From: Verrucomicrobiota bacterium
GTDB taxonomy: Bacteria; Verrucomicrobiota; Verrucomicrobiia; JAWXBN01
Length of the DNA stretch: 49,679 nt
Direction of reading: 5' to 3'
NCBI GenBank assembly: GCA_034440155.1
Contig: JAWXBN010000102.1
Coordinates: 1 to 49,679, forward strand
In this document: positions 1 to 49,679 of the stretch, one piece after another
Layout: each line of letters opens with the position of its first letter
How positions within the stretch are numbered: the first letter of the stretch is position 1
The notes under the pieces: generated by a model
Database searches by the model: none
The model's input: the letters and a program-made list of their open reading frames with translations, nothing else
What the model was told of the DNA's origin: nothing
Position numbers and translations under genes: made by a program

Positions 1-1
1 C

Positions 2-514
2 ACAAACCCCGTGGATATCCACGCCGTGTGGAGTGCCGTGATCGCCTCTGCGGCAGTCGAAAGACCCCTTATTCAAACTTACGTTTCCGCCGGGAAACCC
101 CTATCCATGGACGGGGACACATTGGTCGTCGGATTTAATAAGGCGAATGAATTTTTCGCCCACCAGCTGAATACCCCAAAACAAAAAGATTTTATCACGG
201 ACAAAATCCGCGAGGCCGCCGGACGACACCTCGCCGTTGGATTCCGGATCACGGACTCTGTGGAGGCCGCCAGCGCCCCAGCGCCCGCGCAGTCCGCCCA
301 GCCCGTCACCAGTAGGCCGAAGCCCGCACCGTCGCCCGAGAGTGTGATCACAGCTCCAGAAGAACCTCCCGCCAAGCCGGACATCGCCATTACCGCCCCG
401 CCGCGTGAACCCCAAAAGAAAAGCCTCGATGATCTCAAAAGCGACCCTTTTATTAAAGAGGCAATGGAAGTTTTCCGCGCTCGGATTATTGATTATAAAC
501 CCGCAAAAAATTAA
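2..514 (+). CDS. dnaX: DNA polymerase III subunit gamma/tau, C-terminal part (partial)
   Basis: The frame is open to the left edge, so only the last ~170 residues of a clamp-loader subunit are present. The AAA+ ATPase core lies outside the window. Visible are a compact domain (VWSAVIASAAVERPLIQTYV through about residue 80), a Pro/Ala-rich linker (about 90-135), and a short conserved tail (LDDLKSDPFIKEAMEVF) of the kind that ends many tau subunits. The DnaX reading rests on this C-terminal pattern and on the classic dnaX-ybaB-recR order, with ybaB starting 42 bases after the stop. An in-frame GTG at 11 is probably internal rather than the start. Confidence 0.8.
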   Translation, partial: TNPVDIHAVWSAVIASAAVERPLIQTYVSAGKPLSMDGDTLVVGFNKANEFFAHQLNTPKQKDFITDKIREAAGRHLAVGFRITDSVEAASAPAPAQSAQPVTSRPKPAPSPESVITAPEEPPAKPDIAITAPPREPQKKSLDDLKSDPFIKEAMEVFRARIIDYKPAKN

Positions 515-556
515 TCGCGGCACACTCGACCCCACAGAGGAGATTTAAAAAAAAAT

Positions 557-874
557 ATGAATGTCATGAAAATGCTCGCCCAAGCCCAGAAAATGCAGGG
601 GCAACTCGCTAAAACCCAGGAATCGCTCAAAACCCGCACGGTCGAAGCCAGTGCAGGCGGTGGAGCGGTCACCGTCGTCTCAAATTGTGAAGGCACGATC
701 CAGTCGATTAAAATCAACCCAGAAATCCTCAAGCCAGAAGATGCCGACATGGTCTCTGACTTGGTCCTCACAGCCGTCCGCCAAGCTCAGGAATCCGGAC
801 GCAAAATCTCGGCTGACGAAATCGGACAAATCACCAAAGGCATGGACCTGCCCGGCATTAACCTCGGCCTCTAA
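557..874 (+). CDS. ybaB: YbaB/EbfC family nucleoid-associated protein
   Basis: A small DNA-binding protein of 105 residues, the usual family length. It has the YbaB core: an N-terminal helix rich in Lys/Gln (MNVMKMLAQAQKMQGQLAKT), a beta section around VEASAGGGAVTVVSNCEG, and a C-terminal helix with LVLTAVRQAQESGRKIS. Family members bind DNA as dimers and coat the nucleoid. A GAGGAG sequence at 537-542 lies 14 bases before the ATG, rather far. It sits between dnaX and recR, the arrangement conserved across many phyla, and recR begins 7 bases after its stop. Confidence 0.93.
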   Translation: MNVMKMLAQAQKMQGQLAKTQESLKTRTVEASAGGGAVTVVSNCEGTIQSIKINPEILKPEDADMVSDLVLTAVRQAQESGRKISADEIGQITKGMDLPGINLGL

Positions 875-881
875 AAGAAAT

Positions 882-1484
882 ATGCCACACGATTACCCTG
901 ATGCCCTGAAAAATGCGATTAACGCATTAAACAAATTGCCCGGCATCGGGAAACGTAGTGCAGAACGTATCGCCCTTTCCTTGCTGGAAGAAAAAAGTGA
1001 AGTAGCCAAAGAACTCATCCAGGCAATCCAATGCGCCCTGGAAAAAGTCCGGCATTGTACGACATGCGGGAACTATACCGAAGCCGACCCCTGCGCAATT
1101 TGTTTGGATCACTCACGCGACCCGGGAATCATCTGTGTGGTGGAGACTCCCCACGACATTCTCTCCATTGAAAAAGCAGGGAGTTTCCACGGAGTTTACC
1201 ATGCCCTCATGGGCCGTCTTTCCCCTTTGGACGGGGTTAATCCTGAAGATCTCCGCATCAAAGAGCTCATGGAAAGAATTACTCATTTCCCAGTCCGGGA
1301 GGTCATATTAGCGCTTGGCACCGAGCTAGAGAGCGAAACCACAGCGATTTACACAGGCAAGTTATTAAAAGAAAAAAACATCCCCGTCACCCGAATTGCT
1401 TATGGAATTTCTGCCGGAATGGGGTTAGAATACGCGGATAGCTTGACACTATCACGTGCTTTAGAAGGCAGAAGAGCAATTTAA
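882..1484 (+). CDS. recR: Recombination mediator RecR
   Basis: RecR works with RecO (and RecF) to load RecA on single-stranded DNA at gaps. The 200-residue product starting at ATG 882 has the expected length; the open frame extends further upstream but overlaps ybaB in another frame, so I reject that longer start. In order: helix-hairpin-helix (LNKLPGIGKRSAERIA, about 16-31), four-Cys zinc finger (C59, C62, C71, C74), and a Toprim domain beginning near VVETPHDILSIE. The C-terminal ISAGMGLEYAD segment is typical. The next gene starts 2 bases after the stop. Confidence 0.96.
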   Translation: MPHDYPDALKNAINALNKLPGIGKRSAERIALSLLEEKSEVAKELIQAIQCALEKVRHCTTCGNYTEADPCAICLDHSRDPGIICVVETPHDILSIEKAGSFHGVYHALMGRLSPLDGVNPEDLRIKELMERITHFPVREVILALGTELESETTAIYTGKLLKEKNIPVTRIAYGISAGMGLEYADSLTLSRALEGRRAI

Positions 1485-1486
1485 CC

Positions 1487-2092
1487 ATGACCATTAATGC
1501 TCTATTCTTTGATCTCGGAAAGGTATTGCTGAATTTTGATTTCGGCATTGCCAAAAAATCTCTCGCTAAAAAATCATCGCTGACCCCTGCAAAAATCGAA
1601 AAACGTTTCTTCTCAAATCCCGCCTTTACCCTCTACGAAAAAGGAACAATCACTACGATTGAATTCTTCCAATCCATGTCCGACTGGCTCGACTATAATG
1701 GCACTCTGGATGAAATGGCCGATATTTTCTGTGAAATTTTCTGGGAACACGAAACCAATATCGAGATAGCGAACCAACTCTCCAAAAAAATGCCCGTTTA
1801 CCTCGTCTCCAATACATGCGAGGCCCATATCGAATATTTCGAACCGAAACATACTTTCCTGCGTGAATTCAAGTTCCTCTACTATTCAAACCGCATCTGT
1901 GCCCGTAAACCTGAACCGGAATTCTACGGCCACGTCATTTCCCACAGTGGGGAAGATCCCCGGAAAAGTATTTTCGTCGATGATCTGGAGGCCAATATCA
2001 TCGGAGCCAAAAAAGCAGGGTTTAACACCATCCATCTCACCCCAAAAACCAATCTCCGCAAAGAACTCGCCCGTTTTGGGGTAGAAGCCTGA
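1487..2092 (+). CDS. HAD-superfamily hydrolase, YihX-like
   Basis: A 201-residue haloacid-dehalogenase-type phosphatase. Motif I is FFDLGKVL with nucleophile D9. The usual second acidic residue is replaced, as in the YihX sugar-phosphate phosphatase branch (FDLGNV). Motif II is at LVSNT (S108), motif III Lys at RKPEPEF (K141), and motif IV is FVDDLEANIIGA (D165, D166). The residues between about 20 and 95 form a small helical cap. The 2-base gap from recR suggests cotranscription, but there is no known functional link to recombination. The substrate cannot be read from sequence. Confidence 0.85.
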   Translation: MTINALFFDLGKVLLNFDFGIAKKSLAKKSSLTPAKIEKRFFSNPAFTLYEKGTITTIEFFQSMSDWLDYNGTLDEMADIFCEIFWEHETNIEIANQLSKKMPVYLVSNTCEAHIEYFEPKHTFLREFKFLYYSNRICARKPEPEFYGHVISHSGEDPRKSIFVDDLEANIIGAKKAGFNTIHLTPKTNLRKELARFGVEA

Positions 2093-2095
2093 CAA

Positions 2096-2181
2096 CCCAG
2101 TCACTGGGCATTTGATCATTCCCCCCCCAGCGCAACTTGCACAGGGGATAAATAAAAGCCCAGCGCGCAGTCAAGGGGGGG
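2096..2181. terminator. Convergent intergenic region with hairpins, including a C8/G7 pair
   Basis: Between the stops of the HAD gene and purS lies a short hairpin, CCCAG-TCA-CTGGG, at 2096-2108. Beyond it a run of eight C (2121-2128) can pair with a run of seven G (2175-2181). The second structure could terminate transcription from both sides, although neither has a long U-tract. Homopolymer runs of this length are unusual here. Confidence 0.35.
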
Positions 2182-2234
2182 AGAATTACATCGCCGCAAA
2201 AGAGGCTTACTGCTACGACCAAGGCCCCAGAGAC

Positions 2235-2483
2235 TTATATCTTTTCAATCGAAATTTCGTAATCCTCGATGACTGGGTTACTGAGGAGGTCTTTGGCAAT
2301 TTGCTCGAGTTTCTCACGGGTCTTTGTGATGTCCTCACCGGATATTTTTAGCTCAATGGATTTGCCCACACGGGCTTCTTCCACACATTCCATCCCGAGA
2401 TGGTGGATGGCGTTTTTCACCGTGACCCCTTGGGGGTCGAGAACGGTGCGTTTGGGCATGACAGTAACAATGGCTTTCATCAT
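2235..2483 (-). CDS. purS: Phosphoribosylformylglycinamidine synthase subunit PurS
   Basis: An 82-residue protein of the PurS family. PurS bridges the small PurL and the PurQ glutaminase in the fourth step of de novo purine synthesis. The diagnostic strings are KAIVTVMPKRTVLDPQGVTV and the central ISGEDITKTREKLEQIAKDL. A GGAG lies 11 bases before the first of two adjacent ATGs. It is preceded by purB with a 20-base gap, consistent with one transcript; purL and purQ are not in the window. One copy of the GCAAWTTGC word lies inside it (2296-2304). Confidence 0.92.
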   Translation of the reverse strand: MMKAIVTVMPKRTVLDPQGVTVKNAIHHLGMECVEEARVGKSIELKISGEDITKTREKLEQIAKDLLSNPVIEDYEISIEKI

Positions 2484-2503
2484 AAATTTAATTTCTCCGG
2501 TTA

Positions 2504-3802
2504 TTATTTAATTCCGACCTTTTTGAATGTCTGATCCACGTAACGGAAATGGATTTTCAGGTCACAGAGTTTATCAATCTCGGAAGGCTTCAGGAATCGG
2601 GCAATTTGCTTATCACCCTTGAGATTCTCGGCCAGAGATTTATCCCCCTGCCAAGTAGCCATAGCCGAACGTTGAACAGCCTCATAAGCATCCTTGCGGA
2701 GCATTCCCTTACGGGTAAGGTCGAGTAATACACTTTGGGAAAAGAAAAGGCCTTTTGTCTTCCAGAGGTTCTTCGCCATATTCTCCGGATAAACGATGAG
2801 TTTATCGACGAGATCAATCAATTTATAGAGCATGTAATCAAGGGCGATACAACTATCGGGGAAAATCACGCGTTCCGCACTGGAGTGAGAAATATCGCGT
2901 TCATGCCAGAGGGCCACATTTTCAAAGGCGGCCATGGCGTTGCCACGGATGACACGGGCCAAACCGCTCAAGCGTTCACCGGTGATCGGATTACGTTTAT
3001 GGGGCATGGCTGAACTTCCCTTTTGGCCTTTCGAGAAGAATTCCTCGACTTCCAAAACCTCGGTACGCTGGAGGTGGCGGAATTCCGTGGCCCAACGGTC
3101 TATACTGGAGGCGAGCAAGGCCAGGGTAGACATGTACTCGGCATGGCGATCGCGTTGGATTACCTGAGTCGCGAGGGGGGAAGCTTTCAGTCCGATTTTT
3201 TTGCAGACATACTCTTCGACCCGGGGATCGAGGTGGGCATGAGTACCGACGGCACCGGAGAGTTTGCCGACCCGGATATTTTCACGGGCATTTTCGAGGC
3301 GGGTGATTCCGCGGTTAAACTCATCGTACATCAGAGCCATTTTCAGGCCGAAAGTAATGGGTTCAGCATGGATCCCGTGGGAACGCCCGATCATGGGGGT
3401 TAATTTATATTTCTTCGCTTTTTTTGCGATGACCTTCAGCAGCTCATAGAGGTCGTCGAGGAGGATGTCCGCCGATTCGACGCATTGGACGGCCATCGTC
3501 GTATCGAGCAAATCGCTCGAGGTTAGTCCTTGGTGTATCCAGCGACCGGCCTTTCCTGCGGGTTTGGCGACGACTTCGAGGAATGCTAGCACATCGTGAT
3601 TAGTGACTTTTTCAAGTTCATGGATTTCTTCGACACTGGTGATTTTTGCCTTTTGGCGGATAGTCTTGGCATCGGCTTTCGGGATGACCCCGATTTGCGC
3701 CATTCCTTCACAGGCGAGCTTTTCAATTTCCAGCCAAATATCGAGTTTGGTGCGTTCATTCCAAATCTCGGCCATTTCCTTGCGTGAATAACGTGAAATC
3801 AT
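2504..3802 (-). CDS. purB: Adenylosuccinate lyase
   Basis: PurB cleaves SAICAR to AICAR and adenylosuccinate to AMP. The product of 432 residues starts at MISRYSRKEMAEIW; a TTG seven codons upstream is open, but homologues begin at this Met. Visible are the active-site segment TSSDLLDTTMAVQ, the His of IGRSHGIHAEP, and the fumarase/lyase signature GSSAMPHKRNP with its mobile catalytic Ser. Length matches bacterial PurB of the B. subtilis type. It directly precedes purS in the direction of transcription and follows terC after 66 bases. Confidence 0.96.
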   Translation of the reverse strand: MISRYSRKEMAEIWNERTKLDIWLEIEKLACEGMAQIGVIPKADAKTIRQKAKITSVEEIHELEKVTNHDVLAFLEVVAKPAGKAGRWIHQGLTSSDLLDTTMAVQCVESADILLDDLYELLKVIAKKAKKYKLTPMIGRSHGIHAEPITFGLKMALMYDEFNRGITRLENARENIRVGKLSGAVGTHAHLDPRVEEYVCKKIGLKASPLATQVIQRDRHAEYMSTLALLASSIDRWATEFRHLQRTEVLEVEEFFSKGQKGSSAMPHKRNPITGERLSGLARVIRGNAMAAFENVALWHERDISHSSAERVIFPDSCIALDYMLYKLIDLVDKLIVYPENMAKNLWKTKGLFFSQSVLLDLTRKGMLRKDAYEAVQRSAMATWQGDKSLAENLKGDKQIARFLKPSEIDKLCDLKIHFRYVDQTFKKVGIK

Positions 3803-3868
3803 AAGACAGAAGACTTCACACAAACTTAGGACAAATGAAAAGGGATTTTTTCAGGGAAAATCCGGGAT

Positions 3869-4591
3869 TTAAGCCCCCTCACCCTTTGCAGCCTTGTTTT
3901 TACGGTTAAAGTCGTAACGGAGCTGGAGGAGCTCCACAGCCAAAGCAAATCCCATCGGCAGGTAGATATAACCTTTGGGGACGTGCTGGTGGAGCCCCTC
4001 CATGACCAAGGTCGTACCGATACAAAGCAAAAAGGAAAGGGCTAGGATTTTGACGGTCGGATAAGTCGTAATGAATTGGCTGACTTTACCGGCAAAAATA
4101 ATCACGAGGATAAACGAAATCAACACTGCTCCGATAATTACTCCGAAATGGCTGGTTAATCCCACGGCGGTGATGACCGAATCAATCGAAAAAACCAAAT
4201 CAAGGACAACAATTTGTGTAATACTACTCCAAAAAGCGTCGACTGCCTTGACGGTGGTGTGTTCTTCCCTGAACTCCACCACGTGATGGATTTCTTTGAC
4301 CGCCTTATAAAGAAGGAAAAGTCCACCCGCCAGCAGTACAATATCTTTAATCGATAAATGTCCAATCACAGGATGACTCATCTTGATCAATAATCCCGCA
4401 CCAAAAAGCATAAGAATACGCAAGCCCAGGGCCAAAGCTAATCCGATAATCCGGGCTTTATTTTGCTGTTCCTTCGGCAGCCTGCCGGTCACGATCGAAA
4501 TAATCAGGATATTATCCACCCCCAGGACTAGCTCTAGGCCGATCAATAGGAAAAAAGTGGCGATTAAATTAACGTCGAGGAGGGATTCCAT
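3869..4591 (-). CDS. TerC family integral membrane protein
   Basis: A 240-residue polytopic membrane protein with about seven hydrophobic segments. It shows the TerC hallmark near the start, LELVLGVDNILI, and the mirrored acidic segment LDLVFSIDSVITAVG at mid-protein. The conserved Asp residues in these two segments are thought to bind metal. Family members (TerC, Alx, YkoY) are linked to tellurite resistance, Mn2+ homeostasis and loading of exported metalloenzymes. No other ter genes are present, so a general metal-homeostasis role is more likely. It lies 17 bases downstream of the cyclase gene on the same strand. Confidence 0.9.
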   Translation of the reverse strand: MESLLDVNLIATFFLLIGLELVLGVDNILIISIVTGRLPKEQQNKARIIGLALALGLRILMLFGAGLLIKMSHPVIGHLSIKDIVLLAGGLFLLYKAVKEIHHVVEFREEHTTVKAVDAFWSSITQIVVLDLVFSIDSVITAVGLTSHFGVIIGAVLISFILVIIFAGKVSQFITTYPTVKILALSFLLCIGTTLVMEGLHQHVPKGYIYLPMGFALAVELLQLRYDFNRKNKAAKGEGA

Positions 4592-4608
4592 AATGCCGCA
4601 GTCTATAA

Positions 4609-5184
4609 TTAAATAATAATTTTAAAGCAATTTACTTTTATACCGGAGACCTTCAAATCGAGTTTCTCCATCGAAAATATTTTTTTAACCTTGGCTGTCA
4701 CGACATTTTCACTCACCAAGATTTCGTTAGTTTGGGCAAGGTCCTCTCCCAGTTTAGAGGCTTGATTGACTGCATCCCCGAAAAAATCTTTCCCGGGGAT
4801 CAATAACACTTCCCCGTAAGATATCCCCACACTGACTGAAACCCCGTCCCCTTTATGAGTCTGGAAATGTCGGACTACCTCGACGGAAGCTTGGAGCGCC
4901 TGCTCGGGCTTATCAAATACGGCATAAGCATTATCCGCCTCAAATTTTACAATCCGACCTTTATATTCGAGGATTTTTTTCTCGACGATTTGATGCATGA
5001 CACGGATTTTGCAGAGAAAATCGACGAGCCCATTACGTTGTACAGACACGGTAAATCCGCTCATGTCCAAGATAAAAACAGCTTTTTTGACACCAAATTT
5101 TTTCCAAAGCTCTTTTTCAAAGGACCTCCTTTGCAGCTTGGGTAGCTGTACACATTTGTCGATGTAGGCATAAAATTCTTTCAT
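4609..5184 (-). CDS. Class III nucleotidyl cyclase domain protein
   Basis: A 191-residue stand-alone adenylate/guanylate cyclase catalytic domain. Metal-binding Asp residues are at D40 (ILDMSGFT) and D84 (KFEADNAYAVF), with K80 at the base-recognition position. The second half has VSVGISYGEV and FFGDAVNQASKL with N140. The Arg that normally stabilises the transition state four residues after this Asn is Lys here (K144), so activity may be reduced. An N-terminal stretch of about 30 residues has no recognisable domain and there is no membrane segment. It starts 2 bases after plsC, so the two are probably translationally coupled. A cNMP-binding protein is encoded at 15780-17438. Confidence 0.8.
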   Translation of the reverse strand: MKEFYAYIDKCVQLPKLQRRSFEKELWKKFGVKKAVFILDMSGFTVSVQRNGLVDFLCKIRVMHQIVEKKILEYKGRIVKFEADNAYAVFDKPEQALQASVEVVRHFQTHKGDGVSVSVGISYGEVLLIPGKDFFGDAVNQASKLGEDLAQTNEILVSENVVTAKVKKIFSMEKLDLKVSGIKVNCFKIII

Positions 5185-5186
5185 CC

Positions 5187-5861
5187 TTATTCCTTTCCTT
5201 TGCGGCGTTGTGCCGTCTGGGGCAAATCATCCCCGGAGAGTTTTAAGTCATCTTTCATCTGCTGGAAAAGTTCCCTAATCGAATCCCCGATCCGTCCTGA
5301 TAACTCCGTCCGGTCTTCTCCTTCCGCCGAAAAGAATGGCCGACCGAAACGGATCCAGAGGCTCTTCCTTTTTTTCCAGGCGGGAATCGAATAAATCTGG
5401 TCCGTCCCGAGGATACAGGAAGGAATAATGGGAACAGAAGCCATTTGCGCCAAGGCCGCGACCCCGGGTTGTAGGGTTGCCCCATTCAAGACTGATTTAT
5501 CCCCGGTGCGGAGTCCTCCTTCAGGATAAATGCCCAGAATGTGCCCGGCACGGAGGCGTACCAGAGCGGTTTTCACCGCTTTCCTGTCCTTGGAAAAACG
5601 GTCGATCGGAAAACAGTCCGACCATGTAAGAATACGGCCCACGACCGGAATGGTTAAAAACTCCGCCGACGTCATAAAATGGACTTGCCTTGGAACGGCC
5701 GCTATCAATAACACCGGGTCGAAATGGCTGATATGATTACCAACAAGAATCGCGGCACCCTGCTGGGGAATATACTCTTTTCCTTCCACTTTGACTTTCC
5801 AAAATGGAGCAAAAGGGAGGTTGGCCGTAATTTTGGCACATTCGTAAATGAAGCGGCTCAC
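5187..5861 (-). CDS. plsC: 1-acylglycerol-3-phosphate O-acyltransferase (PlsC family)
   Basis: A membrane-associated acyltransferase of 224 residues in the phospholipid pathway, which acylates lysophosphatidate. The catalytic HX4D motif is present as NHISHFD (H43, D48). The phosphate-binding motif is YPEGGLR in place of the common EGTRS. A further block, VPIIPSCILGTDQIY, matches family block IV. The start is GTG. Its neighbours are a CoA-binding protein (15 bases upstream) and the cyclase (2 bases downstream), so acyl-CoA or acyl-phosphate chemistry may be a shared theme. Exact acyl-acceptor specificity is not readable. Confidence 0.85.
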   Translation of the reverse strand: MSRFIYECAKITANLPFAPFWKVKVEGKEYIPQQGAAILVGNHISHFDPVLLIAAVPRQVHFMTSAEFLTIPVVGRILTWSDCFPIDRFSKDRKAVKTALVRLRAGHILGIYPEGGLRTGDKSVLNGATLQPGVAALAQMASVPIIPSCILGTDQIYSIPAWKKRKSLWIRFGRPFFSAEGEDRTELSGRIGDSIRELFQQMKDDLKLSGDDLPQTAQRRKGKE

Positions 5862-5876
5862 AGGCAGTGTAAAAGG

Positions 5877-6257
5877 CTACAGTTCATCCGGGTCGATCCC
5901 GATCGCCATAATCGAACAATCGGTAATCACATGGAGTTTCAGTTCCGTGGCTTTTTCAATAACATCATCACTTTCCGTGCCGGGATTTAGCCATACCTCA
6001 CGGGCTCCTTTTTTGGCAACGTCTACAAGGACTTTTATGGCGACAGCCGGAGGCACATAAATACTCACCATATCCAAGGTCACTGGAATGTCCAAAATCG
6101 ATTTGTAGCAGGTTACCCCTTCCACTGTGGTTTCCCGAGGATTCACAGGATAAACATCGAAGTCTTGTTGAATAAAAGCGCGCACGGCTTTATTCCCGAA
6201 TTTTGTCCGGTCACCTGAGGCTCCTATGATAGCGATGGTTGGTTTCTTTTCTGACAT
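5877..6257 (-). CDS. CoA-binding domain protein (YccU-like)
   Basis: A 126-residue single-domain protein with a Rossmann-type CoA_binding_2 fold. It has the N-terminal nucleotide loop IAIIGASGDRTKFGNKAVRA, then DVYPVNPRETTVEGVTCY and the conserved VWLNPGTESDDVIE segment. Homologues are annotated CoA-binding; their physiological role is mostly unknown. It starts 2 bases after livF and ends 15 bases before plsC, so it belongs to the same transcription unit. Confidence 0.85.
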   Translation of the reverse strand: MSEKKPTIAIIGASGDRTKFGNKAVRAFIQQDFDVYPVNPRETTVEGVTCYKSILDIPVTLDMVSIYVPPAVAIKVLVDVAKKGAREVWLNPGTESDDVIEKATELKLHVITDCSIMAIGIDPDEL

Positions 6258-6259
6258 GT

Positions 6260-6973
6260 CTATATTTCTCCAAGATAGGCTTTTTTCACGTCATCACTAT
6301 TCAAGAGGTTCCGGGCCTGATCTTCAAGCACGATTCTTCCTGTTTCGATCACATATCCCCGATCAGCCAGTTTGAGGGCTTGGTGGGCATTTTGCTCGAC
6401 AAGCAAGATAGTTGTCCCTGCCTCATTAATCTCTTTCAAGGTGGAGAAAATTGTCTGGACCACCAAAGGCGCCAGCCCGAGGGAGGGTTCATCGAGTAAG
6501 AGTAATCGCGGTTTGGCCATGAGGGCCCTTCCTATGGCGAGCATCTGCTGTTCTCCACCAGAAAGTGTCCCCGCTTTTTGATCGCGGCGTTCTTTCAGGA
6601 TCGGGAAAAGGGTAAAAATATAATCATAATCCTCCTCCAGTTCCTGGGTCTCATTCCTTAAATAGGCACCCATCTGGAGATTCTCCCATACACTCATCTG
6701 GGCAAAAACCCCTCGTCCTTCAGGCACGTGGCAGAGGCCTTCACGCACGATAATATGGGGTTTTGTTTTTTCCAAATAGTGGGATCCCCTGAAATGCATC
6801 GTGCCTGACTTGGGTTTTACCAAGCCGCTAATCGTGCGCAGGAGAGTGGTTTTGCCCGCGCCGTTACTCCCGATCAATGCGACGATTTCACCCGTTTGCA
6901 CCTCAAGGCTAATCCCGTGGAGCACCTCCACTGGACCATAGCCTACCACCAGATTTTTAATTTCGAGCATCAT
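6260..6973 (-). CDS. livF: Branched-chain amino acid-type ABC transporter ATP-binding protein LivF
   Basis: A 237-residue ABC ATPase. Walker A is GSNGAGKTT, the signature is LSGGEQQML, and Walker B with catalytic Glu is LLLLDEPSLGL; the H-loop is not resolved. LivF-specific features are the short length and the string HVPEGRGVFAQMSVWENLQ. With LivG it powers the LivH/LivM permease. livG ends 7 bases before this start. The start has two consecutive ATG codons; either could be used. Confidence 0.93.
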   Translation of the reverse strand: MMLEIKNLVVGYGPVEVLHGISLEVQTGEIVALIGSNGAGKTTLLRTISGLVKPKSGTMHFRGSHYLEKTKPHIIVREGLCHVPEGRGVFAQMSVWENLQMGAYLRNETQELEEDYDYIFTLFPILKERRDQKAGTLSGGEQQMLAIGRALMAKPRLLLLDEPSLGLAPLVVQTIFSTLKEINEAGTTILLVEQNAHQALKLADRGYVIETGRIVLEDQARNLLNSDDVKKAYLGEI

Positions 6974-6980
6974 AACCGGT

Positions 6981-7751
6981 TTAGAAATCCTCTCCCAGAT
7001 AAGCTTTGATGACTGCAGGATTTCTCCTCACCTCCTGTGGGGTACCATCGGCGATCTTTACCCCATAGTCCAGAACAGCAATTTGCTCACACAAATCCAT
7101 CATCACACCCATATCGTGTTCGATAATCAGCACGGTCAGGTCAAACCCCTCCCGTATCTGTCTGATGAGTCCTTTAAGCTCTGTTTTTTCTTGGGGATTC
7201 ATCCCAGCGGCGGGTTCATCGAGTAAAAGTAATTTCGGTTTTGTGGCTAAGGCGCGAACGATCTCAAGCTTGCGCTGTTGTCCGTAGGAAAGGCTCCCCG
7301 CCTCTTCATCACAAGAGTCCTGGAGGTTGAATTTCGCAAGCAATTGCCTGCTTTCCTGAATGACCGAATCCAAATTCAACAAATAATCCGGGGTTTGGAA
7401 TATTGTCCCGATAAAACTCTTCCGGGAAAGGTGCCTCATGGCCACTGTCACATTCTCAAGGACAGTCATCTCCCGGAAAAGGCGGATATTCTGGAATGTC
7501 CGGGCGATTCCCGTGCTATTAATCCGATGGGACTTCATTCCTGAGATATTAAGGGAGTTCAGGTAGATATCCCCTGATGTTGGTTTATAAATGCCGGTAA
7601 TCAGATTAAAAATCGTCGTCTTCCCTGCGCCATTTGGCCCGATAATCCCAAAAATACGGCCACTATCGATTTTGAGGTTGATCGAATTCACCGCTGTTAA
7701 CCCGCCAAATTTAATCGTGCATGCACGCAATTCCAGAAGTGGTGTACTCAT
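6981..7751 (-). CDS. livG: Branched-chain amino acid-type ABC transporter ATP-binding protein LivG
   Basis: A 256-residue ABC ATPase, start chosen at MSTPLLELRAC because its ATG overlaps the livM stop (ATGA). Walker A is GPNGAGKTT, the signature is LSYGQQRKLEIVRAL, Walker B is LLLLDEPAAGMNP, and the H-loop lies in LIIEHDMGVMMDLCE. The insert around GIARTFQNIRLFREMTVLEN is typical of LivG. A GCAAWTTGC copy at 7078 encodes the Gln-Ile-Ala of CEQIAVLD. Substrate class follows from the family; urea or amide importers use closely related ATPases. Confidence 0.93.
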   Translation of the reverse strand: MSTPLLELRACTIKFGGLTAVNSINLKIDSGRIFGIIGPNGAGKTTIFNLITGIYKPTSGDIYLNSLNISGMKSHRINSTGIARTFQNIRLFREMTVLENVTVAMRHLSRKSFIGTIFQTPDYLLNLDSVIQESRQLLAKFNLQDSCDEEAGSLSYGQQRKLEIVRALATKPKLLLLDEPAAGMNPQEKTELKGLIRQIREGFDLTVLIIEHDMGVMMDLCEQIAVLDYGVKIADGTPQEVRRNPAVIKAYLGEDF

Positions 7752-8794
7752 TTGTCCTCCCTCCGCTGATCCTTGTCGCGTCCTGTGAGGCAAGAGAATT
7801 TCGATAAAGCTAATTTCCAGAGACGTTTAATCTCCAGTAAACTTAATTCATGGCGTCCAAAAAGGCCTTGAGGCCGCAGCAACATCAGGATAATAAGCAT
7901 TAATGCATAGATAACAATACGGTATTGGCTTCCGCTGCGGAGGAGCTCGGGCAGGATAGTTAAAACCACCGCGCCGAGAATGGCCCCGGTAATGCTTCCT
8001 AATCCTCCCAAGACAATCATCACGATAATCTCAAATGATTTAACAAAACCAAAGCTCGTGGGATTGATATAACCGGAGATCGATTGATGGGCGAACAAGG
8101 CTCCCCCGACCCCGGCAAAAAAAGCACCGACAATAAAAGCCGCCACTTTGTAACGAGTCGGATCGATCCCGATGGATGAGGAAGCGATCTCATCCTCGCG
8201 GATGGCTGAAAAGGACAAACCCCGTGGACTATGGGTAATACGGTAAATGACCACGACACATACCAACAACATAAAGTACACCCAGAAAAGCCCCACTTCA
8301 TTCGGGCGCACAGACATTCCTGTCGCCGCACCCAAAGCGGGCCGATTCAGGATAATCACCCGGACTATCTCCCCAAAACCTAAAGTCGTAATCGCCAGAT
8401 AATCCCCCCTTAACCGCAAAGTCGGCATTCCTACAATAAAACCGAATATTCCCGCAAGAATCCCCCCCGCCAGCAAAACCAGCAGTATCCAAAGGTTATT
8501 AGCCACCACAGGAGGCAACGAATCGAGTATCCCCATAAACCGACTGGCGAATGAAATGGAAAGAAACCCCGAGAAATACGCGCCTATGGCCATAAATGCC
8601 GCGTGTCCGATTGAGAATTGCCCCGTGATGCCATTAATCAATGTCAAGCTCACCGCGAGGATGGCATTAATCCCCACACTCATGGCAATTTGCTGCCAGT
8701 AACCATCCATCCCTTTCTCCAGTAAAGGGCAGACGATCACAAAAACTGCGATCACACAGAGGATCAACCCGTTTCTTTGAAAAAATATCTTCAT
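7748..8794 (-). CDS. livM: Branched-chain amino acid-type ABC transporter permease LivM
   Basis: A 348-residue polytopic permease with about eight to ten membrane segments. It carries the LivM core GQFSIGHAAFMAIGAY, GMPTLRLRGDYLAITTLGFGEIVR (split by the coupling loop), and VLGGLGSITGAILGAV near the end. It overlaps livH by ATGA at its start and livG by ATGA at its end, so the three are very likely translationally coupled. A hydrophilic C-terminal tail of ~30 residues is cytoplasmic by prediction. Confidence 0.93.
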   Translation of the reverse strand: MKIFFQRNGLILCVIAVFVIVCPLLEKGMDGYWQQIAMSVGINAILAVSLTLINGITGQFSIGHAAFMAIGAYFSGFLSISFASRFMGILDSLPPVVANNLWILLVLLAGGILAGIFGFIVGMPTLRLRGDYLAITTLGFGEIVRVIILNRPALGAATGMSVRPNEVGLFWVYFMLLVCVVVIYRITHSPRGLSFSAIREDEIASSSIGIDPTRYKVAAFIVGAFFAGVGGALFAHQSISGYINPTSFGFVKSFEIIVMIVLGGLGSITGAILGAVVLTILPELLRSGSQYRIVIYALMLIILMLLRPQGLFGRHELSLLEIKRLWKLALSKFSCLTGRDKDQRREDK

Positions 8795-9696
8795 ACCTTC
8801 TCCGAAACACTTTTTCCGAAAATCCCGGTGGGTTTAAATAACAGGATGATGATCAAAATCACAAAAGCAATGGCATCTCGGTAGGAACTGCCGCCCGGCA
8901 CATAAGCCGACACTAATGTTTCAGCGAGACCTATAATAATTCCCCCAACGACTGCGCCGGGAATATTCCCGATTCCACCCAGAACCGCCGCCGCAAAAGC
9001 CTTTATTCCGGGCATTAACCCCATCAGCGGATCGATTTTTGGTTTACTTATCCCCACCAGCACCCCTGCCGCCCCGGCGAGTACTGCCCCAATGACAAAT
9101 GTCAGGGAAATCACCCGGTCCACATTTACGCCCATCAGCGAGGCCACTTGGGGATTCTCCGAGATCGCACGCATCGCTCGGCCGAGTTTGGTAAATTTCA
9201 CAATCCAGAAAAGTGAAATCAGGAGAAGTAAGGTCAGCGAAAAAATCAAGACATCAATGATCGTCAGGGAAAGATTTAATCCGGAAAGCAAATTCCTGTC
9301 CGTAATCAGGTCGGGAAAACTGCGGGGATTTGCCCCGAAAATAATCTGCCCACCATTTTGCAAAAGTAAGGAAACCCCGATAGCCGTAATCAAAGCCGTC
9401 AACCTTGCCTGTTTCCTCAATGGACGGTAAGCGACAAATTCAATCCCGGCAGCCAAAAGCCCGCAAGCAATCATCGCACAGATCAGGGTGGTAATGACCA
9501 ACGGCAATGGAATGTCCCGGGTCATGATAAATGTCGCCGTGTAAAAACCGGCATAAGCCCCGATCATATAGATCTCACCATGTGCAAAATTTATCAGGCG
9601 GAGCACCCCGTAAACCATCGTATAACCTAGGGCAATCAGGGCATAGATACTCCCGATGGATAAGCCGTTGATGATCTGTTGGATGAATTCAACCAT
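8791..9696 (-). CDS. livH: Branched-chain amino acid-type ABC transporter permease LivH
   Basis: A 301-residue membrane permease subunit. Family strings are IYALIALGYTMVYGVLRLINFAHGE near the N-terminus, MGVNVDRVISLTFVIGAVLAGAAG in the middle, and AAVLGGIGNIPGAVVGG before the last helices. It pairs with LivM. No periplasmic substrate-binding protein (LivJ/K type) is encoded in the window, so the importer must take its receptor from elsewhere or is specific for something other than branched-chain amino acids. It starts 39 bases after the stop of the upstream gene. Confidence 0.93.
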   Translation of the reverse strand: MVEFIQQIINGLSIGSIYALIALGYTMVYGVLRLINFAHGEIYMIGAYAGFYTATFIMTRDIPLPLVITTLICAMIACGLLAAGIEFVAYRPLRKQARLTALITAIGVSLLLQNGGQIIFGANPRSFPDLITDRNLLSGLNLSLTIIDVLIFSLTLLLLISLFWIVKFTKLGRAMRAISENPQVASLMGVNVDRVISLTFVIGAVLAGAAGVLVGISKPKIDPLMGLMPGIKAFAAAVLGGIGNIPGAVVGGIIIGLAETLVSAYVPGGSSYRDAIAFVILIIILLFKPTGIFGKSVSEKV

Positions 9697-9735
9697 TACC
9701 CGTCAGAGAGAATCCTAAAATCAGGATGAATTCAA

Positions 9736-10278
9736 TCAGCTTTTTTTCAAAATCGATACTCTTTGGGGTTCCACAATTTTCACTGCACCACGTTCTTCTA
9801 ATACGACGAGCTGCCATAACATTAAATCTGCATCCATTCCCATTCCATCAGGAAAATGTTTTATGGGGTCTTTGAGCTCTTGAAGGATTGTTTTCTGGGT
9901 ATCCTCAAGATCCACTGGCAGGACATCGGTTTTTTGGAGCCATAACTCCTCTTTACGAGGCTTCAAGGAAAAATAACGCACCGTCATCCTGATTTGTTCA
10001 CGGAGCTTGTAACTGACATAACTCCAGTCCTCACGAATATTCGGTACCTCATCGGTGTCCTCGGTTTGCTCCATCTCGACTTGGGGATTGGATGCAATTC
10101 TTAATAACGCACTAAGCCCTTGATAATGGTTCATAGTACCGACAGCCTCAGCCCAAATGATTTTTCCACCACGATGGATCGTATATCCCGTGAATCCTTC
10201 AAATTTCCATTCGTATTTCCCATCCTGAGTGGAGAGAAATTTCTCATGAAGATTTTGAAGTGAAGTGATGGTTGGCAT
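9736..10278 (-). CDS. Hypothetical protein, DUF4388-like
   Basis: A 180-residue soluble protein with no signal peptide or membrane segment. Residues 23-75 (GYTIHRGGKIIWAEAVGTMNH and the following LSALLRIASNPQVEM) resemble the DUF4388 pattern, in which a short beta unit reports something like 'product-of-gene is written out as effector'. I treat this as tentative. The C-terminal part contains a charged helix (LWLQKTDVLPVDLEDTQKTIL) and a short WQLVVLEERGAVKIVE unit resembling the end of a winged helix. It may be the first gene of the livHMGF transcription unit. Function unknown. Confidence 0.6.
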   Translation of the reverse strand: MPTITSLQNLHEKFLSTQDGKYEWKFEGFTGYTIHRGGKIIWAEAVGTMNHYQGLSALLRIASNPQVEMEQTEDTDEVPNIREDWSYVSYKLREQIRMTVRYFSLKPRKEELWLQKTDVLPVDLEDTQKTILQELKDPIKHFPDGMGMDADLMLWQLVVLEERGAVKIVEPQRVSILKKS

Positions 10279-10340
10279 AAGTATTAATTTGACACACTAA
10301 ATCTAGCTTAACTTATCATCTTAAGCCCGAATGATTTTCA

Positions 10341-10355
10341 TCAGGAAAATCCTGA
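10341..10355. promoter_or_regulatory. Perfect palindrome TCAGGA-AAA-TCCTGA
   Basis: Arms of six bases with a three-base centre, lying 60-80 bases upstream of the DUF4388-like gene start. An AT-rich stretch with TATAAT-like strings (about 10370-10390) is adjacent. The position fits an operator for the liv run, but no regulator can be assigned. Confidence 0.35.
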
Positions 10356-10482
10356 CTAAATCAATGTTAATTATATATAATATAAAATGCAAAATGAAAA
10401 ATGAAAAAAATCCATTTTGGAAGCTTTATTTAATTTGGAGTGATGCTTGTGGCGATTATCCTGCGCACAATGAAATTAGGCC

Positions 10483-13254
10483 CTAACCCGCCAATAATTT
10501 CCGTGCCGCATCAAGTGCTTCATTTATTTTTTCAGGATTTTTTCCACCAGCTTGGGCCAGTTCGGGTTTTCCTCCCCCGCCACCCCCCATAATCGGTGCT
10601 ATTTGTTTGATCACATTCCCTGCATGTACTTGTTTCACAAGGGTATTATTTACCGAACATATCACATTTGCGCGGCCTCCACAATCGGTCGCTAAAAGAA
10701 TTATTCCACCAAATTTGCCTTTGAGTGTATCGATGGCAAATTTTAATGTGTCCGGATGGGAGACTGTTACATTCTGAATAATACAATCCATCCCAGCAAT
10801 TTGCTCTATTTGAGTGGGGAGTAACCCCGCAAGTTGCGCACCCTCGATCTGGGCGAGGCGTTCCTGTTCCTTTGCTTGGGCCTTTTCATAACCTGCTAAT
10901 TGGAGCTCCATTTCAGAAATAATATCTGCTATTTTAGCATGTAAATTACTCAATTGCTCGGCTCCCGTCGCTTGGCCATCCGGTAGTTCGGGGGCCTCAA
11001 GCCCTACTGCATCAAGTTTTCCCTTTATTTCGCGTAATTTGCTGAAACTCTCTTCGAGTTTCTTCATAAAATACTCCTCAGCCGCTGCACCGGCAACAGC
11101 TTCAATACGCCGGATTCCAGCCGCCACAGCACCTTCACTGATGACTTTAAAGTAACCAATCTCGGTCGTGGTACGAACGTGTGTCCCGCCGCAAAGTTCT
11201 TTTGAATATCCACCGATATCGACGACACGGACCTTATCCCCGTATTTCTCACCGAACATCTGCATGACCGATGAATCCCCCTTGACCTCCTCATAAGGGC
11301 GTTCCGCCCACTGCACCCTGTTACCTCCGGTGATTTTTTCATTCACCCTCATTTCAATCCGCGCAATTTGCTCGGGGGTCACAGCAGCGGAATTAAAGTC
11401 AAAACGCAAACGGTCGGGGCCGACATAGGACCCCTTTTGCGTGGCATCCTGGGAGACAACCTCATGTAATGCCCAATGGAAAAGGTGTGTGCCCGTGTGG
11501 TGCCCTTCGATCATCCCCCTGCGATCCTTGTCTATTTTGATCACGACGACCTCACCGACTTCCGGTGCCATTTGCTCCGGGGCCAGAATATGCATGAATG
11601 TATTCCCGACCTTGATGGTATTAACAACCTTCGCCGCCCCCATCAATCCGGTATCCCCGACTTGTCCGCCCATTTCGGCATAAAAAACAGTTTTATCAGT
11701 GATGACGGCCTGTTTTCCCTTCAAATCCTGTACGGCTAAAACCGTAGCCTCGATTTCAGTATGGTCGAACCCGTGGAATTCCGTCTTTGAAGCAATTTGC
11801 GCCTCCGTCACCTCGATAATCTCCTTCTTCTGGGCTGCCCGCGCCCGTGAGCGTTGCTCGTCCATGAGCTTCTCAAAGCCGTTCGTATCGACTTTTAACC
11901 CCTGTTCCCGTGCCATGAGCTCAGTTAAATCCAGCGGGAACCCATATGTGTCGTAGAGTTTGAAGGCGAATTCGCCGGAAAAGACTGCACCGGCAACCTG
12001 CTGGACGCTCCCCGATCCTAACAGGCGCGCCGCCTCGGCATTAAACATCTCAATCCCCTTATCCAAAGTCCTATTAAAACTTTCCTCTTCCTGTTTAATC
12101 GTTTCTTTGACCTTTTCTTTTTTAGCGGCGATCTCGGGGAAGACTCCACCCATGTGCGCGGCGAGCACATCGACGAGTTGATAGAAAAAGGGATCGTGCA
12201 GCCCGAGAGTACGCCCGTATTTGACAGCACGACGCAAAATGCGGCGGAGGACATAATTACGGTCGTTATTACCCGGCAAAATGCCGTCAGCAATCGAGAA
12301 TGATAACGTGCGGATATGATCAGCGATGACACGGAAAGCCACGTCGATTTTCTCTTGTTCGGTATCCCCCGTACTCCCGGCTTTCGGCAGGGTGGATGCA
12401 TATTTTTTCCCGCTCAATTTCTCGATCTCATCAAAAATCGGGCGGAAAACGTCGGTTTCATAGTTCGAGATGACTCCGCTGAAATCGGTGAAATTCTTCG
12501 AGCACTGGATAATGCCGCTGATCCGTTCAAATCCCGCTCCGGTGTCGACATGTTGGGCGGGGAGGTTGGAAAAACTACCATCGCCATTTGCATTAAACTG
12601 GATAAAAACCAGATTCCATATTTCCATACAGAGGGCCGAGCCGACATTGACCAGTGAGCCTTTTGTATCCCCCTCCGGAGTCAGGTCGATATGGAGTTCC
12701 GAGCACGGTCCACAAGGCCCCGTCTCACCCATCATCCAGAAATTATCCTTTTTATTCCCGAAAACAATGTGGACTTTTGGATCGAGCCCGGCCCGCGCAA
12801 ATTGCTCTGCCCAGAAATCGTAGGCCTCTTGGTCAAATGCGGCTGGATCGCCTTCCCCCGGCTTATAAACAGTCGCATAAATCCGGTTCTTCGGGAATTT
12901 CCAGATTTCGGTAACGAGTTCCCATGCCCAAGAAATGGCTTCTTTTTTGAAATAATCCCCAAAACTCCAGTTCCCCAGCATCTCGAAAAACGTATGGTGG
13001 TAGGTATCGAGCCCGACATCTTCGAGATCATTGTGTTTACCCCCGGCGCGGATACATTTTTGTGTGTCCGTGGCACGCGCAGGATTATAGGGACATATAG
13101 ACTGACCGAGAAAAATAGGAACAAATTGATTCATGCCCGCATTAGTAAAAAGCAGATTAGGCGAGTCGGGCATAAGACTCGATGAGGGCACGATTGTGTG
13201 GCCTTTTGATTTAAAAAACTCCAAAAATGACTGTCTGATTTCTGCTGATTTCAT
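10483..13254 (-). CDS. alaS: Alanyl-tRNA synthetase
   Basis: Charges tRNA-Ala in a two-step ATP-dependent reaction and edits mischarged Ser/Gly. The 923-residue product contains the class II catalytic core from the N-terminus (FTNAGMNQFVPIFLG, motif 2 region RATDTQKCIRAGGKHNDLEDVG), the editing domain with zinc ligands in GHHTGTHLFHWALH and CGGTHVRTT, and a C-Ala tail ending MGGGGGGKPELAQAGG. It is slightly longer than the E. coli enzyme (876). The gene holds four exact GCAAWTTGC words, three of which encode Gln-Ile-Ala. Elsewhere in the gene (near 10600) the same tripeptide is spelled differently. Confidence 0.97.
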   Translation of the reverse strand: MKSAEIRQSFLEFFKSKGHTIVPSSSLMPDSPNLLFTNAGMNQFVPIFLGQSICPYNPARATDTQKCIRAGGKHNDLEDVGLDTYHHTFFEMLGNWSFGDYFKKEAISWAWELVTEIWKFPKNRIYATVYKPGEGDPAAFDQEAYDFWAEQFARAGLDPKVHIVFGNKKDNFWMMGETGPCGPCSELHIDLTPEGDTKGSLVNVGSALCMEIWNLVFIQFNANGDGSFSNLPAQHVDTGAGFERISGIIQCSKNFTDFSGVISNYETDVFRPIFDEIEKLSGKKYASTLPKAGSTGDTEQEKIDVAFRVIADHIRTLSFSIADGILPGNNDRNYVLRRILRRAVKYGRTLGLHDPFFYQLVDVLAAHMGGVFPEIAAKKEKVKETIKQEEESFNRTLDKGIEMFNAEAARLLGSGSVQQVAGAVFSGEFAFKLYDTYGFPLDLTELMAREQGLKVDTNGFEKLMDEQRSRARAAQKKEIIEVTEAQIASKTEFHGFDHTEIEATVLAVQDLKGKQAVITDKTVFYAEMGGQVGDTGLMGAAKVVNTIKVGNTFMHILAPEQMAPEVGEVVVIKIDKDRRGMIEGHHTGTHLFHWALHEVVSQDATQKGSYVGPDRLRFDFNSAAVTPEQIARIEMRVNEKITGGNRVQWAERPYEEVKGDSSVMQMFGEKYGDKVRVVDIGGYSKELCGGTHVRTTTEIGYFKVISEGAVAAGIRRIEAVAGAAAEEYFMKKLEESFSKLREIKGKLDAVGLEAPELPDGQATGAEQLSNLHAKIADIISEMELQLAGYEKAQAKEQERLAQIEGAQLAGLLPTQIEQIAGMDCIIQNVTVSHPDTLKFAIDTLKGKFGGIILLATDCGGRANVICSVNNTLVKQVHAGNVIKQIAPIMGGGGGGKPELAQAGGKNPEKINEALDAARKLLAG

Positions 13255-13316
13255 ATATTTTGATAAAGACCCCCCCGATTACGCATTTTTCCGCTCTGAT
13301 CCGCAAGAATTAATTC

Positions 13317-13322
13317 ATTATA
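13317..13322 (-). promoter_or_regulatory. Candidate -10 element for alaS
   Basis: On the minus strand, TATAAT (exact consensus) lies about 63 bases before the alaS ATG, inside an A/T-rich tract with a poly-A stretch upstream. No convincing -35 hexamer is seen at 16-18 bases. Assigned on sequence match and position only. Confidence 0.35.
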
Positions 13323-13441
13323 AATTCCATAATATTTAGTTTTTTTATTTTTCAACTAACATAGGGGAAATAGTAGAAAAATACTTGAATATTCCCGAAT
13401 TGGAGTCACTCTCAATTTCGTGTCCGCGAACTCAGTTTATC

Positions 13442-13458
13442 AAGTGGATAAACCACTT
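13442..13458. promoter_or_regulatory. Hairpin AAGTGG-ATAAA-CCACTT in the alaS/13540 divergent region
   Basis: Six-base perfect arms with a five-base loop, about 80 bases upstream of the exported repeat protein start. A TTGACA hexamer follows at 13492-13497, but the only -10-like string (TAGACA, 13513) is spaced 15 bases. Could be an operator; nothing else supports it. Confidence 0.3.
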
Positions 13459-13539
13459 CAATCAACCTCTTTGATTTATCAGAGACAATGATTGACAAAA
13501 ATCCAAATGAGATAGACAAACTCCAGCCCCCATTATCCT

Positions 13540-15753
13540 ATGAAATACATAAAGAGACTTATCCTCCTCATCACCCTTTTCCTGATGACATTTGTGTCTT
13601 GTTTAAATACAAGCTCCGCCCAAGAAACTAAACCGAACTGGCCCCGACAAATCTCGAGTGCGTTAGGTCAAATCACCCTATATCAACCTCAGGTCTCCGC
13701 CCTTGAAGGCAATACTCTCACGGGTAAAACCGCCGTCTCGATAGCCCCGAAAAACGGCAGTGCCCCAGTCTTTGGAGCCGTTTGGTTCAGTGCCCAGATC
13801 GTGACGAGCTTGGATTCCCGCACATACACCCTCTCGAGTGTGAATATTACCCAATCAAAATTCCCAAATGTCGATAAATCCTTAAGTGACCAGATCAGCC
13901 AGTCCATCTCCCAGGAGGTTCCTTCTCTGAATATGACCCTTTCCCTTGACCAGCTCCTTGCCAGCTTAAAAACGGCTAAGACCCAACAAAAAGACGCCAA
14001 TAATCTGAGCACGGCACCTCCCACGATTATTTTCAGCCAGACACCCGCTGTATTGGTCTCAATCCAAGGCACTCCACAGCTCCAGCCTGTTCCCGACACC
14101 AAAGTCATGAGGGTAATGAATACCCCGTTTCTCATTGCTTTTGATCCCGCAAAAAAACTTTATTACCTCTGGATCGGCGGACAATGGCTCAGTGCGACCG
14201 ATATCCAAGGGAATTGGGAAATCACCTCCTCAGTCCCCCCTTCCGTCCAGAAATTAGCCAGCTCAAAATCCACTAATGCCGCAACGCAAGCAGGGTTCTA
14301 CCAGTCCTCGAATTTACCCCGTGTTATTGTCGCCACTTCCCCGACAGAATTAATTGTAACCGATGGAGTGCCGGATTATGCGACTATCCAGAGCACGAGT
14401 TTGCTTTATGTATCAAATACGACCAGTGACGTCTTTCTGGATATCGATAACCAGATAAATTATGTATTACTCTCCGGGCGTTGGTATAAATCTCCTTCCC
14501 TGTCCGGGCCGTGGATTTATGTCGCAGCAAATGCCCTCCCCCAGGATTTCACCCTGATCCCGGAAAACTCACCAAAGGCCAACGCGCTGGTCAGCGTAGC
14601 GGGTAGTCCCCAAGCTAAAGACGCCGTTTTGACTTCATCCATCCCCTCTACCGCCCAAGTCAAACCAAATGCCAAACCCCAGAATCCCGTCACCTACGCA
14701 GGTGGCCAACCTGAATTCAAACCGATCGAGACCACTCCCTTGCAATATGCGGTGAATACTTCCAGTCAAGTGATTATGGAGAACCCAAACTCGTATTATC
14801 TGTGTGCAGAAGGGATATGGTACCATTCCCAGACGTCCTTGGGACCTTGGGTGGTCGCCACATCTGTTCCCCAAGTGATTTATACCATTCCCCCATCCAG
14901 TCCGGTTTACAGTGCCACATACTGTTATGTCTATGCAGCCACCCCGGACTATGTGACCGTGGGTTATCTCCCCGGCTACACGGGCAGTTATGTCTATGGA
15001 GGAACGGTTGTTTATGGTACCGGCTGGGTTTATCCCCCCTATGTGGGAGTCGGGGTGTGTTATCCCGCCCCCTCCACCTTCGGTTTCAGTGTCGGTTACT
15101 CGAATGGCCAGTGGGCTTTTGGTGTCGGGTACAGCTCTGGCTTTGGCTCGGCCTGTTTTGCCTGGGGCGGTGGATCTTGGAATAATAACAACTGGTGGGG
15201 CCATGGTGGCTACCAACAAAACAACATCAATATCAATAACAACATAAACAACAGCTTTAATAAAAACAGCGGGAATATCTATAACAGGAATACCAGTAAC
15301 CTAATCAATAATGGCAAAATCAACAATCAACAGGCGAAGAATGATTGGAACAATGTCAAAAATAATCCTCAGGCACAAAAAGACTGGAATAATGCCAAAA
15401 ATAACCCGCAAGCCCAAAAGGATTGGAACAATGTCAAAAATAATCCTCAGGCACAAAAGGATTGGAATAACGCAAAAAATAATCCTCAGGCCAAAAACGA
15501 CTATCAAAATGCCAAGAATGATTATCAAAACCATTCAACCAATGATCCAGGGAAAAATAATGTTTTTGCCGATGACAAGGGTAATGTTTACAAACACACC
15601 CCTGACGGGTGGCAACAGCATGCCGGCGGACAGTGGAAAAACGCCCAAGGCCAGGATTTCGACCACCAACACCAACAATTAAATAATGACTACCGCGCCC
15701 GCTCATCGGGTTATAGCGGCTCCAGGGGTGGCGGATTCCGCGGACGTAGGTAA
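13540..15753 (+). CDS. Exported protein with repeated beta units and Asn-rich C-terminal repeats
   Basis: A 737-residue secreted protein. Residues 1-27 form a Sec signal peptide; FVSC could be an atypical lipobox, otherwise cleavage falls after SSAQ. Residues ~34-330 carry WPRQISSALGQITLYQPQV and EPVFGAVW-type strings seen in proteins annotated 'carbohydrate-binding family V/XII', with units such as YYLWIGGQWLSATDIQGNW that recur as LSGRWYKSPSLSGPW and EGIWYHSQTSLGPW. These look like three related WY-GPW beta units. Residues ~480-560 are Gly/Tyr/Val-rich, then an Asn-rich section with four 13-residue repeats and a final GFRGRR. No Shine-Dalgarno is visible. Role unknown; a surface or matrix protein is plausible. 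Confidence 0.75.
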   Translation: MKYIKRLILLITLFLMTFVSCLNTSSAQETKPNWPRQISSALGQITLYQPQVSALEGNTLTGKTAVSIAPKNGSAPVFGAVWFSAQIVTSLDSRTYTLSSVNITQSKFPNVDKSLSDQISQSISQEVPSLNMTLSLDQLLASLKTAKTQQKDANNLSTAPPTIIFSQTPAVLVSIQGTPQLQPVPDTKVMRVMNTPFLIAFDPAKKLYYLWIGGQWLSATDIQGNWEITSSVPPSVQKLASSKSTNAATQAGFYQSSNLPRVIVATSPTELIVTDGVPDYATIQSTSLLYVSNTTSDVFLDIDNQINYVLLSGRWYKSPSLSGPWIYVAANALPQDFTLIPENSPKANALVSVAGSPQAKDAVLTSSIPSTAQVKPNAKPQNPVTYAGGQPEFKPIETTPLQYAVNTSSQVIMENPNSYYLCAEGIWYHSQTSLGPWVVATSVPQVIYTIPPSSPVYSATYCYVYAATPDYVTVGYLPGYTGSYVYGGTVVYGTGWVYPPYVGVGVCYPAPSTFGFSVGYSNGQWAFGVGYSSGFGSACFAWGGGSWNNNNWWGHGGYQQNNININNNINNSFNKNSGNIYNRNTSNLINNGKINNQQAKNDWNNVKNNPQAQKDWNNAKNNPQAQKDWNNVKNNPQAQKDWNNAKNNPQAKNDYQNAKNDYQNHSTNDPGKNNVFADDKGNVYKHTPDGWQQHAGGQWKNAQGQDFDHQHQQLNNDYRARSSGYSGSRGGGFRGRR
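15343..15498 (+). repeat. Four tandem 39-bp repeats in coding sequence
   Basis: Units start at 15343, 15382, 15421 and 15460. Each encodes D-W-N-N-(V/A)-K-N-N-P-Q-A-Q-K with few substitutions, and V and A alternate from unit to unit. A diverged fifth unit (DYQNAKNDYQ) follows. The alternation suggests that the present array arose by duplication of a two-unit (78-bp) block. Confidence 0.9.
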
Positions 15754-15779
15754 TCTTCACGGGGCATTTTTACAATCAT

Positions 15780-17438
15780 ATGCTAAAGAATGATTCCATC
15801 CTCATGCTAAACCCTTCGCTGGAAAGGGTGACTTATGGCCGGGATGATGTCCTTTTGAAAGATCCCTCGCGTTTCCAATATCTTGTCGTGAACCCTACGG
15901 AGGAAGAAATCCTGAGAAAATTCGAGGGGAATGAGACAATCTCAACGGTTCTCGAAAACCTCATGAAGAGTACCTCGATCCCCTCGTTGGGGGCATTCTA
16001 CGATTTAGTGAATGAGGCTTGTGAAACAGGTATCCTCCAGAATAAAAACGGGGGAAAAATCTATTCACGGAAAAAATCATCAAGTACAAAAATCTCATTC
16101 CACTTCCTATCGGCCATATGGGTGATATTTATCGCTTTAACGCTCACATTGGGAATAAGCGTTATTTCAAATCACTCTGTTATCGTTGGTAGCACCCCTA
16201 GTTACTGGATTCATTTTTTTATCGGGACCATCCTTTCGGTGAGTATATCATCCATGGTGGCAATAGTCGCCCAGAGCAGCCTGGGCTCCACCCCCTTGAA
16301 TGTACACGTGAGCTGGAGGCGTATCCTGCCTTACCTGACCTATGATACGCGTGACTCGATTATCTTGGGACGTTGGAGGGAAAGCTTGGTCGCACTGGCA
16401 GGACTGACAGGCCCGTTTTTATTCCTCTTGGGAATTTATCTTTTCGAACATCATTTCAAGATTATATTGACGGCTAACGGGGTGGCTTATGATCCCCTTG
16501 TATATTTATCTGGTTTTTACCTGGCAGTTTGGTTTTCCCTGATTTTAATCACGATACCTTTTGGCGCTTCATGGGGACAAAATCTTGTCAGGAGCCTCTT
16601 CCGTAACCACAGGGATCTCCCCCATAAAATCCCTGATATTTCAGGTAATAATCTTTTTTCAGAACTCTTATATCTGAGTGATGAATTCAGGAACCAGCGT
16701 TATTATATCGCCTACATCACCTATTTGATTATCTGGCTGGGATTATTATTCCGTCTGAGCACTGAATTTGTCGCCGTCCAGTTTAATCAAGTGGTATCCA
16801 CCTTCCTTTTATCAGAAACATTCGGATTCAGGCTCTATTTTGTCGTTGGGATCATGGTTTTCGGCATCATTATTCTTACCCTTACGTTATTCTATGCCGT
16901 TTGGGCCATCGGAGCAGATTTCGCAAAAGAAATCATTCTTAAAAAAACCATTCTCCGTAAAACAATCCTCGCAAAAAAGGATAAAACCCTCGAGAACCTT
17001 ATTAAAAAAGAATGGCCTGACCAGATAACTGAAAAGCTCCAATTAGCCACCTTTATAGAAGAAGTTTCCCTTTTTGTTGATTGGACTCCCTCCGCCCATT
17101 TTTCCTTACTCAAAAAAATCCCCATTCAAGAGTTCCCCATTGATACTGTTTTAATTGAAGAGGATAAACCCAATCAGCATTTTTATCTCATCTTTGAGGG
17201 AGAAGTCATCGTAACCCGATCAGGGGAACCTGTTGCAAAACTTCATACACGTCATGTCTTCGGGGAGACAAGCATGCTCCAGAATATCCCCGCGACAGCC
17301 ACCGTCAAGGTCAGCCAACACCTCAAAGCTTTTGTTTTTGACCGCCCTCAATTCCTAGAAATTGCCACCAAGGATTTTATGACCGGTTACCTTCTGGACC
17401 TGTCATCCTCCGAAAGGAAAACGGAGGACTGGAAATGA
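15780..17438 (+). CDS. PqqD-like / M50-like membrane protein with C-terminal cyclic-nucleotide-binding domain
   Basis: A 552-residue protein in three parts. Residues ~10-95 resemble a PqqD-like winged helix (NPTEEEILRKFEGNETISTVLENL). Residues ~105-410 contain about six membrane segments whose arrangement follows the PqqD-linked M50 'peptide zinc metalloprotease' family, including RWRESLVALAGLTGPFLFLL, which matches the R-x-VALAGP block. The HExxH that should precede it is absent (SVSISSMVAIVAQSS at 153-167). Residues ~450-540 are a cyclic-nucleotide-binding domain (LIEEDKPNQHFYLIFEGEV, HVFGETSMLQNIPATATVK), with the Arg of the phosphate cassette not conserved in the usual place. I infer a non-proteolytic membrane protein. 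ATGA overlap to the next gene. Confidence 0.7.
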   Translation: MLKNDSILMLNPSLERVTYGRDDVLLKDPSRFQYLVVNPTEEEILRKFEGNETISTVLENLMKSTSIPSLGAFYDLVNEACETGILQNKNGGKIYSRKKSSSTKISFHFLSAIWVIFIALTLTLGISVISNHSVIVGSTPSYWIHFFIGTILSVSISSMVAIVAQSSLGSTPLNVHVSWRRILPYLTYDTRDSIILGRWRESLVALAGLTGPFLFLLGIYLFEHHFKIILTANGVAYDPLVYLSGFYLAVWFSLILITIPFGASWGQNLVRSLFRNHRDLPHKIPDISGNNLFSELLYLSDEFRNQRYYIAYITYLIIWLGLLFRLSTEFVAVQFNQVVSTFLLSETFGFRLYFVVGIMVFGIIILTLTLFYAVWAIGADFAKEIILKKTILRKTILAKKDKTLENLIKKEWPDQITEKLQLATFIEEVSLFVDWTPSAHFSLLKKIPIQEFPIDTVLIEEDKPNQHFYLIFEGEVIVTRSGEPVAKLHTRHVFGETSMLQNIPATATVKVSQHLKAFVFDRPQFLEIATKDFMTGYLLDLSSSERKTEDWK

Positions 17439-17899
17439 AAAACTTCCATTGGTTCCATCTCATTCGAGGTAAAAACTTTAGATTATTAAAGGTTATTCCT
17501 GTCATTGCACTCATTGGAGTCGTGTGGATGAATGCCGTCGTCCTGCATAAAGGCCTTTCGGGCGGCTGGACAAAGATTTCACAATTGGTCAACCAGCGGG
17601 ATATGCGCCTGATCGCCCGGTTAATAGCCGAAAACCCGGAAGAATGCCGTGACATGGATCAAAAAAGGCTTTCCCTTTATATCCGCTCCCAAATCAACAA
17701 GGATACACCCAGACTTCTCGGGCTCTTTGACTGGGATAAGGACATTTGGGGGCGGTCTTATACCATTGATATCCTCGCCGACAAAATCATTATTAAATCC
17801 TATGGTCCAGACAGGATCGTAGGAACAGATGATGATGCGCAATTTGTTCTCCCCCTGAAAACGGATGCCGATCAGGCACCGGCGGAGGTAGAGCCATGA
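17435..17899 (+). CDS. Membrane-anchored protein with GspG-like C-terminal domain
   Basis: A 154-residue protein with one N-terminal membrane helix (about 19-36, VIPVIALIGVVWMNAVVL). Its C-terminal half has DWDKDIWGRSYTIDIL and YGPDRIVGTDDDAQF, the pattern of the type II secretion major pseudopilin GspG: the DPWG-like turn and the Asp-rich calcium loop. It lacks the prepilin peptidase site (G-F-T-L-x-E), so it is not a normal pilin; the fold may have been reused. Overlaps the genes on both sides by ATGA, so the three must be made together. Confidence 0.65.
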   Translation: MKNFHWFHLIRGKNFRLLKVIPVIALIGVVWMNAVVLHKGLSGGWTKISQLVNQRDMRLIARLIAENPEECRDMDQKRLSLYIRSQINKDTPRLLGLFDWDKDIWGRSYTIDILADKIIIKSYGPDRIVGTDDDAQFVLPLKTDADQAPAEVEP

Positions 17900-18234
17900 G
17901 GTTCTCAATGCCCTCTTTTTTAAAACGGAAAACGCTTTTTTTAGTGTCGTTTCTCACAGGAGTTTTTATGACTGGAGCGGAACTCAAGGCAGCCTTTGTC
18001 GCCATTGCTGCCGAAGGTGATGTCGTCATCATCATTAGCGGAAAAAGAAAACAGGTAAATCCCGGCGACAAGGTTCCTAACGGGGCCGTGCTGATCACTG
18101 GCAAAGAATCTCAGGCGATCCTGCAATGGGAAGAATCCTTCGACCTTCAGGAGGTCACCCCCGAAACTAAAATAAAAATTTCCGGTAAAAAAATCATCGG
18201 TGGGGAATCAAAGAAAGTCCTAGAACACGAATAA
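17896..18234 (+). CDS. Small exported protein with FecR-like domain
   Basis: A 112-residue protein with an N-terminal signal sequence or anchor (LFLVSFLTGVFMTGAELKA) followed by a segment, AAEGDVVIIISGKRKQVNPG through DLQEVTPETKIKIS, that follows the FecR pattern (a GxV-x6-G-x4-L-x2-GD-x3-TG turn, then a beta-rich tail). FecR domains occur in outer-surface signalling and in exported polymer systems. It is the last gene of the ATGA-coupled set and is followed by a terminator-like hairpin. Exact role not readable. Confidence 0.6.
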   Translation: MRFSMPSFLKRKTLFLVSFLTGVFMTGAELKAAFVAIAAEGDVVIIISGKRKQVNPGDKVPNGAVLITGKESQAILQWEESFDLQEVTPETKIKISGKKIIGGESKKVLEHE

Positions 18235-18238
18235 AAGA

Positions 18239-18284
18239 AAAGCCGGATTAAAAAGAGTTTTTATACTCCTTTCGCACCGGCTTT
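18239..18284. terminator. Bidirectional terminator-like hairpin between the FecR-like gene and recA
   Basis: AAAGCCGG (18239-18246) pairs with CCGGCTTT (18277-18284), eight perfect base pairs with a 30-base loop. It lies between convergent stops, four bases after the FecR-like gene and 18 before the recA stop. The A/T ends could serve as U-tracts in either direction, though the loop is long. Confidence 0.55.
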
Positions 18285-18302
18285 CTCATTTAAATCTATC
18301 TT

Positions 18303-19406
18303 TTACTTTGACTCATCAACAGCGACGACAGGGACCACAGGGACCACAGGCACATCCACTGCATTAAGTTTTTCATCCAAGGCTTTCTTGATCTTGGCGA
18401 ACATCTCCGGATTATGACGGAGGTACTCCCTCGTTCCATCACGTCCCTGGGCAAGTTGCTCATCGGCAAATGAAAGCCATGAGCCCTTCTTATCGATCAC
18501 CCCTTTGTCCACGGCAAAATCAATCAAAGATCCCTCTTTGGAAATCCCCTCGTTATAGAGGATTTCAAACTCAGCTTCCCGGAAGGGAGGGGCTACTTTG
18601 TTTTTAACGATTTTAACACGTACCCGGTTCCCCACGACCTCACCGTCAGAACGTTTAATCGCTTCCTTCCTGCGGATATCGATACGGACACTGGCATAAT
18701 ATTTCAGTGCTTTACCGCCGGGAGTCGTCTCGGGGCTACCGAACATCACACCGATTTTTTCACGGAGTTGATTAGTAAAGATACAACAAGTTTTTGCTTG
18801 GCTCAGGAGGCCGATGAGCTTACGCATGGCCTGACTCATCAGGCGGGCTTGGGCACCGACAGTGGCATCACCCATTTGACCTTCGAGCTCGGCTTTGGGC
18901 ACAAGGGCGGCTACCGAGTCGATCACAATAACATCAAGGGCATTCGACTTTATCAGGGTTTCAGCAATGGTCAGGGCTTCTTCCCCAGAATCAGGTTGGG
19001 AAACAAGCAATTGATCGAGGTCTACCCCGATTTTTTTTGCATACGCAGGATCAAGCGCATGCTCTGCATCGATAAATGCCGCGACACCCCCCGCCTTTTG
19101 GGCATTAGCGATAATGTGTAGCACCAAGGTGGTCTTTCCCGATGATTCCGGCCCGTAAATCTCAACAATACGACCACGGGGCACACCGCCCACACCCAGA
19201 GCCCAATCCACAGCGACAGAGCTGGTCGGGATCACGTCGATTTTCACTTTGGCATTTTCATCACCCAGTCGGAGGATGGAGCCTTCACCGTATTGTTTGG
19301 AGATTGCTTGGATCGCCAAATCAAGATTCTTCCGGCGCACCATATCTACTTTCGATTCACCTTTGACTTCTTTGATCTCTTCTTTTGTTTCAGAGGCTTT
19401 TGCCAT
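18303..19406 (-). CDS. recA: Recombinase RecA
   Basis: Catalyses strand exchange and triggers LexA cleavage. The 367-residue product has Walker A GPESSGKT (85-92), Walker [19 protein letters not shown], and the L2 region [22 protein letters not shown]. The N-terminal 20 residues are charged and variable. The C-terminal tail is unusual: instead of an acidic tail it ends with a Val/Pro repeat ([18 protein letters not shown]). Expressed divergently from rlmH. No LexA-box-like repeat of a standard type is obvious in the promoter. Confidence 0.97.
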
Positions 19407-19476
19407 AATTAAATCCTATTTTTATTCTTTTGATTTATTTTGCCGGCGGAACTAGCTAGAGGCCCGGACAATTAAT

Positions 19477-19504
19477 TTTATAAAGTGCCCTTGACTTTAT
19501 TCAA
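19477..19504 (-). promoter_or_regulatory. Candidate sigma70-type promoter of recA
   Basis: Minus strand -35 TTGAAT (19499-19504) and -10 TATAAA (19477-19482) with a 16-base spacer. The -10 lies about 70 bases before the recA ATG. Five of six -10 and four of six -35 positions match consensus. Confidence 0.5.
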
Positions 19505-19535
19505 GCTATGGCTTTTGTCAAAATGTAATATCATT

Positions 19536-20021
19536 ATGATGCAATTTGAAATACTGGCAGTCGGCAAACTCAGGGAACCATGGCTCAAAGATGCTGTGGA
19601 TGAGTACCTTAAGCGGCTTACCCGCTTTTCTAAAACCTCTCTCCAAGAAACCAATGAACAGTCCGTGGACGAGTCAAAGTCAGTGGATTCCCAAATCATC
19701 CATGCCACACGCAATGAAGCCCAGGTACTCCTCATGAAAATCAATCCGGCGGCCCATGTTATTTCCCTCGATCTAAAAGGCCGAGGCATGACCTCCCCTC
19801 AATTTGCAGAGTTTCTGGAAACACAAACGATTCAGGGCACCAGCAAGTTCCAATTCATCATCGGGGGATCCCATGGTCTCGATGAAAGTGTGCTCAACCA
19901 GAGCCATACCCGACTTTCTTTGAGTGCGATGACTTTCCCCCACCAGTTATCTCGTGTGATCCTCTTGGAACAGATTTACCGCGCCTGTAAGATCATCCAC
20001 GGCGAAACTTACCACAAATAG
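19536..20021 (+). CDS. rlmH: 23S rRNA (pseudouridine1915-N3)-methyltransferase RlmH
   Basis: A SPOUT-class methyltransferase that acts on the assembled 70S ribosome at helix 69. The 161-residue product starting MMQFEILAVGKLREPW fits the family; the frame is open further upstream but into the recA promoter. Landmarks are FIIGGSHGL (SAM-binding knot, near residue 110) and HQLSRVILLEQIYRACKIIHGETYH at the C-terminus, the RlmH signature. No clear Shine-Dalgarno is seen. The following clpS-aat set is on the same strand, 18 to 84 bases on depending on start. Confidence 0.93.
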   Translation: MMQFEILAVGKLREPWLKDAVDEYLKRLTRFSKTSLQETNEQSVDESKSVDSQIIHATRNEAQVLLMKINPAAHVISLDLKGRGMTSPQFAEFLETQTIQGTSKFQFIIGGSHGLDESVLNQSHTRLSLSAMTFPHQLSRVILLEQIYRACKIIHGETYHK

Positions 20022-20105
20022 TTCTGCCTCTGCAGGGGGATGCCGGATTCCTCCACTGGATATCCTGTGATTGTCTTTTTAACAAAATCGCCTTATCCTT
20101 TCCGC

Positions 20106-20405
20106 ATGTCAGGAGGCACAAAAACCTATGTTAGTCCAGAAATCGGGGAAGATACCGACATCCGGCCCATCCACGAACCCGGATATACGGTGATTTGCTG
20201 GAATGACCCGGTAAACTTGATGAATTACGTCTCCCATGTTTTCCAGAAGGTTTTTGGTTGGAATAAACAGAAAGCCGAGCATCACATGCTCGAGGTTCAT
20301 AAAAACGGGAAAAGTGTCCTCGCTAAGGATACCAAGGAACGAGCGGAGCATTTTGTCCATGAGCTCCTTAAATACCACCTTCACGCCACCATGGAGCGCG
20401 AATGA
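20106..20405 (+). CDS. clpS: ClpS-type N-degron adaptor
   Basis: Delivers proteins with destabilising N-terminal residues to ClpA/C-type AAA+ unfoldases. With the start at MSGGTKTYVS the protein is 99 residues; an ATG at 20040 would add 22. Substrate-pocket residues are visible as N33 and D34 (ICWNDPVNLM) and H65 (MLEVHKNGK), matching Asn34, Asp35 and His66 of the E. coli protein. The NDPVNLMNYVSHVFQ string is closer to actinobacterial ClpS than to the E. coli form. It overlaps the next gene by ATGA. Start choice is uncertain. Confidence 0.9.
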   Translation: MSGGTKTYVSPEIGEDTDIRPIHEPGYTVICWNDPVNLMNYVSHVFQKVFGWNKQKAEHHMLEVHKNGKSVLAKDTKERAEHFVHELLKYHLHATMERE

Positions 20406-20854
20406 AAATACTCAAAAATGAGAATGGCCACTTCCATGCACGCCTGAGCACCGATGAATATGATGTCTTGGGCAATTTGCTCGGACTCTATCCCGTTATT
20501 CCCAAGGGGTATCACAGGTTATCACACGGTCAGGACCCCTCCGATGACCAGCAACTCCTCAATGAAGCCATGGAGGAGAATTATACTGAGAATAAACAAC
20601 TCCTCCAGAAATTCCTCACCTCTGATGAATTCTTTACCCATGATAAAAAGGGGATCTCCATGCAAGTCACTCCCGATCAATTCGAGTGGCTACTCAAAAT
20701 CCTCAACGATATCCGTGTCGGACTCTGGTTACGGTTGGGCTCGCCTGATGAAACTGATATGGATCAATATCATAGGCAAAAAACTGATGATCCAGATGTA
20801 TGGGCGATGGAACTCAGTGGTTATCTAATCTCCATCCTCATCCAGGGAGATTAA
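20402..20854 (+). CDS. DUF2017-like protein, clpS partner
   Basis: A 150-residue soluble protein. The start HFHARLSTDEYDVLGNLLGL and the end FEWLLKILNDIRVGLWLRLG plus DVWAMELSGYLISIL follow the DUF2017 pattern: an N-terminal strand unit, then helices, with a conserved 'LxDxRxALxxRLG' block. DUF2017 is known mainly from Actinobacteria, where it also lies next to clpS. ATGA overlap with clpS, and aat begins at once after it (1 base). Function undescribed; the place in the operon argues for a role in the N-degron route. One GCAAWTTGC word at 20472. Confidence 0.75.
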   Translation: MKILKNENGHFHARLSTDEYDVLGNLLGLYPVIPKGYHRLSHGQDPSDDQQLLNEAMEENYTENKQLLQKFLTSDEFFTHDKKGISMQVTPDQFEWLLKILNDIRVGLWLRLGSPDETDMDQYHRQKTDDPDVWAMELSGYLISILIQGD

Positions 20855-20855
20855 A

Positions 20856-21557
20856 GTGACCATGATTAGCCCTCCTATCCTTGTCGAAACGGATATTCAA
20901 TTCCCCGATGAGGGTGCCCTTTACGAACCCAAGACAACAGATGGCCTCTGCTTTATCGGGGGTAATTTGCTCCCCGAGAATCTACTCAGGGCCTACAGGA
21001 ATGGCGTTTTCCCGTGGTCAGTAAATCCGGTGACGTGGTGGTCCCCCACTCGACGGGCCATTTTCGAGTTCGATAAGATTCGACCTCCTAGGAGGCTCTC
21101 ACAGCTCATCCGGCAAAAAAAATTCAAAGTCACCTTCGACACCTGTTTCACCCGTGTCATGGAAGAATGTGCCACGCTGACAATGAAACGACACGAGACA
21201 TGGATTAGTGAATCTTTCATTGATGCCTACAGCAAATTGCACGTGATGGGCATATCCCATTCCTGCGAGGTCTGGCTGGAGGGAGTCCTTGTCGGAGGGA
21301 TATACGGAGTCTCGATCGGAGGCCTTTTTGCTGGAGAATCCATGTTTAGCCGTGCTAATAATGCCTCTTCAGTCGGCCTCTTCCATCTTTTTGAATATCT
21401 CCGTGCACACGGTTTTACCCTTTTTGATACTCAAGTCATGAACCCCCACACCCAAAAAATCGGTGCCATCGAAATTTCAAGGACTGAATATCTCACCCTC
21501 CTGAAATCCGCCCTTGAAGCAAATTGTTCGCCCCCTATCCATACCCCATGGACATAA
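20856..21557 (+). CDS. aat: Leucyl/phenylalanyl-tRNA-protein transferase
   Basis: Adds Leu or Phe from aminoacyl-tRNA to proteins with N-terminal Lys or Arg, making them ClpS/ClpAP substrates. The 233-residue product carries the family core GLCFIGGNLLPENLLRAYRNGVFPW, WWSPTRRAIFEF, HSCEVWLEGVLVGGIYGVSIGGLFAGESMFS and LFDTQVMNPHTQKIGAIEI. A GGGAG at 20845-20849 spaces well (6 bases) from the GTG at 20856; an ATG two codons on is the alternative. Being last in the clpS operon, it completes a substrate-tagging and recognition pair. Confidence 0.95.
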   Translation: MTMISPPILVETDIQFPDEGALYEPKTTDGLCFIGGNLLPENLLRAYRNGVFPWSVNPVTWWSPTRRAIFEFDKIRPPRRLSQLIRQKKFKVTFDTCFTRVMEECATLTMKRHETWISESFIDAYSKLHVMGISHSCEVWLEGVLVGGIYGVSIGGLFAGESMFSRANNASSVGLFHLFEYLRAHGFTLFDTQVMNPHTQKIGAIEISRTEYLTLLKSALEANCSPPIHTPWT

Positions 21558-21583
21558 CGGCATTTCAGGATATTATTCCCCTG

Positions 21584-22255
21584 CTAATTTTTTGACAAGG
21601 TCTCAAGGTGCTTAACGGTCATATTGTTAATGACACTCTTGACACCCTTAACCTCGCCGGCCAGTTTGGCTGCCAGATCCTTCTCAGCTAAGTCATTAGC
21701 CATCCCGCCGAGTGTGACGATCCTCTCAGTAGTGGTGACCGTGGTTTTACGGGCACTGGTCGAACGGTTCAATAACAATGACGATATTACCCGAGTCGTA
21801 ATGGAACTGTCATCAATACCAGAATTGATACTAGTCAAAGCATTACGTAGCCTTTTATCGATCGTCATTTCATTTTTAACCTCTTTGACACCAAATACAT
21901 TAAATGCCTCTTTTGTGACGTTCAGCTTTTGCTCGGCATCTTCAGCCTCACCGGTAATAGTAACAACCCCTTTGGATGTTGTGACATCAGGATTAGCTGA
22001 ACGCGTAGACTTTTCATCACTGAGTGCCGATTCGACCTGGGTTGATACAGATTTATCGTTACCCTTACCCGCTTGCTTCATTACTGCGATAGCTTCATTT
22101 GGAGTAACTGCCGCAGAGTCATTGCCAGCGATCAGGATTTCGTTCGCAGTATCCATACTCGCAGCATGAATGATCCCCGGATTTCCTATGGAGCACACCC
22201 CTGTGGCTACAACCAAGGATAAGAATAAATGTCGTACTTTAGTTTGTGATTTCAT
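21584..22255 (-). CDS. Periplasmic protein with two BON domains
   Basis: A 223-residue exported protein with a signal peptide (residues 1-31, ending near IIHAAS). Two BON domains follow at about 75-140 and 145-218, recognised by the TSKGVVTITGEAEDAEQ and TERIVTLGGMANDLAEKDLA turns and the closing GVKEVKNEMTI / GVKSVINNMTV. BON domains bind membranes or phospholipids and occur in stress proteins such as OsmY. It is a paralogue of the three-BON protein at 24365-25153, with the same RSTSA motif. Convergent with aat. Confidence 0.85.
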   Translation of the reverse strand: MKSQTKVRHLFLSLVVATGVCSIGNPGIIHAASMDTANEILIAGNDSAAVTPNEAIAVMKQAGKGNDKSVSTQVESALSDEKSTRSANPDVTTSKGVVTITGEAEDAEQKLNVTKEAFNVFGVKEVKNEMTIDKRLRNALTSINSGIDDSSITTRVISSLLLNRSTSARKTTVTTTERIVTLGGMANDLAEKDLAAKLAGEVKGVKSVINNMTVKHLETLSKN

Positions 22256-22360
22256 ATTTAATCCAATTCTTTTCCATGTCCTCCATCCTTATACCCCCAG
22301 ACAATGAGGTAAAAGAATGGGTGAACACTTTTTTTCTTAAATTGCCTTCTAAGTGCGAGG

Positions 22361-22960
22361 CTAGTTTTTCTTATTCATGTTTCTTACCTGATTAATCAGA
22401 CGATTTTGTCCTTGGGATTCATTCCATGTGTAAGCACGGTGTCCCTTGCGATTATAAACGACGGCACTCAATGGATTATTCACATTCGATTGATTGCGGT
22501 AATCTTGCCCGGCATATCTTCCTATTGATGACCGATAATCATTTTCCACAACGGAAAGAATTGTGACGTTATACTTTCTCAGCTCATTAATCATTGATGA
22601 TGAACGGTTGAGGCGGTTGATGGAGCTTTGGCTGCCATAAAAGATAACGCTTTCTCTTCCTTTTCTTATCGATACAGGCAAACCGTCATTATCGAGATCA
22701 TACCTTACACGGAATCTATCACTGTCAGATTCGGCGACGTAGATAGTAGTGTATTGAGGATACCATTGTTGATTAGCATCTGTATTCTTTGTGTTATATC
22801 GTGTTGTCCGAGTATGAGCACCATCTTGGTATCCCGTATTGTGGGGATCCTGCGTCGCGCAGCCTTGTCCCAGCAATAAAAGCGCCCCAGCAGTCAGCAG
22901 CATAAACCCGGTGTGCAAGTGAGTATTCTTTTTCATCATTTTACTATTTGTTTCTGGCAT
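22361..22960 (-). CDS. Hypothetical lipoprotein
   Basis: A 199-residue protein with a lipoprotein signal: basic start, hydrophobic stretch HTGFMLLTAGALLLLGQGC and lipobox LGQGC near residue 33. AAGGAA is correctly spaced from the first Met. The mature part is hydrophilic and Asn/Tyr/Ser-rich with a section RVRYDLDNDGLPVSIRKG that looks like a beta hairpin. I do not recognise a known domain. It lies within a set of envelope-stress genes on the same strand. Confidence 0.6.
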   Translation of the reverse strand: MPETNSKMMKKNTHLHTGFMLLTAGALLLLGQGCATQDPHNTGYQDGAHTRTTRYNTKNTDANQQWYPQYTTIYVAESDSDRFRVRYDLDNDGLPVSIRKGRESVIFYGSQSSINRLNRSSSMINELRKYNVTILSVVENDYRSSIGRYAGQDYRNQSNVNNPLSAVVYNRKGHRAYTWNESQGQNRLINQVRNMNKKN

Positions 22961-23031
22961 AATATTCCTTGTTGTCGTTCAGGCTTGTTTTGTTGTTTTG
23001 TTCTTTGTGGATTTTTTTTTAATGCTCTGAT

Positions 23032-23868
<837 letters not shown>

Positions 23869-23942
23869 TTACTCCATTACACCGATGCGGGCTGGTGGTT
23901 TTAACCCACACCGGGATATATAATATTTTATTCGATTATTTC

Positions 23943-24158
23943 TCAGGCTTTCCGGCTTACAATCACGACGACCCCGCCCACGACCAGGATGGCTCCAATA
24001 ATCGGAGAGAGTGGTATTTTTTTCTCTGTATCAGAGGTGATCTGGATCGGTCCCATATCGACTACTTTCTCCCTTTTTGTATAAGTGATGGCTTGATAGC
24101 CTAGGGAGATGATTCCTAAGCCGATTAAAACGATACCGATAATAATTTTTGAATTCAT
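23943..24158 (-). CDS. Small membrane protein with two transmembrane segments
   Basis: A 71-residue protein: TM1 at about 4-21 (IIIGIVLIGLGIISLGYQ), a middle loop YTKREKVVDMGPIQITSDTEK, and TM2 at about 50-67 (SPIIGAILVVGGVVVIV). Similar short proteins with a TKREKVxDxGPxxxT loop occur in environmental bacteria in stress-related clusters; I know of no function. Clustered with lmo0937-type and BON genes on the same strand. Confidence 0.7.
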   Translation of the reverse strand: MNSKIIIGIVLIGLGIISLGYQAITYTKREKVVDMGPIQITSDTEKKIPLSPIIGAILVVGGVVVIVSRKA

Positions 24159-24178
24159 ATTTTTTTCTATTGTTTAGT

Positions 24179-24322
24179 TTACCTGCGCCCCGAGATGAAC
24201 TGGATCAGTACCATCACGATGGCAATGACCAGAAGGATGTGAATGAGACCGCCCATTGTATAGCTGGTGACTAGACCGAGTAACCAGAGGATGAGGATGA
24301 TGACGACGATGGTGTATAACAT
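24179..24322 (-). CDS. lmo0937-family small membrane protein
   Basis: A 47-residue gene seen by reading the minus strand: start ATG at 24322, stop TAA at 24179-24181. The product begins MLYTIVVIILILWLLGLVTS and ends in QFISGRR, with two hydrophobic segments around a Tyr-Thr-Met-Gly-Gly turn. This matches the short lmo0937 family, which is found beside BON and other stress genes in many phyla. Function unknown. It lies 42 bases after the three-BON gene and 20 bases before the preceding small membrane gene. Confidence 0.75.
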   Translation of the reverse strand: MLYTIVVIILILWLLGLVTSYTMGGLIHILLVIAIVMVLIQFISGRR

Positions 24323-24364
24323 GTGATTAATTCTTTTTTAAAGGGATAGAAGTCGATCAATTGA

Positions 24365-25153
24365 TTAATTGCTCGATACGTTAGTTGTTTCCAAGGTCAT
24401 GTTATTGATCACACTACTGACCCCGTTGATGTCGTTGACCAGTTTACTGACAAACATTTTTTCATCTGCATTTTTGGCGACGCCAGTGATTGTCACGATG
24501 CCATCGTTCGTGCTGATAATGGTATTGATTGCACTGGTTGAACGGTGAGAGAGCAGCAACCATTTGACTTGGGCAGTAATGGAGGCATCGTCGATTTTCT
24601 CTGATATGATATCCACGGGTTTCGGGACGATTCCCGTTGCCACAATCATTTCATTTTTCACGGCTTTGACTCCATCGATATCTTGTACGTACTCGGTGGC
24701 CCACTCTTTTTGATTTGCATCAGGAGCCTGCCCTTTTAATGTCACGACACCATCAAGTACGCTGACCTGTACGCCACGGGCACTCACACTGCGTTGGAAA
24801 AGAAGAACGGATTGCACCCTCCGGGCGATCCATTCATCCGAATGCTCCAAAGGCCCAGCCGTTTTAATCTCGAGTTTATTATCTACGCTTTTTACTCCTG
24901 GTAAGCCCGCCACGGTATCCGCGGCGAGTGAACGGTGGGCGGAATCAGCCACAATCCCGGTCAATGTCACCACTCCGTTTTTCGATTCGGTTTTAATGGT
25001 GTCCCCCGATAGGTATGTTTTGAATAGGTATGAGTTTCTGGCTGATTCTTCGATGCGCTCGTCTGTTTCTGTAGCGTGCAATGAATTACCGACCGTGCTG
25101 ATAAATATGACCGCCGCGGCCGTGAGTAGTGTAGTAATATATTTCGATTTCAT
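24365..25153 (-). CDS. Periplasmic protein with three BON domains
   Basis: A 262-residue exported protein, signal peptide about 1-27 (ending SLHATE). Three BON units: about 35-100, 108-172 and 184-255. Each has the hydrophobic turn VVTLTGIVADSAHR, VVTLKGQAPDANQK or IVTITGVAKNADEK and a closing GV-x-SV-x-N element. The second and third have the RSVSARG/RSTSAIN motif shared with the two-BON protein. An AGAGG lies ahead of the ATG. First gene of the minus-strand stress set; divergent from the sensor kinase at 25353. Confidence 0.88.
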   Translation of the reverse strand: MKSKYITTLLTAAAVIFISTVGNSLHATETDERIEESARNSYLFKTYLSGDTIKTESKNGVVTLTGIVADSAHRSLAADTVAGLPGVKSVDNKLEIKTAGPLEHSDEWIARRVQSVLLFQRSVSARGVQVSVLDGVVTLKGQAPDANQKEWATEYVQDIDGVKAVKNEMIVATGIVPKPVDIISEKIDDASITAQVKWLLLSHRSTSAINTIISTNDGIVTITGVAKNADEKMFVSKLVNDINGVSSVINNMTLETTNVSSN

Positions 25154-25352
25154 TTTTTAATCCTCTTGTAAGTAATGGTGATTGTTGAATTTTTAAATCT
25201 GTCCATAGCGTATCTCTACCGTCCCTTTTTAACTATGGGGTCTAACCCTACCAAGCTCGTGCTTGTGACGAACTCATCCCTGTTCCACTTTATTTACGAA
25301 TACTTCATAAGACTTGGTGACGGATGACTGCTTTGGGTCTAGCTTATAAATA

Positions 25353-26237
25353 GTGAAAATAAATAAACCTCATAATAACTTATCCTCCTGTCGCAAAGAA
25401 TTGACGGCTACAAAGAGCAGGCTCAAGAAGGAAATATCCCGACGCGAGAGTGCCGAAGGAAAGCTCCGACAGAGCAAATTGCACTATTCAAAATTACTCA
25501 AGGAGTCGGACTTGTTACAGGGCCAGCTGCGTCACTTAACGCATCAAGTCCTCCTCGATCAGGAAGATGATCGCGAGGAAATCAGCCGCGAACTCCACGA
25601 CGACATCGCCCAGACACTCACCGGGATCAATATCCATCTCGCATCATTGTCCCGCGAAGCCGTGATCAATACTAAAGGACTCAAGAAAATAATCTCTCAT
25701 ACTCAAAAACTCGTTGAGCAAGCCGTGAATATCGTCCACCGTTTTGCCAGTGATTTGCGACCCACTGTCCTGGATGACCTCGGACTGATTCCTGCACTTC
25801 ACTCTTATATGAAAGACTTTACCAAGCGCACCAAAATCCCCATCCGTTTCACCGCATTTGCTGGGGTGAAAGAGCTCAGCAATGCCCGCCGTACCGTCCT
25901 CTACAGGGTTACCCTATCGGCCCTGACCAATATTGCACAGCACGCAGATGCCTCCCTCATCACGGTAAGCATCAAAAAAACTAATACCACCATCGATCTA
26001 TGTATCCATGACAATGGAAAATCGTTTAATGTGGAGGACGTACTTTTTATCAAACGGCACAAGCGCCTCGGTTTACTCGGAATGAAAGAACGGGTCGATA
26101 TGGTAGGTGGCCACTTCACGGTGGATTCCTCACCCGGAAAGGGAACCACTATTTGTGCCATTATTCCTCTTATCAAAAAGGATAAGGTCAAAGTCCCCCT
26201 CGAATCAAAAGCCTCACCCCGGAAATGCCTCCTATGA
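25353..26237 (+). CDS. Soluble NarL-family sensor histidine kinase
   Basis: A 294-residue cytoplasmic kinase of the HisKA_3 (HPK7) class. After a charged coiled-coil section (about 15-65), the phosphoacceptor His82 lies in EEISRELHDDIAQTLTG. The HATPase region has the N-box near LTNIAQHADA, then DNGKSF and GLLGMKERVDMVGG. There is no PAS domain and no membrane segment, so the signal must be internal or come through a partner. The start is GTG. It overlaps the response regulator by ATGA, and one GCAAWTTGC word lies at 25474. Confidence 0.9.
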   Translation: MKINKPHNNLSSCRKELTATKSRLKKEISRRESAEGKLRQSKLHYSKLLKESDLLQGQLRHLTHQVLLDQEDDREEISRELHDDIAQTLTGINIHLASLSREAVINTKGLKKIISHTQKLVEQAVNIVHRFASDLRPTVLDDLGLIPALHSYMKDFTKRTKIPIRFTAFAGVKELSNARRTVLYRVTLSALTNIAQHADASLITVSIKKTNTTIDLCIHDNGKSFNVEDVLFIKRHKRLGLLGMKERVDMVGGHFTVDSSPGKGTTICAIIPLIKKDKVKVPLESKASPRKCLL

Positions 26238-26911
26238 AACGTATCTCTATCCTTCTGGCTGACGATCACTCCATTGTCCGCACAGGATTCCACAAGATAC
26301 TCGATGATGAAAAGGATTTTCTTGTCATCGGGGAAGCCAAAAATGGCAGGGAAGCTATTGATAAGTCCATCAAACTGAGCCCTGACATAGTCCTCATGGA
26401 TATTGGAATGCCCATACTCAATGGATTAGAGGCCACACGCCAGATATGTAAGACCATTCCGAAAACAAAAGTGCTTATCCTCTCGGCTTTCAGTGAGGAT
26501 GCCTACTTTGAAAAATCCCTTGAGGCCGGTGCCTCGGGTTTTCTGATTAAACAATCATCCGCAGATGTCCTGGCCCGTGCGATCCGACAGATCTACAGTG
26601 GAAGTAACTATTTTAGTCCCTTAATTCTCCTGCAGCAGTCTAAAAATAAAATGCCCGACCGCTTGGGTAAAATCAAAAAGAAAAATTTCATCCTAACATC
26701 CCGCGAGATCGAGGTCTTACAATTGATCGCAGAGGGAAAAGCAAATAAACAAACGGCTGATGAACTCTCCATCTCGATTAAAACCGTCGAAAAACACCGC
26801 AGCCATCTCATGGAAAAACTCAACATTCACGAAACTGCCGGACTCACCCGCTACGCGATTACTGCCGGCATCATTTCTTGCGATGTGAGTTTAACCATTA
26901 CCCAGGATTGA
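26234..26911 (+). CDS. NarL/FixJ-family response regulator
   Basis: A 225-residue regulator starting MKRISILLADD, whose ATG overlaps the kinase stop. The receiver has acidic pocket D10/D11, phosphoacceptor D56 in DIVLMDIGMP, and Lys in SGFLIKQSSA. A LuxR-type helix-turn-helix follows: LTSREIEVLQLIAEG through SISIKTVEKHRSHLMEKL. Partner of the kinase at 25353; because both are divergent from the BON-domain stress set, it is the obvious candidate regulator for that set (inference). Confidence 0.93.
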   Translation: MKRISILLADDHSIVRTGFHKILDDEKDFLVIGEAKNGREAIDKSIKLSPDIVLMDIGMPILNGLEATRQICKTIPKTKVLILSAFSEDAYFEKSLEAGASGFLIKQSSADVLARAIRQIYSGSNYFSPLILLQQSKNKMPDRLGKIKKKNFILTSREIEVLQLIAEGKANKQTADELSISIKTVEKHRSHLMEKLNIHETAGLTRYAITAGIISCDVSLTITQD

Positions 26912-27085
26912 TCTCCATTTTTCACCCATTTGATTGTTCCTGCTTTTTTTCCACGCCCTCAATGAGTGTTTGCTCACACGGCAATTCCTTAATACCTCAC
27001 GATGAATAGAGCCCTCATGGATGGGGGGTTTCAGCGTATAGAAATATCCAGAGACCGGGCAGTGGGTCGATACCAGTAAAAGCAA

Positions 27086-27115
27086 AAAGCGCTTCCCCAT
27101 ACTAGGAAGCGCTTT
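27086..27115 (-). terminator. Intrinsic terminator downstream of rpoC
   Basis: AAAGCGCTTCC (27086-27096) pairs with GGAAGCGCTTT (27105-27115): eleven perfect pairs, eight-base loop. On the minus strand it is followed by TTTTTGC, so it would end the rpoBC transcript about 30 bases after the stop. The other side has a short U-run, so it may also stop the plus-strand regulator transcript. Confidence 0.8.
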
Positions 27116-27140
27116 GAGAGATTAATGAGATGTCGTGGAA

Positions 27141-30100
27141 TTAGCTCGCGACTGGTTCTTCGGTTGATTCCGCTGATTCAGGAGTCATACTCTCGAGAGC
27201 ATCCTCTGAGACACGCATTTCTAAACCGCGATAATTACGGAATCCTGTCCCAGCAGGAATCAAATGTCCCATAATGACATTTTCCTTGAATCCTTTGAGT
27301 TTATCAATACGTCCCAAGGTCGCCGCTTCCGTCAAGACACGGGTTGTGTCTTGGAATGACGCTGCTGAAATAAAGCTATCCGTTTCAAGGGATGCCTTAG
27401 TGATTCCGAGGAGTACTGGTGTTGCTTCAGCGGGTTTTCCACCGGCCTCCGCGACACGGCGATTCTCACGCTCAAACTCGATACGGTCGACTTGGTCACC
27501 CCAAAGGAGTGATGTGTCACCCGGATCAGATATTTTCACCTTACGGAGCATCTGGCGGATAATGATTTCAATGTGTTTATCATTGATTTCCACACCTTGA
27601 AGGCGATAAACCTCCTGGACTTCATTCACTAAGTATTCCTGTAGCTCTTGGGGTCCGCATATCTCGAGGATTTCGTGTGGGACGACTGGTCCTTCGGTTA
27701 ATTGAGATCCTTTTTTGACGTTGTCACCTTTAAACACAATGATGTGTTTGGACAAAGGAATCAAATGCTCTTCTTCATTACCTTCTTCATCCTGAATGAG
27801 AAGTTTTCGTTTACCGCGAACGATTCCGCCGAAGTCAACAACCCCGTCGATCTTCGCGATCTCAGCACTGTCTTTCGGACGGCGAGCCTCAAAGAGCTCG
27901 GCCACACGTGGCAAACCACCGGTAATATCCTTTGTCTTAGCGATCTTACGTGGTGTCTTGGCAAGCAACGCACCGGCTGTGACCTTTTTGTTCTCTTGGA
28001 CAACAATGTGCGCCCCGGCCGGGATCGAATATGTCGCGATGACTTCACCAGCACCGTCACGGATGACGATTTGTGGATGCAAATCTTCTTTGTGCTCAAT
28101 CACGACTGTACCCAAGAACCCTGTGGATTCATCCATTTCTTTCTTCACTGTAACGCCTTGGATGATATCAACAAACTCGACCTTACCGGCTTTTTCGGTC
28201 AAAATCGGTACGTTATACGGATCCCATTGAGCAAGGGTCTCACCCATCTTAGCTTGAGAACCATCTTTAAATGCAATTTTCGATCCAATAACAATGTCGT
28301 GACGTTCAAGTTCACGCCCATCTTTTTCAATAACAGAGATCGATCCGCTCTTATTCAGGGCGACAAAACCACCTTCAGTGGATTCCACCGCTTTCAAATC
28401 ATTGTAGCGGATCGTTCCTTCATTCTTAAGTTTGATAATCGGTTGTTTGAATGTCTTACTAGCTGTTCCTCCGATGTGGAAAGTACGCATTGTCAGCTGG
28501 GTCCCTGGTTCGCCGATCGATTGGGCAGCGACAATACCGACAGCCTCACCGAGTTTAGCGATTTTACCTGAGGAAAGATTACGTCCGTAGCATTTAGCAC
28601 AGACCCCGTCTTGGGATTCACAAGTAAGGACCGAACGGATTTTGACCTTCTCAATGCCGAGTTTTTCAATACCGGCAGCTTTGATTTCATCAATTTCCTC
28701 ATTTGCGTGGACAATGACTTGTTTTGTGACCGGATCAATAATCTCATCACATGACGTACGTCCGATAATACGGGTCGGCAGACTGACGATTTCCTCGTCC
28801 CCTTCATAAATCGGTTGCACCCAAATGCCGTTAGCAGTCCTACAATCAGGGATCTGGATGATCACGTCTTGAGATACGTCAACGAGTTTACGGGTCATGT
28901 AACCGGAGTCCGCTGTCTTCAATGCTGTATCAGCAAGACCTTTACGGGCACCATGTGTGGAGATGAAATACTCAAGGACGGTGAGTCCTTCGCGGAAATT
29001 TGAAAGAATAGGTCTTTCGATAATTTCACCCGATGGTTTCGCCATCAATCCTCGCATACCCGCCAACTGCACAACCTGTTGTTTATTACCACGGGCACCT
29101 GAATCAACCATCATAAAGACGGGGTTAAATTCTTTTTTGCCCTTATTATGATCGAGGGTACGGTACATGACGTTACTGATTTGGCTTGTACAATGCAGCC
29201 AGATATCAGTGATTTTATTGTAACGTTCACCTTCCGTAATGACACCATTACGGTATTGTTTCGCGACTTCCGTCACCAGTTTAAAGGCTTTTTCGACTTC
29301 GACACGTTTTTCATCAGGAATAATCATGTCATCAATACCAATGGAGACACCTGCCTGAGTAGCTTCTTGGAACCCGAGGGATTTCATCTGGTCGAGAATC
29401 TCAACAGTACGTGGGGCTCCCACTGCGTGATATGTGCGGTAAATAATATCACCTAAAATCTTTTTAGGGACAGGTTTATTCACATACCCGATTTCAGAAG
29501 GCCAAATGTAATTAAACATGACTCGGCCGACCGTTGTTTCGATCGTCTTCTTGGTGGATTCACCGTAAAGGGTTTTATTGCCGAAATCCGGGTTCTTAAA
29601 GACAATCGGATCGTGGAGTTTGAGTGACTTTTCTTGGTAGGCAAAAAGCACCTCATCATAATGCGCAAATATCGACAACCGGCGTTTTACACCTTCTGCA
29701 TTGAGGTAAGAACCCGGACGGGGATTTTGCGTCAAATAATAACACCCGAGTGGAATGTCCTGTGAAGGAGTAATAATTGGTTTTCCATTTGAAGGGGAAA
29801 AGATATTCCTCGTGGAAAGCATCAATATTTTCGCTTCCATTTGGGCCTCAATGGAAAGGGGCACATGGACAGCCATTTGGTCACCGTCAAAATCAGCGTT
29901 ATAAGCCGTACAAACCAGCGGATGGACACGGATCGCATCCCCTTCAATCAATGTCGGCTCGAAAGCCTGGATCGACAAACGGTGGAGTGTCGGAGCGCGG
30001 TTCAAGAGAACGCAGTGACCTTTGGTCACTTCATCAAGGATATCCCAGACTTCAGGAGCTTGGCGTTCAATCATCTTTTTAGCACTACGAACCGTGTGCA

Positions 30101-31307
30101 CAAATGACAATTCCTTCAAACGGCGGATAATGAATGGTTCGAAAAGAACCAAAGCCATTTTCTTCGGCAAACCACATTGGTTGAGCTTGAGCTCTGGCCC
30201 GATGACGATGACGGAACGACCCGAATAATCTACACGTTTACCGAGGAGATTTTGGCGGAAACGACCTTGTTTGCCTTTGAGCATGTCGGAAAGGGATTTG
30301 AGGGGACGGTTACCGGCACCTGTCACAGGACGCCCGTGGCGGCCATTATCCATCAAGGCATCGACAGCTTCTTGGAGCATCCGTTTTTCATTACGGATAA
30401 TCACGTCAGGAGTCTTGAGCTGGAGGAGATTTTTCAAACGGTTATTCCGGTTGATCACACGGCGATAAAGATCGTTCAGATCAGATGTCGCAAAACGTCC
30501 GCCTTCAAGGGGAACCAAAGGACGCAAGTCAGGAGGGATGACAGGAAGTACTTCCAAGATCATCCATTCAGGGCGTGTCTTTGATCCAGCCAAGCCCATA
30601 ATATATTTAAGGCGCTTAGCCATTTTCTTCTTGGTCTGCTTACTACGGGTCGTCTGGAGGGATTCCTCGAGTTCCTTGACTGTATTCGCGAGATCCATAC
30701 CGGCCATGACATCACGGATAGCTTCCGCGCCCATTTTGGCGACGAAACTACCATCACCATATTGGTCGAGGGCTTCACGGTATTCCATTTCACTGAGCAA
30801 CTGGCGTTGTTTGAGTGGCGTACGACCTGGATCGACGACCATATAGTCCTCATAATAGATCACACGTTCGAGCAATTTCGCGCTCATATCCATCAAGAGC
30901 CCGATTTTGCTAGGCATACATTTATAAAACCAGATATGCGAAACAGGAACAGCAAGCTCGATGTGTCCCATACGGTCGCGACGGACGCGTGAGAGGGTGA
31001 CTTCCACACCGCAACGGTCACAGACAACACCTTTATATTTAACCCGCTTGTACTTACCGCAAGCGCATTCCCAATCCTTTGTCGGACCGAAAATACGTTC
31101 GCAGAATAGGCCCCCTTTTTCAGGGCGGAATGTACGGTAATTGATTGTTTCAGGGTTCTTCACCTCACCTCTCGACCATGAACGGATCACTTCGGGGGAA
31201 GCAATCGTGATCGAAACTTGATCAAAACTGTTCTCCTGTCGTTCAAACTCGAGGATTTCTTTAACTTCAGAACTTTCCTGTATTACGGCTGTAGTATCTT
31301 TAATCAT
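27141..31307 (-). CDS. rpoC: DNA-directed RNA polymerase subunit beta'
   Basis: Largest core RNA polymerase subunit, 1388 residues (E. coli 1407). Landmarks: N-terminal zinc module with C81, C83, C96, C99 (CACGKYKR...VVCDRCG); the catalytic Mg2+ loop [13 protein letters not shown] with the three Asp; the second zinc site around [13 protein letters not shown]; and the trigger-loop region ending [17 protein letters not shown]. It starts 24 bases after rpoB and is followed by a strong terminator. No GCAAWTTGC word in 4.2 kb. Confidence 0.98.
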
Positions 31308-31331
31308 ATTTACCTGAGGAATTGAGTTAAA

Positions 31332-34300
31332 TTAAACCGCTATGCTTTCTGTATTGCTTTTCTGGACCCGGATATCGAGGCAGAGACCTTGCATTTCTTT
31401 AACGAGCACGTTGAAGGACTCCGGAGTACCGGCTTCCAGATTACTGTCACCCTTGACAATTGATTCGTAAATCCGCGTACGACCTGTCGTATCATCGGAT
31501 TTGACCGTGAGTAATTCCTGGAGCGTGTAGGCAGCACCATAAGCTTGCATAGCCCAGACCTCCATTTCTCCGAAACGTTGTCCCCCGTATTGGGCTTTAC
31601 CACCCAGAGGTTGTTGTGTAACCAGCGAGTACGGTCCGACAGCACGGGCATGGATTTTATCGGCGACCAAATGGTTCAGTTTCATCATGTAGATATAACC
31701 GACGACGACACGTTGATCAAAACGCTCACCACTGCGTCCATCGTAGAGGTAGGTTTTACCGTCCTCATCGAGGTTCGCCTGCTTGAGGTATTCACGGATT
31801 TGTTTCTCAGCAATACCGTCGAATACAGGTGTTGCCACCTTGAACCCGAGCACCTTCGCAGCAATACCCAGATGCGTTTCCAAGACCTGTCCTACATTCA
31901 TACGTGAAGGCACGCCCAATGGATTCAGGACAATTTGCACGGGTGTACCATCCGGAAGGAATGGCATATCTTCTTCAGGTACGATTTTTGCGATGACACC
32001 TTTATTCCCGTGGCGACCGGCCATTTTATCACCGACAGAGATTTTCCTCTTACTGGCGATATAAACCTTCACCTGCTTGATAATGCCAGGATCCACGTCG
32101 TCTCCGCTTTCGATTCCGTCAAGTAAACGGTCACGATCATTTTCCAAATCTTCGAATTTACTTTCAAAGCTCGATATAATCTCGCGGATCTTGATGCGAA
32201 TCGGGCTTGGATCGATTTCAATATGGTCATAGACACTGGCGAGTTTACGCAAGAGTGTCTTTGTGATCTTACGGTTTGCAGGGATAATAATCTCCCCTGT
32301 CTCGGCATTCACGACATCCAGCGGGATTTTCTCTCCCAAAAGGACATTGGAAAGTCCTTCGGTGAGTTGCTCCAAAAGCTCGTTTTTCTTCTTATTAAAA
32401 TCATCATCGATTTCTTTACGGCGTTTTTTGGCTTCTGTTTCGCTGAGCTTGATTCTTTCAATCGTCTTGTTCGAGCTCACCTTTGTCGCCATGATTATCC
32501 CGCCGATTCCGGAAGGAACAGTCAGGGAACTATCTTTAACGTCCGCCGCTTTTTCACCGAAAATCGCACGGAGCAGGCGTTCTTCAGGAGAAAGCTCTGT
32601 TTCGCTTTTCGGAGTGATTTTACCGACCAAGATATCTCCAGGTTTTACTTCGGCACCGACACGGACAACCCCGTCATGACCGAGATTTTTAAGTGCTTCC
32701 TCACCCACATTTGGGATATCACGGGTGATTTCCTCAGGCCCGAGCTTTGTATCACGGGCACCGATTTCGAACTCTTCAATATGGATCGATGTATAAATAT
32801 CATCTTTCACCAGTTTTTCAGAGAGGAGGATCGCGTCTTCGAAGTTATAACCATTCCATGGCATGAAAGCCACAAGCACATTACGTCCGAGAGCTAATTC
32901 ACCTTTTTCAGTACAAGGTCCGTCAGCAATCACCTGTCCTTTTTTGATGTGCTCACCCTTCTTGATAATCGGCTTATGATTAAAACAAGTGGCGGAGTTT
33001 GTACGCATGAATTTCCTTAATTCATAAACGTAAATACCCTTTTCATTGTCGGTTTTTAATTTCTTTTTGCTATCAGGCATTTTGCCGTCCTGAGTGACGA
33101 CTACTAAATCACCGGTGACAGAAGCAACAATACCACTCCCCTCGGAGACAACGACAACACCCGAGTCACGGGCAACACGTTCTTCCATTCCTGTGCCGAC
33201 AATGGGTGAATCTCCGTAAAGAAGAGGTACCCCTTGGCGTTGCATGTTCGAGCGCATCAATGCACGGTTCGCGTCATCATGCTCAAGGAAGGGAATCAAA
33301 CTAGCAGCTACAGAAACCAACATGCGGGGAGAAACGTCCATGTAATCAACCTTGGCCGGTTCGACCTCCAAAAAGTCCGCACGGTAACGAACCGAGATTT
33401 TGGGATCGGTAAATTCACTCTTGTCATTCAAGGGGGAATTCGCCTGAGCGATAACAAAGTTTTCGGACTTGTCAGCAGTCAAATATTCGATTTCGTCTGT
33501 CACCTTGCCATCGATCACACGGCGGTAAGGTGCTTCCAAAAATCCAAACTCATTGACTCGCGCAAATGAACTTAGAGAATTGATCAGACCGATATTCGGG
33601 CCTTCAGGAGTCTCAATCGGGCAAATCAAACCATAGTGGGAAGGATGCACGTCACGAACCTCAAATCCGGCGCGATCACGGGACAAGCCCCCGGGTCCAA
33701 GGGCCGACAAGCGGCGCTTATGGGTCATTTCTGACAGGGGATTTGTTTGATCCATGAATTGGGAAAGCTGGCTGCGTCCGAAGAAATCACGGATCACGGC
33801 ACTCAGTGCTTTTGGATTAATCAACTTCTGGGGAGTCATCCCTTCGGTATTCACATCAAAAAGTGTCATACGCTCTTTGACCAAACGCTCCGTACGGGCT
33901 AACCCGACACGGCACTGGTTAGCGACGAGTTCACCCACAGTACGTACACGGCGGCTGCCTAAGTGGTCAATATCATCGATCGATCCGTCAATACCTGCAC
34001 GCAGTCTCAACAAATACTTGATCGCTGAAACAAAATCATCATTCGATAATGTCCGCTGTTCGATATCCACTTCCATGGTTAGCTTTTGATTCATTTTGTA
34101 GCGACCCACACGACCTAAGTCATAACGTCTGGGATCAAAGAAAAGTCTTTTAATCAATGCCTTGGCATTGGCCACAGTGGGGGGATCCCCGGGACGCAAA
34201 CGGCGGTAAATCTCGCGCAAGGCCTCTTCTTCATTGTGAGTCGGGTCCTTCTTGAGGGATTTAATGATCGTATCGTCATCTTTAGTGTCGACGACTTGTA

Positions 34301-35105
34301 CTGACTTGATCCCTAAATCAATCAACTGTTTAATCACTGCTTTTGAGAGTGGCTCAAAGGCACGTGCTACGACAATATCCTGGTCACGAATATCAGTGGT
34401 CAGGACTTTTGTCGCAATGGTTTCTACGTCAAGGCCTGTGGAAAGGCTGATTTTTTCGATATCATAAAATAGTTTCAGGATTTCTTCATCAGTGCTATAC
34501 CCCAAGGCTCTGAGGAATGTGGTGGCCAAAAACTTCCTACGGCGGCGGCGGCGATCCAGATAAATGTAGAGGAGGTCGCTCGTGTCAAACTGGACTTCAA
34601 GCCAGTTACCACGGTCTGGTATGATACGGAAACTAAAGAGAGTTTTCCCGTTGGCGTGGATGGAAGATTCAAAACAAATACCAGGGGAACGGTGAAGCTG
34701 GCTAACAACGACGCGTTCAGCACCGTTAATCACAAATGAACCACGGGGTGTCATCAAGGGCAATTCGCCCATGTAAACGGTTTCTTCCTTCGCATTTTTG
34801 TCATCCTTGAGACGGAAAGTCAAATAAAGCGGTGATGAAAAGGTTTGGCCTTCTCTGACACATTCAATATCACCCATCTTGGGTGAGCCCACTTCGTACT
34901 GCACATAATCCAAGGAGACTTTCTCGTCATAACTTGAAATAGGAAAAACTTCCTTAAAAACAGCATGGAGACCTATATTCTTGCGTTTGCCCGGAGTAAC
35001 ATCCGTTTGTAAAAAATCAATGTACGATTGAACCTGCAATTCGATCAAATTAGGAACATCGATGACATTCTTAAGCTTTCCGAAGTTTCTTCTTAATGCA
35101 ACCAT
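31332..35105 (-). CDS. rpoB: DNA-directed RNA polymerase subunit beta
   Basis: Second core subunit, 1257 residues, shorter than the E. coli protein (1342). The rifampicin-pocket region SQLSQFMDQTNPLSEMTHKR and GGLSRDRAGFEVRDVHPSHY are intact, as are the active-site strings GYNFEDAI and DKMAGRHGNKGVI. The C-terminal anchor EMEVWAMQAYGAAYTLQELL is complete. The ATG follows GGAG at about ten bases. Preceded by the rplL-rpoB attenuator hairpin, so polymerase output is likely lower than that of L7/L12. Confidence 0.98.
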   Translation of the reverse strand: MVALRRNFGKLKNVIDVPNLIELQVQSYIDFLQTDVTPGKRKNIGLHAVFKEVFPISSYDEKVSLDYVQYEVGSPKMGDIECVREGQTFSSPLYLTFRLKDDKNAKEETVYMGELPLMTPRGSFVINGAERVVVSQLHRSPGICFESSIHANGKTLFSFRIIPDRGNWLEVQFDTSDLLYIYLDRRRRRRKFLATTFLRALGYSTDEEILKLFYDIEKISLSTGLDVETIATKVLTTDIRDQDIVVARAFEPLSKAVIKQLIDLGIKSVQVVDTKDDDTIIKSLKKDPTHNEEEALREIYRRLRPGDPPTVANAKALIKRLFFDPRRYDLGRVGRYKMNQKLTMEVDIEQRTLSNDDFVSAIKYLLRLRAGIDGSIDDIDHLGSRRVRTVGELVANQCRVGLARTERLVKERMTLFDVNTEGMTPQKLINPKALSAVIRDFFGRSQLSQFMDQTNPLSEMTHKRRLSALGPGGLSRDRAGFEVRDVHPSHYGLICPIETPEGPNIGLINSLSSFARVNEFGFLEAPYRRVIDGKVTDEIEYLTADKSENFVIAQANSPLNDKSEFTDPKISVRYRADFLEVEPAKVDYMDVSPRMLVSVAASLIPFLEHDDANRALMRSNMQRQGVPLLYGDSPIVGTGMEERVARDSGVVVVSEGSGIVASVTGDLVVVTQDGKMPDSKKKLKTDNEKGIYVYELRKFMRTNSATCFNHKPIIKKGEHIKKGQVIADGPCTEKGELALGRNVLVAFMPWNGYNFEDAILLSEKLVKDDIYTSIHIEEFEIGARDTKLGPEEITRDIPNVGEEALKNLGHDGVVRVGAEVKPGDILVGKITPKSETELSPEERLLRAIFGEKAADVKDSSLTVPSGIGGIIMATKVSSNKTIERIKLSETEAKKRRKEIDDDFNKKKNELLEQLTEGLSNVLLGEKIPLDVVNAETGEIIIPANRKITKTLLRKLASVYDHIEIDPSPIRIKIREIISSFESKFEDLENDRDRLLDGIESGDDVDPGIIKQVKVYIASKRKISVGDKMAGRHGNKGVIAKIVPEEDMPFLPDGTPVQIVLNPLGVPSRMNVGQVLETHLGIAAKVLGFKVATPVFDGIAEKQIREYLKQANLDEDGKTYLYDGRSGERFDQRVVVGYIYMMKLNHLVADKIHARAVGPYSLVTQQPLGGKAQYGGQRFGEMEVWAMQAYGAAYTLQELLTVKSDDTTGRTRIYESIVKGDSNLEAGTPESFNVLVKEMQGLCLDIRVQKSNTESIAV

Positions 35106-35238
35106 ATGGTCTTATTCTCCGTGGTAATTTTTTCCGGTCATCATACTCACGCCTGATTACTGGTCAGACGGTATTTTTTTCCCAAGGCAATTTTATTGCA
35201 TTTTTTTCACTTCGCGATCTGTCCGTGAAATGTAAAAA

Positions 35239-35281
35239 GACTCCCGCCTGTTGCCTGGAAAAAAAGTTTCAGGCGGGAGTC
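35239..35281 (-). terminator. Attenuator-type intrinsic terminator between rplL and rpoB
   Basis: GACTCCCGCCTG (35239-35250) pairs with CAGGCGGGAGTC (35270-35281): twelve perfect base pairs, 19-base loop. On the minus strand the stem is followed by five T. It starts 14 bases after the rplL stop and 134 bases before rpoB. The same place in E. coli has an attenuator that reduces rpoBC relative to L7/L12 about five-fold (family knowledge). Confidence 0.85.
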
Positions 35282-35294
35282 AAAAATTAAGCGC

Positions 35295-35666
35295 TTATTG
35301 GATTTCTACTTTGGCGCCAGCAGCTTCGACTTTTTTCTTGATGTCTTCAGCCTCTTCCTTATTCACGCCTTCTTTGATCGCTTTAGGAGCACCTTCAACG
35401 AGGTCTTTAGCTTCCTTGAGTCCAAGTCCGGTGACAGCGCGTACTTCTTTGATCACATTGATCTTGTTAGCACCGGTTTCTTTGAGGATAACATTGAAGG
35501 ATGTCTTTTCCTCTGCAGCAGCGGCAGCCGCAGCGGGAGCTGCAGCAGCAGCTACAGGAGCAGCAGCACTGACACCCCAAGTTTCTTCAAGTTTCTTTAC
35601 GAGTTCAGCGGCTTCCAAAACGGTGAGCCCACTGAGTTGCTGAACGATTGTATCCAGATCTGCCAT
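35295..35666 (-). CDS. rplL: 50S ribosomal protein L7/L12
   Basis: Forms the flexible ribosome stalk that recruits GTPase factors. The 123 residues show an N-terminal dimerisation domain ([20 protein letters not shown]), an Ala-rich hinge (about 34-52), and a C-terminal domain with [20 protein letters not shown] and [12 protein letters not shown]. The SD-like AAGGT is well placed. Preceded by the rplJ-rplL spacer, which can fold, and followed by the attenuator. Confidence 0.97.
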
Positions 35667-35695
35667 ATGTTTTACCTTTATTATTTTTCCTTGTG

Positions 35696-35757
35696 TCGTA
35701 GTCGAACCGAACCCCGGTTCAAATTAACCTCCGGCGGGCATAAACCGGAAGCTACGA
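35696..35757 (-). ncRNA. Possible three-way junction RNA in the rplJ-rplL spacer
   Basis: Three nested stems are visible: outer TCGTAG/CTACGA (35696-35701 with 35752-35757), inner GAACCG/CGGTTC (35704-35709 with 35715-35720), and inner TCCGG/CCGGA (35730-35734 with 35745-35749). All are Watson-Crick. On the minus strand the element ends about 30 bases before the rplL ATG. It could be an autoregulatory site for L10/L12, a processing site or chance. L10 leaders are normally found upstream of rplJ, where the spacer here is only 19 bases. Confidence 0.45.
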
Positions 35758-35802
35758 GTTACATGGGATTTTTTATTACGCCCAAATTTGTTTATCTGGT
35801 GA

Positions 35803-36315
35803 TTATGCGCTTTTTTCGCTTTTTGCCTTAATAACCTGGGCCAATTGTCCAGCCGGAGTATTAAGCAACACAGCGAGTTTGGTCGCAGGAGCATTAATCA
35901 CACCGAGAATCATGCTGCGGAGGACATCCAAGCTTGGCAAGTCTGCCAAGGCTTTTACCTCTGCAGCACTCAAAAGCTTATTATCAAGCACACCCAGTTT
36001 AATGGATGGTTTTTCGAATTCCGAAGCAAAGGTTTTTACGACTTTGGCAGCGGCTGACACATCCTTCAGGCCAGTGACAATGGCGATCTGCCCTGTCAAA
36101 GAAGCCCTCAGATCAGGGAGCCCTGACTGTTCGGCGGCAATACGTAATGCCGTGTTTTTGATCACCTTGTATTCGGCCTGGACATCACGGAGACGTTTGC
36201 GCAACTCATTAAAATGAGTTACTGTCATGGATGAATATTCGGTTACGATCAAATACGGGGATGCATTGATCTTTGACTTGATATCTGCGACTAAAATTGT
36301 TTTTTCGGGTCTCAT
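35803..36315 (-). CDS. rplJ: 50S ribosomal protein L10
   Basis: Stalk base protein that anchors the L7/L12 dimers. The 170-residue product begins MRPEKTILVADIKSKI and shows the L10 core VTEYSSMTVTHFNELRKRLR and YKVIKNTALRIAAEQSG. The C-terminal helix (VLLNTPAGQLAQVIKAKSEK) is the L7/L12 docking helix. SD GAGAGGG precedes the ATG. rplA ends 19 bases before it. Here Gln-Ile-Ala is spelled CAG ATC GCC, not as the GCAAWTTGC word. Confidence 0.97.
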   Translation of the reverse strand: MRPEKTILVADIKSKINASPYLIVTEYSSMTVTHFNELRKRLRDVQAEYKVIKNTALRIAAEQSGLPDLRASLTGQIAIVTGLKDVSAAAKVVKTFASEFEKPSIKLGVLDNKLLSAAEVKALADLPSLDVLRSMILGVINAPATKLAVLLNTPAGQLAQVIKAKSEKSA

Positions 36316-36334
36316 ATTTTATTCCCTCTCAAAG

Positions 36335-37036
36335 TTAGCTTTTAATGATCGCACTCGCATCGAGACGGATCCCGGGAGTCATTGTTCCGGATAATGTCGC
36401 ATTTAGGACGTAGGTCCCTTTTGCCGTCGAAGGACGTGATTTCAAAATCGCCTCTATTACAGCATGGATATTATCCAAGAGGGCATTTTCATCAAAGGAG
36501 ACTTTCCCAGTCGGGACATGGATATTTCCTGCCTTATCAATTTTGAATTCCACACGGCCGGCTTTAACTTCTTTAACGGCCTTGGCTGTGTCATCAGTGA
36601 TTGTCCCTGTCTTCGGGTTTGGCATCAAACCGCGGGGACCAAGAACCTTACCGAGTTTGCGTACTTCCACCATCGCTGATGGCGTGGAAATAGCGACATC
36701 AAAATCATTAAACCCATCACTGCATTTTTTGATCAGGTCTTCGAAACCGACATACTCGGCACCTGCTGCCAGAGCTGCGTCTGCAGCCGCCCCTTGGGCG
36801 AACACAGCCACACGCACATTTTTACCACTTCCGTGGGGAAGTGCTGCGGTTCCACGCACCATTTGGTCGGATTGTTTCGGATCGACTCCGAGTTTAATTG
36901 CCAGATTCACCGTTTGGTCAAATTTGGTGGCGGGCATTTTTTTGAGGATGCTGACCGCCTCTTCAAGGCGATAAACCTTTTTCATGTCAACAAGCTTTGC
37001 TGCTTGTTGATAACGCTTACTTTTTTGATTAGCCAT
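36335..37036 (-). CDS. rplA: 50S ribosomal protein L1
   Basis: L1 stalk protein, which can also repress its own mRNA. Start chosen at MANQKSKRYQQAAKLV because an AGGAG sits correctly ahead of it; the open frame runs 31 codons further without homology. The product is 233 residues with the L1 signature VRKLGKVLGPRGLMPNPKTG and two domains typical of bacterial L1. A 102-base spacer from rplK holds no clear L1 operator that I can establish. Confidence 0.97.
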   Translation of the reverse strand: MANQKSKRYQQAAKLVDMKKVYRLEEAVSILKKMPATKFDQTVNLAIKLGVDPKQSDQMVRGTAALPHGSGKNVRVAVFAQGAAADAALAAGAEYVGFEDLIKKCSDGFNDFDVAISTPSAMVEVRKLGKVLGPRGLMPNPKTGTITDDTAKAVKEVKAGRVEFKIDKAGNIHVPTGKVSFDENALLDNIHAVIEAILKSRPSTAKGTYVLNATLSGTMTPGIRLDASAIIKS

Positions 37037-37138
37037 TATTTTACTCCTTGTGGTGTGACGGTCCCTATGTAGAAACCGACTCTTCGCTCCCGTAATTTTC
37101 CTATTTGAAGAAAAATAAGAAGCTCCCACGTTGTTGTT

Positions 37139-37564
37139 TTAGTCAATAACTTCGATTCCCATGCTTCTGCATGTACCTGTCATCATGCGGATACCGGCCT
37201 CGTCACTATTGATATTTAAATCTTTACGTTTGACATTAATAATATCCAAAAGCTGTTTTTTGGTGATTTTTCCCACTTTTGTTTTATTCGGTTCCTTCGA
37301 TGCCGAAGCGATTCCTACAGCTCTTTTAATCAGTCCCGCTGCGGGTGGTGATTTTGTGATAAATGTAAAGGACTTATCCTTATATACACTAATCACGACA
37401 GGTAGGATATCTCCTACCTGTTTCTGGGTTTCAGCATTGAACTGTTTACAGAATCCCATGATATTAACACCATGTTGACCCAATGCCGGTCCAACGGGGG
37501 GAGCTGGATTTGCTTGCCCTGCCGGAATCTGTAAACGAATGATTGCACTTACTTCTTTAGCCAT
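37139..37564 (-). CDS. rplK: 50S ribosomal protein L11
   Basis: Binds 23S rRNA at the GTPase centre. The 141 residues carry [19 protein letters not shown] and the C-terminal RNA-binding domain around [16 protein letters not shown] with the ending [13 protein letters not shown]. Length equals the family norm. It starts 20 bases after nusG in the expected order. Confidence 0.97.
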
Positions 37565-37584
37565 AATTCACCTTTTATCTTGTT

Positions 37585-38202
37585 TTAATCTACTTCACGC
37601 TCCACTTGCCAGTACTCAAGTTCCACAGGAGTATTCCGTCCAAAAATGGAAACGGAAACCTTTAATTTTCCTTTTTCAGTGTCGATTTCTTCAATCACAC
37701 CGGTGAAACTCATGAACGGACCATCATTAATTTTCACTTTTTCACCTACGTTATAATCAACTTTAGGTTTTGCCTTGTCCTCTTTTTCGGAGATTTGGGC
37801 GATTAAATTCTCTACTTCTTCATTCCTCAATGCGCTAGGACGTTCACCGCCGACAAACCCGATCACCCCGTTTGACTCACGGATAAAGTACCAGGTTTTT
37901 CCGACTAATTGACGCTTGTCGTCATATAAATTTAAATGGGCAAAGACATAACCGGGAAAAAGTTTGCGGACAACCTCGATTTTTTTTCCTCTTTTGACTT
38001 CCGCGACTCTCTCAGTAGGAACGAGGATTTCTTTAACACATTCCCCCATTTCCTCGATCTTGACTCTTTTGAGCAGGCTGTCTCTGACTTTATTTTCCTG
38101 CCCACTGAGTACATGGATACTGAACCACTGAAAGTTAGTATTTTCTTCTGGAGCACTTTGGGTCACAGCCCCCTCATTTGGTATGGGATTTTGATCTTCC
38201 AC
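37585..38202 (-). CDS. nusG: Transcription termination/antitermination protein NusG
   Basis: Bridges RNA polymerase and the leading ribosome and aids Rho. The frame opens at TTG 38220, within secE, but I favour the GTG at 38202, which lies after the secE stop and follows GGAG at 12 bases. That gives 205 residues versus 181 in E. coli. The extra ~25 N-terminal residues are acidic and disordered-looking. The NGN domain starts at FQWFSIHVLSGQENKV, and the KOW motif is VKINDGPFMSFTGVIEEID. The choice of start is uncertain. Confidence 0.93.
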   Translation of the reverse strand: MEDQNPIPNEGAVTQSAPEENTNFQWFSIHVLSGQENKVRDSLLKRVKIEEMGECVKEILVPTERVAEVKRGKKIEVVRKLFPGYVFAHLNLYDDKRQLVGKTWYFIRESNGVIGFVGGERPSALRNEEVENLIAQISEKEDKAKPKVDYNVGEKVKINDGPFMSFTGVIEEIDTEKGKLKVSVSIFGRNTPVELEYWQVEREVD

Positions 38203-38206
38203 GATT

Positions 38207-38536
38207 TTACATGTCTCCAATTTTTAAAATGAATTTCCTGATAAATGATGATAAGACTGTATCAGCTGCCACAATATAAAATGATAACAATACACAGGCA
38301 ACGATCACAACCACTGTGGATTGGATCAACCCTTGATAACGTGCATAACCTTTTTCCTGTGGATCGATCGGCCAAATGCATTTCGAGAGCTCCACTTTCG
38401 TCTCAAAAAGAAAATTCCTAATTTTTGCACCGTGCTTAATCATTAACCATGCTACAAAAAGTGCAACGACTCCCCATATTATAGTCGTAGCAGGATGGTT
38501 TTTGATCCAATTGAGTATTATATCTGTAAAATTCAT
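38207..38536 (-). CDS. secE: Preprotein translocase subunit SecE
   Basis: A 109-residue membrane subunit of SecYEG. It has a membrane segment at about 20-37 (IWGVVALFVAWLMIKHG), the conserved amphipathic hinge TKVELSKCIWP at ~47-57, and a last membrane helix (VVIVACVLLSFYIVA). So it carries an extra N-terminal helix beyond the minimal one-helix SecE. The tRNA-Trp gene lies 20 bases upstream, as in many bacteria. Confidence 0.93.
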   Translation of the reverse strand: MNFTDIILNWIKNHPATTIIWGVVALFVAWLMIKHGAKIRNFLFETKVELSKCIWPIDPQEKGYARYQGLIQSTVVVIVACVLLSFYIVAADTVLSSFIRKFILKIGDM

Positions 38537-38555
38537 TTTATATTTTCACCTTTAT

Positions 38556-38631
38556 TGGCAGGCCAGGAGGGACTTGAACCCCCAACAAACGGTTTTGGAG
38601 ACCGCTACTCTACCAATTGAGCTACTGGCCT
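38556..38631 (-). tRNA. tRNA-Trp (CCA)
   Basis: A 76-base cloverleaf with encoded CCA end. The acceptor arms are AGGCCAG and CTGGCCT with discriminator G; the anticodon loop is CTCCAAA with CCA. The D arm begins AGCTCAATTGG and the T arm is GGGGGTTCAAGTCCC. It lies between tuf and secE in the standard order. Confidence 0.97.
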
Positions 38632-38666
38632 AACGACCAAAAAAACATTTTTCCCGAGACAGTCGA

Positions 38667-38691
38667 GCCCTGTCAGTTATTTTGACAGGGC
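38667..38691 (-). terminator. Nine-pair hairpin between tuf and tRNA-Trp
   Basis: GCCCTGTCA (38667-38675) pairs with TGACAGGGC (38683-38691), loop of seven. On the minus strand no T-run follows directly; the nearest, weaker one is about 17 bases on. It begins 29 bases after the tuf stop. Most likely a partial terminator or a processing hairpin before tRNA-Trp. Confidence 0.5.
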
Positions 38692-38720
38692 CGGCTGGAT
38701 CAGAAATGATTTTTATCCCT

Positions 38721-39914
38721 TTATGAAACAATGTCTGAAACACGACCGGAACCGACCGTACGGCCACCTTCACGGATCGCGAAACGCATTGTTTTTTCAA
38801 TAGCAACAGGGGTAATTAATTCCACTTCGATACTCACATTATCACCGGGCATCACCATTTCAACACTCGCTGGCAATGTCACGACACCGGTCACGTCTGT
38901 GGTACGGAAATAGAACTGAGGACGGTATCCGTTAAAGAACGGGGTATGACGTCCACCTTCTTCTTTGTTCAAGACATAAATTTCAGCTTTGAACTTTGTA
39001 TAAGCCTTGATCGAACCTGTTTTGGCAAGAACCTGACCGCGCTCGATGTTATTTTTTTCAACACCACGCAACAAGAGACCGCAGTTGTCGCCCGCACGGC
39101 CTTCATCAAGGCTCTTACGGAACATTTCAACGTCAGTAACAACTGTCTTAATCGTATCCTTGATACCGACGATTTCAATTTCCTCACCTTTTTTCACAAT
39201 ACCACGTTCGATACGTCCGGTAGCCACTGTTCCACGTCCGGAGATGGAGAACACGTCTTCGACAGCCATCAAAAATGGTTTATCGATTTCGCGGGCTGGC
39301 TCAGGGATGAATGTATCGATCGCATCCATCAGCTCAAGAATACACTTGGCATCAGGGGAACTTGGATCGCTCGATGCGAGGGCTTTAACAGCAGAACCTT
39401 TGATAATGGGGATTTTGTCACCAGGGAACTCATAGGAGCTCAAGAGCTCGCGGACTTCCATTTCGACAAGTTCCAAAAGCTCGGGATCGTCGACCATGTC
39501 GCATTTGTTTAAGAAAACAACAAGGGCAGGCACACCGACCTGACGAGCCAAAAGGATGTGCTCGCGTGTTTGAGGCATCGGACCGTCTGCAGCGCTCACG
39601 ACAAGAATCGCTCCGTCCATCTGGGCGGCACCGGTAATCATATTCTTGATGTAGTCAGCGTGTCCTGGGCAATCAACGTGTGCATAGTGACGATTCTCTG
39701 TCTCATACTCCTGGTGGGAAGTATTAATGGTAATACCGCGCGCCTTTTCTTCGGGGGCGTTATCGATATCCTCATATTTACGAGCTTCCGCCATGCCTTT
39801 ACCTGCCAATACGGAACAAATTGCGGCAGTCAAGGTTGTCTTACCATGGTCAACGTGTCCTATTGTTCCAACGTTAACATGGGGTTTAGTACGATTGAAT
39901 ACTGCTTTGGCCAT
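38721..39914 (-). CDS. tuf: Elongation factor Tu
   Basis: Delivers aminoacyl-tRNA to the ribosome. 397 residues, the usual bacterial length. G1 is GHVDHGKTT (about 19-27), G3 is DCPGHADY, G4 is NKCD, G5 is GSAVKA. Domain 2/3 sequences ([27 protein letters not shown]) are complete. Codon use is biased and GCAAWTTGC is absent. It lies between tRNA-Thr and tRNA-Trp. Confidence 0.98.
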
Positions 39915-39978
39915 ATTGGCTTCTCCTTACAGTTTTTTGGTTAGTGTTTTGAATTGTTTTCTAAATTTATATTTCTTA

Positions 39979-40054
<76 letters not shown>

Positions 40055-40309
40055 CTTACTTACAGTTCTTTTCCCGCTCTTTTTAAATCCATCCGTACCG
40101 TATACACAACAGCTTGTATGAATCCATGCGATGACCGGGCTCGCTCCAATTTTAATCTCTAGCTTCCACCAAAAATAAAAATCGTTTATCATTCTGGAAT
40201 AAAACCTGCTTTGCCGTCAAATGACGAAAAGCCTCCCGAAAATTTTATTCGTTGGTAACGAAAAGAATTCTCTGAAGACTCCAAAGACTTGAATTACTCC
40301 AAGGGGATC

Positions 40310-40339
40310 AAAATAAGGACTTTCCGAAAAATTAGTCAA
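40310..40339 (-). promoter_or_regulatory. Weak promoter candidate for the tRNA-Thr/tuf operon
   Basis: Minus-strand TTGACT (40334-40339) and TATTTT (40310-40315) with an 18-base spacer. It lies about 255 bases before tRNA-Thr. Match to consensus is modest; placement is the main support. Confidence 0.28.
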
Positions 40340-40380
40340 TTGGTTTTTTAACTTTTTCACATAAAGTTGATAATATATTC

Positions 40381-40407
40381 ATTGACAAAACATGATTTAC
40401 TGTCAAT
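40381..40407. promoter_or_regulatory. Inverted repeat ATTGACA-N13-TGTCAAT
   Basis: Seven-base perfect arms with centres 20 bases apart, roughly two helical turns, so a dimeric regulator could bind one face. It lies some 40 bases upstream of the promoter candidate of the tuf operon. No protein is assigned. Confidence 0.4.
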
Positions 40408-40743
40408 TTTTAAGTCGGATTTCTCTCTATCTTTGAAATGATAATATTCTAAAGGATAGAGCACCCTAACTCCCTAATTTGTCCGATCCTCATAATTTTC
40501 CACGAGGAACATTTTGAACGCCGATCAACTAGCCGCCTTCTTTTTCCGTGAAAATGTGTATTTCGACCTAAATCTTCCCGTTATTTAATCACTTTTTTTA
40601 ATTCGTCCGGGTTTTCTTTAGAAAGATCGATTTTTATCCAAAACGGTTAAGCTCAAAGTATTTCACTCAGAATGACTTTGAATATTGTGTGTATTCGTAT
40701 GGCACGCCCGTTTTGCAATCACAGTCCCTCCCAGATTTTCTCT

Positions 40744-41454
40744 CTACACTTCTAATCGATATCCGACTCCATGAACGGTGAGGAGGTGTACCGGATCGGC
40801 AGGGTCGACTTCGATTTTCTGGCGGATCTTCACAATGACCTGATCGAGTGTGCGGGTGGTACCGTAATATTCCATCCCCCAGACCTCGTCGAGTAATTGG
40901 TTACGACTGACGACATTGCCTGTCTCGCGGTGGAGCAAGGCAATAATCTTGAGTTCCTTTTCCGTGAGGTCGATTTTCTCTTTTCCCCTCTGGCCGCGCA
41001 TGGCCTTAGTATCGATCTTGACTGAGCCGAAAACAATTTGCGCAGGTAGGACGATCCCTTTCCCGTTTTTTCCAGCTGGGGCAATTTGCTCGGAACGCCG
41101 CAGGAGGGCATTGACCCGTGCGAGTAATTCACGCACACTGAAAGGTTTTGTCATATAATCATCCGCGCCGAGCTCGAGCCCTACTACTTTATCGACCTCC
41201 TGCCCCTTGGCCGTGAGCATGAGGATCGGCACTTGCATCCCACCCGCCCTGATCTCACGGCAAAGATCGAACCCGCTTTTTCCCGGGAGCATGACATCGA
41301 GCACCATCAGCGAGGGCTGGAACCCTTTGAGCTTGGCCATCACCTGACGCCCGTCACTGACTTCATCGACATCGTAATTCTCGCTTTTGAGCGACTCCAC
41401 GAGTCCCATCCGGATATGGGCATCATCTTCAACGACCAAAATTTTCTTTTTCAT
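40744..41454 (-). CDS. OmpR/PhoB-family response regulator
   Basis: A 236-residue regulator. The receiver has acidic residues E9, D10, D11, phosphoacceptor D53 (MVLDVMLPGKSG) and K in DDYMTKPFS. The DNA-binding winged helix spans about 140-235, with DLTEKELKIIALLHRETGNVVSRN and TLDQVIVKIRQKIE. Its ATG overlaps the stop of the kinase gene by ATGA. It is followed by a gene-free stretch, so this is the end of the pair's transcript. Phosphate or envelope signals are possible; the sequence does not say. Confidence 0.95.
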   Translation of the reverse strand: MKKKILVVEDDAHIRMGLVESLKSENYDVDEVSDGRQVMAKLKGFQPSLMVLDVMLPGKSGFDLCREIRAGGMQVPILMLTAKGQEVDKVVGLELGADDYMTKPFSVRELLARVNALLRRSEQIAPAGKNGKGIVLPAQIVFGSVKIDTKAMRGQRGKEKIDLTEKELKIIALLHRETGNVVSRNQLLDEVWGMEYYGTTRTLDQVIVKIRQKIEVDPADPVHLLTVHGVGYRLEV

Positions 41455-43403
41455 AAAAGTGTCTCCTCTTCTAGAGTCAGCGTGAGGGTGAAATTACTGC
41501 CTCCCCCTTTTCTTTGTGCACAGGTAATGATCCCCCGGTGATCTTCGGCGATCTTTAAAGCTAGTGTGAGCCCTAGGCCCGAACCCTGTACACCACTCGA
41601 AAGCGAGTCATGGGCACGGTAGAAACGCTCGAAAATTTTCTTTTCCTCACCTGACGGAATCCCAATACCCCGGTCAAGCACACTGACATGGAGTTTCTTC
41701 CCGTCGATGACCGTGTGTAATTCGATACTTTTGACATCGGTAGAATATTTTTCTGCGTTCGAGAGCAAATTAACCAAGACCTGTGACAAGGCATCCTCAT
41801 CCCCGTCGATGAGATAGGCGACTTGCTCCCCGTGCCAGACTGTGTCGAATCCCTGATTCCGCAAGTGCAGTTCCTGACCTTCCCACAGTTTTTGAATCAC
41901 CGGATAAAAATCAAACACTCTTTTATGATACCGTTTCTGTCCCTTCTCGATCTTGGCGAAATCTAATACATTGTTGATTAACCTTGTCAGGCGCTCGCTC
42001 TCCAGTGTGATGATGCGCAAATAGTTCGTCACTTTTTCGGGTTCCTGCACCCGTCCCTCCAAGAGCAACTCGGCAAACATCCTGATCGAGGTCAGCGGTG
42101 TCTTGAGTTCATGCGACACATTACTGACAAAGTCCGTTTTCTTTTGGACAATCTCCATGCGTTTACGGGTTTCATTAAAGATAAACCATACCCCTACACA
42201 AATAGCGGCGAGTGCCAGGGCGATGACACTCATGAGGACTAATCTCATGGTCCGGGCCGAACGCTCCAGCCGGTTCGCGTCCCGGAAATACAAGCCCACC
42301 TCCCAATAAGGAAGTACTTCCCCTATTTCCGTAGCGACAAAGGGCTGTTTCCAGTCGGGGCGGTAACCATCCATTGCGGAAAAACTCACGGGTTTACCCT
42401 TGTTATTCAGTATGGCGATTCCCACGTCCTGATTCCCTTTGAGGACTGAGGATGGGAAACCTATCGCCATCATTTTCTCAACCCCCTTAGCCTCTAAAGC
42501 CATGCAAAAAACCGTCTCTTTTATATGGTCGGGCCTATACCAGAATAAAACCTCCAGCCGATCATCGACGTAACGGGAAATAATCCCTTCCTTCTGGGCA
42601 CTCACGATTTCACTAAACCGTGTATAATCTGCCACCACCGACGATGTTTGTTGTTTATTTTCTTCGTCCTGGAGCCTGACCTGTTTTTTCGGCGCGACAC
42701 TGCGGTAATAGGTCTCAGCTTTCTTATTTTTGAAAGATTCTTTTTCCTCATTCCTGCTGGATAGGGAAACATCCGGAGTGATCGCCGCAGTAGGTGGCGC
42801 GGGGGCATTATCTACTTTTGATGCAGACATCTGATCCCCACTTATTCTGTCCCGCTTTTGAGATTCCATCGCTAGGCCTGATGCGGCATCCGACCGGTTA
42901 TCTTTCGATTGTAATTTATCAGTGGACATCTGGTTCTGCTTAAGAACCTCATCGATCTGGGGAACTGTCTGGTAAACAGCCACGGATGTTTGATTCCCAA
43001 AAAAAGTGCGATTCAGCTCAAAAAAACTTTTCAGGCGCGCATCCGAATCCACGGCAATCTGTGAAGGCGCCACGATCCCGCCTTGCATATCCGTGGCAAA
43101 AAAGACCGGTTGATATTCCGAGAATAAACTATTCTGCTCGAGTCCCGTAACAATCTGCTCTGGAAGCTGGCCACTATTGGCCAGGCTGCCAAATTCATTC
43201 ACCCCGTCTTTGAATTTCAGGAATTCCGAGGCAATATAAAGCCTGACCTGCGCGGCTAATTCATCCGTCTGGGTTTGCCGGAGTTCCACTTCCTGATTTT
43301 CAATAATCACTTTTTGTTGCCCCGCCGCTCGGAATGCCAGCACCCCGAGCACAAAGGCCGGGAGAAAAATAAAAACGATAAAAATGATGGCATTCTTCTT
43401 CAT
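41451..43403 (-). CDS. Membrane-bound sensor histidine kinase
   Basis: A 650-residue kinase, start taken at the ATG 43403; a TTG four codons earlier is open. TM1 is at about 5-22 (IIFIVFIFLPAFVLGVLAF), then a large periplasmic region of ~360 residues with a low-complexity section (RDRISGDQMSASKVDNAPAPP), TM2 at ~385-405 (LVLMSVIALALAAICVG). HisKA has the phosphoacceptor in SHELKTPLTS (~427), and HATPase boxes follow: NLLSNAEKYS, DRGIGIP, GSGLGL. The periplasmic part contains no domain I recognise. Partner of the regulator that follows; a GCAAWTTGC word lies just upstream (43437). Confidence 0.9.
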   Translation of the reverse strand: MKKNAIIFIVFIFLPAFVLGVLAFRAAGQQKVIIENQEVELRQTQTDELAAQVRLYIASEFLKFKDGVNEFGSLANSGQLPEQIVTGLEQNSLFSEYQPVFFATDMQGGIVAPSQIAVDSDARLKSFFELNRTFFGNQTSVAVYQTVPQIDEVLKQNQMSTDKLQSKDNRSDAASGLAMESQKRDRISGDQMSASKVDNAPAPPTAAITPDVSLSSRNEEKESFKNKKAETYYRSVAPKKQVRLQDEENKQQTSSVVADYTRFSEIVSAQKEGIISRYVDDRLEVLFWYRPDHIKETVFCMALEAKGVEKMMAIGFPSSVLKGNQDVGIAILNNKGKPVSFSAMDGYRPDWKQPFVATEIGEVLPYWEVGLYFRDANRLERSARTMRLVLMSVIALALAAICVGVWFIFNETRKRMEIVQKKTDFVSNVSHELKTPLTSIRMFAELLLEGRVQEPEKVTNYLRIITLESERLTRLINNVLDFAKIEKGQKRYHKRVFDFYPVIQKLWEGQELHLRNQGFDTVWHGEQVAYLIDGDEDALSQVLVNLLSNAEKYSTDVKSIELHTVIDGKKLHVSVLDRGIGIPSGEEKKIFERFYRAHDSLSSGVQGSGLGLTLALKIAEDHRGIITCAQRKGGGSNFTLTLTLEEETLL

Positions 43404-43587
43404 ACGATTAATCAATGGTTCATTAACAGAATCCGTGCAAATTGCGACACATGTCCTCGGAATCCTCGATTATTTTCATTACGAACCCGTCCCTGGCCTT
43501 CTTTTATCACGCTTATGATTCCTTCATGAGAACCTCATAAAAAAGGAGGGGGAAGGAGTCCCCCTCCGGTAACACGATTCACATCAC

Positions 43588-44907
43588 CTACTCTTTCTGG
43601 TTTTTCTGTTTATAATTCTCGTATTGGAAAGCTTTGCGGCTGCGTTTATCAAAACCGTCTTTAGCTTCTACTTCGTCCGCTACGGCACTCAAGGAATCCC
43701 TTTCCTGATCGAGTTTCGGGGTTCTGGCGGCTGCAGGAAGATTACTGATGGCTTGGGATTGTTCTTTGAGCTTTAGTACAGCCTCTGCCTTTTTTCCTGA
43801 ATCAGCGAGTTTCAGAGCTTCCTCACGGACCACCCTATTTTGTACCAAGGCCGCTTCTTGGGCCACCTCGACATTCAGCGAGGCGTCGGATTCCTTTTGA
43901 TTTTCCGTCATTTCGATAGAGGCAAGAATCTGTTGTTTTTTATCTTTCCCGCTTTCTTCATCCTTATAATCGATATTTGCCTGAGCTACGTCCATTTTTC
44001 CGCCTGAGGCATTCACCACCCGGGCACGGACCAGGAAACTGCGGTTTTGGGATCCGTAAACCTCGGGCAGGATAATCTCCGCGCGGCGGTTGGTAAAACG
44101 GATATCCGGCTCACCTACGACTTCGATACCTTCTACCCCCTCGGGGAGCACGATAATCACGCGCAAATTGCGTGCGAGAATGTTTTGGATTTTGCCGAGT
44201 TCCTCCGCAAATATCCCGGGTAATTTTTCCGTATCTTGCACGTAATAATAATTCGCCGCTGAAGCCTCAGCCAGTGAAACCATCAAATCCTCATTATAAT
44301 CATCCCCCAGCCCGATTGTGGTGACTTGGATGCCCTGTTCGCGCAAATTGCGTCCGAGCCGGGCGAGTTCCGCTGGTGAGCTGGGCCCGACATTGGCGAT
44401 CCCGTCGGAAAGCAGGAAGACACGGTTGACATTTTCTTTGGCGAAGAATTTATTCACTTGCTGAGCGCCCATCTCCACCCCGGCATAAAGGGCCGTACTC
44501 CCGCCATCAGTAATTTCCCGGACCAATGACTTTAAATGCGATTTATCTTTGACTTTCTGGGGCGGGATCAGGAGGTTGCTCAGATCATCGTAGATGACCA
44601 CGGAGATCGTATCCTTTTCAGAAAGCTGGTCGATCGCCACACAGGCGGCCTGTTTTGCCTTTTCAAGCTTGGGCCCCGCCATGGAACCCGATCGGTCCAG
44701 TACAAGGGCCAGATTAACCGGGGTCCGCCTTTTTCGGGATGCTTCCCGGCCTTTAAGCTCGAGTTTAATTAAAACCTCGGCATCTTTGGTTTTAACGATC
44801 TTATTCCGGTCGGGGGTGAGTTTGACCGTGATTATTTCTTCGCTTTTGCCTGTGGTTAAACAAAGCGCCAGCGCCGCCATTGTGATTGCGATGAATATTG
44901 TTTTCAT
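43588..44907 (-). CDS. Exported von Willebrand factor A domain protein
   Basis: A 439-residue protein with a signal peptide (ending near LTTGKS, residue ~21). The VWA domain has a complete MIDAS: DRSGS (D71, S73, S75), Thr and Asp in DGGSTALYAGV, and FLLSDGIANVG. After it, about 240-330 looks like a beta section (LRVIIVLPEGVEGIEVVGEP) seen in BatA/YfbK-type proteins, and 340-430 is charged helix with repeated Glu/Lys. Such proteins are cell-surface or periplasmic and divalent-metal dependent. It lies upstream of the sensor kinase on the same strand, with a 184-base gap. Confidence 0.85.
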   Translation of the reverse strand: MKTIFIAITMAALALCLTTGKSEEIITVKLTPDRNKIVKTKDAEVLIKLELKGREASRKRRTPVNLALVLDRSGSMAGPKLEKAKQAACVAIDQLSEKDTISVVIYDDLSNLLIPPQKVKDKSHLKSLVREITDGGSTALYAGVEMGAQQVNKFFAKENVNRVFLLSDGIANVGPSSPAELARLGRNLREQGIQVTTIGLGDDYNEDLMVSLAEASAANYYYVQDTEKLPGIFAEELGKIQNILARNLRVIIVLPEGVEGIEVVGEPDIRFTNRRAEIILPEVYGSQNRSFLVRARVVNASGGKMDVAQANIDYKDEESGKDKKQQILASIEMTENQKESDASLNVEVAQEAALVQNRVVREEALKLADSGKKAEAVLKLKEQSQAISNLPAAARTPKLDQERDSLSAVADEVEAKDGFDKRSRKAFQYENYKQKNQKE

Positions 44908-45177
44908 GCCCTCATACTGGCAAATTCCTTCCCCCGTGTTGTCAGGCTATCGTTAATCAATTGTAAAAAAAATGTAATGAGAGATCAGGAATGTGTTAGA
45001 TTTCCGCTTGTGGGTCGTTCCGCAGTCCTGTAGATTCATGGCGTTCGTCACAGAGAGGTAATCCGTATTCATGTGAACCAGCTTTCACAAAAGCGGGTAA
45101 GGGAATATCCGGAATCATTAACTCTGCGACTTCAATACACCGAACAACAATTTATCCACAAGAAAACACTGACCACT

Positions 45178-47049
45178 ATGAGTAAACATCAATTCCAAAC
45201 CGAGGTAAACCAACTCCTCCACCTGATCATCCACAGCCTGTACTCGCACAAGGAGATATTCATGCGCGAACTGGTGTCGAACGCCTCTGACGCTTTGGAC
45301 AAGCTGAAGTATCTCACCCTGACCGATGATCAATTCAAATCCCTATCGTTCAATCCGGCCATCAATATAGAGTTCAACGAGAAAGATCCAAAAACTCTCA
45401 CCATTTCCGATAACGGAATCGGCATGAACGAGACTGAGCTCGTCGAGCACTTGGGCACGATCGCCCGCTCCGGCACACGCACCTTCCTCGCGGGACTCTC
45501 CGGTGACGGAAAAAAGGATTCAAACCTGATCGGTCAATTCGGCGTGGGATTCTACTCCTCATTCATGGTCGCGAACCTGATCGAGGTCACCTCACGGAAG
45601 GCTGGCGAGGATACGGCCTGCAAATGGACAAGCACAGGCAAAGGAGAGTTTGAAATTATTGAGGCCGTCCGACCATCCCACGGCACCACTATCGTCCTGC
45701 ATTTAAATGAAGAGGGTGCGGAATACGCCTCCCACTGGTCGATTGAAAGTCTGATCAAAAAATACTCTAACCATATTGCTTTCCCGATCTTCCTCACCTA
45801 CGAAAAGACTGAGCGCGATGACAAAGGCAAGGAAACGTCCAAGGCAATGGAAACCGAACAGGTTAACTCTGCCAGCGCCCTGTGGAAACGTTCCAAAAAC
45901 GAACTCAAGGACGAGGACTACAAGGAGTTTTACAAGACAGTGGGCCACGATGTGGATGATCCGATGTTTTGGACTCATACCCGCGCCGAAGGCACCATTG
46001 AGTATACGACCCTCTTCTACATTCCGAAAACCGCTCCATTCGACATGTACTATGCGGATTATAAACCGGGGGTAAAACTCTTCGTCCGCCGTGTCTTTAT
46101 CACAGATGACGACAAGGAGCTTCTCCCTTCTTGGTTAAGATTCATCCGCGGGGTCATTGACAGCGAGGATCTACCTCTGAATGTCAGCCGCGAAATCCTC
46201 CAGCAGAACAAAGTCATGATGAAGATCAAGCTAGACAGCGTGAAAAAGCTCCTCTCTGAATTTGAGAAACTGGCCAAGGACAAGCCTGACATATTCCTGG
46301 AGTTTATCGCCCAGTATAATCGTCCCCTCAAGGAAGGCCTCTACTCCGACTATTCACACAGAGATCAATTGATCGACCTGGTAAGGTTCAAATCCTCCAA
46401 AGTCGAGGGCTGGACAAGCTTCGCAGACTATAAGGGCCGGATGCAGCCTGAACAGAAGGCCATTTACTTCATCAGCGGGGATAACGAGGTGAAACTCCGC
46501 GCCAGTCCGCTGCTTGAAGCCTACAAGAAAAAAGGGATTGAAGTCCTCATTATGGACGACAAAATCGATGAAGTCGTCATTCCCTCCCTTCACAAATACA
46601 AAGACGCGGATCTCAAAGCCGTCAACCGTTCCGACGCCGGTGAGGACCTCAAGGATACCCAAGACAAGGAGAAGGAAAAAAACGTTCTTCCTGTCGTGGA
46701 AAAGATCAAAAAAGCCCTAGGCGACCGCGTCAAGGACGTCAAAGTGTCCATACGCCTTTCCGACAGCCCGAGCTGTATTGTCACGGATGAATCCGATCCT
46801 ACCTACCAGATGCATGCGATGATGAAGCAGATGGGTCGCGGCGACGACCTTCCCGAGGTGAAACCCATTCTAGAAATCAATCCGGACCACCCGATTATCA
46901 CAGGCCTCAAGAATGTTGACGACGAGGAGAAGATTTCCGATGTGGCCGTACTCCTCTTTGACCAGGCCCTCCTGATGGAAGGTGTCGAGATCAAAGATGC
47001 CCCCGACTTTGTGAGGAGATTAAATCGTGTCTTAGGCAAAGCATTTTAA
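45178..47049 (+). CDS. htpG: Molecular chaperone HtpG (Hsp90)
   Basis: An ATP-dependent chaperone of 623 residues. The start is ATG 45178 (MSKHQFQTEVNQLLHLIIHS), because homologues begin here; the frame runs 35 codons upstream. The GHKL ATPase domain shows FMRELVSNASDALDKL, DNGIGM, GTIARSGT, and GQFGVGFYSSFMV. Middle-domain Arg/Asn contact LPLNVSREILQQNK is intact. Upstream there is no CIRCE repeat and no clear heat-shock sigma site that I can see. Convergent with bioF. Confidence 0.96.
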   Translation: MSKHQFQTEVNQLLHLIIHSLYSHKEIFMRELVSNASDALDKLKYLTLTDDQFKSLSFNPAINIEFNEKDPKTLTISDNGIGMNETELVEHLGTIARSGTRTFLAGLSGDGKKDSNLIGQFGVGFYSSFMVANLIEVTSRKAGEDTACKWTSTGKGEFEIIEAVRPSHGTTIVLHLNEEGAEYASHWSIESLIKKYSNHIAFPIFLTYEKTERDDKGKETSKAMETEQVNSASALWKRSKNELKDEDYKEFYKTVGHDVDDPMFWTHTRAEGTIEYTTLFYIPKTAPFDMYYADYKPGVKLFVRRVFITDDDKELLPSWLRFIRGVIDSEDLPLNVSREILQQNKVMMKIKLDSVKKLLSEFEKLAKDKPDIFLEFIAQYNRPLKEGLYSDYSHRDQLIDLVRFKSSKVEGWTSFADYKGRMQPEQKAIYFISGDNEVKLRASPLLEAYKKKGIEVLIMDDKIDEVVIPSLHKYKDADLKAVNRSDAGEDLKDTQDKEKEKNVLPVVEKIKKALGDRVKDVKVSIRLSDSPSCIVTDESDPTYQMHAMMKQMGRGDDLPEVKPILEINPDHPIITGLKNVDDEEKISDVAVLLFDQALLMEGVEIKDAPDFVRRLNRVLGKAF

Positions 47050-47084
47050 TGTAGCCTCCCGCCAGCCCCCAGCCCGCGCCAGAC

Positions 47085-48248
47085 CTATTGACCGGGCGCA
47101 GGCAGTGCGCATACTAACCGCGCAATTTGCTGCGGGGTATGCCCTGCGCTGAGGGAAATCCTCAGCCGGGCCGCCCCTTTGGCGACTGTCGGATAACGGA
47201 TGGCCGGGACATAAATACCTGCGTCAAATAATCCCTGCGCTATTTGCAACGCACGGGACTCATCCCCGATCATGACCGGGATAATCGCGCTTTGTGCGGT
47301 TACTCCCCTTTGAAATGCCCCCGTAAAAGCTGAAATATTTTCCCAGAGCAATTTGCGCAGTTTTTTCCCCTCATTACCCGATACCACCTCGATAGCTTTC
47401 ATCGCCGCCGCACAGGTCGCAGGAGGGAGGGCCGTGGAGAAAATGAAGGAACGCGCCCGGTTAAGCAAAAAGTCCACCAGTGCCTGCGAGCCTGCAATGT
47501 AACCGCCCCCGCTGCCCAGAGCCTTACTCATCGTTCCCATCTGGATATCGACCCGAGATTGCACCCCGAGATCCTCCGCCAGTCCGGCCCCCGTCGCGCC
47601 CAGCACTCCGAGTCCATGAGCCTCATCAATCATCAGCCATGCTCCGTATTTTTCCTTGAGTGCAATCATCTCGGCCAAGGGAGCACGATCCCCGTCCATG
47701 GAAAAAACACTCTCCGTAATGACCAATATTTTCCCGCCATTACTGTCGGCCTTTCCCCGAGCCCAAGCTAAATGACTCTCTAATTTCCCCCTATCATTAT
47801 GGGGAAAAACCCGGACCGCGGCCCCGCTCATTCGGGCTCCATCCACGACACAGGCATGCACCAGTTTATCCAGGATCACCACATCCTCCTTTCCGCACAA
47901 AGCCGTCACCGTCCCGAGTGCCGCAGCAAACCCGCTGGAGAAAGTTAATGCCGCGTCAGTTCCTTTCCAACGGGCAATTTGCGCATCCAAAGCTGCTTGC
48001 GGCTCGAAATTCCCGCTAATCAGGCGCGAAGCCCCGGCACCCGTGCCATAATGATCCAGCGCAATTTGCGCGGCACCCTTGATCAAGGGGTGATTAGCCA
48101 GCCCGAGATAGTCATTCGATGAAAAGTTTAAGACCGTCTGCCCCTCGATCCTGATTTCTGGGCCCTGAGGGCTTTCCACGGTGCGCAATTTGCGCCGGAG
48201 ATGGGCGGCATCGATTTTGAGTAATTGGCCTGAGAGCCATTGATCCAT
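47085..48248 (-). CDS. bioF: 8-amino-7-oxononanoate synthase (BioF-like)
   Basis: A PLP-dependent alpha-oxoamine synthase (387 residues) that condenses pimeloyl-ACP or -CoA with alanine in biotin synthesis. Start MDQWLSGQLL is one base after the stop of the upstream gene. Landmarks are FSSNDYLGLANHP, the Gly-rich GTGAGASRLISGN, the PLP-pocket IDEAHGLGVLGATG and the Schiff-base Lys in TMSKALGSGGGY. KBL and BioF are close relatives; BioF fits best. No other bio gene is present. Five exact GCAAWTTGC words make it the densest gene in the window. Confidence 0.85.
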   Translation of the reverse strand: MDQWLSGQLLKIDAAHLRRKLRTVESPQGPEIRIEGQTVLNFSSNDYLGLANHPLIKGAAQIALDHYGTGAGASRLISGNFEPQAALDAQIARWKGTDAALTFSSGFAAALGTVTALCGKEDVVILDKLVHACVVDGARMSGAAVRVFPHNDRGKLESHLAWARGKADSNGGKILVITESVFSMDGDRAPLAEMIALKEKYGAWLMIDEAHGLGVLGATGAGLAEDLGVQSRVDIQMGTMSKALGSGGGYIAGSQALVDFLLNRARSFIFSTALPPATCAAAMKAIEVVSGNEGKKLRKLLWENISAFTGAFQRGVTAQSAIIPVMIGDESRALQIAQGLFDAGIYVPAIRYPTVAKGAARLRISLSAGHTPQQIARLVCALPAPGQ

Positions 48249-48249
48249 G

Positions 48250-49476
48250 TCAGAGGACACAGTCACGACGCACGACCTTTCCATTAATCATAACAAAAGG
48301 AACAATGTCCCGGAATCGGCAGACATCCTCAAAGGGGTCATCAAACCCCGTCGCTGGCACCGCCACAAAATCCGCTAGGGCTCCCGGAGCAATTTGCCCG
48401 AGACACCCGCCTTTACCTATCGCCCGCGCCGCATCAATCGTACACATATCCAGAAGCTGGCGGTAATTTAGCTGGGGATACTTTTCTTTAGCCGCCCTCA
48501 TCTCACTAAAGAGATCAAGGCTGTTATTCGAGGCGAGGCTGTCTGTGCCCAAAACAACCCGGGCACCCGCATCACGCAGTTTGATTAGAGGGAATTCCCC
48601 GTGCCCGAAATAATGATGACTCTTCGGGCAATGGCAAATCGTCATCCCCCTCCGACCCGCCTCCACGATATCCTCCTCGCTCAGGTAATTCATATGCACC
48701 AGCAAATCATCATCCCCGACGGCTCCCTTCCTCAATAAATGCTGGAACGGGGTGTGAATCCCGCAGTCGCTCATGTCACGACCGATACTTTTCATAAACT
48801 GGGCAAAATTCCCTTTCCCCAGCGTGAACATGTCAAATTCCTCATCCGACTCGGATACATGCGTCGTGACTAGGCACCCGAGCTCGCGCGCAGCGTCCCG
48901 GGCGAGTTTATAAATATCCACCGATGCCGTGTAAGGTGCATGAGGGGAAAGGGCCACTCCCCCCAGCCACTCTTCCGGATAATTCAAAGCCAGCAACATA
49001 CCATCGACAAAATCGGGCTGGTCCTGCCGCACCCGGATATCGATGAGTTCCAAAGCCCAGATCACACGCAAGGGCGGCGGAGTCAACCGGGGGAAAACCT
49101 CAGGGAAACTCTCGATATTAACCACCGTTGTCGTTCCATGATCCAAAAGCTCCTCATACCCCTCATGGATGGACAAGAGATAATCATCAGCAACAAGCAT
49201 CCGTTTGAGCCCATTAATCTGCCGGATCCAGCTCGAAAAGGAATCCGACGGGATAATCGATCCTTTCATCATCATGTAGTCGAGGTGACAATGGGAATTA
49301 ATCAATCCGGGCAGCAAAATGCTCGAACCAAGGTCGATGACCTCCTGGTGCGCGAGTCGCCCGCGGAATTTATCTTCCGGCCCGACATCCACCACCCGCC
49401 CGTCCTCGACACAGACCATCCCGTCCGCTATCGGCGGAGTCACTACAGGTAAAATGGTACGGGCTTTAATGAGCAT
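48250..49476 (-). CDS. TrzA/AtzA-family amidohydrolase (aminofutalosine- or adenosine-deaminase-like)
   Basis: A 408-residue metal-dependent deaminase or hydrolase. Metal ligands: H62 and H64 in NSHCHLDY, His in LVTTHVSES, a later His in CHCPKSHHYF, and Asp in VLGTDSLASN. The beta-rich ends (residues 1-55 and 355-408) form the usual composite domain. Members include S-adenosylhomocysteine/MTA deaminases, guanine deaminase and the aminodeoxyfutalosine deaminase MqnX of menaquinone synthesis; the substrate cannot be fixed. It is directly upstream of bioF with one base between them, so the two are probably cotranscribed. Confidence 0.85.
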   Translation of the reverse strand: MLIKARTILPVVTPPIADGMVCVEDGRVVDVGPEDKFRGRLAHQEVIDLGSSILLPGLINSHCHLDYMMMKGSIIPSDSFSSWIRQINGLKRMLVADDYLLSIHEGYEELLDHGTTTVVNIESFPEVFPRLTPPPLRVIWALELIDIRVRQDQPDFVDGMLLALNYPEEWLGGVALSPHAPYTASVDIYKLARDAARELGCLVTTHVSESDEEFDMFTLGKGNFAQFMKSIGRDMSDCGIHTPFQHLLRKGAVGDDDLLVHMNYLSEEDIVEAGRRGMTICHCPKSHHYFGHGEFPLIKLRDAGARVVLGTDSLASNNSLDLFSEMRAAKEKYPQLNYRQLLDMCTIDAARAIGKGGCLGQIAPGALADFVAVPATGFDDPFEDVCRFRDIVPFVMINGKVVRRDCVL

Positions 49477-49679
49477 GACCCCTTATTATTAATCCCCGTT
49501 ACCCACTTCGTCAAAAACGAAAAAACGTTTCTTGCCGGAAATTCAAAAATGACTCTCTCCCCCCCTTGCAGAAAGGGGAAAAATTAGGCTTTGTGTGAAG
49601 TGAGTCGATAGAGTCAGGATGCTTTCGAGTGCGAGTATAATCTTTTTCCTTCTGGTGTCATAACTTATGAGTCAATTCG

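Follow-up and report, generated by a model that had tools for sequence, protein, structure and literature searches.

A conserved two-gene module of a pseudo-M50 membrane protein and a GspG-like partner in Verrucomicrobiota

Introduction

Site-2 proteases act upon single transmembrane (TM) helices. The PqqD-M50(-HlyD) intramembrane metalloproteases, described by NF041824 (daptide_HExxH) and NF058609 (YydH/LiaK), combine a PqqD-like N-terminus with an M50-type core. Bacteriocin-type transport-associated proteins (TIGR03896) carry a tandem pair of cNMP domains, and the major pseudopilin GspG (PF08334, TIGR01710) joins an N-terminal helix to a C-terminal motif, D.WG..Y...S.GPD..GT.DD. Proteins annotated as carbohydrate-binding family V/XII form a further point of comparison. 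Here, we describe a locus in which likenesses to all of these are encoded by adjacent genes. It lies in a window of 49,679 nucleotides (the whole stretch of DNA that was analysed), which is contig C102 of a 2.76-Mb Verrucomicrobiota genome (G000). An earlier note, made from the sequence alone, had grouped four genes of this window into a candidate surface system and guessed that they specify a regulated machine for exporting or assembling the first gene product. The suggestion that no described system has such features holds for genes 2 and 3, for whose combination the libraries searched contain no description. The open-access papers searched likewise yielded nothing relevant on PqqD together with a site-2 protease and a cNMP domain, on PqqD with M50 and pseudoproteases, on TIGR03896, on daptides with M50, or on cNMP domains with a pseudopilin.

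Organization of the locus

The four ORFs were re-found at the coordinates originally assigned to them:

13540..15753, + strand: gene 1, 737 aa, exported, of the carbohydrate-binding family V/XII type, with an Asn-rich repeat tail
15780..17438, + strand: gene 2 (product A), 552-aa membrane protein with a PqqD-like N-terminus, an M50-like membrane core without HExxH and one non-canonical cNMP-like domain
17127..17372, + strand: cNMP-like domain of gene 2, residues 450-531 (Pfam PF00027, E = 1.8e-10)
17435..17899, + strand: gene 3 (product B), 154 aa, single-TM, with the GspG-type C-terminal motif DIWGRSYTI...SYGPDRIVGTDDD
17896..18234, + strand: gene 4, 112 aa, exported, small, FecR/LapA-retention-like

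The proposed ATGA couplings are present as 4-nt overlaps at 17435 (genes 2 and 3) and 17896 (genes 3 and 4), and the 26-nt spacing after gene 1 corresponds to positions 15754-15779, a gap in which no terminator-like site was found. Elsewhere in the window, a 191-aa ORF on the minus strand (4609-5184) aligns with the latter half of PF00211, the class III cyclase domain (E = 1.9e-6), and is possibly a short cyclase-like protein adjoining transport genes.

Genes 2 and 3 are inherited together

Genes 2 and 3 form a real, conserved two-gene module. In each of the eight other members found of the gene 2 clade, a gene 3 homologue lies directly downstream of gene 2 (loci L037, L038, L039, L055/L145, L057/L146, L075, L076 and L079, the last showing only the start of gene 3 at a contig end). 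This clade spans several Verrucomicrobiota families. The nine gene 3-linked gene 2 sequences constitute a single clade in the tree with support of 100/100; gene 2 lineages outside it, Opitutaceae-like families among them, are without gene 3. The stop of gene 2 and the start of gene 3 overlap by 4 nt in seven of the nine loci (six of the eight besides the window), and in the two most distant clade members the genes are 93-99 nt apart. A profile search of a 388-genome sample of the phylum retrieved full-length gene 3 from G000, G172 and G399 only (E = 1e-49 to 1e-71). The next best match scored 3e-12, and most of the far weaker remainder covered little more than the GspG motif. All three genomes also have gene 2; with the window genome left out, the co-occurrence (Fisher p = 0.003) rests on two genomes, G172 and G399. 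The earlier placement of these two genes together is thus upheld by a pair kept throughout the clade.

Several loci showed individual features. At L076:2221-3015, the gene 3 homologue is fused C-terminally to a Sel1-like repeat. At L038:12287-13231, on the same strand and 3' of the pair, a gene encodes a protein with an FHA domain and, at its C-terminus, a weak likeness to class III cyclases, and is followed by one for a Sel1-like protein. The MAGs containing L075 and L076 are labelled Akkermansia muciniphila and Pedosphaera sp.; their gene 2 sequences are near-identical (branches 0.006 and 0.024), so one of the labels is probably wrong.

Gene 2 belongs to a proposed pseudo-M50 family

Pfam matched the cNMP domain alone in gene 2, leaving the PqqD-M50 part without a match. 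End-to-end alignment was obtained with same-class proteins of about 640-670 aa at ~25% identity or less, and the relatives fetched with names are from Verrucomicrobiota MAGs. When the PqqD-M50 part was used in a profile search, matches appeared in 24 of the 388 genomes, including the window's, mostly in family f12, which we provisionally take to be Opitutaceae-like. The same search reached two HEFGH proteins, L071 and L072 (E = 2e-6 and 3e-4), which NCBIfam relates to the daptide and YydH/LiaK metalloproteases. Profile-profile comparison of the gene 2 family with these two proteins, both genuine PqqD-M50-HlyD members, gave an alignment (hhalign 92%, E = 6.7e-7) that spans the PqqD region as well as that of the M50 motif, a kinship that supports the PqqD-like and M50-like assignments of the earlier note. 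Unlike these metalloproteases, the gene 2 family lacks HExxH in 23/23 aligned members, extending to the other members aligned an absence first remarked in the window copy. It also carries one or two cNMP domains in place of the HlyD part and, in one clade, is accompanied by gene 3. Judged by sequence, the gene 2 family is a pseudo-M50 family of predicted inactive membrane-protease relatives.

Structural searches of gene 2 were dominated by its cNMP domain. The predicted model (pLDDT 78, pTM 0.67) returned a Foldseek list against the PDB swamped by cNMP-bearing channels and kinase regulatory subunits, and the profile of the PqqD-M50 part found nothing meaningful among PDB sequences. The window copy sits on a long tree branch (1.67) and has an odd composition, so its role may have drifted. 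Because relatives in Opitutaceae-like families exist without gene 3, gene 2 has an independent role.

The canonical cNMP domain is missing from the window copy

Relatives of gene 2 carry two cNMP-like domains in tandem, whereas the window copy has one, which aligns with the second domain of the relatives; the first has been deleted. The first-domain cassette is canonical in the eight other clade members (FGE.[AS]L....R in 8/8, ending in PRT, or PRN in one), and the first domain is degenerate in 6 of the 14 family members outside the clade. A motif tally of the second domain showed GE kept and the phosphate-binding Arg absent in 23/23. In the window cassette, FGETSMLQNIPATAT, the Glu is likewise retained and the Arg replaced. 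The cNMP sensor of the earlier note therefore stands as a domain and falls as a canonical sensor, a candidate we rejected for want of the phosphate-binding Arg. With the first domain lost, the label of sensor is doubtful for this copy, and the cassette makes canonical cyclic-nucleotide binding by window A unlikely. Cyclic nucleotides may be available, given the class III cyclase matches in the window genome (five strong, one weak). The tandem arrangement recalls TIGR03896; matches to this family ranged from weak to moderate (E = 1e-5 to 3e-22), all below the cut-off, and the best was limited to the cNMP region. The window copy differs from TIGR03896 in having a single domain.

Relatives of gene 2 without gene 3 (L056, L065, L068, L073 and L041) adjoin response regulators that stand alone, identified by Pfam Response_reg at E = 1e-16 to 5e-22. 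In L065, L068 and L073, the regulator is upstream on the same strand, and the first cNMP domain is degenerate there too. For the gene 2 family as a whole, such neighbours beside several out-of-clade relatives favour signalling over surface assembly.

Gene 3 resembles GspG without its processing site

Complete gene 3 homologues carry the GspG-type motif or a close variant of it. Against PDB sequences, the gene 3 profile found GspG chains at E = 0.0005 (0.00048, T2SS protein G) and 0.005, with overall matches to PF08334 and TIGR01710 falling below their cut-offs. The predicted structure comprises a long helix and a small helix-strand domain, for which the best Foldseek match, GspG 3g20, was not significant. 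A prepilin peptidase site (Gly, a hydrophobic stretch and Glu at +5) was absent from the aligned gene 3 N-termini, confirming the description of a pilin-type C-terminus lacking a pilin signal. An ordinary GspG was rejected on this ground. Gene 3 further differs from GspG in having its own TM anchor and in being co-inherited with gene 2.

Genes 1 and 4 are neighbours in the window lineage

The gene 1 protein begins with a hydrophobic, signal-like segment (residues 4-22) and ends, as had been noticed, in an Asn-rich tail, here resolved into a 13-residue repeat of the NNPQAQKDWNNAK type (window 15209-15560; NNPQA at residues 608, 621, 634 and 647). Homologues occur in 26 of the 388 genomes, the window's included, with 29-45% identity in the 25 other Verrucomicrobiota genomes; those on proteobacterial plasmids, annotated as carbohydrate-binding family V/XII, share 35-40%. 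The repeat tail is lineage-specific, not being seen in the closest of these homologues. ORF lists of 24 gene 1 loci, read by eye, revealed no common neighbour. Apart from the window's own, no genome is common to the sets with gene 1 (25 others) and gene 2 (23 others) among the 388, and with the window left out there is no association either way (Fisher p = 0.38). None of the eight genomes with the gene 2-3 pair, some of them incomplete MAGs, gave a match to gene 1. The Asn-rich protein as cargo of the gene 2-3 module, a central element of the earlier proposal, was rejected on this 0/8 result, and gene 1 probably encodes a mere neighbour outside the module.

For gene 4, similarity to a FecR-type domain was recovered in weak form through NF033682 (E = 0.0011, below the cut-off, 19 of the 50 bits needed), and Pfam gave no match. 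Gene 4 was also unmatched in the eight pair genomes, a weaker negative since the gene is a short query and had no positive control. The search for the four-gene order in other genomes thus recovered the gene 2-3 core and not the set of four, an outcome that the earlier note had itself named as refuting its proposal: genes 1 and 4 adjoin the pair in the window lineage only.

Discussion

Our preferred reading, to which we give a probability of roughly 40%, is that A is a non-proteolytic, ancestrally cyclic-nucleotide-controlled scaffold holding B as its client. Genes 2 and 3 would form an inner-membrane module in which A, descended from PqqD-M50 peptide metalloproteases, would be a pseudoprotease by virtue of its lost catalytic residues. 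The membrane core of A probably still binds one TM helix, the likely ligand being the helix of the co-translated B; where a dead M50-type core and a single-TM protein are co-translated, the simplest interpretation is that the former holds the latter. B would be anchored by its N-terminal TM helix and would display, probably on the periplasmic side, a pilin head of the GspG type. In other clade members, the canonical cyclic-nucleotide domain of A would switch the A-B interaction. Since the window copy has lost that domain and kept the second, non-canonical one, its control is probably constitutive or exerted through another ligand. We infer the binding of B by A, the orientation, the switching and the function alike. 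In a bolder version, which we find rather doubtful, a pseudo-site-2 protease under cyclic-nucleotide control would grip or release, across the inner membrane, a pilin-like client of its own that is anchored in the membrane and co-translated with it; this would be a bacterial, M50-fold counterpart of the inactive rhomboids.

The GspG-type motif of B would also suit an accessory role for the pair in type II secretion or in a system like the type IV pilus, with B an unprocessed pseudopilin-like subunit or adaptor and A tuning assembly. The window genome does encode a GspF-like protein and ordinary pseudopilins (contig C105) and GspG (C93), but B lacks the prepilin cleavage motif and no T2SS or pilus genes were seen flanking the pair in the loci read, and we consider this explanation unlikely. 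Similarly improbable, in our judgment, is that A serves as a signalling receptor on which three inputs converge (a peptide at the PqqD-like domain, a nucleotide bound by the cNMP domains and a two-component signal), B being the periplasmic reader. The response regulators beside A-type genes in several Opitutaceae-like genomes and the FHA/cyclase-like gene at L038 point in this direction; the former, however, belong to the clade that lacks B, the latter has a cyclase-like domain scoring below the Pfam cut-off, and the ligand is putative.

Kinship with the PqqD-M50-HlyD relatives of the daptide and YydH/LiaK metalloproteases raises the prospect that A transports or chaperones a small ribosomal peptide, as in those cousins, while B aids export. 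This is quite unlikely, as A lacks an HlyD domain and has lost HExxH, and a non-systematic look noted no radical-SAM or precursor gene adjoining any pair. The original proposal of a single four-gene export or surface-assembly machine with the 737-aa protein as cargo draws on tight same-strand spacing, the terminator-free gap and the signal-like segment, but is highly improbable with gene 4 undetected and gene 1 homologues absent in the eight pair genomes, and with other gene 1 homologues residing where gene 2 does not.

One consequence is the removal of a misleading lead, in that the Asn-rich protein need not belong with the gene 2-3 machinery. If the scaffold reading of A and B is true, these Verrucomicrobiota would possess a conserved bacterial family of M50 pseudoproteases with a dedicated client, and the role of dead site-2 proteases would become genetically testable in bacteria.

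Follow-up and report, generated by a model that had tools for sequence, protein, structure and literature searches.

DUF2017, an operon partner of ClpS, as a candidate co-adaptor for ClpC

What does a DUF2017 protein do when it is encoded between ClpS, which reads N-degrons, and Aat, which writes them? This question is raised by an operon in the window, by which we mean the whole 49,679-nucleotide stretch of Verrucomicrobiota DNA that was analyzed. The first-pass annotation had proposed that co-location with both the recognition and the tagging step makes an N-degron role of DUF2017 much more specific. We looked at the operon itself, at the distribution of its three genes, and at the partner that DUF2017 follows across genomes.

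The clpS-DUF2017-aat operon and its products

The three genes lie head to tail on the forward strand. The first, clpS (20106..20405), has an ORF that opens at 20040, with the ATG at 20106 being the start backed by homologues. It encodes a 99-aa protein of the "NDPVN" type, closest to actinobacterial ClpS, which scores over the cut-offs of PF02617 (64.9 bits, cut-off 23) and NF000668 (86.5, cut-off 86). The DUF2017 gene (20402..20854) encodes 150 residues, and its start overlaps the clpS stop in an ATGA (20402..20405, + strand). A single base then separates its TAA (20852-20854) from the GTG at 20856, which starts aat (20856..21557), encoding a leucyl/phenylalanyl-tRNA–protein transferase (PF03588, 215 bits; TIGR00667, 198.7 bits, cut-off 143.55) with solved relatives 2z3k, 2dps, and 2cxa. 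Both joints are thus as first described. Just 5' of the DUF2017 and aat starts are GGAG and GGGAG, respectively. Upstream, rlmH (19485..20021, + strand; NF000985 over cut-off) is separated from clpS by 84 bases, while the gene 3' of aat is on the opposite strand. A promoter and terminator scan gave nothing decisive, and PADLOC returned no match. Elsewhere in the window, positions 15780-17438 encode 552 residues with a cyclic-nucleotide-binding domain at the C-terminus, and two short ORFs without a match come next; two BON-domain proteins (21584-22255 and 24365-25153, with two and three BON stretches) flank an alpha/beta hydrolase.

The genome to which the window belongs (2.76 Mb, 97% complete) encodes a single ClpS, a single DUF2017, and a single Aat. 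Its ClpC has two Clp_N repeats and a UVR motif and falls below the ClpA and ClpB cut-offs; ClpB is also encoded. When aligned with E. coli ClpS, the ClpS of the window retains the equivalents of N34, D35, M40, and H66, which we take to be the N-degron pocket residues, and has a P in place of E. coli D36. The nearest solved ClpS is that of Mycolicibacterium smegmatis (9ayn/9b1p), and since it was also solved with PheAla and TrpSer, ClpS of the window type can bind N-degrons.

The assignment of the middle protein to DUF2017 stands. It matches PF09438 with 29.6 bits (cut-off 25; E 9.4e-7), the matched span being residues 81-139 only, and a search for a confident match to another family gave none over cut-off. 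A profile of the window type and one of the type that matches PF09438 better align over 147 columns, with 95.8% probability and an E of 6.9e-9. The best-conserved stretch, residues 94-115 (FEWLLKILNDIRVGLWLRLGSP; 20681..20746, + strand), corresponds to the end of a long helix and a turn and consists of invariant or near-invariant columns among 74 sequences. The LN..R motif of DUF2017 is retained in the divergent type: using this motif, which was picked after inspection, we found an ORF of 128-199 residues behind clpS in 28 of 30 ClpS-selected loci. PF09438 matches all 27 of the aligned divergent-type ORFs (26 of these 28, plus the one in L010), with a best E of 3e-21. Our alignment A3 omits L001 (the window), L010, L078, L077, and L079 (divergent or duplicate loci), and L019, where the frame runs on; alignment A4 omits the near-duplicates L117 and L120, L121 (contig ends), and L140 (unlike ORF).

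AlphaFold, given the 74 sequences, predicts for DUF2017 a fold of two beta hairpins and five helices (pLDDT 88.1, pTM 0.82). This model has no significant match in the PDB (Foldseek best E 0.49; VIA-align best Z 4.2) or among viral structures (Foldseek best E 0.1), and searching the sequences of solved structures with DUF2017 and its profiles gave at best a short stretch of GINS SLD5 (E 0.011). The missing structural match is no proof of a new fold.

DUF2017 and clpS across genomes

How general is the arrangement seen in the window? We aligned eight DUF2017 proteins and used them to scan named bacterial genomes, which produced 69 loci, mostly in records with Verrucomicrobiota titles. In all 69, clpS is immediately 5' of DUF2017, and this order is therefore not chance; an unrelated neighborhood was looked for in these relatives, and they share that of the window instead. 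The two genes overlap by four bases in 55 of the 69 loci and abut with zero gap in another seven, whereas in the 50 loci where aat follows DUF2017 a 4-base overlap was seen just twice, with gaps of up to 425 bases (starts were chosen by a script, and a few are doubtful). Tight coupling is therefore a property of the clpS-DUF2017 joint. The locus sets that we used overlap in part, L040/G039, L077/G015, and L079/G042 being apparently the same contigs, and are thus not fully independent. Two metagenome records titled Akkermansia muciniphila (L050 and L071) have clpS-DUF2017-aat like Pedosphaera-titled records, but these titles may be wrong.

Next, we surveyed 335 genomes of the class (completeness filter 90%; PF09438 at E <= 0.01). 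The idea that DUF2017 is restricted to the group of the window was rejected, since PF09438 itself detects it in 184 of these genomes; the low counts obtained earlier with own-type profiles (3/240 genomes in a phylum survey and 59/335 in the class survey) are explained by the type sought and the genomes drawn. With both DUF2017 profiles combined, 222 genomes have DUF2017, compared to 254 with ClpS and 219 with Aat. Every one of the 222 also carries ClpS, while DUF2017 was found in none of the 81 ClpS-less genomes, though 18 of those have Aat (Fisher p ~1e-51, a value that ignores shared ancestry). In each of the families f2, f3, f5, f6, f14, and f17, some genomes have both genes and others lack both, as seen from 20 named genomes among the 81, and five genomes that have neither clpS nor DUF2017 are single contigs (G016, G018, G025, G027, and G052). 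When positions were available for both genes, they were <1 kb apart in 126 of 127 genomes, and in the one exception (G383) both are at contig edges. These findings bear out a functional tie between DUF2017 and ClpS. Outside this count is genus g12 (G012 and G389), where DUF2017 is joined to aat (L166, L167) and clpS is elsewhere in the genome (L172, L173); in G012, the DUF2017-aat pair is preceded by an ORF that by eye resembles lysyl-tRNA synthetase.

The 32 ClpS genomes without detected DUF2017 deserved closer inspection. Among 10 of them, two have ORFs with a clear hit to the second profile (75 and 58 bits), and in two more this hit is weak (18 and 14). Another five encode a similarly sized ORF that lacks a clear match (one of which, L147, gives a sub-threshold E of 0.0028 with PF09438), and one has none that we found. 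An eleventh genome (L140) has an unlike ORF behind clpS. The ORFs of ~130-155 residues close 3' of clpS in L143-L145, L147, L148, and L140 are possibly DUF2017 proteins too diverged for the profiles. Since some of the supposedly DUF2017-less genomes carry second-profile matches behind clpS, 222 is probably an underestimate. Among the 14 control genomes, those of E. coli, Caulobacter, Synechococcus, and Deinobacterium have ClpS without DUF2017. No plasmid was found with a divergent-type DUF2017 query, and no ClpS was confirmed in viral contigs.

Outside Verrucomicrobiota, a Nonomuraea record has a DUF2017 ORF after clpS, C. glutamicum has both proteins, and a Tsukamurella record is annotated with clpS, DUF2017, M67 peptidase, MoaD/ThiS, and cysteine synthase, in that order. 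The 2006 study by Iyer, Burroughs, and Aravind describes, next to clpS in the CysO/JAB operon of Actinobacteria, an uncharacterized helical protein (row 4d; PMC1779556), and judging from the Tsukamurella gene order, this protein would be DUF2017. That operon resembles the window in that DUF2017 is directly 3' of clpS and ClpS is of the DPVN type in both, but it continues with the M67/JAB peptidase, MoaD/ThiS, and cysteine synthase, where the window has aat. The earlier statement that DUF2017 is known mainly beside clpS in Actinobacteria thus agrees with the 2006 report but understates how far DUF2017 has spread.

DUF2017 as a partner of ClpS

Taken together, these findings indicate that DUF2017 probably works with ClpS. 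Our preferred reading, which we hold with moderate confidence, is that DUF2017 would be a dedicated ClpS co-adaptor for ClpC. In its favor, DUF2017 was found only in genomes with ClpS, gene order and overlap are conserved, the pair extends beyond Aat, and the genome of the window encodes a ClpC. In such a scenario, ClpS and DUF2017 would be made from one mRNA by coupled translation, DUF2017 would bind ClpS, or ClpS docked on ClpC, and it would control which substrates ClpS passes to the ClpC-ClpP protease, much as in the plastid ClpS1-ClpF pair. In the window lineage, aat would have joined the unit so that the Leu/Phe N-terminal tagger and the ClpS reader are produced together.

Is the partner ClpS itself or the tag that it reads? 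An answer is suggested by two genomes of one genus (G024 and G051), where a second divergent ClpS is followed by a second divergent DUF2017 (L160:2585-3312 and L161:2320-3059). These second ClpS proteins, which score under the PF02617 cut-off of 23 (16.5 and 15.8 bits), have R, I/V, and L where E. coli ClpS has N34, M40, and H66, with D35 retained, and from these substitutions they appear unlikely to read N-degrons. Since DUF2017 stays with a ClpS of this kind, albeit in one lineage, the partner would be ClpS itself and not the tag. A further second clpS-DUF2017 pair is present at a contig edge in G038.

When ClpS and DUF2017 were tethered as one read-through chain, AlphaFold modeled both halves confidently, with the ClpS half matching solved ClpS; the pTM was 0.71, a value that speaks neither for nor against docking. 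In a mirror-tree analysis of 49 of the 56 three-gene loci (six dropped as fragments or for doubtful starts, and one as a duplicate), ClpS was not favored over Aat as the partner of DUF2017: the partial rank correlations were 0.60 for DUF-ClpS and 0.52 for DUF-Aat with tree distances, and 0.49 and 0.57 with p-distances, with overlapping intervals.

The main rival to the co-adaptor reading is that DUF2017 hinders rather than helps, acting as a ClpS anti-adaptor that masks either the N-degron pocket or the face that docks on ClpC and so keeps ClpS inactive until a signal releases it. The two readings share the same genomic evidence, which fits help and hindrance equally, and there is a precedent in acetylated HspQ, a ClpS anti-adaptor according to a review (PMC7966870). 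However, a ClpS with an altered pocket keeps its DUF2017, which makes pocket-covering unlikely as the whole role, and we consider an anti-adaptor unlikely overall.

For the co-adaptor that we favor, the proposed analogue is the ClpF of plastids, a second adaptor in a ClpC system that is associated with both ClpS, which it binds, and ClpC (PMC7966870). The likeness would be one of function only: ClpF has UVR and YccV domains and HspQ, which also acts on ClpS, has a YccV/HspQ domain, whereas the DUF2017 of the window has no Pfam match to either YccV (HspQ) or UVR at E <= 10. We therefore put forward, more tentatively than the co-adaptor role itself, that DUF2017 might be a third, structurally unrelated regulator dedicated to ClpS, beside HspQ and ClpF. 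It would be regular in a ClpC-dependent ClpS branch spanning Verrucomicrobiota and Actinobacteria, acting on ClpS including copies that no longer read N-degrons.

The place of aat and the control of ClpS

We then asked what the third gene of the operon tells us about DUF2017. Among genomes with positions for both genes, aat is <=1.5 kb from DUF2017 in 39 of 46 genomes with the window type but in 0 of 75 with the other type. Aat was not detected in 35 of the 222 DUF2017 genomes; for the 59 that the window-type profile picked up, the corresponding number is 11. The presence of aat beside DUF2017 is thus a local addition in the lineage of the window and not a rule. In E. coli (NC_000913.3), aat likewise lies in the region of clpS, at a distance of ~3.5 kb, but past infA and on the other strand; clpA comes after clpS, and there is no DUF2017.

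Could DUF2017 nevertheless serve in a relay, selecting Aat-tagged substrates or passing them to ClpS? This would fit the 50 loci of 69 in which aat comes after DUF2017, the adjacency in 39 of 46 window-type genomes, the joined DUF2017-aat of genus g12, and the higher frequency of Aat among ClpS genomes with DUF2017 (187/222) than among those without it (14/32). We nonetheless regard such a relay as improbable, given the complete lack of adjacency in the other type, the 35 genomes without detected Aat, and Actinobacteria, where the Tsukamurella operon has no aat, Aat is missing from C. glutamicum despite its ClpS and DUF2017, and the 11.85-Mb Nonomuraea record with clpS-DUF2017 gave no Aat match. 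For the same reasons, we rejected the Aat neighbor as what defines the role of DUF2017. The first-pass claim of a role specific to N-degron tagging was not borne out on these counts either, nor by a broken aat beside an intact clpS-DUF2017 or by the ClpS copy that lacks pocket residues and retains its own DUF2017. What survives of the first-pass interpretation is the assignment to DUF2017 and the tie to ClpS; in its distribution, DUF2017 goes with ClpS and not with Aat.

In G417 (L084), an in-frame TAG interrupts aat next to intact clpS-DUF2017, reflecting either a pseudogene or a sequencing error, and in L058, whose clpS matches that of G417, aat is in two pieces. Single-contig genomes of f3/g3 (e.g., G018, G027, and G052) have Aat without ClpS and DUF2017, a tag writer without its usual reader.

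Finally, we take Rv1332 to be the DUF2017 gene of M. tuberculosis. It is labeled "transcriptional regulator" in a tabulation (PMC11056549), and the DUF2017 model gave weak, insignificant Foldseek matches to MntR (best E 0.49), but we consider it very unlikely that DUF2017 has nothing to do with ClpS and is a regulator or an enzyme that just shares the clpS transcript, with no Pfam DNA-binding domain in the window protein, no significant fold match for its model, and a strict dependence on ClpS across families that is not expected of a passenger.

Our literature search on DUF2017 and PF09438/pfam09438, with subscription papers mostly outside its coverage, found no paper, and the sources consulted on Rv1332, actinobacterial and mycobacterial ClpS, CysO/Rv1331, and anti-adaptors/ClpC contained no functional study of DUF2017. 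In 2017, the physiological role and specificity of mycobacterial ClpS were still described as undetermined (PMC5515868). Given its presence in 222 of the 254 surveyed genomes with ClpS, in none of those that lack ClpS, and in Actinobacteria too, DUF2017 is a candidate for a missing regulator of ClpS outside Proteobacteria, and one that can be tested directly and easily. When such ClpS proteins are studied in vitro without it, a native component may be left out.
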